In this document: piece by piece, positions 1 to 64,000 of the stretch | Layout: each line of letters opens with the position of its first letter | Position numbering within the stretch: the stretch's first letter is position 1 | Origin: Naumovozyma dairenensis CBS 421 | Taxonomy: Eukaryota > Ascomycota > Saccharomycetes > Saccharomycetales > Saccharomycetaceae | Direction: 5' to 3' | Assembly: GCF_000227115.2 (NCBI RefSeq) | Contig: NC_016481.1 | Span: forward strand, 372,001-436,000 | DNA length: 64,000 nt | The notes under the pieces: model-generated | Seen by the model: the letters and a program-made list of their open reading frames with translations, nothing else | Databases searched by the model: none | What the model was told of the DNA's origin: nothing | Made by a program: the position numbers and the translations under genes

Positions 1-66
1 TGTATCAGATACCATTCTCCTGGTTATACTCACCTCATCAAACAGGCAAATTTTAGACAATTAGCT

Positions 67-624
67 ATGAATGCCAGCGCAACTTTGAATGTATTTAAAT
101 TATTGTACAATCCACGACTATGTATGCCACAATTAACCGTGCCCACATTCAATCAGTTACCAATTCCCTTAGCTCCAGCAATAAAAGCCATTGTGATAGA
201 TAAAGATAATTGCATTTCATATCCCCATGATGATAAAATATGGCCACAATATAATACCAAATGGGAACAATTGAAAACTCAATATCCAGGTAAAGCTTTG
301 CTAATAGTAAGTAACAGTGCAGGTTCATCGGATGACATTGCTCATAAGGAGGCCAAAATTTTAGAAGATAGAACTGGTGTTACCGTTTTGAGACATTCAA
401 CGAAGAAGCCAGGTTGTAAAGATGAGATACTGGCACATTTTATTGATAACAAAATCATTGAGCATCCAAATGAAGTGGCAGTTATCGGTGATCGACTTTT
501 CACAGATATTATGATGTCTAATATGATGAATTCATATGGGGTATGGATAAAGGATGGAGTTGTGCCGTCTAATGGCCCCATATCGAAAATAGAAAAAATG
601 CTTTATACATTCATGAACAAATGA
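67..624 (+). CDS. GEP4: Gep4 mitochondrial phosphatidylglycerophosphatase
   Basis: This 185-residue protein has the same length as S. cerevisiae Gep4 (YHR100C). Gep4 dephosphorylates phosphatidylglycerol phosphate in the mitochondrial matrix during cardiolipin synthesis. HAD-superfamily features are visible: the nucleophile motif DKDN at residues 45-48, a Ser-containing motif IVSNSAG near residue 80, and the acidic motif IGDRLFTDI near residue 138. The ATG at 67 gives a full-length family protein. SFB3 lies downstream; in S. cerevisiae TRA1 sits between the two genes, but here there is only a tRNA gene. Identification rests on motifs, length and synteny. Confidence 0.93.
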   Translation: MNASATLNVFKLLYNPRLCMPQLTVPTFNQLPIPLAPAIKAIVIDKDNCISYPHDDKIWPQYNTKWEQLKTQYPGKALLIVSNSAGSSDDIAHKEAKILEDRTGVTVLRHSTKKPGCKDEILAHFIDNKIIEHPNEVAVIGDRLFTDIMMSNMMNSYGVWIKDGVVPSNGPISKIEKMLYTFMNK

Positions 625-1072
625 TACTCCTGTCCATATGAGTAAACATACAGAAAGAAAGGAACTCTTTAAAAGCATATTACATTTGTTTCAACTAGCT
701 ACTTTGCTATAAACCTTTGGAATTTCATCTAAAAAAATACTTGTTTAATTATTGTGATAATATTTTTAGAATGATACTTGATGAACGACGGGCGGTACTG
801 GTTGATTCGGTATTAGACTCGAACAAAATCAAGATTCAGTGCGTCTACGAAGGGTTACAGGTCCCAAGATGAGATGAACATAGATTGAGACTTATGGAGA
901 AGGTTTACAAGGGAAGGGAATGTGTCTACAAGTAATTATTACAGCCCTAGGACTAAAGAAATAATTTGTACGTAAAATAAGCAAGCTAGAAAATATTACT
1001 TTAAATTACAACACTTTGTGTGACGCTATACCATTCATATTCTAGATTGTACTTATTGAATTTTACAGTGAC
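625..1072. other. intergenic spacer between GEP4 and tRNA-Met
   Basis: About 450 bases hold no supported gene. TRA1 (YHR099W) would be expected between GEP4 and SFB3 in the S. cerevisiae order, but no piece of it is recognisable here or on the far side of the tRNA gene. Confidence 0.6.
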
Positions 1073-1081
1073 AAAAAAAAA
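1073..1081 (-). terminator. RNA polymerase III terminator of tRNA-Met
   Basis: A run of nine A on the plus strand is a T-run on the minus strand, beginning about 13 bases after the 3' end of the tRNA-Met gene. That is the standard polymerase III stop. Confidence 0.85.
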
Positions 1082-1094
1082 TGTTGGTAAAAAT

Positions 1095-1167
1095 TGCTCC
1101 TGGGGAGGTTCGAACTCTCGACCTTCAGATTATGAGACTGACGCTCTTCCTACTGAGCTACAGAAGC
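1095..1167 (-). tRNA. tRNA-Met(CAT), elongator type
   Basis: The minus strand folds as a 73-base tRNA. The seven-pair acceptor stem (GCTTCTG with CAGGAGC, one G-U pair) is complete, the discriminator is A, and the T-loop is GTTCGAAC. The anticodon CAT is at 1132-1134 on the plus strand. The body resembles yeast elongator tRNA-Met rather than the initiator, which starts AGCGCC. There is no intron. Confidence 0.96.
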
Positions 1168-2121
1168 TATTTAATAAATGTTTTGGTTTAAGTTTTTGGA
1201 TGTTGTTAGGAAAAAATCACATATGTTTTTCCAACGTCATCATTATGAACCAGTATTTTTTCGTAATCCGCTATATTGGGAACATGCCTTGTTAATAACT
1301 TGTTACAGAAGTAACTAATCCCTTTTTCCTATTATTTTCTTAATAGTCATTTTTTTATCTGAGGTTTTTTTTGCTAAATTAGGTTGAATTAGTTTCCTTC
1401 AGAGTTATTGAAGAGATCCGGAACACATTTGATCCTATAAGATACATCCCCCTTCCACATGGAAGGAGAATTTCAAATATTTTTCTAACGTTTTTTTATA
1501 TAATTTCTGGTAATCTTGGCTAAGATATGGAAGTACGTACATCAATACTTGTAGTATTGAGTCAACTACGGGAGTTAAGTCCTTGTTTTTTTTACGAAAA
1601 GGATAATCATCCTGGGAAACATGAAACTTAACCTGTGCTATGGGAAAAAATATCATAATGATAAGAACGCGACATCAAAAGTGTTGAAGTAGTAAAAGGT
1701 ATGGAGTTAGGAAGTGTAGATATATATGCATACGAATATGAATATGAATATGAATATGAATGTGAATGTAAATCAATGTCAGTGTCGCATTTGCAAACAA
1801 ACGAGCAAACAAACAAACAGGCAAACAAACAGAGACAGAGATGAGACAGAGAGACAGAGAGACATACATTGTGCAGTTTTCTTGTTTTTCGCTTTTGGAC
1901 ACGATGCCGCCGCGCGAAATTCTGGAATTTTCCTAGCGATCTCTTTAAGTAAACCATTATGTTATTCAAGAAAATAACACGGTTTCGATTTCAAATTACT
2001 GTTGGACATTAAATCTTAGATTAGAAGACAAGCATTACATGAAGGTCCAAGGTTCACAGGACTTCTGAGGGTAATATTTTTCGAGGAATCCATCACCGCA
2101 GCAAATACTAATCACTACCTC
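1168..2121. other. SFB3 upstream region with simple repeats
   Basis: No gene is supported. The region holds a hexanucleotide array of GAATAT type at about 1733-1765 and a degenerate AAAC/GACA-rich tract at about 1795-1865. Short reading frames through these tracts are repeat artefacts. The tract probably belongs to the SFB3 promoter, roughly 260-390 bases before its ATG. Confidence 0.6.
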
Positions 2122-4866
2122 ATGTCGCAGTATAATATCGCCTCGAATATGTCTAGCTTATCGCTAGATCCATCAGTCGGCACTCCAACAACCAAAAAGC
2201 ATAAGAGGCCAACAAGAGCCTTCCATAACTTTGGCTTGCCTGGAAGTGCTGCTGAATCCCCAACAGCAACCCCAACTTTGAACCATCAAGAATCATTTAC
2301 TGGGACACCTCAAATCGGTACTTTTGCTCCAAGACATTTTAGTGTTTCAGAAACAGTCGCTGGGGCCACAGATCAATATACAGTATCATCACCATATTTG
2401 GCTTCGAACCCAGAGTTGAGTCCTCCTAATGCTACCTCCCATTTTGTTCCTATGCAAAGATTAGAAGAACAAATCAAGTATCTTTCATGTGTTTTCGAAA
2501 CAACAAAAAATTCCGTCCCACCTTTACCTACTACCCAATTCTACTGCGCCGATCAAGGCTCCTGTGACCCGCGTCTAATGAATCTATCTATGTATAATAT
2601 ACCGGAAGATAATCATTTAAGATCAGCTACAAAATTACCATTAGGTTTAACAGTCCAACCATTTGCAAAATTAATTCCCGATGAACCAATCCCGCTTGTA
2701 GGTAATGCATCCAGTTCTGAAATTCCCCCATTACGTTGTAAACGTTGTCGTGCCTACGCTAATCCTGGGTTCCATTTCCAATATGACAGTAAAGTAGTTT
2801 GTAACATTTGCAAAGTTGAAATGCAAATTCCTAACGAACATATCTTAAATGCTGAAGGATTGAGAGTCGATTTCAATACTAGTATTGAATTAGCTAGAGG
2901 CGCTGTTGATTTCTTGGCTCCAAAAAGTTACAATGCTACTGATGCTGCTCCCCTTCCTTTACATTACGCTTTCCTTATTGACGTTTCCACTCATGCTAAT
3001 GAAAATGGTAGCTCCTTAGCTGTCTTGGAAGCTGTAAGAGAAACTATAGAATATATTAGAGAAAATCAAACCGAATGTAAGATTGGTATTATTGCTTATG
3101 ATAATAAATTAAGATTTTATAATCTAAGATCTGAATTACAATTAGCTCAAGAGTACATCGTGACAGAATTAGATGATTGCTTCCTACCATTTTATGAAGG
3201 TTTATTCGTTAAACCTGAAAATTCAATGACTGTCATTAATGACACGTTAGCGAAAATTGGAGATTTTATTCGTAACGATAAATATAATCATTCTCCATAT
3301 AATTGTTATGGTTCCGCATTACAAGCTGCTCAATTAGCATTAAATATAGTGACAGGGAGACAAGGTGGTAAAATTATTGCATCATTGAATTCTTTACCAA
3401 ATATTGGCAATGGTAATCTATATATAAGAAAGGATGATGCAACTAAACGTACTTTGAAATGTGACAATGAGTTTTATGTGAAATTATCAGAAAAATTATT
3501 AAGATCTTATATCTCTGTTGATTTGTTTGTCACTTCCAGTGCATTCGTTGAAATGGTAAGCGTTGGACGTCCAGTCTTAGTCACTAATGGTATTTTGAAA
3601 TATTATCCACAGTTCCGTGGTGACGCATACTCCACTGCTGTTGCTGCAGATATGGTTCAAAATGTCTCTAATATTATTGGTTATCAAGCTTTAATGAAAG
3701 TTCGTTGTTCAGCTGGGTTATCCGTAAATCAATATTATTCCGAATCAGTTGATTATACAGACCGTGATCCAATGATTCCAGTCCTAACAAGGGACACAAC
3801 TATTGATGTATTATTGAAATATGACGAAAAATTAAAAGTTGGAACAGACATGTCTTTCCAAACAGCTGTATTGTACACTGATTTGAATGGTATTAGAAAA
3901 ATTCGTTCCATTAATTGCACAGGTGGCGTCTCCAATAACATCCGTGAAGTATTCAAATTTATTGATCAAAACTCTGTTATGAGAATTATGATAAACGATA
4001 TCTTGAGAACGCTTGGTGATTGTGATTTCCCAAAAATAAGACAGATTATCGATGATAAGATTGTTGATATTTTGACACAATATCGAGGGTTAGTCAATGG
4101 TAATTCTGCATCACAATTAGTTTTACCAGATTCATTAAAAACTTTACCTACATACATGTTATGCTTTGAGAAAAGTGAATTAATGAAACCAAATAATCAA
4201 AGTACTCGCGGTAATAACCGTATTAATGACTTAATGAAATATTCGACTTTAAATAGTGCCCAATTATCATTCAAATTATATCCTCAAATTATCCCATTCC
4301 ATGTTTTACTCGAAGAAACTGATTTAACATTTTACGATGCTAACGATAAATTATTACAAATACAACCAACTTCCAAAGATAGTTTATCTGTTCTTGATGG
4401 GTTTGGGAATTTGTTAGATGGTGGATGTTACTTTATTTTTGATGGGGAAACAGTATACCTATGGTTTAACCATAATACTAACAAGATGCTACTGGAAGAC
4501 TTATTAGGTGTGGATCCAACATTAAATATCAATCAAATAACGTTGTTCGGTGGTTGTTTACCTGAAACAGGTACGGAAATAAATCAAAAGGCATTCAACG
4601 TCATCAAGAATTGGTGTCAAATAGTTGGTAAGACATCATTACCACTCGTATTATTAAGACCTGGTGTTGATAATTATTGTTCCGAAGTCCTTGGTCATGT
4701 TTTAGTGGAAGATAAGACCGTCAATATGGTGGATTCTACCTCTAATTATTTTATTACACTACATTCGAAGATTCAGGCTAAATTGAATAAACAAGATTTC
4801 ATCAAGATCTCTACACCTACTACAAGGACTACTGATACCCTTCATCAAGATTTTGTTCAATTTTAA
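2122..4866 (+). CDS. SFB3: Sfb3/Lst1, Sec24-family COPII cargo adaptor
   Basis: The 914-residue protein belongs to the Sec24 family, the cargo-selecting subunits of the COPII coat at ER exit sites. After a low-complexity N-terminus comes the zinc ribbon (Cys pairs near residues 205/208 and 227/230), then the trunk domain beginning near 260 (HYAFLIDVS), helical regions and a gelsolin-like C-terminal domain. S. cerevisiae has SEC24, SFB2 and SFB3. Length (929 in S. cerevisiae), the zinc-ribbon wording CKRCRAYANPGFHF and the position beside GEP4 and HXT5 point to SFB3 (YHR098C), which helps export the plasma-membrane ATPase. The ATG at 2122 is the first in the frame. Confidence 0.92.
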   Translation: MSQYNIASNMSSLSLDPSVGTPTTKKHKRPTRAFHNFGLPGSAAESPTATPTLNHQESFTGTPQIGTFAPRHFSVSETVAGATDQYTVSSPYLASNPELSPPNATSHFVPMQRLEEQIKYLSCVFETTKNSVPPLPTTQFYCADQGSCDPRLMNLSMYNIPEDNHLRSATKLPLGLTVQPFAKLIPDEPIPLVGNASSSEIPPLRCKRCRAYANPGFHFQYDSKVVCNICKVEMQIPNEHILNAEGLRVDFNTSIELARGAVDFLAPKSYNATDAAPLPLHYAFLIDVSTHANENGSSLAVLEAVRETIEYIRENQTECKIGIIAYDNKLRFYNLRSELQLAQEYIVTELDDCFLPFYEGLFVKPENSMTVINDTLAKIGDFIRNDKYNHSPYNCYGSALQAAQLALNIVTGRQGGKIIASLNSLPNIGNGNLYIRKDDATKRTLKCDNEFYVKLSEKLLRSYISVDLFVTSSAFVEMVSVGRPVLVTNGILKYYPQFRGDAYSTAVAADMVQNVSNIIGYQALMKVRCSAGLSVNQYYSESVDYTDRDPMIPVLTRDTTIDVLLKYDEKLKVGTDMSFQTAVLYTDLNGIRKIRSINCTGGVSNNIREVFKFIDQNSVMRIMINDILRTLGDCDFPKIRQIIDDKIVDILTQYRGLVNGNSASQLVLPDSLKTLPTYMLCFEKSELMKPNNQSTRGNNRINDLMKYSTLNSAQLSFKLYPQIIPFHVLLEETDLTFYDANDKLLQIQPTSKDSLSVLDGFGNLLDGGCYFIFDGETVYLWFNHNTNKMLLEDLLGVDPTLNINQITLFGGCLPETGTEINQKAFNVIKNWCQIVGKTSLPLVLLRPGVDNYCSEVLGHVLVEDKTVNMVDSTSNYFITLHSKIQAKLNKQDFIKISTPTTRTTDTLHQDFVQF

Positions 4867-5660
4867 CATTTTACATATTAAAAGTGATACATAATGATCG
4901 GAAAAGAGAAAAGTTGACATTTAAAGAAATATTAAAAAAAACAAAGCAAACAACACGGAAGGAAGAAAATATTGTACATAAACATTATATAGACTACTAT
5001 ACAAAGGAAAAATTACACTGTGGAATATTAACGTTATTTTAAGAGAGAATATTTTTTATATAGAGACAACTTTTTCGATCGTCATATGAACTTTCTCAAT
5101 TCAGTTTGATATAGTAACAGTCTGGCTTAGACATCTATTTTTCCAGCTAGAGACTTTAACCTTAATTGGGATTGTACCTCCCTTGTAAAGATGATCTATA
5201 TTAGTGTTATTTTGAGGTTATCCAACGCCGCACGACCAGACGTAAAAACAATTTGGATTTGGATGGGAAAAACTGTATAAAAACAGGAAAGGTAGATTGA
5301 AACTCCAGGCGGTACATCTGGTCATGCTTCGCCAACAATATAATAAGGAGGTAGAGCTATTGATCAAACGTTAAATTAAGAGCCGGTAGCAACTTTAAAA
5401 GTCGTTAGTACGAAATAGGAGCAATATTTCAAAGGAGTCCCAAGAAGAATAGTGGTTATTCTATGAATCTTTCAGTTTACAATTTTGAAATTTGGTGTTA
5501 AGTAAGCCTTCCTTCTTCAGATGTAGGCGGGACGCCTTACGAAGTCAGTGGTATTATTATGTTCACTAAATATATTGGATTACGTACTTAAATATGACGG
5601 TGATGACTGGGCATCTTGTCGACGTCCCTGTAGCGCCACACACTTGTATTACAACTAACT

Positions 5661-5665
5661 CCCCT
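5661..5665. promoter_or_regulatory. STRE core upstream of HXT5
   Basis: CCCCT is the stress response element core bound by Msn2/Msn4. It lies about 550 bases before the HXT5 ATG. HXT5 of S. cerevisiae is induced by slow growth and stress through such sites. A five-base motif is weak evidence alone, but a second copy lies 245 bases downstream. Confidence 0.4.
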
Positions 5666-5905
5666 CTTTGGCGCCACATAAAACCCAAGTATTCCACCGA
5701 AATGAAAAATTTAGTCATCGACATGAGAACAGAGAATCCATTGTAAGATAAGCTGTTCAGCCAAGGTAGTGATAAATGGAAGCCATAATGAAACTAACCA
5801 TGGACTGAACATGATGTAAGAAATTGGGAACAGAAGCCACCCTTGGATTACATTATTGCAAAAACTGGTCGCCGTCATTCAGCTAATCTTAATAATGACT
5901 AGTAA

Positions 5906-5910
5906 CCCCT
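5906..5910. promoter_or_regulatory. second STRE core upstream of HXT5
   Basis: This is another CCCCT core, about 310 bases before the HXT5 ATG. Together with the copy at 5661 it supports Msn2/Msn4 control of this transporter. Confidence 0.4.
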
Positions 5911-6217
5911 TGTTTGGATTTATATCTATAGACAGTATATTTTGATTTATATTTAACCTGTCTATTATATATATACGTACTCTTATAACAACAGAACTAA
6001 CACCTTTCATAAATTTAAGGAAACCAAGCTCAAGTGAAGTTAGCTCACTGTTGAAATTTAAGCAAAAACACACATAACACTATCCAATTTAAAAAATCAA
6101 TACAGCACTATTTCTAAGTTCCCTCTTGAATTTAATACTTCAAAGTTATCTACAAGAAGAGATACAAGATTTACAACAATAAACTTTGCACCTGCTATAC
6201 GAAAATACTAAAACAAA

Positions 6218-8041
6218 ATGTCTAAAGCAAATCCGGAAAATGTTGCCGCTTTAAATTCGGAACAACGAGCAACAATGAATTCAATCTCTTCAAATGAAAA
6301 ATCGGAAAATCAAACAATGCCCACTACGGGAAGAGACTCCGGGTACGGCACATCTGCGGTTAATCCCAAAGAGTCACTTGACCAAGATAATGAAGACTTG
6401 AAAACATTACAAAAGGAAGCTGATGAACAACTTGAAAGTAAATCTAAAAAGGATTTGATCTTTGTGTCAATATGCTGCCTTATGGTTTCATTTGGTGGGT
6501 TCATATTTGGTTGGGATACAGGTACTATATCAGGGTTTGTTAACCAAACTGATTATGTTAGAAGGTTTGGACAAACAAGATCAAATGGTTCCCATTATTT
6601 AAGTAATGTAAGAATGGGGTTGCTAGTCTCTATTTTCAATGTTGGCGCTGCTATTGGTGGTGTAATGTTAGCAAGAACAGGTGATATGTGGGGCAGAAGA
6701 TTAGGGTTGATAACAGTGGTTTCAATATATACTGTAGGTATTGTTATTCAAATTGCTTCAATTGATAAATGGTTTCAGTATTTTATTGGAAGAATCATTT
6801 CAGGGTTAGGTGTTGGTGGTATTGCCGTTTTAGCCCCCATGTTAATTTCAGAGGTTGCACCTAAACAATTGAGAGGTACATTAGTATCATGTTATCAATT
6901 GATGATCACATTAGGTATCTTTTTAGGATACTGTTCCAATTTTGGTACCAAGAATTATTCCAATTCTGTACAATGGAGAGTTCCATTAGGTTTATCTTTT
7001 GCATGGGCCCTTTTCATGATTGGAGGTATGCTTATGGTTCCTGAATCTCCCAGGTATTTAGTCGAAGTGGGTCGGTTGGAAGATGCAAAAAGGTCACTTT
7101 CAAAAACAAATAAAGTTGAGGTAAATTCTCCCTTTGTTACACTAGAAATGGAGAAATTTGAAGCATCAGTCGAAGCTGAACGGTTGGCTGGTACTGCAAA
7201 TTGGAACGAATTAGTTACAGGTAGACCAGCCATGTTCAAGCGTACAGTTATGGGTATGATGATCCAATCCCTGCAACAATTAACAGGTGCAAATTATTTC
7301 TTTTATTACGGTACAACTATTTTTAGAGCAGTTGGGTTAGAAGATTCCTTTGAAACATCAATCGTCTTAGGGGTTGTCAATTTTGTGTCTACATTCTTTG
7401 CTCTATATTTTGTTGATCATTATGGTCGTCGTACCTGCTTACTTTGGGGGTGTGTTGGGATGATTTGCTGCTACGTGGTTTATGCATCAGTTGGTGTAAC
7501 AAGATTATGGCCTAATGGTCAATCCCAACCATCTTCAAAAGGTGCAGGTAATTGTATGATTGTCTTCGCCTGTTTCTTTATATTCTGTTTCGCCACTACT
7601 TGGGCCCCAATTGCATATGTTGTCACATCTGAAATTTATCCATTGAGAGTAAGAGGGAAAGCTATATCAGTGGCTACTGCATGTAACTGTATGTGGGGTT
7701 TCTTAATTAGTTTCTTTACGCCATTCATTACGGGTGCAATCAATTTCTATTATGGTTATGTTTTTATGGGTTGTATGGTTTTTGCTTATTTCTTCGTTTT
7801 CTTCCTTGTTCCAGAAACAAAGGGATTAACTCTAGAAGAAGTTAATGAAATGTATGAAGAGGGTGTATTGCCTTGGAAGTCGGCATCCTGGGTTCCTCCC
7901 TCTAGGAGAGACGTGGATTATAATGTTGAAGAATTGAAGACCGATGACCGACCAGCATACAAAAAGATATTTTCAAAGAATCAATCAGGGAATGAAGGTA
8001 AACCAGCATTTTATAAAAACATATTTTCAAGAAACAAGTAG
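6218..8041 (+). CDS. HXT5: Hxt5-type hexose transporter
   Basis: This is a 607-residue sugar transporter of the major facilitator superfamily, with 12 predicted membrane segments in the plasma membrane. The long cytosolic N-terminus (about 78 residues) ending in a [14 protein letters not shown] segment is characteristic of Hxt5, the moderate-affinity, stress-regulated member. Sugar-porter signatures are present: [12 protein letters not shown], and [11 protein letters not shown] near the C-terminus. In the membrane segment 7 motif the residue after QLTG is Ala358, where S. cerevisiae Hxt5 has Asp and Gal2 has Asn. The gene sits between SFB3 and another HXT gene, as in S. cerevisiae (YHR096C). 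Codon use is less biased than in its neighbour, suggesting lower expression. Confidence 0.93.
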
Positions 8042-9298
8042 TTACTACGTAATCTATATAGCTTAGGTAATATTTCTGTAACGTTGTAGTTTTTATTTTT
8101 GAATATAAAGTTCCGTTCGTACACATATTTGCTTGAAACGCATACAACTTAACTTTGCATTGGATTGTTAGCCACATTATTCGTTTATTTTTTTTGCACC
8201 TAGCTAATAGATTGATTTTTTTCAGTTATATCCGCCAGTTCCTTATGGTAAGGACGTCCATTTATGTCCTGCTCTGACCATAATATCTACAAATTGTTGG
8301 TAGTCTCTATTGGATATATAATGGATTTGCCAATATAAATGCTATGGATCATTGTAATCTAAAGATGAAAACTTAGAAAATCGCCTGGCCTAATTGGATT
8401 AACAAATGATCAAATTCGCTCCCAACTATATTAGATATTGAAGAATATATCAATGGCTAGTCGCCTACCTAAAAACGTCAGTCTTTTAACAATAAATATA
8501 TTTTATATAGCTTAAAAGAATAAAAACTCTAAGCAAGCATTTTCCTCACTATCCTTTATACATAACATATTTTCCTTCTTTCAATTCTGAATTTCATAAC
8601 AAAATATTCGAAGATCCATGACTTTTTACACACACTAAATATTCGTAGTTTAATAATGCTTTACATAGGCTGTGCTCAGGTGAGATGTAGCAAATTCCAG
8701 CAAAATCTAACTATACCGTGATTAATGAGTCGGCTCATAGATAGACGGTTATATTTCGTTATAGTGCTAAGTTATCATTAATAACAATATGCGCAGTCTC
8801 CTTCCGCGATTTCGGTATACCTTATACCGTACACACATTGCGATATGCTCTACCCACTTACATAGAGTGCGGTGACATTAGAAAAAGGTAATAACCTTGT
8901 TTCGTTCTTCATTTGATTTATTTCGCGTAAGACCTCCCCAGATTTAATTATTCATCTTTTCTTTTTCCTTCTTGCTTGGCGGGCCAGTTATTGTAACGAA
9001 CAGAAGGTCGTATAGTTTGCTTCTTGAATTTGGAAACACTGGTTGTGTGATCCAACTTGAAATAACCTTACCTACGTATATGAGACAATATTGTGTACAA
9101 ATAAGTCCTTCGTGCCTCGGTTTCTTTGACTTAAAAAGTTTTCAGCAATAGTGTACGTTCGTTCTTACATAATTTCATTATCCCAAAAGGTATGACAAAG
9201 ACTAGTGGGTAGGAAAACTATAAAGGACATGGAATAACTATGGGGGCTACGGGGAGTACTCTGCCCAAAATTTACAACCGCTTTGACAATGAAAACTG

Positions 9299-9681
9299 CG
9301 GAGTAAATTTCTTTTTTCTAGTATTTTGCTTAGGATTTCAAATTTGGAGAATCTCATGAACGATTTTGCCTGAAAACGCGAAGTTTTTCCATTTTTTCCA
9401 TTACTGCAGGGGCTTCTTATGTGGGTGTTTGGAATTTCCCCGAAATGTTTCTTTTTTCAAAAAAACAGGATATTTTCCCGCTGGGGCCCCGTATTTCTCC
9501 CCATTATTTTCTGCGTCTTCTTCTGGGGCTCCACCGGAAATCCCGCGTTTAAAACAATTATTTGTCATGGACATTTTTGACATTTCGGAATAAATGCAGT
9601 GGCGTTCCAAAAGTTTGCTGCGGATATCTCTCAGAAGGCTCTCCACTTTCGGCTCTTTTTTGTTTTTTCCTCGTTCTTCCG
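9299..9681. promoter_or_regulatory. candidate Rgt1 and Mig1 sites of the HXT promoter
   Basis: Three matches to the Rgt1 site CGGANNA (or its complement) lie at 9299-9305 (CGGAGTA), 9586-9592 (CGGAATA) and 9675-9681 (TCTTCCG, reverse). Two Mig1-type CTGGGG cores lie at 9481-9486 and 9523-9528. Rgt1 represses HXT genes without glucose, and Mig1 represses high-affinity HXT genes in high glucose. The clustering 360-740 bases before the ATG fits an HXT promoter. The motifs are short, so the assignment is inference. Confidence 0.5.
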
Positions 9682-9911
9682 TCAAAAAAGTTTAATTTTC
9701 CAGTTTATTTTCTTTTTGAAAATTTGCTTAAGTATCTATGCAGCACCGGAAATACTGTGGAGAATCTTGTTGTTCCATTTGTACTGTGGTTTCTTTGTAT
9801 TCCTACTCGACCTTTTCTTTTTTTGTCATTCATCAACTTTCTTTCACCAAAACACGCTTTTTTCTTATTTCTCGAACAATTTTTGAAATTTTGCTTTCCA
9901 AAAAATAGAGA

Positions 9912-9919
9912 TATAAATA
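9912..9919 (+). promoter_or_regulatory. TATA box of the HXT gene
   Basis: TATAAATA lies 123 bases before the ATG at 10042, in the usual yeast range. A strong TATA box suits a highly expressed, regulated transporter gene. Confidence 0.6.
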
Positions 9920-10041
9920 CTGGAGGGATTCTTCTTTTTACTCCACATTCATTTCAAATCTTTCCTTTTAAAATTTAAATCTAAAGAAAAAAAACCCAAG
10001 AAAACATTCAATTGTCTTTCAATACAATAAATTAATATATT

Positions 10042-11772
10042 ATGTCTGAAGCTGTTGAACATCAAGTTGACAGCGTTGCTGAAAATACACCTGTTGACGT
10101 TATGTCTCCAGTTCAATCTGCTACTCCATCTGGTCTATCTACTCCATCTAACAAAGCTGATAGAGATGATGGCAAAGAATATGGTGAAGATGGTGAAGAA
10201 TTCGAAGCTGTTGCTGAAATTCCAAAGAAACCAGCCTCTGCTTACATTACTGTTTCCATTATGTGTATTATGATCGCCTTTGGTGGTTTCGTTTTCGGTT
10301 GGGATACTGGTACTATTTCTGGTTTCGTTGCTCAAACTGATTTCTTAAGAAGATTTGGTCAAAAGCATCATGACGGTTCTCATTATTTATCTAAGGTTAG
10401 AATGGGTTTAGTTGTCTCTATTTTCAATATCGGTTGTGCCATTGGTGGTATTATTTTGTCTAAAGCTGGTGATATGTATGGTCGTAAAATGGGTTTGATT
10501 ATCGTTGTTGTTATTTACGTTGTTGGTATCATCATTCAAATTGCTTCCGTTAAGGCTTGGTACCAATATTTCATCGGTAGAATTATTTCCGGTATGGGTG
10601 TTGGTGGTATTGCTGTCTTATCCCCAATGTTGATTTCTGAAGTCTCTCCAAAACATTTAAGAGGTACTTTGGTTTCCTGTTACCAATTGATGATTACCTT
10701 AGGTATTTTCTTAGGTTACTGTACTAATTACGGTACAAAGAACTATTCTAACTCTGTTCAATGGAGAGTTCCATTAGGTTTATGTTTCGCTTGGGCTATC
10801 TTCATGATTGGTGGTATGACCAAGGTTCCAGAATCTCCAAGATACCTAATTGAAAAGGGTTTAGTCGAAGAAGCTAAACGTTCTATCGCTTTATCTAACA
10901 AGGTTGGTGTTGATGACCCAGCTGTTATGACTGAAGTTGAAAACTTACAAAGTGGTGTCGAAGCTGAAAGATTAGCTGGTAATGCTTCTTGGGGTGAATT
11001 ATTCTCTACTAACACCAAAATTTTCCAACGTTTAATTATGGGTTGTATGCTTCAATCTTTACAACAATTGACTGGTGATAACTATTTCTTCTACTACGGT
11101 ACTACTGTTTTCAAGGCTGTTGGTATGGAAGATTCCTTTGAAACTTCTATTGTTTTAGGTATTGTCAATTTCGCTTCTACTTTCGTTGGTATTTTCTTAG
11201 TCGAAAGATACGGTCGTCGTACTTGTTTATTATGGGGTGCTGCTACCATGACTGCTTGTATGGTTGTCTTCGCTTCTGTTGGTGTCACTAGATTATGGCC
11301 AAACGGTAAAGACAACGGTTCTTCCAAGGGTGCTGGTAACTGTATGATTTGTTTCACTTGTTTCTATTTATTCTGTTTCGCTACTACATGGGCTCCAATT
11401 CCTTTCGTTGTTAACTCTGAAACTTTCCCATTGAGAGTCAAGTCTAAGTGTATGTCTGTTGCTCAAGCTTGTAACTGGTTGTGGGGTTTCTTGATTGGTT
11501 TCTTCACTCCATTTATTAGTGGTGCTATTGATTTCTACTACGGTTACGTTTTCATGGGTTGTCTATGTTTCTCATACTTCTACGTCTTCTTATTCATTCC
11601 AGAAACCAAGGGTTTAAGTTTGGAAGAAGTCAATACCATGTGGGAAGAAGGTGTCTTACCATGGAAGTCTGCTGAATGGGTCCCACCTTCTAGAAGAGGT
11701 GCTGAGTACAATGCCGAAGACATGGCCAAGGATGACAAACCATTATTTAAGAGAATGTTTGGTAGAAAGTAA
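10042..11772 (+). CDS. HXT: hexose transporter of Hxt1/Hxt3/Hxt4 type
   Basis: This is a 576-residue major facilitator sugar porter with 12 predicted membrane segments. It shares the signatures [18 protein letters not shown] and [11 protein letters not shown], and keeps Asp346 in the segment 7 motif [12 protein letters not shown], unlike the upstream Hxt5-type protein. The N-terminus is short and acidic, as in Hxt1, Hxt3 and Hxt4. Codon use is strongly biased to preferred yeast codons (GGT, GCT, TCT, AGA), a sign of very high expression, so it is probably a main glucose transporter. It occupies the HXT1/HXT4 position of S. cerevisiae chromosome VIII. Which paralogue it equals cannot be decided here. 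Confidence 0.93.
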
Positions 11773-12416
11773 TCCTTTTGAACTTCGCATTTAAAAAGCA
11801 TTTATTTTGCATTTGGTAATTTTAATATATAACTTGTAATCTTTTATTTCATCTAATTTTTTTAACGTCTTTATGAATAACATAAAAGTAAATTATAAAC
11901 AATCATGCTTATAGATTATATAACAAAAAATCTAGATTTTTACTTTTATTTTAACAATTATTTTATTTTGCTAAACCACATTTAATGTGAAAACATCCTA
12001 TGAATCTGTTGGGAGTATGAGCTTTGTACCGTGCTCACATCAACAATTGAATATGGACAGGGGCCAGGAGAAGCAAAGGGACCAACATATTAGAAAAAGA
12101 GGGCAACCCAGAGTTATTGGCCATAAACGTAAACTCTACCATATTTCGTGGGAAAAATAGTAAACCATGTACCTCGAAAGATCATCCATTAATATCTCTG
12201 GTTTTAAGTAAGGAATGGTACAACTTGCTCTGTGTAAATATATTTTATTTTGCCCCTCAATTTGAATATCAACCCAATCTCAATCATCATTTTCATTTCT
12301 TCGTAATTTATTTAATATCTGTAAACGTATGTGACGTTATTTCTTGTCACCCGTACCAAACGATCAAGGACTTCGAGGAAGTTATATTTTCTGACACAAT
12401 TTTTCCGGAATTGAAT
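11773..12416. other. HXT 3' region and distal arginyl-tRNA synthetase promoter
   Basis: This stretch of about 640 bases has no supported gene. It starts with an AT-rich HXT 3' end and leads into the promoter of the synthetase gene. Confidence 0.6.
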
Positions 12417-12423
12417 TGACTCA
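12417..12423. promoter_or_regulatory. Gcn4 binding site
   Basis: TGACTCA is the perfect Gcn4 core palindrome. It lies 128 bases before the first ATG of the arginyl-tRNA synthetase gene and 278 before the cytosolic start, a typical distance. Gcn4 induces amino-acid and aminoacyl-tRNA synthetase genes on starvation. Confidence 0.7.
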
Positions 12424-12544
12424 GCGGTTGCAGTGAAAAATTTATCGAAACATCAATGACGAACGGATTTTATATTGAATTTTTATTCATGAAAGCGTCA
12501 AACTTTCCTACATGCGTAAAATTTAAGCTCGAAACCTTCTTTCG

Positions 12545-14515
12545 ATGCTATTTTCAATGTTCTTCAGACCTCTTTCCTTATCATTATCGATTTCCTCACG
12601 TCTGTCCACTTTTCTCACTAGGTGTCAGCATTTCAATAAATATCATTTACTTCATCGCCGTACAATATTAAGCATAAGACAGCAAGGAAGAACAATGTCA
12701 ACTAAAAATATCACTGCACAATTACAAAAGCTTGCCATCAAGGAACCAAAGGCCATCGAAGGTTCTCATCCTGATGTTAATGTCGTTGATTTAATGAGAA
12801 ATTATATTTCCCAGGAGTTAAGCAAAATTTCTGGTGTCGATGAAGCTTTAATTTTCCCAGCTCTAGAATGGACTAACACTTTAGAAAGAGGTGATTTGTT
12901 AATCCCAGTTCCGAGATTAAGAGTTAAAGGTGCTAAACCAAACGATTTAGCTGCTGAATGGGCTGAAAAATTCCCATGCGGTGAATTTTTAGATAGAGTG
13001 GAAGCCAACAAGGCATTCTTACAGTTCTTCTTCAAACCACAATTTTTATTTAATGTCGTCATTCCAGACGTTTTGAATAGAAAAGATGAATATGGTTCAT
13101 GTAACTTAGGTGATAACAAGAAAGTTATCATTGAATTCTCTTCTCCAAATATTGCTAAACCATTTCATGCTGGTCATTTAAGATCAACTATTATTGGTGG
13201 GTTCCTTGCTAACCTTTATGAAAAACTTGGATGGGATGTTATTAGAATGAATTATTTAGGTGACTGGGGTAAACAATTCGGGTTGTTAGCCATTGGTTTC
13301 GAAAGATATGGTAGCGAAGAAGCATTAGCTAAGGATCCTATTCATCATTTATTCGAAGTTTATGTCCGCATCAACAAAGATATCGAAGAAGAAGGTGACT
13401 CTTTACCTTTAGAAGAATCTACCAACGGTAAAGCCCGTGAATACTTCAAGAGAATGGAAGATGGTGATGAAGCTGCTCTAAAAATATGGAAAAGGTTCCG
13501 TGAGCTATCTATCGAAAAATATATCGATACTTATGCCCGTTTGAATATCCAATATGACGTATACTCGGGTGAGTCTCAAGTCTCTAAGGAATCTATGGAA
13601 AAGGCCTTACAAATCTTCAAAGAAAAGGGACTAACACACGAAGACAAGGGTGCTGTTCTAATCGATTTGACTAAATTTCAAAAGAAACTTGGTAAAGTAA
13701 TTGTTCAAAAGTCAGATGGTACCACTCTATACTTAACCAGAGATGTTGGTGCCGCCATGGACCGTTATGAAAAGTATCATTTTGATAAGATGATCTACGT
13801 TATTGCATCCCAACAAGATCTACATGCCGCCCAATTCTTCGAAATTTTGAAACAAATGGGCTTTGAATGGGCTAACAGATTACAACATGTTAATTTCGGT
13901 ATGGTTCAAGGTATGTCTACTAGAAAAGGTACCGTCGTCTTCTTAGATAACATTTTGGAAGAAACTAAAGAAAAAATGCATGATGTCATGAAAAAGAATG
14001 AAGTCAAATATTCTCAAATTGAAAACCCAGAAGAAGTTGCTGACTTAGTCGGTATTTCCGCTGTCATGATTCAAGATATGCAATCGAAACGTATTAATAA
14101 CTATGAGTTCAAATGGGAAAGAATGCTTTCGTTTGAAGGTGACACTGGTCCTTACTTACAGTATGCACATTCTAGATTGAGATCAGTGGAGAGGAATGCT
14201 TCTGAAATCACTCCAGAAAAGTGGTTAAAAGCTGATTTCAGTTTGTTAACTGAACCAGCTGCTTTGTTACTTGTTAGATTACTGGGTCAATATCCGGACG
14301 TCTTAAGAAACGCAATCAAAACCAACGAACCTACCACAGTTGTCACATACTTATTCAAGTTAACTCATCAAGTGTCCTCATGTTATGACGTCTTATGGGT
14401 TGCTGGTCAAACCGAAGAATTGGCTACTGCTCGTCTTGCTCTTTATGCTGCTGCTAGACAAGTTTTATATAATGGTATGCGTCTGTTAGGTTTAACTCCA
14501 GTTGACAGAATGTAA
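12545..14515 (+). CDS. YDR341C/MSR1: arginyl-tRNA synthetase, probably dual-targeted (mitochondrial and cytosolic)
   Basis: The enzyme charges tRNA-Arg. The class I signature FHAGH near residue 207 and the KMSKS-equivalent MSTRKG near 457 are present, with a C-terminal DALR-type anticodon domain. The body is very close to the S. cerevisiae cytosolic enzyme (YDR341C), yet the gene sits in the slot of its mitochondrial paralogue MSR1 (YHR091C). Two in-frame starts are visible. ATG 12545 gives 656 residues with a Ser/Leu/Arg-rich, acid-free leader of 50 residues typical of mitochondrial import, but has T at -3. ATG 12695 gives the 606-residue cytosolic form and has A at -3. Leaky scanning or two transcripts could make both forms. 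An out-of-frame ATG at 12456 suggests transcription starts after it. Confidence 0.92.
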   Translation: MLFSMFFRPLSLSLSISSRLSTFLTRCQHFNKYHLLHRRTILSIRQQGRTMSTKNITAQLQKLAIKEPKAIEGSHPDVNVVDLMRNYISQELSKISGVDEALIFPALEWTNTLERGDLLIPVPRLRVKGAKPNDLAAEWAEKFPCGEFLDRVEANKAFLQFFFKPQFLFNVVIPDVLNRKDEYGSCNLGDNKKVIIEFSSPNIAKPFHAGHLRSTIIGGFLANLYEKLGWDVIRMNYLGDWGKQFGLLAIGFERYGSEEALAKDPIHHLFEVYVRINKDIEEEGDSLPLEESTNGKAREYFKRMEDGDEAALKIWKRFRELSIEKYIDTYARLNIQYDVYSGESQVSKESMEKALQIFKEKGLTHEDKGAVLIDLTKFQKKLGKVIVQKSDGTTLYLTRDVGAAMDRYEKYHFDKMIYVIASQQDLHAAQFFEILKQMGFEWANRLQHVNFGMVQGMSTRKGTVVFLDNILEETKEKMHDVMKKNEVKYSQIENPEEVADLVGISAVMIQDMQSKRINNYEFKWERMLSFEGDTGPYLQYAHSRLRSVERNASEITPEKWLKADFSLLTEPAALLLVRLLGQYPDVLRNAIKTNEPTTVVTYLFKLTHQVSSCYDVLWVAGQTEELATARLALYAAARQVLYNGMRLLGLTPVDRM

Positions 14516-15492
14516 GAAAGGCCAATTTGCAACATGTATTAAATAAAAAAGGCCAAATCTGAACGACGGGTGAGGCATGTACAGTATACCGATGTAATAA
14601 TTGACAGTAATGCATACTATATATATATAATAAAATAAATGAATGAAACTATTAAATATTTACGCAAAATAGTCAGCTTTTGTTTATTGCATATCTATAC
14701 AAACTAATTTCTTTAGATCATTTAGGAGACAGTTAATAGGAACTTTCAGAAAAGTGATACAATCTCCACTATATAAAAATTTTATAAGTTCTATTGTCTT
14801 TAGTTCATTAAAGCTACATTATATACCCTCCGGTACTAATTTTTACGATTCCCAACGAATCGTAAAATTTTAATTGATTGTGGAAAGATGCGCTGCTGAA
14901 AGAAATGATAGACAAAGGAAATCCATCTAGGCCATTGCATATAATCAAGGAGGTACTGGTAGGTTTAGCTTAATCAACTCGACTTTAACGCAAGAACAAT
15001 AATTATAGTTTGCTTTGTATATCGGGGCATTCAAATTTCAAATTTTTTTTTTTACCTTAAATTTTCTTCATTACTTGAATTTTATTCGAGGAGATATTGC
15101 TTCTTACGAGATATAACATATTAAGCCATATATTGGATGCAGATTAGACTGCAGGATCTGACCTTATAGGTAGATTCGTTGCAGAATTGCTCCTCCCCGT
15201 CCTAGGACAGGAGAGTAATATACATTATACACTTTACATATGGAATAGAAATTTTCTTATATAGAAAACATATATCGTGTTGTACGAAACCACGTGTCTG
15301 TACACTATGTGCCAGATACATTATAATTCCGACAAATTTTCCATATGATCTTCTTAGTTCCAGTTCCTTGATGAGGATCAAGAGTTTATTTCTTTTATGG
15401 AAGTATATACTATCAAGCAGCTTATGGGATGCGATCTAAATTTGTCACTCTCTAATAAGACGCACAATTGTTCATTAAAAATGTACATTTCA
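14516..15492. other. intergenic region before tRNA-Ser
   Basis: Nearly 1 kb without a supported gene. It includes a 10-base palindrome GTCCTAGGAC near 15198-15207 within a larger imperfect hairpin. No transposon long terminal repeat could be recognised, although such remnants often lie upstream of yeast tRNA genes. Confidence 0.55.
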
Positions 15493-15593
15493 GTCCCAGT
15501 GGCCGAGTGGTTAAGGCGATGCCCTGCTATTTCAAAGAAACAGCAATTAGGCATTGGGTTTTACCTGCGCAGGTTCGAATCCTGTCTGTGACG
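15493..15593 (+). tRNA. tRNA-Ser(GCT) with intron
   Basis: The gene folds as a class II tRNA with a long variable arm. The anticodon GCT is at 15526-15528 in the loop C-T-GCT-A-A closed by ATGCC/GGCAT. A 19-base intron (about 15530-15548) follows position 37, the usual place in yeast. The T-arm reads GCAGG-TTCGAAT-CCTGT and the discriminator is G. One acceptor pair (position 4, C against T) does not pair. The sequence matches the yeast tRNA-Ser for AGC/AGT codons. Confidence 0.95.
15530..15548 (+). other. tRNA-Ser(GCT) intron
   Basis: The 19 bases between nucleotides 37 and 38 of the mature tRNA are absent from a continuous anticodon loop. The limits follow from restoring the seven-base loop and five-pair stem, and may shift by a base. 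Confidence 0.85.
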
Positions 15594-15600
15594 TTTTTTT
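15594..15600 (+). terminator. RNA polymerase III terminator of tRNA-Ser
   Basis: Seven T follow the last tRNA base directly, the usual polymerase III termination signal. Confidence 0.9.
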
Positions 15601-15748
15601 ATTGTATGAAAAATCAAAATTCAATCAGAGAATACTAATTAATTGGATGGTGTATTCATTCTTTAAACGTTTATTTTTTTGCTATACCTATTCTAAGCCA
15701 CAAGAACAAGAAGAGCTGGATCAAACATAGTAATAATCAATATCTAAT

Positions 15749-16576
15749 ATGGATCCAAGTTTAGTGCTTGAACAAACGATACAAGATGTTTCTAATCTAC
15801 AGGCGGAGTTCCGTTTCATCTATGAGGAAATCAGTTCAGCTGATTCGAAAGCATTAGAAGAGAAGAAGAAATATATGCAAAAGGATTCTCAAATACATAA
15901 GTTCATTAAGCAACATGGATCGACCACAGTTCAACCAGATGAAGATAAACTATACAAAGAGATCAATGAAGGCATGAAGGCTTGTGAGGAATTACAAAAC
16001 GAAAAGTCTATATTTGCTAATACAGCTTTATTCCTTGTAGCCAGACATTTGTCCAAATTAGAAAAAAATATAGCATTACTGGAGGAAGATGGGGTCTTAG
16101 CACCTTTAGAGAATGAAATAGAAAGTGGCGTGGAGTTGTCAAGGGAGAGTTCTGTGGTGAGTACTACTCCAGGTGAGAGGAAAAGAAGAGGTACATCATC
16201 TTCTGAAACAGGCCCATCTTTGAAGAAGAAGAAACAAAGTCGTACAGCATCTGTACAGAGAGGACAAAAGGAAACTGAGCTGATCAAAGCCAGTGAGACA
16301 CCAAAGACGATGATTTCAACAAATGTGGAAATTCCAAAATACAATGATGATTTGTTCGCAAACTCTAATGATAATGAAGATGAAGATAAAACCCTGTATT
16401 GTTTTTGTCAAAATGTATCATATGGTGAAATGGTTGCATGTGACGGTCCTAATTGTAAATATGAATGGTTCCATTATGGTTGTGTTAATTTGAAGGAACC
16501 TCCGAAGGGAACTTGGTATTGTCCTGATTGTAGACAGGAAATGGCAAAGAACAAGCTGAAGAAAAAGAAAGTTTAG
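15749..16576 (+). CDS. YNG2: Yng2, ING-family subunit of NuA4 histone acetyltransferase
   Basis: The 275-residue protein has the ING layout: a helical N-terminal region (about 1-115) that anchors it in the Esa1-containing NuA4 complex, a Lys/Ser-rich linker with a KKKKQ-type nuclear signal near 155, and a C-terminal PHD finger (about 218-265). The finger has the Cys4-His-Cys3 pattern YCFCQ...CDGPNC...WFHYGC...WYCPDC and reads methylated histone H3 Lys4. S. cerevisiae Yng2 (YHR090C) has 282 residues and the same neighbours (MSR1 and GAR1). The ATG at 15749 starts a full-length protein. Confidence 0.95.
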   Translation: MDPSLVLEQTIQDVSNLQAEFRFIYEEISSADSKALEEKKKYMQKDSQIHKFIKQHGSTTVQPDEDKLYKEINEGMKACEELQNEKSIFANTALFLVARHLSKLEKNIALLEEDGVLAPLENEIESGVELSRESSVVSTTPGERKRRGTSSSETGPSLKKKKQSRTASVQRGQKETELIKASETPKTMISTNVEIPKYNDDLFANSNDNEDEDKTLYCFCQNVSYGEMVACDGPNCKYEWFHYGCVNLKEPPKGTWYCPDCRQEMAKNKLKKKKV

Positions 16577-16934
16577 GTTTGTATAGAGCGTTTTGGCGAG
16601 AGAGTTCCTTCTGAACGTAAAGAACCGCTTTAATTTTAAATGTTTATACGATATACCTGATACAATGAATTCATTGGTTACAAGAAAGGGAACAAGGAAC
16701 GAATAATATCTCGACTCTGTCACATAACTCCTAAAAATCTACTTACATTATGGTATTCATGACATAGATGATGCGATAGAAGCCACAATGGAGAGAACAT
16801 CTGTCATAGTTTCTAAATTGAAGTGTCAATTGGGCTCCTAATAAATATCTAATAGTCCTTTTTAAAAGTGTGCACGTGACAGACATTTCTCGAAGATTTT
16901 TTTTATTGATTTTCGAAAAGTTGAAAAAATTGTA
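16577..16934. other. YNG2-GAR1 intergenic region
   Basis: This is an AT-rich spacer holding the YNG2 3' end and the distal GAR1 promoter. No gene is supported. The GAR1 ribosome-biogenesis elements follow directly. Confidence 0.6.
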
Positions 16935-16961
16935 TGAAAAATTTTCTAAACATGAGATGAG
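16935..16961. promoter_or_regulatory. RRPE and PAC elements of the GAR1 promoter
   Basis: TGAAAAATTTT at 16935-16945 is a perfect rRNA-processing element. GAGATGAG at 16954-16961 carries the GATGAG core of the PAC box. The pair, about 160 bases before the GAR1 ATG, is the signature of ribosome-biogenesis genes controlled by Stb3 (RRPE) and Dot6/Tod6 (PAC). Confidence 0.75.
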
Positions 16962-17114
16962 TTCTATACAATATGTTTTATTAGTACCAATTTAAGATAG
17001 GTTTGTGATATATAATTCTATAAGCTGGGTTCAAGAGTATAATTTTTTCTGTTATAAGCAAGTTTACTCTTTTAGACTTTCATACACAAAGAATCAACTT
17101 ACACACGCTACACA

Positions 17115-17750
17115 ATGAGTTTCAGAGGTGGTAACAGAGGTGGCCGCGGAGGCTTCAGAGGAGGCCGTGGTGGTGGCCGTATGGGTGGGAGACCAATACA
17201 ACAAGGTCCACCAGATTCTGTTTTAGAAATGGGGTCCTTCCTACATGAATGTGAGAATGACATTGTTTGCCGTTCGATAAATACCAAGATTCCATACTTC
17301 AATGCCCCAATATACTTAGAAAATAAAACGCAAATTGGTAAGGTTGATGAAATTTTAGGTCCATTAAATGAAGTGTATTTCACAATTAAGTGTTCAGAAG
17401 GGGTTCAAGCCAAGAGCTTTAAAGAAGGTGACAAATTCTACATTGGTCCAGATAAACTTTTACCAATCGAAAGATTCTTACCAAAACCAAAGGTTGTAGG
17501 CCCACCAAAACCAAAATCTAAGAAGAAGAAGGGAACTGGTGCACCAGCTGGTCGTGGAGGTTCCAGAGGTGGTTTCAGTAGAGGTGGCCGTGGTGGATCT
17601 CGTGGTGGCTTCAGTGCCCGCGGTGGTTCAAGAGGTGGATTTGGAGGTCGCGGTGGATCCCGTGGTGGATTTGGTGGCCGTGGAGGCTCAAGAGGTGGAT
17701 TTGGTGGATCCCGTGGTGGATCTAGAGGTGGGTTCGGTGGTAGAAGATAG
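17115..17750 (+). CDS. GAR1: Gar1, H/ACA snoRNP core protein
   Basis: The 211-residue protein has Arg/Gly-rich ends (about 4-31 and 148-211) around a conserved core (about 40-125) that forms a small beta-barrel. In the nucleolus Gar1 binds Cbf5 and helps pseudouridylation and release of rRNA guided by H/ACA snoRNAs. A Lys-rich segment near 133-142 precedes the C-terminal repeats, which are RGGSRGGFG units and expected sites of arginine methylation. S. cerevisiae Gar1 (YHR089C) has 205 residues. The repeated GGTGGAT codons make this end prone to length change by recombination. Confidence 0.96.
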
Positions 17751-18118
17751 CTCTATCACCAGGCGTCTTTAATGGAACCAAACTGCTTCTCTAGAAGTAT
17801 ATGTTTAGTTTGTTTTAATTATGTTTTTGTACATTATCTCTTTTATTTTATATAGCCAACAGAATAAGACATAAAATTAATTTTACAAGCAGGATTAGTA
17901 TTTGACGTGACATATTAATCAATAGTAGTTTTTTAGATACTAAATTACCCATCTTTGGCTAAGGCTAAGAAAACACGTGAACTTTATCAACGAAGAAAAG
18001 TATGNNNNNNNNNNNNNNNNNNNNACTACAATGGAATGCTGATGCCTCATTCGTATTCACACTTAAATGTATATTTAGAAATATTATAAATTACATATAT
18101 ATTAGGTACGTAAGTTAT
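17751..18118. other. GAR1-MSN5 convergent spacer with assembly gap
   Basis: GAR1 and MSN5 end toward each other. The spacer contains 20 undetermined bases at 18005-18024, so the true distance is unknown, and the GAR1-MSN5 link depends on scaffolding. Confidence 0.8.
18005..18024. other. assembly gap (20 N)
   Basis: Twenty consecutive N were placed by the assembler. The round number suggests a placeholder. A missing gene of the ancestral block could lie here. Confidence 0.95.
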
Positions 18119-21100
18119 TCAGGTATTCTCAAATAAAGTACCGATTGCACCATCTTCGGTCGATGGATCGTCTAGAACATCTGCATTCGGTTTATTTTTC
18201 TTAACCAACCGTTCAGCTGCCCTTTTCAAAACAGCATCTCTTCTTTCTAAACGTTTCTTCTCATGTAACGCTAAACTTTCATCATCATTTACGTCGTTCT
18301 TCCCATTTACTGTCCTAATCCAATCAAAGAAATCATACATCAATAGTCTTTGAGCTTTATAGTCATCCACTTCTTTCAGGTTATTGTACAACGCGTCAAT
18401 ATCATAACCTCGGGAAACATTATAAAGAAAATCTCTTGTAGACTTATATTCTTTACACAGAGTTAAGAATAATGTCGTAAAAACGTATAGCAATTCATAA
18501 AATGCATCTTTTTGACCATTATCGACGAGAAAACGTTTAATCAAAGTTTGCATAACCTCTACTGTAAAGAAATGGTCGACATTAGGATCTTTAATTAAGA
18601 CTTCTGACAGACATGACTTTAATATAAGAATAGCGTTGAAGGAACATTTTGTGTCTTTGAATCCTATCAAGTGATTTAATAGAGTTAGGAAGGGTGCAAG
18701 GATATTGATATCGTTGAAAACAATATTTCGAAGCAAGAGTTGGTGCGGATTTGGCTTGGTTTTCGAAGAATGTCCATGTTGTCCAAAAGAATCAATCAAA
18801 ATCAATACCACTACTGTAGTAAATTGTCGCAGTAAATTTTCCTCTAGAATCTCCTCAGTCATTTCTTCATCATCTCGTGCTGCTTGCATAACGTCGTTAT
18901 CAACCATATATGGCTCCCACTTTTGACACAACAATAAATCCAATGTTTCGAACAGTTTCGGTAAAAATGCAGCCATAAACTTGGGGGCACATTCTTCTGG
19001 ACAGTTCTTCAATATTGGACGTACCGCTATGTTCATTATATGTTTCCAACCGTGTGTGGAAACACCAGGACTTATCATCCCTGTATCTGGTTTATATATA
19101 GCGATAGAATCCAATAACAATTGAGGTGCTTCTTCCACTTCGTAAAATACATTTCCAAGGGAGGAAATTGCCCCCAGGACTAGCAATGTATATTCTCTTG
19201 TATAACGAACGATGTGACCAACAGAATCCGCAAAATCTCTTAATGTTTGCATAGCTTTCATATGTTCATCAATAAATTCATCTTTAGATTTGTTTGAAGC
19301 CCCTGCTTCCCAAAATCTTTCAATAGTCGAATATTTAACAAAGGATTGAACAATCGATGGTAGTTGTTTCCAATTTTCAGGATCATGGTAGGATTGCAGT
19401 TGATATAATAATCTCATAATATAGGGTAATATAGGGACAATTCTGGGTCGCCACATTTTTTGTAAAATTTTGAGGTCTTCATCTTTCTTAACACTTTGCA
19501 TTGAATAATGGATAAACATACGTGTTGCACGTACCGGAAATAATGTTTGCCAACGTTTCGTCAATTCTGACTTTAATTTTTTCCCCTCTTCATCGATGTC
19601 AATTGATAATAAGTCCCTACTCTCGTCTATTCCTCTATTTTGGAAGTACTCAGCTATTTGTACAATGCCTAAACGTTCCATAAACCACGGTAAATCGGTT
19701 AAGCCAACTACTGTATCCTTATCTGACCAGGCACTCAACTCTGGATCAACGATTGCTGCAAATCTCTCTTCTTTATGGTCTAATGAAGATTTTAGTATGA
19801 TCGTAAGTAAGAATGACTTAAAGGAGATTTTTTCATGGTAAGATAAATTTGGAAGAATTTTTGCAACAACATTTTCTATATCTGGAAAAATTTCTTTCAA
19901 AGACTCGGGCATTAGCAATGCCATTCTATTTAGTTCAATACCGCATGCATACCTTAAATCCCTAACGGCATCTGATTCGTCATTACGTTCTTCTAAATTT
20001 AATCCTGGATAGTCCATGGTAGCTGTTGTAATAATTTTTTCTAGCAGAGTGAATAAGACATTATCTTTTAGCATCGTCAAAAAGAGAGCGAAATTCTGTA
20101 TTTCTTTCTTTAATAGCAGAGGTTCTCTTATATTTAATGCAATTAATTGGTTGGATAAGAGTTCCAGTTTATAAAGAATTTCATTCAGTTTCTCATCATA
20201 ATCAGATCCATTAGGATACCATATCTTCCATCGTATACATCCGTTAATAAAACATTCAATAATCATAAATTGAGATAACGCACTCAGATATGGTTCAGAT
20301 TTTCTATCGAGAAATGTGGAACTTAATACTTGTTGCCCATAGATTGAGCTAAAGTAATCATTTAATCGGGATGTTAACCACGTATATGTGAAGTCTAATT
20401 TAACGCATGAGATCAATCTTATAATATCTCTAATTCTTTTCCTATATGTAGAGCAAAAAGTTTGAAATTCTGTCTTTGATTGGAAATCTACATCTGAAAA
20501 TAATTTAGAAACATGATTATCGATTTGTTCATAATAAACCAATGCATCTGCTGAAAAATTTAGTAACTGTGGAATAACAAAATCAGTTAACATAGGAAGA
20601 ACATCGTCATTTCTTAGGCAAGAGCACCATAAATCTAATGTCAAACCACTGACTATTAAACTAGGATGAGCAGTGGCTTTGAGGACTAGTCTTAAGTATT
20701 TGTTTATTTGACCATTATCATTTTTAACTTTCAAGATACAGACATAAAGGCAACTTATCATATCCACGAACTTCTTAATAATTGGGTACTTATCTTCATC
20801 AATGCCTTCATTTGGGTCAAATTGTAAACTATCATAAACAGTACTCAATATATCCATATTATCAAAAACTTTATTGATGACATGTAAATTATGTTCTTCA
20901 TTATTATATGGACGAGTTAGCAAAATATGCATTGAATCTAAAGCCATAGATTGGGCCTTTGGGATACCGCTCATAAAACAACCAAATAAGGAGGATAAAA
21001 TATCGCTGTCAATTATTACATCACTCAAGGGCCAATTCAGGCATGTTTTCAGAGTTTCCAAAAGTCTTATCACATACTCGGAGTTTGATCCATTTAATGC

Positions 21101-21796
21101 TTCATTTAATTCTTTAACCCAAAGTTGAAACCAACCTGTTTGTCCCCATTTAAAAAGCATCCATTTTTCAGTAAATTTATATTTTTTTGCAAAAACATCA
21201 ATGGGAGAAACAAGCATTACACATAGCGGCTGAAGAATAGTCATTCTCTTTAACATAACCATATCTTCTAGTAAGAATACATCTTCAAATAGAATTCTGA
21301 AGATAATCAAACTTAATTCTCGAGAGGCCTCTGACATGCTCCAAAGGTCCGATAAATCATGGTCCATATTGCACCAAGATGTTTCCATAACAGTTTCGGT
21401 GATTTGCTCATCTCCGCCTCTTAGTAGCTCCCCCCATGTTCTCTTAGCAACTTCAACCCATAGAAGAGCTAGTTTCTCTTTAATATATCTTGGATATTCT
21501 GCAGTTACTTTAAAGCATAAATCTTTAATCCAATTTCTCAATGTAACTCTCTTAACTTGGTCATACTTGTCCCAATCTTTTTTCAGTGAATTACCTAATA
21601 AACCTAATCCATAATGGATCACAATATAATTATGTGGATTATTCATGGCTAATTGGAACCCCCAAAATGGAGATTCATCTTGTAATTTTACTTGATCAAG
21701 GAACTTCTGACTCTCTAATCGTTCTTCATTACTTGCTGTTGGAGAATATATAGTTTCTAATACTGATATGATTTGATTAGCTCCTAAAAATTCCAT
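18119..21796 (-). CDS. MSN5: Msn5, karyopherin-beta exportin
   Basis: The 1225-residue protein matches S. cerevisiae Msn5 (YDR335W, 1224 residues), a nuclear transport receptor of the exportin-5 type. It exports phosphorylated transcription factors such as Msn2, Pho4, Mig1 and Crz1 and imports replication protein A. It is an all-helical HEAT-repeat protein with an importin-beta N-terminal region (about 20-100) and no catalytic motifs. The C-terminus is Lys/Arg-rich, then acidic. Its S. cerevisiae orthologue sits on chromosome IV, not VIII. Here it lies between GAR1 and RPF1, joined to RPF1 by gap-free sequence. Confidence 0.93.
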   Translation of the reverse strand: MEFLGANQIISVLETIYSPTASNEERLESQKFLDQVKLQDESPFWGFQLAMNNPHNYIVIHYGLGLLGNSLKKDWDKYDQVKRVTLRNWIKDLCFKVTAEYPRYIKEKLALLWVEVAKRTWGELLRGGDEQITETVMETSWCNMDHDLSDLWSMSEASRELSLIIFRILFEDVFLLEDMVMLKRMTILQPLCVMLVSPIDVFAKKYKFTEKWMLFKWGQTGWFQLWVKELNEALNGSNSEYVIRLLETLKTCLNWPLSDVIIDSDILSSLFGCFMSGIPKAQSMALDSMHILLTRPYNNEEHNLHVINKVFDNMDILSTVYDSLQFDPNEGIDEDKYPIIKKFVDMISCLYVCILKVKNDNGQINKYLRLVLKATAHPSLIVSGLTLDLWCSCLRNDDVLPMLTDFVIPQLLNFSADALVYYEQIDNHVSKLFSDVDFQSKTEFQTFCSTYRKRIRDIIRLISCVKLDFTYTWLTSRLNDYFSSIYGQQVLSSTFLDRKSEPYLSALSQFMIIECFINGCIRWKIWYPNGSDYDEKLNEILYKLELLSNQLIALNIREPLLLKKEIQNFALFLTMLKDNVLFTLLEKIITTATMDYPGLNLEERNDESDAVRDLRYACGIELNRMALLMPESLKEIFPDIENVVAKILPNLSYHEKISFKSFLLTIILKSSLDHKEERFAAIVDPELSAWSDKDTVVGLTDLPWFMERLGIVQIAEYFQNRGIDESRDLLSIDIDEEGKKLKSELTKRWQTLFPVRATRMFIHYSMQSVKKDEDLKILQKMWRPRIVPILPYIMRLLYQLQSYHDPENWKQLPSIVQSFVKYSTIERFWEAGASNKSKDEFIDEHMKAMQTLRDFADSVGHIVRYTREYTLLVLGAISSLGNVFYEVEEAPQLLLDSIAIYKPDTGMISPGVSTHGWKHIMNIAVRPILKNCPEECAPKFMAAFLPKLFETLDLLLCQKWEPYMVDNDVMQAARDDEEMTEEILEENLLRQFTTVVVLILIDSFGQHGHSSKTKPNPHQLLLRNIVFNDINILAPFLTLLNHLIGFKDTKCSFNAILILKSCLSEVLIKDPNVDHFFTVEVMQTLIKRFLVDNGQKDAFYELLYVFTTLFLTLCKEYKSTRDFLYNVSRGYDIDALYNNLKEVDDYKAQRLLMYDFFDWIRTVNGKNDVNDDESLALHEKKRLERRDAVLKRAAERLVKKNKPNADVLDDPSTEDGAIGTLFENT

Positions 21797-22479
21797 TTCT
21801 TCCCGTTCTCAATAAAAATTCTTTAAATTTCTATAATTCTGTCTATGTATGGAGATTGGTAATGCAAAGATAAACTTGCTGCTTTCAGACCAGCTGGTTT
21901 TGTTTGTAAGATGTAGGAAAAAAAAAGTAACGGTCTATACTAGAATCTTGAACTTGGAAAAAGCAGCACGCTAGTACTTTGCAGAAGTTGTTGATAAAAT
22001 CAAAAATGAAATGTAAGCCTATCTCAAATTGTCGTAGGAACTGTAAGATGAATGATTATGAGACAATATTGTTCTGTAGAATTTTCTCGTCTTTCTAGAA
22101 TTTTTTGTTTTGATATTTCCAAGTTATCTTTTGTTTGTTTATTGCCACCTTCTCGGATTTCCTAGTTCAGTTTGATTTAGGCGAAGGGGGGAAAAATCGA
22201 CATTACTTCACCTGCTTTATCAACAAGTCTAGAGTAGACTATACAGCAGGAACAGTAAGTAGAACAAGCCAGCCACAGACAAAAGTAATCTAGATTAAAA
22301 CTACCTCAACCAGAGTAATCTATAGTCCCTAGATGTCTGTGTTTTAAAAGCTTTAGTGAGCCTTGTTCAGACGATCTGAACTATTCCTTTCCTTTTCTAA
22401 AATGCGAATTTATTATAATTATTCTAAAAATTACATGATATATATAAGCATATATATGTAGACGTATGTGTGTATTTTC
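21797..22479. other. MSN5 upstream region
   Basis: About 680 bases between the MSN5 start and the RPF1 stop, both on the minus strand. No gene is supported. The right end is the AT-rich RPF1 terminator region. Confidence 0.6.
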
Positions 22480-23364
22480 TCAGAGATAAAATTTCTTCTT
22501 TTCTTTATCCATTTCAGGTTTATGTTCCCATTCAGTTTCTTCTTTAATACCTCTTTGTAATCTTTTCAATTTCAATGTGAATTGAGGACCTAATTCTTGT
22601 AGACCAACTTTTTCTTCATTTCTAAACACATAACGATGTCTTCTAAAGAAAATATAATCTCTTTGGTTATGTAACGTTATTACTTGTCTACCTTCAAATT
22701 CTGGATCATTCGGGAAAATGGATTGAAATAATTTCCCTACTGTTTTCCCCAATCTTGTTTGGAAATTATTTAAGATCAATTCAGGAATATGACTCGTTGG
22801 CCTACCATGACCTACAATTTTCTTGACTTCGACGTAAGAGCTCAATTTAAAATAAAAGGATGGTCCCTCTGGTAAATGAATAAAAGTTAAACCAGTAACT
22901 TTTTTCTTATCTTCATTAATTATTACCATATCAGTAAAATTTCTCTTATTACAAATGTCCACGATTTCCTTCATTTTATAACCATATTTTCTTTTCACAA
23001 AGGTAACATTTGGTAAGACTTCAATAAGAACGTTTGCAAATTCATAAGCACATTTCCTTGCATTAACATTTGTCGTTAAAAATATCTTAGGAGGTTCACT
23101 GTTATTATTGTTAAAGAATTGAAGTAAATCATCCTCATCACCTTCTATTGGCTGATTTATAGTTTCATCAAATACTCTCATATTATCAATTGTTTTGGTG
23201 ACATTTTCCTTTAATCTTTTTTCTTTCAATTCCGGGTTTTCTCTTTCTTCTTTAGCTCTTTGCCTTCTCATAGTATGACGTTCTTTATTCTTTTGATCTT
23301 TCAACTCTGCAAAGAGTTGTTGTCTCTTCTGCTTATTCCTGATATTTATCTCTTCAGCCGCCAT
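22480..23364 (-). CDS. RPF1: Rpf1, Brix-domain 60S ribosome assembly factor
   Basis: The 294-residue protein equals S. cerevisiae Rpf1 (YHR088W, 295 residues) in length and layout. A Lys/Arg-rich N-terminal region (1-70) comes first, then a Brix domain (about 92-270) carrying the FFRRHRYVF segment typical of the RNA-binding end of the domain. It is a nucleolar protein for 27S rRNA processing in the large-subunit pathway. A PAC box lies about 220 bases upstream. The ATG at 23364 is chosen because it gives the full family length. Confidence 0.95.
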   Translation of the reverse strand: MAAEEINIRNKQKRQQLFAELKDQKNKERHTMRRQRAKEERENPELKEKRLKENVTKTIDNMRVFDETINQPIEGDEDDLLQFFNNNNSEPPKIFLTTNVNARKCAYEFANVLIEVLPNVTFVKRKYGYKMKEIVDICNKRNFTDMVIINEDKKKVTGLTFIHLPEGPSFYFKLSSYVEVKKIVGHGRPTSHIPELILNNFQTRLGKTVGKLFQSIFPNDPEFEGRQVITLHNQRDYIFFRRHRYVFRNEEKVGLQELGPQFTLKLKRLQRGIKEETEWEHKPEMDKEKKKFYL

Positions 23365-24363
23365 TCTTTTGTGATTGATTAATTGATTGATTGTTCGATA
23401 ATGGATAGTTGTTTATTAGTGGAAAAAGATGAGAAGCTTAAAATCGGACCAGTATATGTGAATAGGTTTCTCGAGATTTTGAGCTTTTGTAATTAAATGG
23501 TTGAATATCCCTACTGGTAATAGTCCATGTAGTTAGTTACAAACCAATTCAATAACTTCATCTCATCTCATCACTTCTCATCTCATCGCCAATTCTACAG
23601 TATTAATATTGATCTTTACAGAAAATTTTCCAATTTTTTTTTCAAAACTGGCCGCCCGTACACCCCACAGATATCAAAAATATATAAAACGACAGTAAAA
23701 GATACGGGAAATAATATAAGAGTTTCTTATATAATAATCTACAAATTTTGGTTATCCCATAGGGTCTGCTCTAGTGCTTGAATAGCAGAGATTTCTTTAG
23801 TGGCGTAGAATGTCAGCTATCTACTGATGCTTATATTGCTTGGATGTTTTCATTCTCCTTTGGTAACTAATTGTAAAAGAAAACCCTACGTTAAATCATG
23901 TAGTGATGGCAGGTTCTATCTGCCTTGAAATATTGATTCTTCATACTCATGATTGCAAGTTTTTATCTTTCATAAAGAGCTAGCTTAACCATTTTTTTTT
24001 TCCCATTTCGTTTCCGATTTATTTTTCACGTCTACAGATTTTCCGAGATTACTACGGTGCTTCCTGTAACTTTTTCACACAAGACTAGATAATTTTTACA
24101 ATTTTATGCTTGCTGCCCTATAAAGTACTTAAAAGAAAGAATATGTCTCGATATTTCTTAAAAAGATTATAGTATTACCGTATATATATATTATAATAGT
24201 CTATTCATAATCTGTAAAGACAATTTTCTCCGTTAAAAAAAAAAAATTTGGAAAAAGGTAAAAAGTAGTGGCGTCACTAAAGAGAGGAAAAAGAAAATAT
24301 GCTGCATTAAATGATTAATTTCGTAAAAGAAAAAAAGCTTGATTAGTTTTTCATATCATTCCT
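23365..24363. other. RPF1 promoter and RTC3 3' region
   Basis: About 1 kb without a supported gene. The first 300 bases are the RPF1 promoter, with a CTCAT repeat tract at about 23557-23588 that ends in the PAC box. The rest is AT-rich. Confidence 0.6.
23582..23629. promoter_or_regulatory. PAC box and RRPE-like element of RPF1
   Basis: CTCATCGC at 23582-23589 is the reverse complement of the PAC consensus GCGATGAG. AAAATTTT at 23622-23629 is a shortened RRPE. Both lie 220-265 bases upstream of the RPF1 ATG, as in other ribosome-biogenesis genes. Confidence 0.7.
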
Positions 24364-24756
24364 TTAACTTCTAGTATCATTTCTGTAATTACCTCTCAAT
24401 TTATTTTCAGGACCAAGACTTTCACCTTTCTTTAAGATCAAATCAATGACTTCTTCCTCCTTCTTATAGTCACCGAATTCATTTTGAAGTTGTGCAGAAG
24501 AAGCTTCACCTAATTCACCAGTAGTACCTTTGGCTTCTCTGTTAACAAAGATTTGGAAGACTTCCACGACTTTTGATAGGTCACTTATATCTGGCTTTTC
24601 TAGATATTGCTTAACGGCATCTTCGGAACGAACGAATATGATAAAATCTGTTCTTTCACCTCTGTAAGCGTATTTTGTAGGTGGACGTTGATCTTGCTGA
24701 GTCTTGACAATTTTCGTCTTAGATTTAGTTGGAGCACTTTCGAATGGTAATTGCAT
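24364..24756 (-). CDS. RTC3: Rtc3, small SBDS/FYSH-domain stress protein
   Basis: The 130-residue protein corresponds to S. cerevisiae Rtc3/Hgi1 (YHR087W, 111 residues), a single FYSH domain related to the N-terminal domain of the SBDS ribosome factor and implicated in RNA metabolism and stress. The fold spans about residues 28-115 (YAYRGERTDFIIFV to EEVIDLILKKGE). The frame is open further upstream, but the first ATG is at 24756 and has A at -3, so I start there. The N-terminal extension of about 20 residues is longer than in S. cerevisiae. Confidence 0.92.
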   Translation of the reverse strand: MQLPFESAPTKSKTKIVKTQQDQRPPTKYAYRGERTDFIIFVRSEDAVKQYLEKPDISDLSKVVEVFQIFVNREAKGTTGELGEASSAQLQNEFGDYKKEEEVIDLILKKGESLGPENKLRGNYRNDTRS

Positions 24757-26026
24757 TGTATTTGTTTGTGTGATAGTTAGCTTTTGTTGTGGTTTGTTGT
24801 AAGTAATCAATTACTTGGTTTTTTATATTTTGAGAAGGAAAAGGAAGAGAGAGAAGATTGAGTATGATAAGATAACAACCTGAGGTACCCTTTTATACTG
24901 TAAAAGTTTTCCATTTAGGTGCTATATAATTGCCGCCCCCCAGTCGAAGGAGTGTGTATAATTATCGTCTTGTAATTTAAAAACATGCTGCCTCCTTATT
25001 TTAGGGGGCGCCTACCCCGGTCAGTGCGTTAAGTTAGTTCATGCGGGGCTGTACGTTAGTGCGTCGTTGAAAAGTAGCCGAGAGAGGCGACTTGTGTGTG
25101 ACAACAGATATTATGGTAACAATAACAATACGTAGCTACAATATAGATATTATGTATCTTGAAATGAATTGGGAGCACACAACGTCACGTAGAAGGAGTA
25201 TGGAATCGAAGAATGAAAGATTGTGTAGACTAAATTAAGGGATTCTTCTTTCAAGTGACAGGAACAGCTCCCATAAGAATTTTTTATTGAACTGTCTTTG
25301 ATCTCTAGCCCATATTTTGTGGAACTTCTCGATACGTACATATGTAGTAGTAGTATTTCATTGTAACCTTAAAAGCTTTGAATCCTTGACAAAGAATTCT
25401 CCTCCTAACTGATAATGCTACGTACGCTCATACATACGCCTCTTCTTCCTCTTCTTCTTCCTGAGGAAAACAGAGATACCTCTTCGCGATCCTCCTTTTT
25501 TCATTAATTGCCTACCAAAAAACCTAGGTATGAACGTCAAATCAGTCTAGTAGTTGTTACGTACATAAGTACAAACATACATACTTAAGATCTTTCTTGC
25601 AAATGATAAAACAAAATATTATATTTGATCTCCAGTAACAAAAGGAAACCACTGATATTCCACCCTGTATACGTAACGTTATATAGGTGCTTTGATTGAG
25701 ACAAACAGACTTTCGTCGTAAGTACGAAAATTAAAAGAATTTAAACCTCATTCATTTCGTAACTTACGCCATTCAAATAGAAATGATTATTCCAAGTTCT
25801 GATACATATGACTATATATAAACAATTACAAAATGAAAAAATGTATGTATTAATATACTTAGGTGGAAATTAAGCGTGTGTATGTAAGGGTATATACAGA
25901 TATACATATATGTATATATGAAAGAGAGGTGGGAAAAAACAGGAATAAAATCAAAATGTGACATAAGGAGAAGGATAACTAGTGGGATATAAATAAAAAG
26001 GAAGAAAGGGAAGGAAAAACGTGTTG
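24757..26026. other. RTC3 promoter and NAM8 3' region
   Basis: About 1.27 kb without a supported gene. It contains GC-rich patches (about 24930-25020) with a stress element, a TTC-rich tract near 25440-25460 and AT microsatellites near the NAM8 stop. No RNA gene could be recognised. Confidence 0.6.
25003..25007. promoter_or_regulatory. STRE core of the RTC3 promoter
   Basis: AGGGG, inside AGGGGGCG, lies about 250 bases upstream of the RTC3 ATG. RTC3 of S. cerevisiae is a general stress gene, so Msn2/Msn4 control is plausible. Confidence 0.45.
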
Positions 26027-27523
26027 CTATATGAATGTGAAACCATTACTACCCCTTTCTAATCTATCATATGCAGAAATTCCATTTTTTGAAATATCGT
26101 TTTGTGTAGTAACATTATTATCAATTATACTATTATTATGATTGGAAATTGTATCATTCGTTGGTAAATTAGAGTACCTTAATTCTTGAAACCCTGGCAA
26201 ATAATTATTTCTATCAATGTTACTTGTGTTCGTACTGTTAAAAGTATTTGGAACATCTGGGTTAGGAACATATCCATAGATAGGTTCTTGTAAAACGGGT
26301 TGTGCTAAAGCTTGCCCCTGTTGTCTTGAAGAACGACCCCATGATAATCTAATTCTTGAATTCCCAATGGGGAACCCTTGCATTCTTAAAATTGCAGTCT
26401 CTGCGGAAATTCTATCAAAATATTGAACAAATCCACATCCTTTACCAATTGGTATCTTGACGTATATAATTGTACCAAATGGTTGGAAACAATGGCGAAG
26501 TTGTTCCTCTGTAACCATCGATGATAATCCTCCAACAAATACAGTTGTATTGTTCGGATCTGTAAAGTGGTTTAATGGAGGTTGTTGTTGCACAGGGAAA
26601 ATGAACTGTGAAGATAATGATGTTAATCTATAATTGCTTGTATTCCCTCTACCGATATTAGCTGGAGAAGATGGTGAGTTCGTCGTAGTTCCTTGGAAAC
26701 GACTTTTACCACCACTGTTTGCAATATTGGGCGCAAGAGCATTATTATCTGTGTTAGTATGAGCACTACCACCCGTCGTGGTACCAATTTTAATTGCTCT
26801 ACCATTAAGAAAGATTCCTTGCATTTCAACTAATGCCCTTTGTTGATCACGTAAATCATTAAACTTCACAAACCCATAACATTTAGATGCCCTCGTTACT
26901 GGATCATGAACAATCTTAGCATGACAAGTTGATTGGAATCTACTAATGAACAAATCAAATAATTGTCCCTCTGTTACATTAGCTGCCAAATCTCCAACAA
27001 AGACGGAATAGTTCGTGCTAGTCGAAGGTACTTGACCGCTATTAGATGATCCTTGTAATGATGCTGAAGAAGATGATGTCCAATTTAGCTTAACCTTTTT
27101 TCTAGGGAATTCAGGAATATTAATACCATTTTTTAACAAAGCATTTGATGCATGTTGTTCGGATGGGAATTCAATAAAACAATAACCTTGATTTAAACCA
27201 AGATTTTTATTCCAAATCAATTTTACATTGATTAGTTCTTCCCCAAGAGATTTCCATATTGATTTAATTGTAGCTTCTGTCCAAGTGGGATCTAATTCAC
27301 CCATGTATATTTGGGTCTTCTTATTACGTGGATCAGATGAAGATGAAGATGAAGATGACACGTATGGTGAAGAAGTTATGACAGATGGTTGTTGTTGCTG
27401 CAGTTGCAGCTGTTGTCGTGTATAATCGTAACTTGCATTTGATCGTTGGTAATTTGTTTCACCATATGTACTGTTTTCAGGTCTAACATTACGAGAATAA
27501 TTTTGATATTGATTGAATGACAT
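26027..27523 (-). CDS. NAM8: Nam8, U1 snRNP RNA-binding protein
   Basis: The 498-residue protein has three RNA recognition motifs. RRM1 begins near residue 70 (IYMGELDP), RRM2 near 172 (VFVGDLAA) and RRM3 near 325 (VFVGGLSS), each with RNP1-like segments such as GYCFIEF, CYGFVKF and GCGFVQY. A Gln/Asn-rich C-terminus follows. Nam8 (YHR086W, 523 residues) is a yeast-specific U1 snRNP component that stabilises weak 5' splice sites and is needed for Mer1-dependent meiotic splicing. Its metazoan relative is TIA-1. The frame is open four codons upstream, but the first ATG is at 27523. Confidence 0.95.
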   Translation of the reverse strand: MSFNQYQNYSRNVRPENSTYGETNYQRSNASYDYTRQQLQLQQQQPSVITSSPYVSSSSSSSSDPRNKKTQIYMGELDPTWTEATIKSIWKSLGEELINVKLIWNKNLGLNQGYCFIEFPSEQHASNALLKNGINIPEFPRKKVKLNWTSSSSASLQGSSNSGQVPSTSTNYSVFVGDLAANVTEGQLFDLFISRFQSTCHAKIVHDPVTRASKCYGFVKFNDLRDQQRALVEMQGIFLNGRAIKIGTTTGGSAHTNTDNNALAPNIANSGGKSRFQGTTTNSPSSPANIGRGNTSNYRLTSLSSQFIFPVQQQPPLNHFTDPNNTTVFVGGLSSMVTEEQLRHCFQPFGTIIYVKIPIGKGCGFVQYFDRISAETAILRMQGFPIGNSRIRLSWGRSSRQQGQALAQPVLQEPIYGYVPNPDVPNTFNSTNTSNIDRNNYLPGFQELRYSNLPTNDTISNHNNSIIDNNVTTQNDISKNGISAYDRLERGSNGFTFI

Positions 27524-27768
27524 TTGGACCAGCAAATGTTAAACACGAACGCCAGAACTAATCAAGAAATGAAAAAGAAAAGATGGGTGCACGATTACCT
27601 CCGTTATATCGCTATTCAATCAAATCAGCCAATGTCCAAATAAAAAAAGGAAGCCAAGTTTTATGAAATAAATCCACTTTCACTTGTCGTGTCTGTAAAA
27701 TAACTTTTTCACCTAGACTAAATGTACGTATTGAAGTCTCAGATCAAAATCTTACGTACGTACCGTAC

Positions 27769-27927
27769 GTACCCAGGTGGGACAGAAGTGTGGCCACTTT
27801 CGTGGCCATTTGCAATGGTTTCAAAAGCTGAACGTGGGTTGTTCTCCGATGTTTTCTTTGTCCTCCAGGTTACCCGGTTTCTCAAAGTGGCCACAAAGGT
27901 GGCCACACTTCTGTCCCACCTGGGTAC
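27769..27927. repeat. long inverted repeat upstream of NAM8
   Basis: Two perfectly complementary 29-base arms lie at 27769-27797 and 27899-27927, with outer ends GTACCCAGG and CCTGGGTAC. Weaker pairing continues inward over about 15 more bases, leaving a loop of roughly 70. The palindromic octamer GTGGCCAC occurs at 27790, 27887 and 27899. A transcript would fold into a long hairpin. It has no coding sense and does not match a tRNA, snoRNA or transposon that I know. Confidence 0.9.
27870..27877. promoter_or_regulatory. Reb1-like site
   Basis: TTACCCGG matches the Reb1 general regulatory factor consensus. It lies in the loop of the inverted repeat, about 350 bases upstream of NAM8. Confidence 0.5.
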
Positions 27928-28268
27928 TTCGCCAAGATTCAATAATGCTGGAATATTTTTCTTTTTTCCTTCGCCCCATAAAGGGCGATTGCCGCCAGGG
28001 TCTGTCGTCATTTTACGCCACAGAAAGTATTAATTTATTATAAGAACTATTTATCACCACCATAAATGTTCTTGGTTTTACAGATATATGTACTATCCTA
28101 AAATGGGGTCTAATATTACATTTCTTTTCTTTTAAAAAATACTTTTACTATTTAAAATAAATGTGGTAAAATTATATAAGCCAAAATGAATAATGAAGAG
28201 TTTCTTATAGTCTTAGTGTCCATTGTTATTTGTTTTGTATATTTAAAATGCAGTTTATTATGTGCGTG

Positions 28269-30723
28269 TCAAAAATTATTACCTGTTGACCCATCACCTA
28301 CTATTTTATGAAATTCATCATTAGCATCATTATTTTCATCATTATCATCATCATCATCATCATCATCAGCACTACCTTCGTGGTTAGAAGCGTCTTTATC
28401 GAGTTCCCTTTTATCACTTAGGTTTGATGCATGCCTTGATATTTTACTAAGCTGTTTTTGATAAGAGCTTGGTTTTATATGTAATGGTTTATTTATTCGG
28501 CCATTATGTTTCATTGATACAAATGTGGGTATAGTAGGTGATGATAATGATATATTTGATTTTCCTAATTTTTGTAATATCTTTACACTAGTATATGGAG
28601 ATTTCCTTGATTTTGATAGTTCCACAACTTCTTGATGGTCTGTTGGTTTCGTTGCTATCTGTGTGTTCATTATTGTAGTCGTGGGAGTGGTCCTATACGC
28701 GAATGATAATTGTGGAGGTATTTGTCCACTTGCAGTAGTAGAAGACTGTTGTGGTAGAAACTGTTGATTATGAGCCAATGTGGCAGATTTAGGAGGTTGC
28801 ATGGCTTGTTGTGGTACAAATCCCCATACTGAATGATCTTGCGGCAGAGGAAACCCTGTATTGAAATTTTCTTGTATAGGAGAGAATTCATAACTTCCAA
28901 ATGTTGAAATACCATTAGGTTCTAAATATTTATTAGGGAATTCTTGTACTGTTGTATTGGTTATTGACCTTGCAGGGATAGATGGATAATATGGATTGGC
29001 ATACGGTTGCATTTGATACATGGCCATTTGTTGTTGCTGATAGAGTTGTTGATCTGATGCATACGGCAGTCTCTTACTGTTATTGTCGCTATTTTTTTCT
29101 TGTTCTTGATTATTTAAATGTTCATCTATTGTAGTTACTTCATCGGTATTCAATTGCAATGGTTGTTGATTTTGTAATGATTCATAATACTCTCCATTTG
29201 TCATAAAGTGGGGCCTGGTTGCAGACAAAGATCCCAATGTTGGTGACACTAAAGTAGATAAATAAGATGCAGATTGAGGTTGTTGTAGGTCGTTCATGAA
29301 GACGGATGATGGTGGTAAGGAATCTTGATTAGAGTAATTAAAAGATGATGGTTGGACCATGAGTGGCAGTTGTTGTGACCTGCTTGTTGTGGCAGAATTC
29401 GGAGACATAATGCCATGCTGTATTTGACGTTGCTGCTGTTGATGTTGTTGAAATGGATCTATAAAAGGTTCCACAACCTCATTGGGATATTCCACTGAAA
29501 TTGGGAAATAATCTAGAGGGAATGCTTCATCGTCGTTGTGTAATATGACACCTTCATCATTAGTTGCAACATCTTTTTGTTCTCCTTCATTATTATTATC
29601 ATCATCATCACCATCATCACCATCATCAACATCATCAAACAGATGAATATTGATATCTTCACTGCTGGTTCCACTTTTGTTATTACCATTTTCATCTTTA
29701 TCATGGGGTATGGGAATATTCATTGGTTGAGAAATCATTTCATTCGATCGCGTAACAGATGACGGTGGTATATTTGATATTCCATTATCGAGTGGTTCAT
29801 TATTGTGATCATTCAGCGGCAGAGGTATTATATCATTTAAGGATGTCATTGACTGTGTTTGTGTTTTGTATATGGATGGGTGATGTCCTTCCATTGTAAT
29901 ATGTGGAGGAAAGTAATTATTATGCCGGTCATTTTTATTATTATTATTATCTGAAATCGTATCATTTGTGCTAGTGGGCTGGCGTCTCTGAGAATCCATA
30001 TATTCTATCAGTTGTTCATACAATGTTTTATCTGATAATAAATTAAAGTTGAATGATAATGCAGGTTCCATTACAGATCTTGTTGTTGATTTTTGTCTTA
30101 AAGTTTCTCTTTTCAAATCTCTTTCCAAAGCATCAGCGAATAATTTATCATGTGGGACACTAAACCAAAAAAAAACCTTTTGTTTCTTTTGAGTCTTGAG
30201 ACAAATATTCTTAAATAAAAACTGTAGGAATGCTGATTTGGGTTGTTCTAATATTGCATCAATACCACATTTCAAATTTCTTAAATCAGAAAATATACCT
30301 TCTTCGAATTTTTCTCTTTTGAATAATTTCTCTACCAAATTTTTGCATTCTATAAAGGCAACATTTAACAATATCAGTTCCTGTAACATAATAGAGATTA
30401 TTCCAAAAGACACATGATACAAACCCGAGATCATTATTAAGGTAATATCTTCTAATGATTTGATTTTCTTGCCAATTTACAGGTGCGGTAGTCAGAAAGA
30501 ATTTCAATTCATCAATGGATTTCAAATTTTCTTCAATATCTTCTCTTGTAGTGGATCTTATAATTCTTGGATGGTTAATTCTATCTCTTAAATTTTTGAC
30601 AAATTTCTCCTTCCTTTTATCTATATCGTCATCTTCTAAATCACTTTGGTCACTATTAGTATTATTTTCTTTAGGTTTCAATATTTCTTCTGTTCTATTT
30701 ATGAATGATTGTCCAGGTTTCAT
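28269..30723 (-). CDS. STE12: Ste12 transcription factor, frame broken by one base
   Basis: Ste12 (YHR084W, 688 residues in S. cerevisiae) activates mating and filamentation genes through TGAAACA elements. Here the homology is split over two minus-strand frames. From 30723 it covers the N-terminus and first half of the DNA-binding domain (TAPVNWQENQIIRRYYLN to IIQKRK). From about 30308 to 28269 it covers the rest (FEEGIFSDLRNLKCG onward), an Asn/Gln-rich middle, the motif PLDYFPISVEYP and the tail motif KPLHIKPSSYQKQ. The switch falls at a run of five A (30309-30313, minus strand); one A fewer would join the frames into about 817 residues. Causes could be a sequencing error, a decayed copy or +1 recoding. 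Confidence 0.9.
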
Positions 30724-32951
30724 TTTCTAATTTAAAATGGAAAAAAAGAAACACTTTGTTCCTGTTCTTATGAAATAGACAAATGGATAGACTAGTGAGT
30801 GAGCGAATGGGTGGTGTATCTTGAAAGGAGTGGACAAGATACTACTGCTACTATTACTATTACTACTACTATTTTTTATTTTTGGAATTCTTTGCGTTTT
30901 GAGTTAGTAACGAATGTCCAATATGCAATGTTACGTAGGCAAATTTCATAGATAGTAAAGCTAAGCTGGATGAGAAACGAGTTTGAGGACGGATGGAGAG
31001 TTGAATGATGATGAGGGAAAAAATTAGATGAGTGGGTTCGTTTTTGGTTCAGTATGTTATTTCATAGGGTAGTTTGTAAATTACTAGGTAATGAATGCTA
31101 TGTGTATAGAATGTAGATAGGCTCCATCTTTTCTCGAGAAAAGTTTCAGAATGAAACGCCGGTATGTCTGTCTGTATTGTTCGTAGCGTAATAGTTCTCG
31201 ACCGAACTTGCCATAATCCCATCAGCAACAAGAACAAACCGGCGGCAAAATTCCTCTCCTGACCGACACGGCCCGCACCCACGGATGGACCCACGGATCG
31301 CCCGATGGACGTAAATCATTTCCGAGAATGTTCTATATTATATAGTCTATCCATCTATACTATAGTTTACATGAATGTTAATATTCCCTTTTAATAAGAG
31401 ACATTCAGGTTAAGTCATCATACTTTCTACAGTGAGATAACCTAGCCTATCTACATATAAGGTACATAGAAATATACAAAAACAATTAAGAAACCAGAAG
31501 CCATACTAAGATATCATATGTCTTCTTTTTCTTTATTACCTGATAACGTTGGAAATATTTGCCGATAGTATCCATACTGTCAAAAGTACAGAGCTCCAGC
31601 GACTCGTATTCACGTTGAATATATAAAGAGGATAATTATAAATTAGCACGGTTATATAGGTCAAAATATTGAAGTAATTTAAAAATATGTATATTTGCCC
31701 TTATCCACCATCTTTGGAAGATAATAGTCCATTGAATTCTTCAACAACTGAATTCTGGGGATATTTCTGAAATTTTACTTTTCAGAGTCACCGCCTGTGT
31801 CTCATATCTTCTTGCTTTAGTCATCTTAGCCTCAATGATCATCAAAACCAGGTGTAATTGGATTGGCCTAACATGGTAAGTATCATTGAACAATACACCA
31901 AGATTTGTCCTCAATGTCAACATCACAAATATTCACGGGTACTCCCTCCTGGTATTTTCCCTCCCTGGGTATCAAAACAAACTACATCCCATTGAACGTC
32001 TTTTTCGTACGTTACCTAATAGTACTTGTGAGGTACAATGGTCAAATGCAGAAACTTGGGATACAAGTATCATTCCATTACACCTTTACCATCTTTCAAA
32101 AGCCTAACTAAATTTTCATAATCTAGGTTTTTAAACAACAATATAACGTCTTGTCCAATAAAGGGGTTTCCTCATTGTACACTACCACAGCGTCATAGAG
32201 AAGAAACTGATGCTAGATTCTCCCTTAGAATACACAAACTTAAGATAGGAAGCCGCGCCAGGTTATTTTAACCTTAGAGGATGGTTGAACAATAGGTCTG
32301 TTGAAAATCTTAAGTGTGACGGTATTGTCCCCTTGCTTTTCGATGCCACAGTACATATAGGAAACGCTATGCCCGAAAAATATTGAAGTTCCTCATTTAT
32401 ATTATACATAATGATCCTAGTATATGCGAAGTATTGGAGCCGGGTATTGTAATTGGTTTTGTAAAACCCTGCAAAAACTGAACGGTCCACAGCATCCTTT
32501 AACGCCGATAGATAATATATATATATGCGAAGAATACATCGGGATTGTCCACTTATACGTTAGGGGAAAAATATCGCTCTCCCTTATTTATATGTCAGTA
32601 AGCTTTTCCATAAATTTCTCCCTTTATATTGCTATGAAATGGAAAACAATGATAATACAAACCGAATTATTGAACATTAGTTACAGTGATGTATATTATA
32701 TTTTTTCTGCAGCAGGACTTTAAGAGGATATTTAAAGTCCTTATTTTGTTAATATTTTTAATTCACCTAATACAGTAGATACAGACCATCTTTAGGGCCT
32801 TGAAAACAAGGGGAGATGTCTTTAAAAGTTGTCACGACCAAGGGAGACTTGTGATGACATCAGATATTAAAAATGTTTATTAAGTTATATATATAGGTTA
32901 TTTTTATCATGATATTGTTCATATATTTTTAGGTATGAATATAAGTGGTTC
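30724..32951. other. large STE12 upstream region
   Basis: About 2.2 kb separates the STE12 start from the SAM35 stop. Short reading frames here look random. A pheromone-response-like pair at 31143-31157 is the only motif I can support. The length suggests a complex regulated promoter. Confidence 0.55.
31143..31157. promoter_or_regulatory. inverted pair of pheromone-response-like elements
   Basis: GTTTCA and ATGAAAC lie head to head, two bases apart, about 420 bases upstream of STE12. The Ste12 site is (A)TGAAACA; both copies match its core but not the last A. Autoregulation is possible. Confidence 0.4.
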
Positions 32952-34010
32952 TTAACAGAATATTGATAGTACTTTCTCGGAATGAATGATCAATTCAGGG
33001 CAAGACTCCTTTACAAATTTCTTTAAAATATTTTTATCATGTAAGTTCAAAATACAAAGGATATAACTTGCTAACTTCAAGTCCAAATAAGAGATATTAG
33101 CTTTCCCCTTATCAGCATGATCGGCTGATAATAAAAAAGATGAAGCGGATGATGATGACGAGTGTTGTTTCTTATCTTTCAAGATATTTTCGAATTGAGT
33201 CATTGATATTTTGAATCTTTCAAATAATAGTTGTAATAATTGATCAATTTGTAATTTATGTGAATTTGTTCTTACAATTGAATTCAAATGGTTCATCAGT
33301 TCCAAATTTCTTAAATTGAATTGATTTCTATTAGCGATTGATAGTTTCTGTTGTTGTAATAAATGGCTTAAATTATCAATATTATCATGTTCACGATAAT
33401 GATACGTTTCATGGAATTGTTCTGAAGGGACGTTGAATAAGAATTGTGAAATCCAACAATCTTGAATTGTAGTATCGACTAGATTCAATAATAATTTTTC
33501 TTTCGGTTTGATCGCTTTATTAGATGATACCATGTATTCAACAGATGTTAAAATAGTTTTGCTTTCCTGCGCTATATCATTAACATTATTATGTTTATTT
33601 TCAATTAATATTGGCAAAATTCGTTGAGGAGTAGCCAAATATGATAGTGTTATGACATTGTTTTCAGAAATAGAAATGGAGGGAGGATTTTTATCTATTA
33701 ATGATAAATTGTTATTAGAAGGTAATTTAAGATTATTTTTCAAACAAAGTGCGAATTGTAGATATTGGCAAATCGGATCAGTACATAAGATCGCATTTTT
33801 CTTTGGATGCTTATAAACGTTGTAGACTGCTAGTGAAAAAGATTTATCTATCATTCCATTATTTTCCACATTAATAGTAGTGAACGGATATGTTCTGGAA
33901 TCAATATCATTTTGTCTTTGAGTATCTTGGTTATTAATTGGCGGATAAGTTACTAGCGGAAAAGTATCAAATAATAATTTAATTGGGGAAGGGACAGTAA
34001 GCGGTGACAT
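32952..34010 (-). CDS. SAM35: Sam35, mitochondrial outer-membrane sorting and assembly subunit
   Basis: The 352-residue protein matches S. cerevisiae Sam35/Tom38 (YHR083W, 329 residues). Sam35 sits on the cytosolic face of the SAM complex and helps recognise the beta-signal of barrel precursors. Shared segments include KLLFDTFPL near the N-terminus, AVYNVY, CTDPICQYLQFALC near 75-90, and LDLKLASYILCILN near the C-terminus. There is no membrane segment, as in the family. Asn/Ser-rich inserts explain the extra length. Neighbours STE12 and KSP1 are as in S. cerevisiae. Confidence 0.92.
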   Translation of the reverse strand: MSPLTVPSPIKLLFDTFPLVTYPPINNQDTQRQNDIDSRTYPFTTINVENNGMIDKSFSLAVYNVYKHPKKNAILCTDPICQYLQFALCLKNNLKLPSNNNLSLIDKNPPSISISENNVITLSYLATPQRILPILIENKHNNVNDIAQESKTILTSVEYMVSSNKAIKPKEKLLLNLVDTTIQDCWISQFLFNVPSEQFHETYHYREHDNIDNLSHLLQQQKLSIANRNQFNLRNLELMNHLNSIVRTNSHKLQIDQLLQLLFERFKISMTQFENILKDKKQHSSSSSASSFLLSADHADKGKANISYLDLKLASYILCILNLHDKNILKKFVKESCPELIIHSEKVLSIFC

Positions 34011-35977
34011 ATTTTTCTAGATCTAGCATGCAATCCTGTATCTGATGTGTCTTAATCTTGATTTGATTACCTAATTACTTATTATCATACAAGTCTTTTT
34101 TAATGATTATTCTTATTCATATAGGAATGAAATGGAAAATGTTCCACCTACGCGAAAAATAGGGTTCGAAGTGAAACAATCTAAGTGCTAACCCTGACCC
34201 AGTGCTGCTTCATATATGATTAATGGCAAGATTCGGTAAGCTACTCAAGCAAAGGAAGAAATGACGTTTAATAACAGAAAGCCATGACCAAAACTTGAAG
34301 TATATTGAGATCCCGGAAGAATTTATGTCAAAAAAAAATTTGTGAACTGTTAAATTATAATCTCACCATCTTTCAATTTTGAGATATCCAGGTGGATCAT
34401 TCAAGAATCTTAAATATTGTCTAATAACTTGATGATATATATAATATAGTGTTACTTTATATATTGAGGAAATAAGCTGATTATTTATTTGTGTGATTAT
34501 ATACATATAATGTTAGCAGGTAGATATGTAAAATTCCAATGTGCCATAATCGACAAATAGCAAATCAGTCAAGAATATATTCATATCGAGATTTTTGTAT
34601 TTTGCCCTGATCTGTTAAGTTTATTCGAACTATTATTAAATTATAATTATCATAGAAAAGTACTAGAACACTTTTAGAGCCAGATGAATACAAAGAATAC
34701 CCCAAAAATGAATGTATATTTAATTTACGACTATTTACACATACATATTCCACAGTTCTTTTGTTTCATTTGCATTTCAACGGCTATATCCCATAGAAGG
34801 GAACCCTTTCAATATCAATATATGTGGCTGAAACTTATTTCTCTGTAGTTTAGGCATTGCTATATGTTCTAGTTGTTAACTAATCCTCTCTGCGATAAGG
34901 GTCTTTATAAGATTCCCGTGTTGGAGCACAGCCGTACGCAAACGGTACATCTTCGGCCCTGAATCTAAATAAGGGCCCCACATTAGCGTTAGGGCTGGTA
35001 ATAATCCCTTTGCTTCCTCCCATCCGGATTTCGGAATTCGATTGCCGCCACTTCATAATCTGATCATGATTGTAAACTACCCGCCACACACCCGAGAGAT
35101 ACTTCTTTCTAGAAAAATCTTGATTAACAAATTTAAAATAAAATTGGAGGGAAGAGAAGCGAAACACGAAGCGCTGGAGTAATCTCAAATCCCAAAATAT
35201 GATAATAATAATAACAGTCATATCCGTAAATGTAACCGTGAGATACTGAACAGGGTTTACGTAAACCATACAATACATACATACATACATACGTACCTAC
35301 CTACTAACAACACATCATCTATTGTATCCTTATTTTATAAGCCGTTCTTTCATTCTTTCAACTATCAGTGCACAATAAGGACCAACAAAAGAACTACTTA
35401 TATACTCCCGTTCTCTCCTCTCCACCTGGATCTCGATCTGCATCTGAATTCCTTATCTTTGTTTTGTTCCTTGATATTTTGATTTTGATATACCGACAAG
35501 AAAAACACAATTAAAATATACCTGGAAAAGACTCCTCTTCATTCAGTCGATTAGTGAAAATAATACATCTCTGATTCATAGTTATTTTTTTTTGGTATCA
35601 ACGAAACGAAGAGAATCAAAAACAAAAATAAAGAAAGTTTTTTTTTTTTTTTTAAGGACAAAGAAAGACAGAAAGAAAGATAAAAACAACCTAATCATTT
35701 GACTTCGATTTACGTCTCTTTTATCCTCCTTCAAATTGTTCCACAGAAAAAAGAAGAATAAGCTATATCTTCAATACAACTCTTCTTTTTTTCATTCATT
35801 CAACCTGAAATCTTATCATTCCAAAAGACAAAAAAAAACAAATATAAAACAAAATAGAAACAACGAACACATAAAATAACGACAGCATTGCATCGCATTC
35901 TATAATCACTTGATTTTCCCCATTTTTCTGCATAATAATTTTAATATTAATATTGATAATAATAAGATCACATAATA
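34011..35977. other. divergent SAM35-KSP1 promoter region
   Basis: Nearly 2 kb without a supported gene. It contains a GC-richer patch (about 34890-35090), a 14-base perfect palindrome at 35254-35267, a CATA microsatellite (about 35269-35303), and T/A-rich tracts with a run of about 15 T near 35639-35653, ahead of a long AT-rich KSP1 leader. Confidence 0.55.
35254..35267. repeat. 14-base perfect palindrome GGTTTACGTAAACC
   Basis: It is a perfect palindrome with two head-to-head GTAAAC halves, resembling paired forkhead-type sites, about 720 bases upstream of KSP1. Function is unknown. Confidence 0.6.
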
Positions 35978-38900
35978 ATGTCATTAGATTACGAAATTTA
36001 TAAAGAAGGTGGTATTCTAAATGATAGATACCAAAAAATTGAAGATATTAGTGAAGGTTCATACGGTTATGTCTCTTTAGCAAAAGATACTAAAGAAAAA
36101 AAATTGGTTGCTATAAAATATATATTCAAATTAGATCCCGATCAACGAGATGAATACGACAATGATGATTGTGACCGTGACCATAACGATTGTTCTAGTT
36201 TGGAAAAGAAACAAAACTATCTCGACCATAAACAATCCTTAATCTCTCCTAACGTCAGATCAAGATTAACTGATGATATTTGCTTGGAGGCGATGTATGA
36301 AGTGGATATTCAAACTAAAATTGGTAGACATAAAAATATAGTTGCACTTTTAGATTTCTTCGATTCTTATATCATTATGGAGTATTGTTCAGGTGGTGAT
36401 CTTTATGAAGCTATTAAGGATGATATCTTACCAAGAAAGACTAAACCTATCACCCATATCATATCTCAAATTATGGATGCCATAGAATTCGTTCATAATA
36501 AGGGGATTTATCATAGAGATATTAAACCTGAAAATATCTTAATTACAGGGATCGATTGGACAATTAAATTGACTGATTGGGGGTTAGCAACTACTGATAA
36601 AACCTCATTTGATCGTTCTGTAGGTAGTGAAAGATATATGGCTCCAGAATTATTCGAATCAAATTTGGATTTAGATGAAAGGAAAGAACCTTACTCTTGT
36701 GATAAAGTCGACTTATGGGCTATGGGAATTGTGTTTTTGAATATTGTTTTCCATAAAAATCCATTCAGTGTGGCAAATCAATCTGATAAATCATTTTGTT
36801 ATTTTGCTGCCAATAGGGAAGCTTTATTTGATGTCTTTTCAACAATGACCTATGATTTTTTCCAAGTGTTAAGGTACAGTTTGACAATCGATCCAACAAA
36901 TCGTGATTTGAAAAAAATGAGAATGGAATTATTGAATTTATCAGAATATACCCTTGATGATGAATATTATAACTCTATTGAAGAAGGTGGTTATGAAACG
37001 GAAATATCAGATGTCACCACTACTACATCGACTCCATTACCTCCTATCCCACCATCCTCTGCACCAGTTGGATTACCTACTCCAGTTTCATCTACTACAA
37101 AAGTACCAGAATTCAAGAATGTATTCACACCAGGGGAAGTCAAAAATAACGAAAATAATACCTCAAGTAATAATTTCTCCACTGTGGAAAGTACCTCAAC
37201 TGCAGTAGGTTCCAATTCTACATCAAACTCCAAAAATACTGATTATGACGATAATAATAATAATAACAATAATGATAACAATACCAATAAACTCAACAGT
37301 AGTTCTGCTAATAAAAATGAACCAAACTTTAAGAAACCATTTGAAATTCCACAATTTAATATTCTGCATCATAAAAACGATAGTACTAAGAGTAATAATA
37401 GTTCAAACAGTGTATATAGTAAAAACTCACACTATCATAATTATCATAACTATAATAACGAATACAATACTAAATTTAATCCAAATAGAAGGGAATCATA
37501 TAACGTTGGTTATACTTCCAAAGAAAGAGCCAAATCGACACCAAAATTCAAGTTCCAAAAACGTCGTCGTAATTCAAAGAAAAATTATAATAATCATTCA
37601 AAGGCAAATCCAATTAAAATTGAAAATAGGAATAGAAGTAAAATTCTTAAGAATTCAAGGAAACCTTTGGGTATACCTACACCAAATACTCATATTAATA
37701 ATTTCTTTCATGAATATAAAGCTTCTAAGCAAGACTCGGATCATTTTAACACAAGAGATTTTTTCACTCCACCAAGTATTCAAAATAGATATATGGAAGG
37801 TATTTTCAATAGTAAACAATATAAACAGCATCGTCCGTATAATAATAAGATTTGGAACAAGAATTTCATGACTAATAATAATACTGCAAGCATCACCAAT
37901 TCTACCACAGGTAATATCAACAATAACGGTAATAGTTATAAACAACCCTCTGGATATGGTAAATTTAGAAGACCAAGCACAACAGGCAGTTCATATTACG
38001 CCAATAATAATAGTAAATCTCCAATGAATAGATTAAGTTTTAGTTCTCATACCCCTTCTGGAAGTTATGGTAGACGAGGTTCCGCAACTACAATGCCTTC
38101 TACAGTACTTCAACATTCACCAGGTAGTTATGTTCCACCAAGCTTAAGAAATAATAGATTTAATGGTACAACAGCATCAACTCAATTTTTATCAGTTTCC
38201 CCGAATATTCCAACTATTTCCTCTGTTTTAGATGAATCCAATTCCTTTGTGCCCAAATCTACTAATACTAGTTCAAATGTTAATTATAAACAACCGCAGC
38301 CACAAAAATATCAACAACCAAATTCATTAATTAGTAGCGATTTGGAAGATCATGATTCAGATGAAGTTTTATTTACATTAGATGAAAATGAAAATGATTT
38401 TGTACAAAATATGAACAATTTAACGTTAGACGATGATAGGGATACTCATCATGTTCAAAATACGACCACGCACAATAACAATAACAACAATAATCATACT
38501 ATAGATGAACATAGTTCAATTAATAATGGCACAAACCCGCTGTTATTACAAAGGTCACAACAAGAACCACAACATCAAAACATCACACATTATCAAAAAT
38601 CCCCGAGGTTATCTCAATCACATAATAATAACTATGTGAATTCCAATGATGAAGAATTACCAGATTTACTGAGGTCACCTATGGCTCAAAACGCTCAATT
38701 AAATTCATATACTATGCCATCAATGTATGAACAACGACGTCAACAACAACAACCATCATCATCATCTATGCTGAATTATAATTCGAATAATAATAATACT
38801 ACCACATTAAACAATCCATTATTACAACCTGTTCATAACAGACGAACATCATCTCCATTAACTCATGAAGTTCAAATAAACGAAAGTGAAGAAGATGGAT

Positions 38901-39712
38901 TCATTAATGACATTAAGAGGAAGACGAAAATGGGTGTATATGTTCCACCACATCATAGAAGAAGTTTTAATAATAGTGAAATGAAATCAGGTAATATATT
39001 GAATCAAACAGATTCCATGTCTAAATCATTAGGAACTAGCAATGGAGCAACTTTATCTGTGTCACATAATACTATGATGTTTAGTAGTGGTGGTGATGAT
39101 AGAGTTAGTCCTCGTGGAAGTTCAATCAAGTACGATAATAATAATAATAGGATTGGTATGTTAAGTTCTAGTTTCCATAAGCCGTTTATTCCATATCATA
39201 GTAGAAATGCAGCGAACGATAATAGTAATAATAATAATAATGATAATATTGGTGATAAAAAGAAGATAGAGGAGGAAGTCAAGAATATTAATGTTGACGA
39301 TGGTAATACCACAGCGATCCAGGATGATGATGTGTTTGCAAATTCTTATAATGATGCTTTGATTTTTGAAGATGATGAAGATGATTTTGTCGAAGAATAT
39401 TATAAGAATAATGCTAATGAAAGATCTATGTTTGGTCCTTATGAGATTTATAATGATAATATTCAATCAATGCAAGATGAGGATGATGAGGATGAGGTAG
39501 AAGATCAAGATGAAGATGACGATGGAGACAATGCTGTTGAAAATGATGTTCATGTTCGTCGTGACCATAAAGACTTGGATACACTAAGTAACAAATCTGC
39601 TACTACGACTGCTGCTGGAAAGAGGAAATCTAGTATTTTACATGAAGGAGTTGTTGGTTCATTAGAACAATATAAAAATAATTGGTTAATGTTGCAACAG
39701 CAACAGGATTGA
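35978..39712 (+). CDS. KSP1: Ksp1 Ser/Thr protein kinase
   Basis: The N-terminal kinase domain (about 18-330) has the glycine loop SEGSYGYVSLAKD, the catalytic HRDIKPENIL with Asp181, and DWG in place of DFG, followed by SERYMAPELF. DWG is also what I recall for S. cerevisiae Ksp1 (YHR082C, 1029 residues). Ksp1 acts in PKA/TORC1 signalling, autophagy restraint and filamentous growth. The kinase core carries an acidic insert after the VAIKYIFKLD segment. The long C-terminal part (about 340-1244) is Asn/Ser-rich, with conserved islands such as RKPLGIPTPNTH, NTRDFFTPPS, VYVPPHHRRSF and ATLSVSHNT. The extra 215 residues come mainly from Asn and Asp tracts. Confidence 0.95.
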   Translation: MSLDYEIYKEGGILNDRYQKIEDISEGSYGYVSLAKDTKEKKLVAIKYIFKLDPDQRDEYDNDDCDRDHNDCSSLEKKQNYLDHKQSLISPNVRSRLTDDICLEAMYEVDIQTKIGRHKNIVALLDFFDSYIIMEYCSGGDLYEAIKDDILPRKTKPITHIISQIMDAIEFVHNKGIYHRDIKPENILITGIDWTIKLTDWGLATTDKTSFDRSVGSERYMAPELFESNLDLDERKEPYSCDKVDLWAMGIVFLNIVFHKNPFSVANQSDKSFCYFAANREALFDVFSTMTYDFFQVLRYSLTIDPTNRDLKKMRMELLNLSEYTLDDEYYNSIEEGGYETEISDVTTTTSTPLPPIPPSSAPVGLPTPVSSTTKVPEFKNVFTPGEVKNNENNTSSNNFSTVESTSTAVGSNSTSNSKNTDYDDNNNNNNNDNNTNKLNSSSANKNEPNFKKPFEIPQFNILHHKNDSTKSNNSSNSVYSKNSHYHNYHNYNNEYNTKFNPNRRESYNVGYTSKERAKSTPKFKFQKRRRNSKKNYNNHSKANPIKIENRNRSKILKNSRKPLGIPTPNTHINNFFHEYKASKQDSDHFNTRDFFTPPSIQNRYMEGIFNSKQYKQHRPYNNKIWNKNFMTNNNTASITNSTTGNINNNGNSYKQPSGYGKFRRPSTTGSSYYANNNSKSPMNRLSFSSHTPSGSYGRRGSATTMPSTVLQHSPGSYVPPSLRNNRFNGTTASTQFLSVSPNIPTISSVLDESNSFVPKSTNTSSNVNYKQPQPQKYQQPNSLISSDLEDHDSDEVLFTLDENENDFVQNMNNLTLDDDRDTHHVQNTTTHNNNNNNNHTIDEHSSINNGTNPLLLQRSQQEPQHQNITHYQKSPRLSQSHNNNYVNSNDEELPDLLRSPMAQNAQLNSYTMPSMYEQRRQQQQPSSSSMLNYNSNNNNTTTLNNPLLQPVHNRRTSSPLTHEVQINESEEDGFINDIKRKTKMGVYVPPHHRRSFNNSEMKSGNILNQTDSMSKSLGTSNGATLSVSHNTMMFSSGGDDRVSPRGSSIKYDNNNNRIGMLSSSFHKPFIPYHSRNAANDNSNNNNNDNIGDKKKIEEEVKNINVDDGNTTAIQDDDVFANSYNDALIFEDDEDDFVEEYYKNNANERSMFGPYEIYNDNIQSMQDEDDEDEVEDQDEDDDGDNAVENDVHVRRDHKDLDTLSNKSATTTAAGKRKSSILHEGVVGSLEQYKNNWLMLQQQQD

Positions 39713-39873
39713 TTTTACTACCAACAATATATGATGTAAAAAATCGTAATGCCATACTAATAACACTAATAATAATAATGCATATATAAAAATATATATA
39801 TATAATATAACAAAAATCTATATATTATATAATTATGAATGAAAGAGCAATTTTTACTTTATATTTTATTCAT

Positions 39874-40503
39874 TTAATCCTTTGATATTTTATTTTTCAT
39901 CTTCTGTGCCGTCCTTTTTTCTGTTCTTGCTTGTTTTTTAGAAGAGGGCTTGTTTTTATTTTTATTTTTATTTTTCTTCTTATTTTCAACGATGTTATTC
40001 ATTATGGCTTCTCTATCTATACTGTTGTTATCAACGGAGGTCATATTAGTGGTAGTAGTCACAGATTGTTGCTCATTGAATTTAGTATGTTTTCCCTTTT
40101 GAAAATTTTGATTACTTATAGCAGAATCATTTCTATTTAATGAAGATATTATTAAATTTTTTGCGTTTGACTTTTCCCTCTCATTAGAGTTATTTTTCTC
40201 CATTAGTTTATTCTTTAATGAATTAGCCCGTTGCATATAATCTTTCACTCTATTCAATTCATATTGAATATTTGATAAATCTTTAAAGTTTAAAATTTTA
40301 ATGTATGCGAACATAAGAGAGGTTAAAATGTAGGCGAATTTATTTGTTAGTTCTAATCTTTCAGGTTCATTGTTGATTAATATTAAATGATCATCTAATG
40401 ATTTGGATGTTAATTTTGCCAATAGTGGATTCAGAAGGTTTAGTTGTTTTTGTAGATTATTTAAAAATGGTTTAATCTTTTGTAATTCCAAATTTTGATC
40501 CAT
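39874..40503 (-). CDS. LRP1: Lrp1/Rrp47, nuclear exosome cofactor
   Basis: The 209-residue protein has the C1D/Sas10-type helical domain at residues 1-95 (PFLNNLQKQLNLLNPLLAKL onward) and a Lys-rich C-terminal tail (about 170-209). S. cerevisiae Lrp1 (YHR081W, 184 residues) binds Rrp6 through the helical domain and RNA through the basic tail, and is needed for 3' trimming of 5.8S rRNA and snoRNAs. The Ser/Asn-rich middle is expanded. A perfect PAC box lies upstream. It converges with KSP1, 161 bases away. Confidence 0.93.
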   Translation of the reverse strand: MDQNLELQKIKPFLNNLQKQLNLLNPLLAKLTSKSLDDHLILINNEPERLELTNKFAYILTSLMFAYIKILNFKDLSNIQYELNRVKDYMQRANSLKNKLMEKNNSNEREKSNAKNLIISSLNRNDSAISNQNFQKGKHTKFNEQQSVTTTTNMTSVDNNSIDREAIMNNIVENKKKNKNKNKNKPSSKKQARTEKRTAQKMKNKISKD

Positions 40504-40674
40504 AGCTTATATACTTTGTGCACTAGTTGGTAGATAGAGTGGGAGAAAATCGACAGTAATCCGTGGAGCAAAAATTAAGGAATATGGGCTATGTTATGGC
40601 AGTATAATGCTACTTTTTGATCAATTGTGAATAATTTTTCAAGTTGATATTATCTTATGTTAGTCCTAGGATTC

Positions 40675-40682
40675 GCGATGAG
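40675..40682. promoter_or_regulatory. PAC box of LRP1
   Basis: GCGATGAG is a perfect PAC consensus, about 170 bases upstream of LRP1. An AAAAAATTT stretch at about 40713-40721 resembles an RRPE. The combination suits an rRNA-processing gene. Confidence 0.7.
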
Positions 40683-41100
40683 CAAGTAGCTGTAATATAC
40701 ATGTTACATTAGAAAAAATTTCAAATAGAAGTTTCTGAAAGTACTGCACGTGATATATCCTGTGGAGGTTTAGATGTTGATCACGCGACACAATTATCCG
40801 TAAGGTATATCACGGGTAGTTACCATCTTTCCTTCCCATATATCCGGGAAGACATTACAATTTCCACTTACATCTCCCAAAAGGGAGACCCCGATCCCGT
40901 GGAACATCCGTTGAGGGAAGAGAAGGATCTCCTTTTGCTCACTCACTCACTCATCGATTACGCTGTTAGTCAGTTGTAAGTAAGTAAGCAAGTAAATTTG
41001 CATAATACAGAATATGTAAGGGTAAGAGGATAAAGGTACGTTAGTTATAGTGGCATCCCCTCCATATACCTCCAACCCCGCAGGATCCTCACACCACATA

Positions 41101-41131
41101 CAACTACTACAACTACTACAACTACTACAAG
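41101..41131. repeat. nine-base tandem repeat (CAACTACTA)
   Basis: Three full copies and part of a fourth of a nine-base unit lie in the LAM4 upstream region. It is a minor minisatellite with no evident function. Confidence 0.85.
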
Positions 41132-41489
41132 GTACAGTTCTTATATGCACACAGTGGGTGGCTACAGGAAATAAGGGCAATATGTACATAGAGTCAGTTA
41201 GGGTACCTTTACACTCTAAAATGGAAATAAGAACATGCGCTGGGATTTGATGAGGATTCTTATACTATCCCATACACACATATCCAAAGCTGATATAATC
41301 TTTATTTACACTACTCTAGTCTGCTAACTTACATCTAGTCTCACTTTGTCTTTAATCATTTTTCAGGAATACAAATGATACAACGTTTGTGATATCTTTT
41401 ACATCAGATCTACTTTGGAAGACTCTTTGCCACTGCCGTTGAACGTCATATACTACAAATTCCTATAGCTACTGATATTTTACACAATA

Positions 41490-44400
41490 ATGAGTACCGA
41501 TAAATACAATAAAAAGAAACATGCATCTTCTTCGTTCTCAAAGAAAGTGTTGAAAAACATATTTCGCCCCTCCAAAAGGAAGGGGAAAGAAGGTACCGAT
41601 GGATATAAACAGACATCATTACAACATCCTAACCATACAAAGGATAAGCTTCTTAATCATTCTGATAGGACTTTCTCTGCACAAGTCGCAAGTAACCCGA
41701 AAGAAAAATACGAAAATAATGAGAATAATCTGCTGCGGAATAACCACATATCATCAAAGGCACCATCATCTAATAATAATAATAATAATGTTCCAATAAA
41801 ACAGAGTAATTCAAAATTATTGAATAGTCCTTTTAATATCCCAATTTCTATAGATTTCCATAACCACGATCATGATCATGATCATCATAGGCATACTCGT
41901 CGGCAAAAATCAATGCAAACTACTCAAAGAAAAAACGTGAAGAAAAATGCAAATTACACATCAAGCAAATCAAGATTTAATAACACATTAAAAAAATATA
42001 GGAATTTATCATCGTTACCATCAAAAATTAACAACAATTTAGATGCAGGTTCAAGTATTCTTTCATTACCAAATAATTCAAGCTATAATTCAAATTCTGA
42101 TTACAACGATAACAATAACGATGAGGATGAGGATGATAGTGATAATGACACGAATTTATTATTGAGAACAAAGTCGAGTAATAATAATGACATGACTAAT
42201 GATTGGAATTCAAAATATACCGTATCCAATAAATCTTCAACAAATATCAAAAACACTACTAATAGTAATAATAATGGACTATTTGATAATCTATGGACAT
42301 TGGCAAAGAAAAAATATGATAATTATAAGAATACACATGTTGATACAACAACTAATACACCGCCTATCTCGACGGCCGTGGGGGCCACCTCAACTAAAAA
42401 GCCTACATCTGCTGATTTGATGAAAAATTTGGACAATGTGTTATCTTCATCTTCAAGAAATATCGCCAAACCTCGTGCTGATACTACCGCAAGCACGACG
42501 CTTATTCATTATGATAAAAATTCCCAGGGCATACGTTCGATCACTTCCCAAAGTACTTTAAACGGACACTCCCTTAAGAAGACAAAAAATACTCATCTAC
42601 ATGAAGGCCAACCACCTACCTCAAAAATAATCGACACTTTAGGTAAAGGTAGTCTGGACCTTGATTATTTTAATCCTAAGATACTGAATAATGATATCAT
42701 TACAGAAAAATTAACCAAAAATGCTGATAGCAATGCAAGAGACTTATTACAATCAAAATCACATGATACATCTGATCCTATAATATCGACTATTTCTACA
42801 CCAGTATATTCTATTCCAAAAACCAACAATATCAATAAAAGGAACAGCACTAGTTCGCAATTGACAATTGAATCTTCCCTAAATCACATACCGTCAAAGG
42901 TAAATCCAATATCAAAAAAATTCAAATTATTTTCACTATCAAATAATGATGTATCAACACAATCAAATAAAGAAAACGTTCCAGGTATTAATAATACCGA
43001 TAGCAATGATTTGAATCCAAAACGTCGTCAAAGATCTAAAACAGTTTGCTTTGGTGCCACTGTACCTCCACGGAATTCTTCTTCATCAATAACAACGGTA
43101 CCTGCAAAGTTATCGTCTTCATATTCAACTTCAAACTCAAAAAGAAATTCACATATAGTTTCATCTCCACATTTAGAAGATTCAAAATTAAAAATGCAAA
43201 ATACTAGCGCCAATAACTTGAAGAATAATTATAGAAACAACGGTAAGAATATCATGAAATTACCATCAGATTCACATTCACAGTCACACTCAAATTCAAT
43301 GACTCCAATAAATTTGAATCCTGTCGCTATGGGAATGAAAGTACTTCCATTACCTCATTCAGCTTTAAAATATTCAATTAATAAAGTAAGAAATAGTACT
43401 GACATTGCTACTTCTTTATTCACTCCATTAGTGTTACCTCCAAGATTACCATCAACTCCCACAACCAATAATAATAATAACGACACAAATAATACAAATA
43501 CCAAGACATCATTGAATTTACCATCTTTCAAACCAATAAATAGTAATAATAATAGTGGTATAGATGAAAACTTAGATGAAACAGGAAATAACAACAATAC
43601 TACTATTTTTAATGATAATAATAATGTCACATCGGAACCTACTCAGAGATTGATAAGAAATAGTGTAATGATTCCTCGTGGTAATGATGGTATTAAATTA
43701 AATGACATCAAATTTGCCTCTGACAAGAAAAATTCAGAATTTCACAACTTCTTCAAAGATACAGATATTCAATCTAATGAAAAACTAATTACGGAATTTA
43801 CATGTGCCTTATCGAAAGATATTCTTTTACAAGGGAAATTATACATTTCTAATAAACATCTGGCATTTTATTCAAATATTTTAGGTTGGATTACTACTGT
43901 AGTGATTTCATTCCAAGAAATTATTCAAATTAAGAAAAAGACAACAATGGGGATTTTCCCCAATGCTATTGTTATTGATACTTTAAATTCAAGATATACT
44001 TTTGCCTCTTTTGTTCAAAGAGATACAATTTTCAAATTGGTTACAAATATTTGGAATCAATATATTATTTCAAATAGATTGCAAAATACTTCACAAAGAC
44101 ATTCAAATTCAATTGATGATAATACTTCCATGACCGATTACATCACAGACGACGATGAATATGCGGATGATGATGGCGATGATGATAACTTTGAATATAC
44201 TTCAGATACAGACGTATCAAGCGATTATTGGGTTAAGGAAGATGTTACACAATTGAAAGGTTCCATGAAACAACAACTTGATAGTGATACATTAGGACCT
44301 TTAAAACACGAACCGACCTCCTCAAATTATAGTCCTGTATCAGATGAAAAATTAATTTGCGAAACTAATTTAAATGCTCCATTAAGTACCATTTTCAATA

Positions 44401-46064
44401 TATTATTTGGTAATGATACTTCATATTTTGAATCTATCTTGCAAAAAGCTAAAAATTTTGATATTCAACCATCACCGTTACCCAAATTACTCCCCTCTAA
44501 GAAACGTGAATATGTTTATACAAAACCATTGACATCATCAATTGGACCTAGCAAAACAAAATGTATTATCACTGAAACATTAGATAATTTCGATCTAAAT
44601 GATTACATTCAAGTCACGCAATTGACTTCAAATCCAGATGTTCCCTCAGGTAATTCATTCAAAACTAAAACAGTATTTCTTTTATCATGGGATTCAAATA
44701 ATACAACGAAATTCATGGCATACGTATCAATTATATGGACCGCCAAGAGTTGGATCAAAAATGCAATTGAAAAGGGTACCGTTGATGGTGTTACAGAATC
44801 AACAAATTCAATGATTTCAGAAATTAAAGATGTAATTTTACCAAGAATAATGAAAAGAACACGTGGTCAATCAACCTCAATCAGTAGTTCTAAACCACCA
44901 ATGGTAATTCCATCACTACCAACAATAGGACCACAAAGACATCCTGAAACAAAATTACCGACTCCATTAGAGGCAGGAACGTTTGTTTTACAAAATGGTA
45001 AAATTAATGTGCCAATGGGCACAACGTATAAATTACTATTTGGTGAAGATATAAGTTTCTTAAAGAAAATTCTTTTGAAACAAAATAATATTAACATTTC
45101 AAATATTCCAAATAAATTCGTCAATGAGGAAAGATCCTATACTTATATTAAAAAACTAAATAATTCATTAGGTCCGAAGCAAACTAACTGTAACGTTGTG
45201 GAATCTGTTCAACATTATGATTTGGAAAATTATATCCTCGTTAAACAGTTGACCAAGACTCCTGATGTCCCATCAGGTAGCACCTTCAGTGTGGCAAGTC
45301 TGATCTACTTAACTTGGGATAAAGAAGAAACTAGTACGGATATTAATGTTATTACTAATGTCATATGGTCAGGAAAATCATTTTTGAAAAGCGCCATTGA
45401 AAAAGGGTCTATTGAAGGACAAAAAGCTTCAATGAAAATATTAGTTGATGAATTAAACTCAATTATTAAGGAAAACCAAGTTGAAATTGCGAAGTTACAA
45501 TCTGGTAGAGGCAAAGGTAAGAGAAGGAAAAGTAGAGCAAGAAAGTTATCGACTACTAATAAGGAGGATGTCGAAGAAACACCTAGGGTTAAATTTGACT
45601 TTATCATTGAGAAATTTAAACCTATTGTGGAAGTTATTAACTCTTTAACAAGTATTTTAGGTGTATCATTTGAGCCAGCCTCCAACAAGAACATTATTAT
45701 TGTGGCTTCCGTCGGTATATTCTTTTTATTTACACTATTTCGGATATTATTATTTGGTGGACCTAATTCAAATATCATGGTACAAAATCATAAAAGTTTC
45801 AAGTTGTTACCCAATGATAAGATCATTATTGATGGGAATGAATATATTTATATTCCAAGGATGAAAACTTTATACTCAGCTTATGAAGATGATCTTAAAG
45901 GACATGGAGGCAATAAGGAGAATAATTCCATTGATGATATTATGAAAAGCTCTCAGCAAAATCTGTGGCATTGGATAACGGACCGTGGGGATAAGCATGG
46001 TTATCCATATTTTAAGAAAATAAAAAAGTTAAGAGGCTATTCTCAGTTGACAAGAAAAGTATGA
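41490..46064 (+). CDS. LAM4: Lam4-type sterol transfer protein at ER-plasma membrane contacts
   Basis: The 1524-residue protein has a very long Asn/Ser-rich N-terminus (about 1-740), a GRAM domain (about 748-855), two StART-like VASt domains (about 950-1115 and 1165-1325, each with the signature PDVPSG), a basic segment and one membrane anchor (about 1408-1428). This is the Lam/Ltc family, which moves sterols between ER and plasma membrane. S. cerevisiae has duplicates LAM4 (YHR080C, 1345 residues) and LAM2/YSP2 (YDR326C); position favours LAM4. An Asp/His repeat lies near residue 130. The stop at 46062 may be premature, since a shifted frame continues with a coiled-coil-like segment. Confidence 0.9.
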   Translation: MSTDKYNKKKHASSSFSKKVLKNIFRPSKRKGKEGTDGYKQTSLQHPNHTKDKLLNHSDRTFSAQVASNPKEKYENNENNLLRNNHISSKAPSSNNNNNNVPIKQSNSKLLNSPFNIPISIDFHNHDHDHDHHRHTRRQKSMQTTQRKNVKKNANYTSSKSRFNNTLKKYRNLSSLPSKINNNLDAGSSILSLPNNSSYNSNSDYNDNNNDEDEDDSDNDTNLLLRTKSSNNNDMTNDWNSKYTVSNKSSTNIKNTTNSNNNGLFDNLWTLAKKKYDNYKNTHVDTTTNTPPISTAVGATSTKKPTSADLMKNLDNVLSSSSRNIAKPRADTTASTTLIHYDKNSQGIRSITSQSTLNGHSLKKTKNTHLHEGQPPTSKIIDTLGKGSLDLDYFNPKILNNDIITEKLTKNADSNARDLLQSKSHDTSDPIISTISTPVYSIPKTNNINKRNSTSSQLTIESSLNHIPSKVNPISKKFKLFSLSNNDVSTQSNKENVPGINNTDSNDLNPKRRQRSKTVCFGATVPPRNSSSSITTVPAKLSSSYSTSNSKRNSHIVSSPHLEDSKLKMQNTSANNLKNNYRNNGKNIMKLPSDSHSQSHSNSMTPINLNPVAMGMKVLPLPHSALKYSINKVRNSTDIATSLFTPLVLPPRLPSTPTTNNNNNDTNNTNTKTSLNLPSFKPINSNNNSGIDENLDETGNNNNTTIFNDNNNVTSEPTQRLIRNSVMIPRGNDGIKLNDIKFASDKKNSEFHNFFKDTDIQSNEKLITEFTCALSKDILLQGKLYISNKHLAFYSNILGWITTVVISFQEIIQIKKKTTMGIFPNAIVIDTLNSRYTFASFVQRDTIFKLVTNIWNQYIISNRLQNTSQRHSNSIDDNTSMTDYITDDDEYADDDGDDDNFEYTSDTDVSSDYWVKEDVTQLKGSMKQQLDSDTLGPLKHEPTSSNYSPVSDEKLICETNLNAPLSTIFNILFGNDTSYFESILQKAKNFDIQPSPLPKLLPSKKREYVYTKPLTSSIGPSKTKCIITETLDNFDLNDYIQVTQLTSNPDVPSGNSFKTKTVFLLSWDSNNTTKFMAYVSIIWTAKSWIKNAIEKGTVDGVTESTNSMISEIKDVILPRIMKRTRGQSTSISSSKPPMVIPSLPTIGPQRHPETKLPTPLEAGTFVLQNGKINVPMGTTYKLLFGEDISFLKKILLKQNNINISNIPNKFVNEERSYTYIKKLNNSLGPKQTNCNVVESVQHYDLENYILVKQLTKTPDVPSGSTFSVASLIYLTWDKEETSTDINVITNVIWSGKSFLKSAIEKGSIEGQKASMKILVDELNSIIKENQVEIAKLQSGRGKGKRRKSRARKLSTTNKEDVEETPRVKFDFIIEKFKPIVEVINSLTSILGVSFEPASNKNIIIVASVGIFFLFTLFRILLFGGPNSNIMVQNHKSFKLLPNDKIIIDGNEYIYIPRMKTLYSAYEDDLKGHGGNKENNSIDDIMKSSQQNLWHWITDRGDKHGYPYFKKIKKLRGYSQLTRKV

Positions 46065-46162
46065 GAACTCTAAGGGACACTATTAAGGTAGCAGAGTTTC
46101 AATTAAATGAAATGAAGGAAGCTCTAGAGGATATGGAAAGGAAAACTGGACAATTATTGTAA
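46061..46162 (+). CDS. possible displaced C-terminal segment of LAM4
   Basis: A 33-codon frame overlaps the LAM4 stop and encodes an amphipathic, charged helix (LRDTIKVAEFQLNEMKEALE) that looks like a coiled-coil tail. One extra A in the run of four at 46055-46058 would fuse it to LAM4. It could instead be chance. The frame is too short to stand as a separate gene. Confidence 0.4.
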   Translation: MRTLRDTIKVAEFQLNEMKEALEDMERKTGQLL

Positions 46163-46289
46163 CTTCGAGACATATACGTATTATACATCCTGTATTTATA
46201 TTTACCAGCATTAATATTCATTAACTTATTGGAAATTTTTTTTTATTTAAATCGAAAACTCCGAATGTAAACAAGAAACTTAGCAATTT

Positions 46290-46297
46290 GCCGCCGA
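46290..46297. promoter_or_regulatory. URS1 core (Ume6 site) of SAE3
   Basis: GCCGCCGA is the core of URS1 (TAGCCGCCGA), which recruits Ume6 to repress meiotic genes in vegetative cells and activate them with Ime1. It lies 80 bases before the SAE3 ATG, the typical distance. Confidence 0.8.
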
Positions 46298-46376
46298 TGG
46301 CAAAAATTACTCTTGATAAATAAAAGAAGATTGGTAGCAGGACCAAAAATACCAGCGAGGAACGATACCAAAGATA

Positions 46377-46731
46377 ATGTTCTATTCACAAGACCAACTT
46401 AAGAAAAACGAAACTTACTTAGAAGAACTCAGAAATTCAAATCAGAAATTGAAAGAAGAATTCATCAATCTTTCAAAACAAAATAACGTGTATGTTATAA
46501 ATAGTTCCTTTTGCTTTTCTCATGAAAGATGACTAACAGAATATGGACTAATCCAATAAAATAAGAGCAATGACTGTCAAAGAATTAAAGAAGTTTCAAA
46601 TTTCTCAATTAAAAGAGTACAACGAATTAAGGGATACAGGGATTCGTTTGGCTCAATCAATTGCCAATGAACGAGGTTGCAAGTTGAAAGATATTTTTGA
46701 AGAATTAGGGTATGACATGAAGGACAACTAA
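46377..46731 (+). CDS. SAE3: Sae3, meiotic Dmc1 accessory factor (spliced)
   Basis: Two exons, 46377-46489 and 46566-46731, give 92 residues; S. cerevisiae Sae3 (YHR079C-A) has 91 and also an intron. Exon 1 encodes a charged coiled-coil-like helix and exon 2 the conserved part (QLKEYNELRDTGIRLAQ, then CKLKDIFEELGYDMKD). Sae3 pairs with Mei5 and loads Dmc1 recombinase on single-stranded DNA in meiosis. The 5' splice site is GTATGT; the branch site is GACTAAC at 46531-46537; the 3' site AAG at 46565 is the one that keeps the frame after the stop in GAC-TAA. Without splicing, translation stops soon after exon 1. The URS1 core upstream supports meiotic expression. Confidence 0.88.
46490..46565 (+). 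other. SAE3: SAE3 intron
   Basis: The 76-base intron has a consensus GTATGT donor, a GACTAAC branch sequence differing from TACTAAC at the first base, and an AAG acceptor rather than the preferred TAG/CAG. The weak acceptor and off-consensus branch site might allow regulated splicing in meiosis. The exact acceptor is inferred from the frame. Confidence 0.8.
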
Positions 46732-47451
46732 AGATATTTGAGAACTGCTAATTTTTATTTGCTTATTTACTAAGTTTGAACTTCGTCGCCTGGTAAATTA
46801 TCCTCTCTGATATGCTATCATCATTGAATCGCAAAAAATATATCCACTGACGAATATATACTTTTCAGGCCTTCTTTCGGATTTTTGGATTCCCAAAAAT
46901 TTTAGGAAAATCATTTTCGAGAAATTCCGAACACCAAGAATTAATGCATGAGCTACAATTATTTCTCTGTTGGGAACATTGCCGCATGAGTACCCACCAA
47001 TGCATCTGCGCATGCAACTCTCATATATTGGCTGAGCTAATCTTTTGCTTCTAGCTTACAAACAAAGCTTCGTTTCACTTCTTTTCACTCGAGCAAAAGA
47101 GCATATAGCCATTTACCGTTGCCTAACAACATATCTAACGGTAACACTAAACAACTGTGCCAAAATAGGGTACTACTACTCTAATACTTTATTGTTTTAT
47201 CCCATTCAGGAACACTAGTGCTTACTTATACGTATCATCAAGTGGCGTCATATTACTTCTTTCTCAATAGTGAAGAATAGCAAACTTTCACATTCAGACA
47301 TTTCCCCAACTATCAATAAGGAGTAGCTTTACGTCCTTCCTGTAATTCTTTAAATCCAAATATTCCTTATTCTTCTTTCACTACCCAAGATCATAAAACC
47401 ATATTGCCACAACCCACAATAAAAAACAAAACAAAACAATATCTTAATGAA
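46732..47451. other. SAE3 3' end and IRE1 promoter
   Basis: About 720 bases without a supported gene. No convincing unfolded-protein response element (CAGCGTG) was seen. Confidence 0.55.
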
Positions 47452-50400
47452 ATGAATTGCCTTAAAAGGTTGATATTGGCATCATTAGTGCTAATATTCC
47501 AGTACACACATGTAGTATGCGCTTGGAAAGTACCCTTATGGAATAAAGAGAATACATCAATATCGCTTCCTAGTGAAGAACTTATCTCAGAAGTAACACG
47601 AACGTCCTCGCCGAAGAGGCTAACCACGCAAACACAATCACCATCACTGGACATGAGATTTGTGTCATACACAGTTCGTTATAAACAAGGTACGAAAATT
47701 CTAACTAGTTTAGAACCGGGCCTATATAAAACACATCATATTACAAGAATAACGACCGTAGATGCAAATTATTGGAGGACTAGAGTTCTAAAAGAAGGTG
47801 AAGAATTACTTACAGACGAATCAACTGTATCTTCAGATGAAGAGTTAACAACAGTAGCAGAAAAAATTTCCCCTATTTCAGAAGTTAGAGAAAAAAATCA
47901 ACGACAGACAGAAGATCCTGTACCATCTCTTATACCAACATCTACCAGAACAACTCATAGGCAAAAGGGTAGGACTAGAACTGTTAAATATAGAGGACAG
48001 ACTCTTACTGCATATCAATCCGAAGGTGAAGATGATAAGGCCTTTGCTGCAAGGCTCATAAAGGCCAGGAAGATTAAAAAAATTGCAAATAATAGACCCC
48101 AAAGTAAAATATCCGAAGTCGTTGTTGTGAATACATCCAAAACTGGCACACCTTCGAATAAAAGAATGATAGACGATTACTTAGAATCATCTTTGACGAA
48201 GAAGAGAACAGAATCAGTGATACTAAATATACCTACAACAAAAAGTGCAGTTACTGAACGTTCAAAATCGAGGAAGTTTATACGTACCCCGATAAGAAGC
48301 ACTTCAAAAGGGAAAACTAAAAGTACTGCTAATGCTCTTCAGGGAAAACTCTTCTCATCTCGAAGTTCAGTTTCCACCACAATGGAGCATGCACTGAAGT
48401 CCACTTCGCATTTAATAAAGGATCTAATCAGAGAAAAAAAAGAACACTCTTTGAGATCATCCACCATTAAGTCGTTAACTGTACCTTATATGAGGGCTCG
48501 TACATTAAATGATTTAACGTTGTCTAATATCCTAATGCGCCCAGATATTGAAGGTGGTTTACATGCTTTAGACCGAGAAAATGGACAGCTATTGTGGTCT
48601 ATAGAAGCAGAACAATTTCAGCCTTTGCTCGATGTCGTAGAGCCGTCCAGATCTACTATTAATGAAACCTTGATTGTGGAGCCATATGGCGATGGGAACA
48701 TTTACTATTTTAATGTCCACCAAGGTCTACAAAAAATCCCGGTAACGATCAGACAGCTAATTTTAACTTCTCCAATGCATCTGAAAACTAATATTGTCAT
48801 TGACGATATGGGTACAATTAAAGAAGACGAAAAGATTTATACTGGTTCAAGAAAAACAATAATGTATACCATCGATGCAAGAAATGGTGAAATCATTTCC
48901 GCTTATGGCCCTGGCACCGCCAATAAAGTCTTTAGAAAGGATAAACGTGCCTCTTGCGTCGATGAACATGGTGAAAAGACTTCTACTAATAAATATTGTA
49001 AGAACGTTATTGTTATTGGTAAAACTATTTATCAATTAGGTATTCATTCTCTTGATGGCACTGAGTATAATATTACTTATGCATCATGGCAAGCAAATTC
49101 CTTAGATGTCCATTTGAATTCGGAGAACAAACTATCAAAAGATGGTATTTTCATCGCTCCATTTAGAGATAAATCACTTCTAGCTGTTGACGCTGATTTT
49201 AATATCGCGAGATGGATTTCTCCTAATTTCCCCGGAATCATTGTTGGGATTTTCGACGTGTTTGTCGATGACCAACTTGGTGAAAATGTGCTGGTACCTC
49301 ATCCGTTCAATTCATTCGAAGATACAGATTTCAATGCTACTGAAAAACTTTATTTAGATCAAACGAAAAATCATTCCTGGTTTGCACTATCTTATGAACA
49401 CTTTCCCTCATTGGTAAGAGCCGCTCCAATATCAAAATATGAGACGAGCCCCAAGTGGAGAGTATCATCAATATTTGCAAATGAAAACTTATTTAAAACT
49501 GCTATCGTTGGTGTCCATAACCTCTTGTCTTCTAATTATGAACAATTTAATGAGAGGCCTGTACATATGGTTGAAGCACAAGAACCACAAACTAGAAAAG
49601 CTTTACAATTAGATTCATCATCGAATGACATAAGAATTCCGCCAGAAAATAAGGAACCAGATACCGTTTTATCTCGAGAAGAATTAGAAGAATATAGAGT
49701 CAGAATGCAAGAAGAAATCACAAAAGAAATAATGGACAAGTACGATTTCTCCCTAGTATTCGTAGTAGGCAGGTTTATTTACAGAATATTGGAAAGCGGT
49801 CTAATTTTACTATCGTCTTTGTTTTTATTAACTATTCTTCAAAAACTGCATCTTGCACCACCTCTTTATGATCTCCTAGCGAAAATGGGATTATTGCCTA
49901 CCCCAACAAACGAAAAAATAGAGCTGATACCATCACCAGTAGAAGAAGAAATAAAAGAAATCGTGGAAACAAAGGTGAATGTTGGTGCTCCACCGGATGA
50001 CCATTTAAATATTGCTTTTGAACCTTCAACTACGTCTGCTGAATATTCTATTAATAGCGGTGAAGAAGGCTTTGAATATGTTGGAAAATTAGCCTCGAAC
50101 AACCCAACTACTGAGAAAAAGAAAAGAAAGAGGGGTTCCAGAGGTAGCAAAAAGAACAAACGTAAAGGACAAAGCTCAAATGTTGAGGTGGAGAGACAAC
50201 AGACTGCTGAAGAGCAACAAATAAGTCAAAGTCAGGAAATAGATATACAAGGAGTGGCATCACCTGTTCCACAACGGCTATCGTCACCCATCCTTCCACG
50301 GATCTCATCACCGATTCCATCACGAGTCTCGTCACCTATTCCACCACGAGCATCGTCACCAGTACCAGGTCAAATACGGAGTATAGATGGTATTAATTAT

Positions 50401-51777
50401 GAGCATGTTCTAAATAACCTGGAAGTGTCAAATAAAATTCTCGGATATGGTTCGTCTGGTACAGTCGTTTTCCAAGGTACATTCCAAAATAGACCTGTTG
50501 CCGTAAAAAGAATGCTGATCGATTTTTGCGATATTGCTTCTCGAGAGATCAAACTATTAACTGAAAGTGATGATCATAAAAATGTCGTCAGATACTATTG
50601 CTCAGAAACAACTGATAAATTCTTGTATATTGCTTTAGAACTTTGTACATCAACTTTACAAGATTTGATTGAGATGAAAAACCCAACAGATGAACTACGG
50701 AGAATTCAGAAACTGCTGGATCCAATAGATATTTTATCACAAATTGGGGCTGGTGTAGCTCACCTTCATTCTTTAAAAATTATCCACAGAGACATCAAAC
50801 CTCAGAACATTCTTGTTGCGATATCGAAGAAAGCGGCCGCTAAAAATCAGAAAGATACCCAACAAGTAAGAGTCATGATATCTGATTTTGGTCTCTGTAA
50901 AAAATTAGACGCTGAACAATCATCTTTCAGAACGAGCTTGAATAACCCAACAGGTACTAGTGGTTGGAGAGCTCCTGAACTGCTTGAGGACACTGCTGGT
51001 CAGATTCTGCAAACATTAGATGAAAATAACGAGTTTCATCTTGCCCACGGCAGTCATCATCAAAACAATTCAATCCTTTCGTCAGACTCATTCTATGATC
51101 CATTAACTAAGCAGCGACTAACTCGTGCAATTGATATATTTTCCATGGGATGTGTATTTTATTATGTTTTATCAAAGGGGAATCATCCATTTGGTGCAAG
51201 ATATATCCGAGAGGGAAATATTATTAAAGGACGCTATGATCTTCATGGTTTGAAAAGCACGTTGAGAGATCGTGCCCTAAGAGTAGAAGCGGCCGATCTA
51301 ATAGAACAAATGATTTCAAATGATCCAAAACGTAGACCATCAGCGTTTGCTGTCTTACAACATCCAGTGTTCTGGTTGAGTGCTAAGAAATTAGAATTTT
51401 TATTGAAAGTAAGCGATCGATTCGAAATAGAAAGAAGAGACCCACCTAGTCCATTGCTACTCAAACTGGAGTCACATGCCCGAGTAGTTTTTCCTCATGG
51501 TGACTGGAGTCACAACTTCGACAAAGCATTCATGGATAACTTAGGTAAATACAGGAAATACTCTGCATCTAAGTTGATGGATTTATTAAGAGCGTTAAGA
51601 AATAAATATCATCATTTCATGGATCTACCTCAAGATTTAGCGCAAATTATGGGTCCAATTCCGAATGGGTTTTACAAATACTTCAGTAGGAGATTCCCAA
51701 AACTACTGATGGAAGTATATCATCTAACTAAAGATGAATTATCAGATGATCTTATGTTACATGAATTCTTCGAGTAA
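47452..51777 (+). CDS. IRE1: Ire1, ER stress sensor kinase/endoribonuclease
   Basis: This type I membrane protein of the unfolded protein response has a signal peptide (about 1-23), lumenal sensor domain (core from about 340), membrane segment (about 780-800), basic linker KKKRKRGSRGSKKNKRKG, kinase domain (about 995-1310; catalytic HRD with Asp1114, DFG near 1145) and C-terminal KEN RNase (Arg1383, Asn1384, Tyr1386 and His1388, matching the catalytic residues of the S. cerevisiae enzyme). It splices HAC1 mRNA in S. cerevisiae. At 1441 residues it far exceeds S. cerevisiae Ire1 (1115); most extra length is a basic, Ser/Thr-rich region of about 230 residues before the sensor core. The frame is open 16 codons upstream, but the first ATG is at 47452. 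Confidence 0.95.
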   Translation: MNCLKRLILASLVLIFQYTHVVCAWKVPLWNKENTSISLPSEELISEVTRTSSPKRLTTQTQSPSLDMRFVSYTVRYKQGTKILTSLEPGLYKTHHITRITTVDANYWRTRVLKEGEELLTDESTVSSDEELTTVAEKISPISEVREKNQRQTEDPVPSLIPTSTRTTHRQKGRTRTVKYRGQTLTAYQSEGEDDKAFAARLIKARKIKKIANNRPQSKISEVVVVNTSKTGTPSNKRMIDDYLESSLTKKRTESVILNIPTTKSAVTERSKSRKFIRTPIRSTSKGKTKSTANALQGKLFSSRSSVSTTMEHALKSTSHLIKDLIREKKEHSLRSSTIKSLTVPYMRARTLNDLTLSNILMRPDIEGGLHALDRENGQLLWSIEAEQFQPLLDVVEPSRSTINETLIVEPYGDGNIYYFNVHQGLQKIPVTIRQLILTSPMHLKTNIVIDDMGTIKEDEKIYTGSRKTIMYTIDARNGEIISAYGPGTANKVFRKDKRASCVDEHGEKTSTNKYCKNVIVIGKTIYQLGIHSLDGTEYNITYASWQANSLDVHLNSENKLSKDGIFIAPFRDKSLLAVDADFNIARWISPNFPGIIVGIFDVFVDDQLGENVLVPHPFNSFEDTDFNATEKLYLDQTKNHSWFALSYEHFPSLVRAAPISKYETSPKWRVSSIFANENLFKTAIVGVHNLLSSNYEQFNERPVHMVEAQEPQTRKALQLDSSSNDIRIPPENKEPDTVLSREELEEYRVRMQEEITKEIMDKYDFSLVFVVGRFIYRILESGLILLSSLFLLTILQKLHLAPPLYDLLAKMGLLPTPTNEKIELIPSPVEEEIKEIVETKVNVGAPPDDHLNIAFEPSTTSAEYSINSGEEGFEYVGKLASNNPTTEKKKRKRGSRGSKKNKRKGQSSNVEVERQQTAEEQQISQSQEIDIQGVASPVPQRLSSPILPRISSPIPSRVSSPIPPRASSPVPGQIRSIDGINYEHVLNNLEVSNKILGYGSSGTVVFQGTFQNRPVAVKRMLIDFCDIASREIKLLTESDDHKNVVRYYCSETTDKFLYIALELCTSTLQDLIEMKNPTDELRRIQKLLDPIDILSQIGAGVAHLHSLKIIHRDIKPQNILVAISKKAAAKNQKDTQQVRVMISDFGLCKKLDAEQSSFRTSLNNPTGTSGWRAPELLEDTAGQILQTLDENNEFHLAHGSHHQNNSILSSDSFYDPLTKQRLTRAIDIFSMGCVFYYVLSKGNHPFGARYIREGNIIKGRYDLHGLKSTLRDRALRVEAADLIEQMISNDPKRRPSAFAVLQHPVFWLSAKKLEFLLKVSDRFEIERRDPPSPLLLKLESHARVVFPHGDWSHNFDKAFMDNLGKYRKYSASKLMDLLRALRNKYHHFMDLPQDLAQIMGPIPNGFYKYFSRRFPKLLMEVYHLTKDELSDDLMLHEFFE

Positions 51778-52027
51778 AGACAAAGGAAAAAACACATTTA
51801 CTCCCTAATTTTCAACACACTTTTCATACTGCGATACCCATACACATGCATTTACTTACACAATATACATGAATTTATTATCTATATTTTTAAAATATAT
51901 TAAAAGTCTTCTTTGTTTTTTTACATAATTCTTTCTATAAGCATTATAGTCTATTAAATAAGATTTGCAAAAAGCCCTCGTACCTAACGTTACTGGAAAT
52001 TGATACTACTCTTAAATCCGGATCGTC

Positions 52028-53661
52028 TCATTTGACAGATTTCAAAGTCTTCTCAACGAATATTATAAAGCAGGCTGTAAGCACACATGATGTGGCAAAG
52101 ATCTCATCAAACCAGTCATCTATTGCTACGTTAGGAACTGTGAACTTCTCACCTAGCAATTCACGTAATTTGGTGGAGACATCGAATGGTAAATTAGATC
52201 GTACCATTAACGTTGTGGCAATAACATAGATACCGGTCAATTCCGATACAATGAGATTCTTAATGATCGATGGAGCCTTATGCACTAATTTTGATTTATA
52301 AGTAGGAAGTTCATTTACAGTCTCATTATCCTGCATTGCAAACATTGCTAGAACTTGTAATCTTATTGGTAAAAGCTCTAACAGATATGAAATTGTCATA
52401 TTAACAGTCGACAGAGAACATATAAATAAAGATGTCGAAAGAAGTAACGATATCTGCCTTGTTAACGAGTCTAAGTCATGTTGATAATTGAAGCGAAAAA
52501 GGAATATATCCAGAATATTGGCAAAGGTTACAGCCAACGGATCGGAACTACCTTTTTGATCATAGTAGTCTGCACTCATGGGATCTAATGGATTTGTTAT
52601 CCTTCTGGTTATCATATATGGTATCCTCAGCAGGAATGTGTTCAAAATTTTGTAGACACAGTAGATTATGAAACCTACCTCGAAGATTTGCCTTAAAAGA
52701 CGAATGTTTCTCGGTTTACGCAATAATGCTTCCAAGCTCCCAACTTCCAGTTGATAATATCCAACTAATTCCATTAGTTGTGTTCTTTCAAAGTTAGTTG
52801 TTGGTATAGCGGTTTGATTTTTCAGAAGTTCAATACGACCGATATTTTCATTAATGCTATAAAGATAAATTTTCAATTTTTCCTTGATATCTTCATCTGT
52901 AGCCCAGATTACAAATCTTTGATTTATTCTATCATCTACTGATGGGACCAAGGTGCTTTTATTTTTATTTCGAATCACATATTTCCTCCATACATATAAA
53001 AATGTGTAGTACGTTGTTGTCACAGTCGCAATCCCTGAAAGAATGGCCATTAAAGTTACACCTGCAATAGATAGTTTTGTCAAAATATTCCTTGTATAGT
53101 GGAATGGTCCCACATCAATAAACACCAGTATTAATATCAAAAATAGCATAATCGACGTTGTAATAATAACCAATCTATCAATATCAAATCTATCGTTAAA
53201 AAACTTGTTTAGTAAAGATAATAATATTAGAAATGGTTGACATAATATTAACACCAATGCCAAGGATGCTGACACCATCGGCCATAAAAAATTCGTAACA
53301 AAGTCAGCTGAGCTGTTCTCAATAGTAGCGGCCTTTATTTGCCATAGAACTATTTCAACAGTAAGGACATAACATACAATTGCTAATGAAAAAATAACTC
53401 TAATATATTTTACTATTTTATTTGAGGAAAAGCAATATTCAGTGTAAAACTTTTCAAGAAACGTGTTACTATCAGCGGCACCATTATGCACCAGAGTCTT
53501 GTTCGAAGTCCGATACATATTTGCAAACAAATCATCTTTTTAGTTGGTGGAGAAATGCTATTAAAGAGAAACCCCAATTTGAACCATAATATTCGATAAG
53601 ACCAACGATATACCACAAATGCTGTTAATGATATTGTTATGAGACTCAAAATTTCGTACAT
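52028..53661 (-). CDS. YHR078W: YHR078W orthologue, multi-pass membrane protein, frame broken by one base
   Basis: The protein resembles S. cerevisiae YHR078W (552 residues), a polytopic protein of unknown function that appears related to the Golgi pH regulator family. The ATG at 53661 opens a frame with one membrane segment and the sequence GFLFNSISPPTKK; the rest, from about 53536 (DDLFANMYRTSNK) to 52028, lies in another frame with about eight membrane segments. The switch falls at five A on the minus strand (53537-53541). One more A would join both parts into about 544 residues, close to the S. cerevisiae length. Neither part alone looks complete. A sequencing slip is the simplest cause. 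It converges with IRE1. Confidence 0.85.
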
Positions 53662-54179
53662 TTTCTTCAAATCCAGTGTAGGGTTATGTTCCCTCAATTA
53701 GCATGCCTCCAAGTTGGACAATGGATTAAGACCTGAGTAGTACAAGTCTCAGGCTGTATAATAAGCAATTAAACTATTGCTATTCTGATCAAACAGTCCG
53801 TCATTTGATCAACTCGTATTTTGCAATACTGAGGCTCTATTTTACTTCTTGATTACTTCATTATTGTTTACTTTTCATAGTTTTTACATCTGAAATATTA
53901 CCCTGATATCAGGTCTGTTTAGGTTGTTTTAAATTTCAAATGGATAAGCCCTAACATACTTATAGTCAATTCGTGCAGCCCTAAAAGTAACATTTTAGCA
54001 CATTTCAATAATCAAAGTGATGGATATTTGTATAAACTTTCTAGACTTCGATAATTGCCAAGTAGAAGTTGGGAGAGAAAAGGAAAGGCAGCTATCAAGT
54101 ACAGTTCTTGAGCACAAAAGCTGATATTCATTGTTTTAAGAAACAGCTTACCCTTCTGTCCAAAATTATTCTCAAAACT
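53662..54179. other. divergent promoter of YHR078W and NMD2
   Basis: About 520 bases between the two starts. No gene and no clear motif seen. Confidence 0.55.
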
Positions 54180-57100
54180 ATGGACGTATGTGATTGATAT
54201 CATCGGTTCATTTTGCACAAAGCAACAAAATTCCCCATTTATTATGAAGAGCACCTAATACTAACCCTCATTTCATTAATCTTATCACATCATTGTTTTG
54301 TGAGCTCTTTTATTTATTATTTCTATTTAAGAGTTCCGAGCCTATACTTGTGATTCGTTGCGTTCCCTTCAAATAAATATAGAATTTGAGAAGAAAAGAA
54401 CTACATGAATTGAATACTAGAGCATGGGCTGGTGAGGAAGTCTATCAATTGAAAAGCCAGAAATTGGACTCCAGTATAAAAAGAAATACCGGGTTTATTA
54501 AAAAACTGAAGAAAGGGTTTGTCAAAGAATCTACTCCATCTTTATTGAAAGAACTATCAGAACTTTCGCTTGAAAAATATCTATCAGAAGTTATTGCTAC
54601 AGTAAACGAAGTTTTATATTCCATTTCCAATAAAAATGATGACATCATTTCTGCTGTAGAAATAATAAGTGCGCTACATCAAAGATTCAATCAAAGATTT
54701 ACTTGTGAGTTATTTCAATTGTTTTTGAATAATTTTGAAAACCCAACGATTGAAAAAAGCACTGAAAAAGAAGAATTACTGAGGATTACTAGGCTTAAGG
54801 CAAAAACTAACATATTAACAGAACTATATCTTGTTGGTGTCTTTACGTCATTAGAGAACACTAACTCGAAAGATGCCTTGCCTGCCTATTTACAAAGGAA
54901 AGTCCGTAGAAAAGAGCCTATTATATTTAGTGTTTTAAAGGAAAATTTGAACTATAGATTCAAGCTGGGATATACCACTATACTAGCAACATCATTTATT
55001 AAACGATATCCTATGTTGATAGAAAATGAAGATACGCCGTTGGACGATATTATCTACGATACAACATTAAAGGCTTCCCTTCAGACCTTATTTAAAGTCT
55101 TTTCAGAAGCAGTTTTCACAAGAACAAAAGATTTAAATAAACAAATCAATAAATTAACCAAAGCACATCAAAAATGTCAAATACGAACAGGTAAATCTAC
55201 GGATGAATATAGTGAAGAACGTGATGGTTTAGTTCCGATTTTTGACAGATTTAAAATTGCATCTGATACTTTTGCTGAGTTCTTCAAAATTGAACCTCTA
55301 AACTTGGAGAATGTTAATGACGTAAATGAATCTTTAGATGAAGCTAACACGGCACCTATTGTGGCCAACGCTGGTTCATCGATTGCCGAAAAACTATGGG
55401 AAAACGAAGAAGTTCGAAAGTTTTATGAAGTGTTACCAAGTATCGATGAAATTGTAGAACAGTCAAAGAAAGAAAATAAAATCGGAACTGCAGACCAAAT
55501 TAACTCCTTTTTCCATAGCTTGGATAAAATTGACACAAAAGAAGAAATTGATCAAATATCTATAGACTATTGGACGAGTGGGATTGATAACAAAGCGACA
55601 AGAAATAGATTATTAAAATTTTTCATTGAAACTCAAGATTGGAGTAAGATTAAAGTATACGCTCGTTTCTTGGCAACTACAAATAAATATCTACCTGAAG
55701 TAACAGAAGAATTTATCAAATATTTGGATAATGGTTTTCGGAGTCAGTTACATTCAAATAGAATTAACGTTAAAAATATCATTTTCTATAGCGAAATGAT
55801 GAAATTCATGTTAATCCCATCATTTATGATATTCCATAAAATTCGATCTTTAATCTTAAATATGCTTATTCCCAATAATATCGAAATTTTAACAGTGTTT
55901 TTGGAACATTCTGGTAAGTTCTTAATTAACAAGCCTGAACTGAAACCACAAATGGAAAAGATGGTACAATTAATCCAAGAGAAGAAAAGGGATAGACAAT
56001 TGAATTTAAACACCAAGAGTGCTTTGGAAAATATTATGGCATTACTTTATCCACCATCAATGAAATCATTAAATGTTGACAAAAAGGAGTATACACCGGA
56101 GCAGCAATTCTTCCGTATCCTAATTAGAAGTGAATTATCAAACATTGATCCAAGGTATGCAATTAAGATACTTCGAAAGGCGCACTGGGAAAATCCAGAA
56201 ACAACTAGGACTTTATTTTCTTTATTTACCAAACCAGGGAAGATAAATTATCAAAATTTGCCGACAATGGCCAAATTATTGAATGGGTTATTTACCTACC
56301 ATAGAGAATTTATTATAAAATGTATTGATCAGATCTTAGAGAATATCGAAGGTGGATTAGAGACGAATCTTTATGCTGAAAATAGACATAGAGTAGCAAA
56401 TGTGAAATATCTAACGGAAATTTTTAATATGGAAATGATTAAATCTGATGTTTTATTAGCCAAATTATATCAAATTTTACAATTTGGGCATCAAAATGGT
56501 CAACCCAATCCTTTCTCCTTGAATGAGTTGGACCCTCCAGATAATTATTTTAGAATCCAATTAACAACTACTGCACTGCTAAGTCTGAAAAGGTTCCCAA
56601 GTACTTTGCTTAAGAAATTGAAGATATTTCTACCATTTTTTGATTATTACATTTTCACGAAAAATCAACCACTACCTAAGGAAGTCGAATTTAGAATCAT
56701 TGAATCCCTTGATAATTTGGATACCTTAGGTAAGATCAAGTTCAACAGATCAGGGTCTCTATATGAAAGTGCTCAAAAGTTAGGAACTCTCGTGAGAAAA
56801 GTAACACCAGGAACTAAAAATAACAAGAAAGAGACATCGGTGAGGGGTGATTCTATGGTCCAAGTTTTTAAGAATGCCAGATTGCAAAATATGTCCGAGG
56901 ATAAGGATACTGGAGAAAGTGCAGGTGATTCTGAAGAAGAGGAAGAAGAAAATGATGAAGGTATTGAATTTCCTGATGATTCTGACGACGAAGCTACTTT
57001 GAACATTAACGATGATGAGGATACAGAGAGGGTAAGAGATCTTCACGGTGGTTCAGAAGGAGAAGAGAGCGGGGAGAATGATTCAAGCTCAGAATCTAAT

Positions 57101-57619
57101 GACACAGACGACGACAACGACGACAGTGATGACGGAAGCAATGAAGATGAAAGTGATAAAGAAGAAGATTTTAGAGATATCGATGCAGATAGAAATGCAG
57201 AATTGAAGAGAATGTATGGAGAATATAAGAAAAAATTGAAAGCAGAAGAGGAAAGAAAAGTTGAAGATGAATTGGAGAAACAATTTAAACAAATTTTACA
57301 AGAATCAATGGAAACGCGGAAAACTGAAAAGAGTTCAGGAGGGAAAATTCCAATGATCGGAAATATTCCTAATAAACAAGATATCATACCAATTGCTACG
57401 AAGGATAATGACATTGCAAGACAACCAGCATATGTTTCTGAGAAACCGAATAAAGTAAAGTTTACATTCTTGGCAAGATCAGGTAAAAAGACCCAATCAA
57501 GACAATTGGAGCTGCCAACCAATATTAAGTTTGTTTCTGATGTCCTCGAGGAAGAGGAAAGATTAAAGTCAGAAAGAGAAAAAATTAGGAAAATTGTTTT
57601 ACAACGTTCGTTTGATTAA
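54180..57619 (+). CDS. NMD2: Nmd2/Upf2, nonsense-mediated mRNA decay factor (spliced)
   Basis: Two exons, 54180-54185 (ATGGAC) and 54383-57619, give 1080 residues starting MDNLRRKELHELNTRAW; S. cerevisiae Nmd2 (YHR077C, 1089 residues) starts MDDGRKKELHDLNTRAW and also has an intron just after the start. The protein holds three MIF4G-type helical regions (about 25-220, 400-560, 590-790), a long Asp/Glu-rich stretch (about 845-940) and a C-terminal region that binds Upf1. It bridges Upf1 and Upf3 on mRNAs with early stop codons. Without splicing, the ATG runs only five codons to a TGA. Confidence 0.94.
54186..54382 (+). other. NMD2: NMD2 intron
   Basis: The 197-base intron has donor GTATGT (54186-54191), perfect branch site TACTAAC (54259-54265) and acceptor TAG (54380-54382), the first TAG or CAG after the branch site although 118 bases away. 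Phase is 0. The first exon codes only Met-Asp. The unspliced message would itself be a decay substrate, as in S. cerevisiae. Confidence 0.9.
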
Positions 57620-57943
57620 AACAGGAAATTAAATAGGTTGTCCTTTAAAAGTGTTTCCTTCGATCTAGTGGAGATATTTGTCTCTTGGATTCTAAAGTTG
57701 GAGTAAGGTTAGGTATATCTGATGCTGTTGCTATTATAATAAAGTCGTAGAAGGTACAGTCTAGTTCCTCCTCCATTAATACTGTCATGGTCATTGTCGA
57801 ATATACTATGCTTATTACTAGTGTTTTAAGAATATAATAATATGTTATTAATATCGCTCCACATATTTACATACATATATAAAAAGATTATATAATACAC
57901 GATATGTACGTAAAGTTACCAGTCTTACTTGTTTGTTGGACGT
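57620..57943. other. NMD2-PTC7 convergent 3' region
   Basis: Both genes end into this AT-rich spacer of 324 bases. No gene is supported. Confidence 0.6.
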
Positions 57944-59101
57944 TCATTCCACTTTGACTAGAACTACTGTAATATCATCTTCCTTCCCACCTTTATATAG
58001 CCTTCCAGTTAATCTTGAATATTCTTGAGAGAATACACTTGGATAATCTGGATCTTTACTTAAGTTGACAACTTTTGAAACAAAATCTTTCGTCATTGCA
58101 TTTAGTTCTTTACTAGTTGATAGTTTCTCTGAGTTATCCTTTAAGAATAAACTTATATCATCTGTGGAGATATTATCCGTAACACCATCAGTAGCTAAAA
58201 TAACAATATCATTCTGGGACAATTGGAAAGAATACTCATCTACATCAGCCGGTGTATTTCTAATGTACGATGTACCCTTCAAACGAGCTTCTTCAAGCAA
58301 ATGTTTGGGAATAATTGATAATTGGTATGGTGCATTGAATCCAACAGTTTGGAACTTTGTTTGAAAGACTAATTTATAATTTCTAAACACACCACACCAT
58401 GAATCACCTAAATTTGCTACATTTAAAGTACCATTTTTTTGGAAATGGGCCACGATAGAAGTTGTTCCACCGACTTCAACAATCTTATCATTTTGAATTT
58501 TTTCAAACGCAACATCCATAAGATCCTTAGGAGAAATCACATCCGAGTATTTTTGATTCTTAGATGATACTAAAGTCGCAGTGGCTAATTGGTCCATTGC
58601 TCTACAAAGCTCTCTTGAGATAGCGCTTGAATCATAGTTTCTTTCTGCCCAACCGCCTACACCATCTGCTACACCGGCGTAAACGTCGTTAGAATCAATG
58701 GAAGCGATGAAGAAATTATCTTCTCCCGTAGGAGACATTAAAGAATCTTTTAAATTCTTATATATTTGATCATCTCTATCCTTTGGTTGATATGCAACGA
58801 ACGTTTTATAATTGAGTGGAGATGATGAGACTTCTGATCCATTTGCATTTGTCGAATTTGAGTAGTTATTATGCGAGTAATAGGACGACGAAGATGTAGA
58901 AAAGAAAGATTTCCTTCTAGCTAATTGTGGGAATAATGGCTTCCATGTAGAAGTTGAATGGAATGGAGATTCTGGGAATTGTATTAGTAACCAATGAGCA
59001 AGTAACGATAAAAGAAGCAATGCTATGGCAAACCGCGTGAACATACTGGAAGAAAATACCGAGGCACCTCTTAGGGATCTTAGACCAGAGGAAACAAACA
59101 T
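57944..59101 (-). CDS. PTC7: Ptc7, PP2C-type phosphatase with optional in-frame intron
   Basis: Type 2C protein phosphatase motifs are present: ADGVGGWAE (Asp146-Gly147, unspliced numbering), GDSWCGVF, ATDGVTDN and EDDITVVLV. The whole region reads as 385 codons. A 75-base in-frame intron (58972-59046) can also be removed, giving 360 residues. The retained form contains a hydrophobic helix (about residues 24-41) coded by the intron; the spliced form keeps an Arg/Ser-rich, import-like N-terminus. In S. cerevisiae (YHR076W) spliced Ptc7 is mitochondrial, where it activates the coenzyme Q enzyme Coq7, and the unspliced form sits in the nuclear envelope. The same dual output is expected here. Confidence 0.94.
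   Translation of the reverse strand: MFVSSGLRSLRGASVFSSSMFTRFAIALLLLSLLAHWLLIQFPESPFHSTSTWKPLFPQLARRKSFFSTSSSSYYSHNNYSNSTNANGSEVSSSPLNYKTFVAYQPKDRDDQIYKNLKDSLMSPTGEDNFFIASIDSNDVYAGVADGVGGWAERNYDSSAISRELCRAMDQLATATLVSSKNQKYSDVISPKDLMDVAFEKIQNDKIVEVGGTTSIVAHFQKNGTLNVANLGDSWCGVFRNYKLVFQTKFQTVGFNAPYQLSIIPKHLLEEARLKGTSYIRNTPADVDEYSFQLSQNDIVILATDGVTDNISTDDISLFLKDNSEKLSTSKELNAMTKDFVSKVVNLSKDPDYPSVFSQEYSRLTGRLYKGGKEDDITVVLVKVE
58972..59046 (-). other. PTC7: PTC7 in-frame intron encoding a membrane segment
   Basis: On the minus strand the donor is GTATGT (59046-59041), a branch-like TACTAAT lies at 58989-58983, and the acceptor is CAG ending at 58972. Length is 75 bases, divisible by three, with no stop. 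It encodes 24 whole residues, mostly Leu, Ile, Ala and Phe, that form a membrane helix. Joining after base 1 of codon 19 creates a Lys codon and keeps the frame. Confidence 0.85.
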
Positions 59102-59666
59102 TGATACTGGTCAGCTTTATTTTTAATCCGTTTCGTTATCTTTCAATTCCCATTTGAGATTATTATTCATCATCATCATCCTCATTCATTCAAGTTTCTT
59201 CACTGCTTCTTGTTTGTTTCATATTGAACAAACTTCAAAACGATAGAAATCCGCTTCGTGTGAAACAAACGAGAAACATAAAAAGTTCCCAACATGAAAT
59301 TCATGATGAAACAAAATGACAATTGTAAAAAGAAGACGAAACTAGGATAAATCATATCATGATCGGTAGTTTATGATAGCCTCAGCTTCATGGGATTTAT
59401 CTAGTAAATGTCGAAACAAAATTGAGACAGTTTTTGAGACTGTTCAATTTTAGCACTGGTTTAGGATCATAATGATTTGAGCTTATATATAAGCCAGAAC
59501 ATGCTACGTCCCGTGCATTGCCCATCCCATCGGATGTAGTATTGAGATGGTTTCTTTTGTAATAAATTCTTAGTACTTTCAAGATTCTTGGTCTCCAACA
59601 ACCTCAATTTCAACCTAAGACATTGAACCCAATATTTCTATACAGCCAGTAGATCACGTCAAAACT
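59102..59666. other. divergent promoter of PTC7 and an unrecognised gene
   Basis: About 565 bases without a supported gene. No motif I can defend. Confidence 0.55.
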
Positions 59667-60965
59667 ATGTCTCATCTGCCAATTTATACACACCGTGCTC
59701 CTGCCTCAACTTCTACATCAACCAAGATTAAACGATTAAGTGCTACCGATATATCCATACGAGAAGAAGCTGAGCCGTGTGAATTACATGATCGATTATT
59801 TTGTGCAATATGTCAAGCTGCTAATGAAGAAAAGATGAATCAAGTATTGAAAAGATCAATTTCCTATAATGCTGTGAATAATGTGAAAAAGAGAACATCC
59901 ATTACTAATCTTCATAGAACCTTATCTCAGACAAGTTGTTACAGTATAGGCTCTTTACAATCGAAGCAAGATCTAACTAGTGAGCCATTCAACGAATTTT
60001 TAGATTATCTTGTCAATGATAATTATGTCAGTAAGGCAAATTTAGTATGGGAAAATTTACCCAAGGAAACAAGAGATATTTTTGTTGCTAAGGCTATGGC
60101 CAAGAATAAACACAAAGATCAGGCTCGACAAATCCACCCAGATATCATTGAATTACTGCAAAGTCAAAAGCAGAATCCACACAGGAAGGTACATACATCG
60201 ACTTGGAGGAATCGCAAGTCCGATTATATGCAGCTGTTTTCGGATCATCCAAAGGATATTCCCAATAGAAGGGCTCAAAACATAACTGAAATACTGAATC
60301 AATTCTGTGCATATGATTTAACTGATTCTGAGAGGGAATATATAATACACAAACTTAAAGCCCGACAGCAAAAACCTCCAGAAGAGGAGGAAGGGAAAAG
60401 ATGTACCAACACAGTGGAAGAGAATATATTTCTTGCACATCACCAATTCAAAGACAAGACCAAAGACACTTCTGTTGCAGACCCATACCTAAAAGAGATT
60501 ACTGAAAAGATAAATCAATTGAATAGTATCATGCAACGACTGGAAAAATTCTCTCCAGCAACAACTCCAATAACGGCGGATGCAGATCTTTCTCTAGGAA
60601 GTACACCGACTAGTCCTATGTTTTCATCTGGACCGTCAACGACCGCAACTACTTCCGACCATATACCGATACCATCCTCACTGACAAGCCCTCTTCAAGC
60701 TCAAGCATCTACAAAGGTGACGCAGAAATCTAAACTATTATCTCATCCAACCCGATCATTAGGTACTCGAACTGAAACTTCCAGCAAACACCATAATAAC
60801 ACTGAGAAGAAGGAGAACTTCTTCGATATGCTTGCTCTTAAGTCCAAGAGATTTATGGGTCGGTTTAAACACAAGAAACCGACAAAGCTTGATTTGTATA
60901 GAAAACCAAATCCTGATATTAGAGTATTCGTGAATCCATCGGCAAACAAAAAACAAAACTCGTGA
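59667..60965 (+). CDS. unrecognised protein with an HMG-box-like segment
   Basis: This 432-residue frame has no counterpart between PTC7 and PPE1 in S. cerevisiae, and I do not recognise it. Normal codon use and a clean ATG support a real gene. It is basic and Ser/Thr-rich. Cys38, His41, Cys46 and Cys49 form a compact CELH...CAIC cluster that could bind zinc. Residues 107-160 (FNEFLDYLV, VWENLPKETRDIFVAKAM, KNKHK, HPDI) follow the spacing of hydrophobic, Trp, Lys-His and Pro residues of an HMG box, in divergent form. A heptad-like segment lies near 278-298. The C-terminus is Lys/Arg-rich. There is no signal peptide or membrane helix. A nuclear role is inference only. Confidence 0.75.
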   Translation: MSHLPIYTHRAPASTSTSTKIKRLSATDISIREEAEPCELHDRLFCAICQAANEEKMNQVLKRSISYNAVNNVKKRTSITNLHRTLSQTSCYSIGSLQSKQDLTSEPFNEFLDYLVNDNYVSKANLVWENLPKETRDIFVAKAMAKNKHKDQARQIHPDIIELLQSQKQNPHRKVHTSTWRNRKSDYMQLFSDHPKDIPNRRAQNITEILNQFCAYDLTDSEREYIIHKLKARQQKPPEEEEGKRCTNTVEENIFLAHHQFKDKTKDTSVADPYLKEITEKINQLNSIMQRLEKFSPATTPITADADLSLGSTPTSPMFSSGPSTTATTSDHIPIPSSLTSPLQAQASTKVTQKSKLLSHPTRSLGTRTETSSKHHNNTEKKENFFDMLALKSKRFMGRFKHKKPTKLDLYRKPNPDIRVFVNPSANKKQNS

Positions 60966-61457
60966 TCATATGTTGATACACATATAACATTGCATATCTA
61001 TATACTATATAATAAATGTATTGTAAATGACGAGAATACGAAACATAATTCATACGCATTTTTATGGCATATATATTTCGATAGGAACTAAAAGATATAC
61101 AGAGGTAACACCTCCTTGTTAGAATTAGATGACGAATATTTACGATAATATTACAAATATGCAAAACCCTGTAAGGAAATGGCCTTGTACATTGCGTAGA
61201 ATCAGTTGAGTTGCTTTTATTGATTGTAAAAATGTAAATTAGTTTAGTCAATGTGACGCACTTTTATGTACTCTCGGGGTAGACCTTATGTAAGGTCAGG
61301 TTGAAGTCAAGAAACCTGCTGATGAAAAAAAGTATACAAATCTACAAAAAGATGTATTCACGAAGGCAGTCAAGGGGCTAGTGCTTGAGAGTCAATATCC
61401 AATTCTTCTTTTCCATTTTCAGGATTGTAAATACAAAAAAATATATCTATATTACAG
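60966..61457. other. intergenic region before PPE1
   Basis: About 490 AT-rich bases between two plus-strand genes. No gene or defensible motif. Confidence 0.55.
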
Positions 61458-62681
61458 ATGAGTCAAGATTTACGCAGGAAGTTAATTTTAAAACAATTAG
61501 ACAAACTAAATAACAACGAAGAAATACCCAATTCGAATTTAGATACTCTGGGACAATTACCTTCCTTCCCTAAAAAAAGTATTAGTAAAGAAAAACAACA
61601 TACACGAAACTTAAAAAATGATGCCCTCCAATTACCTTCCTGGAAAGATTTCTTCACGAAGAATGAAGTGGTGACCCTTAAAGATCGGAATTTCCAATTT
61701 AATACTTATTTCACTCTACCAACCTCCCATAAGAACAACTCCGTTACATACAGCGAGAATCTGACTACTTCATCCAGTACCGCAGACTGTACAATACCCA
61801 TATATATCTTTCATCACGGTGCTGGATCTTCTGGATTATCATTTGCAAATCTAGCAAAAGAAGTCTATGAGCGCTCAAGCGGTAAATGTGGTTGTTTCTC
61901 ATTCGATGCAAGAGGACATGGGAAAACAGTACCAATAGATCCTACTAAACCTATCTCTTATGGGAGGGAAATTTTTGTTCAAGATTTTAAATCCCTTATA
62001 ACTTGGTTTTATCAAACCCAACTCATAGAAATCTTTAGTTCAAAACAAAATGAAAAGAAACATATATCATTAATATTGGTGGGTCATTCATTAGGCGGAA
62101 GCATATGTACCTTTGTCCACCCATCTTTGGACAAGATGATAAGATCGCATGTTTTAGGAGTTGCCATGTTCGATATTGTGGAAGAAGCTGCCATTTTAGC
62201 ATTAGAAAAGGTAGATCATTTCTTGAAAAATACACCAAACGCTTTCAACTCTTATGAAGATGCTATTGGTTGGTATATGAAACATAAACTATCAAGGACC
62301 AAAACAAGTGCAGAAATTGCTGTCCCATCTTTATTTGCTCCAGTAGAGGGTGATACAAGCCAAGTTACTAGGATTACAAATTTGAAAGACTTTAGTCCTT
62401 ATTGGAGTACATGGTTTACAGACTTATCGCACTCTTTTGTCACCTTACCAACTGCAAAGTTATTAATATTAGCAGGAGATGATAGATTAGATAAAGAATT
62501 GATTATTGGTCAGATGCAAGGGAAATACCAACTTGTTGTATTTCAAGATTCAGGGCATTTCATTCAAGAGGATTCTCCGATGAAAACGGCTCTTACTTTA
62601 CTGGAATTCTGGAAGAGAAATGACAATACTAACGTTATAATAAAGTCAAACTGGGGATCTAGCACAAACAAAAATCAATGA
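61458..62681 (+). CDS. PPE1: Ppe1, protein phosphatase 2A methylesterase
   Basis: The 407-residue alpha/beta hydrolase matches S. cerevisiae Ppe1 (YHR075C, 400 residues). It removes the methyl ester from the C-terminal Leu of PP2A catalytic subunits, opposing Ppm1. The oxyanion segment HHGAGSSG lies near residue 120, the nucleophile elbow GHSLGG has Ser211, and the catalytic His367 is in DSGHFIQED. The Asp of the triad is probably in FDIVEEAA, as in mammalian PME-1. The ATG at 61458 gives the family length. The gene converges with QNS1. Confidence 0.94.
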   Translation: MSQDLRRKLILKQLDKLNNNEEIPNSNLDTLGQLPSFPKKSISKEKQHTRNLKNDALQLPSWKDFFTKNEVVTLKDRNFQFNTYFTLPTSHKNNSVTYSENLTTSSSTADCTIPIYIFHHGAGSSGLSFANLAKEVYERSSGKCGCFSFDARGHGKTVPIDPTKPISYGREIFVQDFKSLITWFYQTQLIEIFSSKQNEKKHISLILVGHSLGGSICTFVHPSLDKMIRSHVLGVAMFDIVEEAAILALEKVDHFLKNTPNAFNSYEDAIGWYMKHKLSRTKTSAEIAVPSLFAPVEGDTSQVTRITNLKDFSPYWSTWFTDLSHSFVTLPTAKLLILAGDDRLDKELIIGQMQGKYQLVVFQDSGHFIQEDSPMKTALTLLEFWKRNDNTNVIIKSNWGSSTNKNQ

Positions 62682-62897
62682 AGAACTTGAATCTCTAGTA
62701 GACATATATATAGAGGAATTGATCCATCTACAATAGTTAGTAATACCTTAATTAATGTGAATAACGAATATATCTATATATCCTGTAGAGAAACGTAAAG
62801 TACTTAGAAAATGTTATTAATACATCATTTCCAGAAATATATGTTGTTAACAATAATAAAATGTCTGCCACACTATTATTACGCGAAGCACAAGATT

Positions 62898-64000
62898 CTA
62901 ATCGATGGACATGATATCTAACTCTTTACTGTTATTAGCTTCACATTGTTTAACAACTTCATCGATCTTCTTTGAAGCCCATGTAAAACGAGGATTAATT
63001 AAAAATGGTCTCAAATCGAATCTATTATCATCAGGAGAATATTGCTCAGCATGATAACTTGGTGTTATCACAGTTTGCTTGTGTCTATTAATAGCATAAA
63101 AGAAAAAGAATCTTTTCACTTTCTCAGCAACTTGCGTTGGTGTCAATTTGGGAGTCCATTCATGTAATAATTTCAAAAACATAGAGTAAGGACCACATTT
63201 TTCTACTTTTCTCAAATAACCAAAAAGACTTAATTCTTCGTATGTCATACCCATATCTTTCTCGTCAGATTGTACATAATCTTTAGTAGTTGGCTCTAAT
63301 TCAGCTGTAGGTGTTGCATCTAAGAATTCTTGTAAAAGAGGCATTTCATACTCTTTAGAAGCATATGCAATGAATCTTTTTAAATCTGTCTTAGAAATAC
63401 CACCGATTGGGTTAATGTCAGCGGATGAACAATCATACTTGGTTAAATAACCTCTTAAACATTCATCAACATTCGCACTCCCAAGAACTAACAACCCACC
63501 TGCATTTTTAATTCCACGTACCCATGGTAACAATTGGGCAAAAAGATAAGCCAATACCATTCTCAAACGAGCCTGAATATTTTGTAGTGCTAAGTTTTCG
63601 GTTTGAGATCCACCAAATATCTTATATATGGGTTTTTTCCCAGTGGCAACTTCAAATAAAGAAACAACACTAGTGACCAAGGAATCCATGTTCAAATCGA
63701 CGTGATAAGACCCAATATGTCTAGATAGTTCTTTGCTTCTTGTTCTAGTTTCAATTGATGAGTTTTCCGTCCCCATAAAACATGTATGGAAAAACTTGCT
63801 AGCTAATTCTTGAGGATCAGTTGGAATCCAATCATCAGAGCTACGTGTTAGTTTTCTTACATCATAAATAACTTGTTGGTTCCCTTCTGATACTTCTTTA
63901 ACGACTAATCTACACATTGAATGGACAATCATGGCAGTAGCACACGAATCGATACCACCAGATAATGGCAAAAAATAACCAGTACCATTACAACGTCTTA
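62898..64000 (-). CDS. QNS1: Qns1, glutamine-dependent NAD+ synthetase (3' part, cut by window end)
   Basis: The frame is open to the window edge, so only about the last 367 of roughly 714 residues are present. The ATP pyrophosphatase signature LPLSGGIDSCATAM opens the synthetase domain. The segments GTENSS, GSANVDECLRGYLTKYDCSSADINPIGGISKTDLKRF (partly quoted by its parts here) and YHAEQYSPDDNRFDLRPFL fit the eukaryotic enzyme, which makes NAD+ from deamido-NAD+ using ammonia from an N-terminal glutaminase domain outside this window. S. cerevisiae QNS1 (YHR074W) is essential. The C-terminus IMSID is as in S. cerevisiae. Confidence 0.95.
   Translation of the reverse strand, partial: RRCNGTGYFLPLSGGIDSCATAMIVHSMCRLVVKEVSEGNQQVIYDVRKLTRSSDDWIPTDPQELASKFFHTCFMGTENSSIETRTRSKELSRHIGSYHVDLNMDSLVTSVVSLFEVATGKKPIYKIFGGSQTENLALQNIQARLRMVLAYLFAQLLPWVRGIKNAGGLLVLGSANVDECLRGYLTKYDCSSADINPIGGISKTDLKRFIAYASKEYEMPLLQEFLDATPTAELEPTTKDYVQSDEKDMGMTYEELSLFGYLRKVEKCGPYSMFLKLLHEWTPKLTPTQVAEKVKRFFFFYAINRHKQTVITPSYHAEQYSPDDNRFDLRPFLINPRFTWASKKIDEVVKQCEANNSKELDIMSID

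What the first reader, a model, noticed from the sequence alone, without database searches (positions are those of the whole stretch)
58972..59046. PTC7 keeps an in-frame, optionally spliced intron that encodes a membrane helix
The sequence shows GTATGT, TACTAAT and CAG around 75 bases with no stop, divisible by three, whose translation is a Leu-rich membrane segment. S. cerevisiae PTC7 is the known case of functional alternative splicing in yeast: spliced form mitochondrial, retained form in the nuclear envelope. Tetrapisispora blattae is reported to have split the two forms between duplicates. This species keeps both forms in one gene. The branch site departs from TACTAAC, which may favour retention.
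Basis: partly seen in the sequence, partly recalled or inferred. Interest (0 to 1): 0.75.

Follow-up and report, generated by a model that had tools for sequence, protein, structure and literature searches.

The report
PTC7's coding intron, already described
A yeast phosphatase gene carries a short intron that can be cut out or left in and translated as a membrane anchor; this is real but already published for this species' gene, although related yeasts suggest that the anchor is older than the intron.

Summary
At 58972-59046 (-) the PTC7 orthologue (57944-59101, -) holds 75 nt with GTATGT, TACTAAT and CAG: phase 1, divisible by three, no stop. Retained, it encodes a hydrophobic segment; removed, it leaves a 360-aa protein with a basic N-terminus. 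The genome (13,527,580 bp, 11 contigs) fits Naumovozyma dairenensis, and searches found one PTC7. It is already known: Marshall et al. 2013 (PMC3597508) name N. dairenensis in the legend of their spliced/unspliced alignment and report one helix in each post-WGD retained form. The weak branch site is not special to this species: 52 of 59 helix-bearing models of its clade carry protein echoes of both splice signals, and many show Ile where TACTAAC would give Thr. Two helix-bearing relatives, one of them an intron-free T. blattae gene, lack both echoes. A lead beyond the finding: 12 of 14 Phaffomycetales-type and 44 of 80 CUG-Ser1-type models also have an N-terminal helix, almost never with both echoes. 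The helix may thus predate the intron (intronization). CUG-Ser1-type models also have a conserved Met at the helix end (39 of 48), possibly a second start. No RNA was available; splicing was not observed here.

The parts
57944..59101 (-). PTC7 orthologue, PP2C phosphatase; 385 aa if the intron is retained, 360 aa if spliced
59047..59101 (-). exon 1, 55 nt, ends in phase 1
58972..59046 (-). in-frame 75-nt intron encoding a hydrophobic, helix-like segment if retained
59041..59046 (-). 5' splice site GTATGT, read in frame as (A)GT ATG T = Ser-Met
58983..58989 (-). branch site TACTAAT, read in frame inside TTA CTA ATA = Leu-Leu-Ile
58972..58974 (-). 3' splice site CAG, 12 nt from the branch A
57944..58971 (-). 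exon 2 with the PP2C catalytic domain; the spliced junction codon is AAA (Lys), whereas the retained form has GAA (Glu) across the intron end

Best explanation
This is the N. dairenensis copy of the alternatively spliced PTC7 gene of the Saccharomycetaceae. If the intron is spliced out, the N-terminus is an uninterrupted basic presequence and the phosphatase goes to mitochondria. If the intron is kept, its 25 codons add a membrane helix and one acidic residue, and the phosphatase is anchored in the nuclear envelope/ER. A non-consensus branch site and a short branch-to-3'-end distance may keep splicing incomplete. Shown here: the anatomy, a single copy found, and, at protein level, conservation of both splice-signal echoes and the open frame in relatives. 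Inferred from S. cerevisiae: localisation and regulation. Inference only: incomplete splicing in this species.
For: Intron anatomy and frame. Nearest named homologues are Ptc7-type; Pfam PP2C and SpoIIE. One copy found in the genome, next hit E = 0.06. Neighbours are a Upf2-domain gene and an alpha/beta hydrolase, which fits S. cerevisiae YHR077C and YHR075C (recalled). Both splice-signal echoes in 52 of 59 helix-bearing models of the clade, against mean 5.0 and maximum 13 of 59 in 200 shuffles. First 60 residues: net charge +7 with no acidic residue when spliced, +3 with one when retained. Published: PMC3597508 abstract, section 11 and passages incl. Fig. S4 legend; PMC6506691 passage; PMC11239977 passage for ER and/or nuclear envelope.
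Against: No RNA or protein evidence from this species was available. For relatives only proteins were seen, so their splice sites are inferred from residues, and most models come from gene callers that prefer open frames. The species is assigned from genome size and contig number, not from a named record. No dedicated helix or presequence predictor was available.
Confidence: 0.92

Rival explanations
1. The segment is no longer spliced in this species: the signals are relics and PTC7 makes only the membrane-anchored form.
For: The branch site departs from TACTAAC and lies only 12 nt from the 3' end. The neighbouring Upf2-type gene has TACTAAC about 118 nt from an apparent 3' end (my count). T. 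blattae shows that loss of splicing can happen.
Against: Both signals are intact, whereas the two helix-bearing clade members that look splice-free (P0074 of T. blattae and the unnamed P0080) lack both echoes. No second gene that could supply the mitochondrial form was found.
Confidence: 0.05
2. The intron is always removed and the open frame is chance.
For: 29% of 75-nt pieces of this window are open, one length in three is 3n (arithmetic), and gene callers favour open frames, so relatives with a stop in the intron would appear as short models.
Against: The retained frame is open and hydrophobic in 59 of 70 clade models, the window's own included. S. cerevisiae is reported to make both forms (PMC3597508 and PMC6506691 passages).
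Confidence: 0.03
3. The helix form is made by initiation at the intronic Met20 (the ATG inside GTATGT) rather than from the normal start on retained RNA.
For: The ATG is in frame with A at -3. Five clade models without the 5' echo (P0026, P0029, P0031, P0032, P0035) begin with a Met just before the helix, probably this one.
Against: The residue is K or T in some relatives (SKF in P0047, STW in P0070, GTF in P0010), as expected of GTANGT splice sites and not of a start codon. Model starts may be gene-caller choices.
Confidence: 0.05

Closest known systems
Saccharomyces cerevisiae PTC7 (YHR076W)
   Same: One gene, a retained-or-spliced intron near the N-terminus that encodes a predicted helix, no consensus branch point (PMC6506691 passage)
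   Different: 75-nt intron here; about 93 nt in Saccharomyces (31 residues, from the 374-aa S. arboricola and 343-aa S. mikatae models). No expression data here.
Tetrapisispora blattae PTC7a/PTC7b
   Same: Same two predicted protein types
   Different: Two genes, one per form (PMC3597508 section 11); one gene found here
Lachancea kluyveri SKI7/HBS1
   Same: A single gene giving two proteins by alternative splicing (PMC3597508 abstract)
   Different: Alternative 3' splice sites (section heading) rather than intron retention; different gene

Membership tests
PTC7 orthologue | PP2C domain and nearest named matches called Ptc7 | tested here: met
PTC7 orthologue | Synteny with S. cerevisiae YHR075C-YHR077C | tested here: inconclusive
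   Upf2 and abhydrolase neighbours found, but the S. cerevisiae order is recalled, and a 432-aa ORF without Pfam match lies between
Alternatively retained Saccharomycetaceae PTC7 intron | 3n intron without stop, at the N-terminus, with yeast splice signals | tested here: met
   the branch site is one base off TACTAAC
Alternatively retained Saccharomycetaceae PTC7 intron | Intron encodes a membrane helix; spliced form has a presequence-like N-terminus | tested here: met
   By hydropathy (2.51) and charge (+7, no acidic residue in 60) only; no TM or MTS predictor was available
Alternatively retained Saccharomycetaceae PTC7 intron | Both RNAs present, carbon-source regulated | not testable with these tools
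   no RNA data
Alternatively retained Saccharomycetaceae PTC7 intron | No second PTC7 gene | tested here: met
   (one assembly, which may be incomplete)

The most novel reading that the evidence does not exclude
The membrane helix of Ptc7 is older than the intron. The ancestral yeast gene encoded an exonic N-terminal helix, and in the Saccharomycetales line GTANGT and TACTAA signals arose inside that helix-coding sequence (intronization). In CUG-Ser1-type yeasts a conserved Met at the end of the helix makes the same helix/no-helix pair by alternative initiation. One isoform switch would thus have been run by two different mechanisms, contrary to the published view that intron gain created the anchored form and that Candida lacks two-protein capacity.
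Probability: 0.45. Interest if true: 0.55.

Novelty: already known. Interest (0 to 1): 0.3.

Why it matters
PTC7 is described as the only S. cerevisiae gene known to make functional proteins from both spliced and unspliced RNA (PMC3597508), but the finding itself adds no new member: this species is in the 2013 alignment. What may be useful is the comparative lead that the helix came first. It would make PTC7 a concrete case of intronization of a coding segment, and it offers a direct test of whether other yeasts obtain the same two isoforms through start-codon choice.

Tried and rejected
Considered and dropped: a second PTC7 copy (none found); chance occurrence; a species-specific weak branch site; an intronic start codon as the reason for the conserved Met (K and T occur there).

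Juneau et al. 2009 is not held and is known here only through other papers. Fig. S4 of PMC3597508 was not seen, only its legend; it includes C. albicans and Y. lipolytica with predicted helices marked, so an outgroup helix may already be visible there. PMC4202332 has no mention of PTC7 or YHR076W in its main text. Structure prediction was not run. One protein search and one paper search were left unused.

Weak points of my counts. Both homologue lists are capped: 120 of 343 hits shown, 120 of 2947. Of the 185 proteins (the window's own included), 182 are on the tree and 3 (P0049, P0052, P0075) lacked the anchor motif; 21 belong to none of the three clades. Among 10 helix-bearing unplaced proteins, 5 have both echoes (P0052, P0063, P0066, P0071, P0090). 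Single echoes are common by chance (shuffle means 17.4 and 17.2 of 59) and occur in outgroups: 5' echo in 5 of 12 Phaffomycetales-type and 5 of 44 CUG-Ser1-type, branch echo in 1 of 12 and 10 of 44. The Ile/Thr tally takes the last regex match and miscalls at least P0033; the 5' echo printed for P0068 is misplaced. P0180, helix-bearing, fell out through a length cut and was not. Four of the 21 unplaced proteins (P0085, P0089, P0115, P0175) were added by hand; without them Met at -7 is 36 of 44 by my count from the listing. The CUG-Ser1-type clade has support 0.42. A passage in PMC10653812 says CTG-clade yeasts have two Ptc7-like families, so that group may mix paralogues. The order names are recalled and laid on named members.

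Full report
What is there. The minus strand of the window encodes a 385-aa protein at 57944-59101. Pfam finds PP2C and SpoIIE domains, and several of the nearest named relatives are called Ptc7 or protein phosphatase 2C homolog 7. Its neighbours are a Upf2-domain gene (55013-57619, +) and an alpha/beta hydrolase (61458-62681, +). That fits S. cerevisiae YHR077C and YHR075C either side of PTC7 (gene order recalled). The assembly has 13,527,580 bases in 11 contigs; N. dairenensis CBS 421 is listed with 13.5 Mb and 11 chromosomes (PMC5499181, table passage seen). I take the window to be that species; it is an inference.

The intron. The stretch 58972-59046 reads GTATGT...TACTAAT...CAG, 75 nt, starting after 55 nt of the ORF, phase 1, without a stop. 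The pattern occurs once in the window against 0.10 expected. If it is retained the protein reads SMFTRFAIALLLLSLLAHWLLIQFPE here, best 17-residue hydropathy 2.51. An open frame alone is unremarkable with this composition (10,632 of 20,000 interior shuffles stay open), but only 457 of the 20,000 are open and as hydrophobic. If the intron is removed, codon 19 becomes AAA (Lys) and the Glu across the intron end disappears. The first 60 residues then have net charge +7 and no acidic residue, against +3 and one acidic residue when retained. The branch A is 12 nt from the intron end. For comparison, the neighbouring Upf2-type gene appears to start ATGGAC|GTATGT and has TACTAAC at 54259-54265, about 118 nt from an apparent TAG end at 54382 (end chosen by frame, distance counted by me). 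PMC4202332 (passages) reports lengthened branch-to-3'-end distances in Naumovozyma, so 12 nt is short for the genus; I have no median figure.

One gene. A six-frame search of the whole assembly with the protein gives this locus at E = 2.9e-255 and one further match at E = 0.06. A search with the SpoIIE family gives this locus alone.

It is in print. Marshall et al. 2013 (PMC3597508; abstract, passages and section 11 seen) state that a 3n PTC7 intron without stops had been noted in twelve Saccharomycetaceae; that each retained form of post-WGD species has one predicted helix near the N-terminus; that the spliced forms have a predicted mitochondrial signal; and that T. blattae has two genes, one per form. 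The legend of their Fig. S4 names Naumovozyma dairenensis among the sequences that can be translated from spliced or unspliced RNA. The figure itself was not seen. So this locus, as a prediction, is already known.

The branch site. A review (PMC6506691, passage) says that the S. cerevisiae intron lacks a consensus branch point. I asked whether the departure here is special. The splice signals are translated when the intron is kept. In phase 1, GTANGT gives [S/G/C/R] followed by M, K, T or R, and TACTAA gives xL followed by I or M (TACTAAT) or T (TACTAAC). The window DNA shows this directly: AGT ATG and TTA CTA ATA. I collected 185 proteins, the window's own included (120 listed of 343 hits; 65 more among 120 listed of 2947). 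Of these, 182 were placed on a tree of the catalytic domain. The window's clade has 70 members, of which 59 carry an N-terminal hydrophobic helix by my cut-off. Both echoes are present in 52 of these 59; 200 shuffles gave a mean of 5.0 and at most 13. Each echo alone is weak (shuffle means 17.4 and 17.2 of 59). The seven misses fall in two groups. Five models begin with a Met just before the helix and still have the branch echo. The other two, P0074 of T. blattae and the unnamed P0080 beside it on the tree, have a helix and neither echo. P0074 is the helix-bearing one of the two T. blattae proteins, so I take it to be the PTC7a in which Marshall et al. found no intron. The echoes therefore seem to follow splicing rather than the helix. 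At the last branch letter 33 models read Ile, 22 Thr, 2 Met and 2 have none (a rough regex tally with at least one miscall). Among named species, Ile is seen in Saccharomyces, Monosporozyma, Maudiozyma, Kazachstania africana, Torulaspora and Tetrapisispora phaffii, and Thr in Kluyveromyces, Lachancea, Eremothecium/Ashbya and Nakaseomyces. The T in the last place is thus probably widely shared and may also serve the helix, since Ile is more hydrophobic than Thr. For relatives this rests on proteins only; in K. lactis the residue after the Met is Val, so its 5' site would not be GTATGT.

The helix outside the clade. Of 14 Phaffomycetales-type models (Wickerhamomyces, Cyberlindnera and others) 12 have an N-terminal helix; of 80 CUG-Ser1-type models 44 do. 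Both echoes occur in 0 of 12 and 1 of 44 of these; single echoes occur at 5 and 1 of 12, and at 5 and 10 of 44. Among 10 helix-bearing proteins placed in none of the three clades, 5 have both echoes, including two Hanseniaspora, so the intron may be somewhat older than the Saccharomycetaceae. In an alignment of 28 hand-picked, helix-bearing sequences, the helix of all 14 outgroup members overlaps the columns of the window's intron residues. Hydrophobic composition helps such an alignment, so homology is likely but not proven. Marshall et al. [quoted passage not shown] The PSORT result speaks against reading the outgroup helix as a nuclear-envelope anchor; it does not remove the helix. The models here suggest that the helix was there first and the splice signals arose inside it. 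PMC6726248 (2019; passages) already proposed that in-frame protointrons could be the route by which the PTC7 intron evolved; its text does not contain the words transmembrane or outgroup.

A second route to two forms? In the CUG-Ser1-type group (80 clade members plus four unplaced proteins added by hand), 48 models have a helix. All 48 have a Met within 12 residues before the first basic residue after the helix, and 39 have it at exactly position -7 (36 of 44 without the four). No other column has Met in more than 5. After clustering at 80% identity it is 26 of 34, with Met in 16 of 538 other helix cells. Of the 36 models without a helix, 23 start with a Met seven residues before the first basic residue, apparently that same Met. 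The 35 residues from the last such Met have a median net charge of +5, and 41 of 48 have no acidic residue. A conserved helix upstream of a conserved Met, followed by a presequence-like stretch, is what two start codons would leave. But gene callers, not data, set these starts, and the group may mix paralogues (passage in PMC10653812), so this is a lead only. Paper searches that touch it listed no paper making this point in its title or abstract start; one search listed 40 of 172 papers and one search listed 10 of 351, and the library holds open-licence papers only.

Verdict. That both forms are made is very likely but untested here, and the claim is not new. Interest is low for the locus and moderate for the evolutionary lead.

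Noticed in passing
54186-54382 (+): The neighbouring Upf2/NMD2-type gene appears to begin ATGGAC|GTATGT with TACTAAC at 54259-54265 and an apparent TAG end at 54382; the frame is then open into the 868-aa ORF at 55013-57619, so an ATG-only gene model would miss its N-terminus.
   Followed up: partly
P0080 and P0067: Two unnamed proteins are listed beside the two T. blattae proteins (P0074 and P0073) on the tree, one with a helix and no splice echoes, the other without a helix. They may be the split pair of another species.
   Followed up: no
P0053 versus P0052: Two similar Zygosaccharomyces-like models, one of which lacks the helix segment, perhaps from a spliced transcript assembly.
   Followed up: no
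P0063, P0066: Hanseniaspora Ptc7 models show SKF before a helix, as GTAAGT would give, so the intron may extend outside Saccharomycetaceae.
   Followed up: no
CUG-Ser1-type Ptc7 models: Met at a fixed position at the end of the N-terminal helix in 39 of 48 models, a possible second start codon.
   Followed up: partly
59667-60965 (+): 432-aa ORF between PTC7 and the hydrolase gene with no Pfam match.
   Followed up: no
61751-61570 (-): Intron-like GTATGT...TACTAAT...TAG antisense to the hydrolase ORF; probably chance.
   Followed up: no
18005-18024: A run of 20 N, the only run of N in the window.
   Followed up: no
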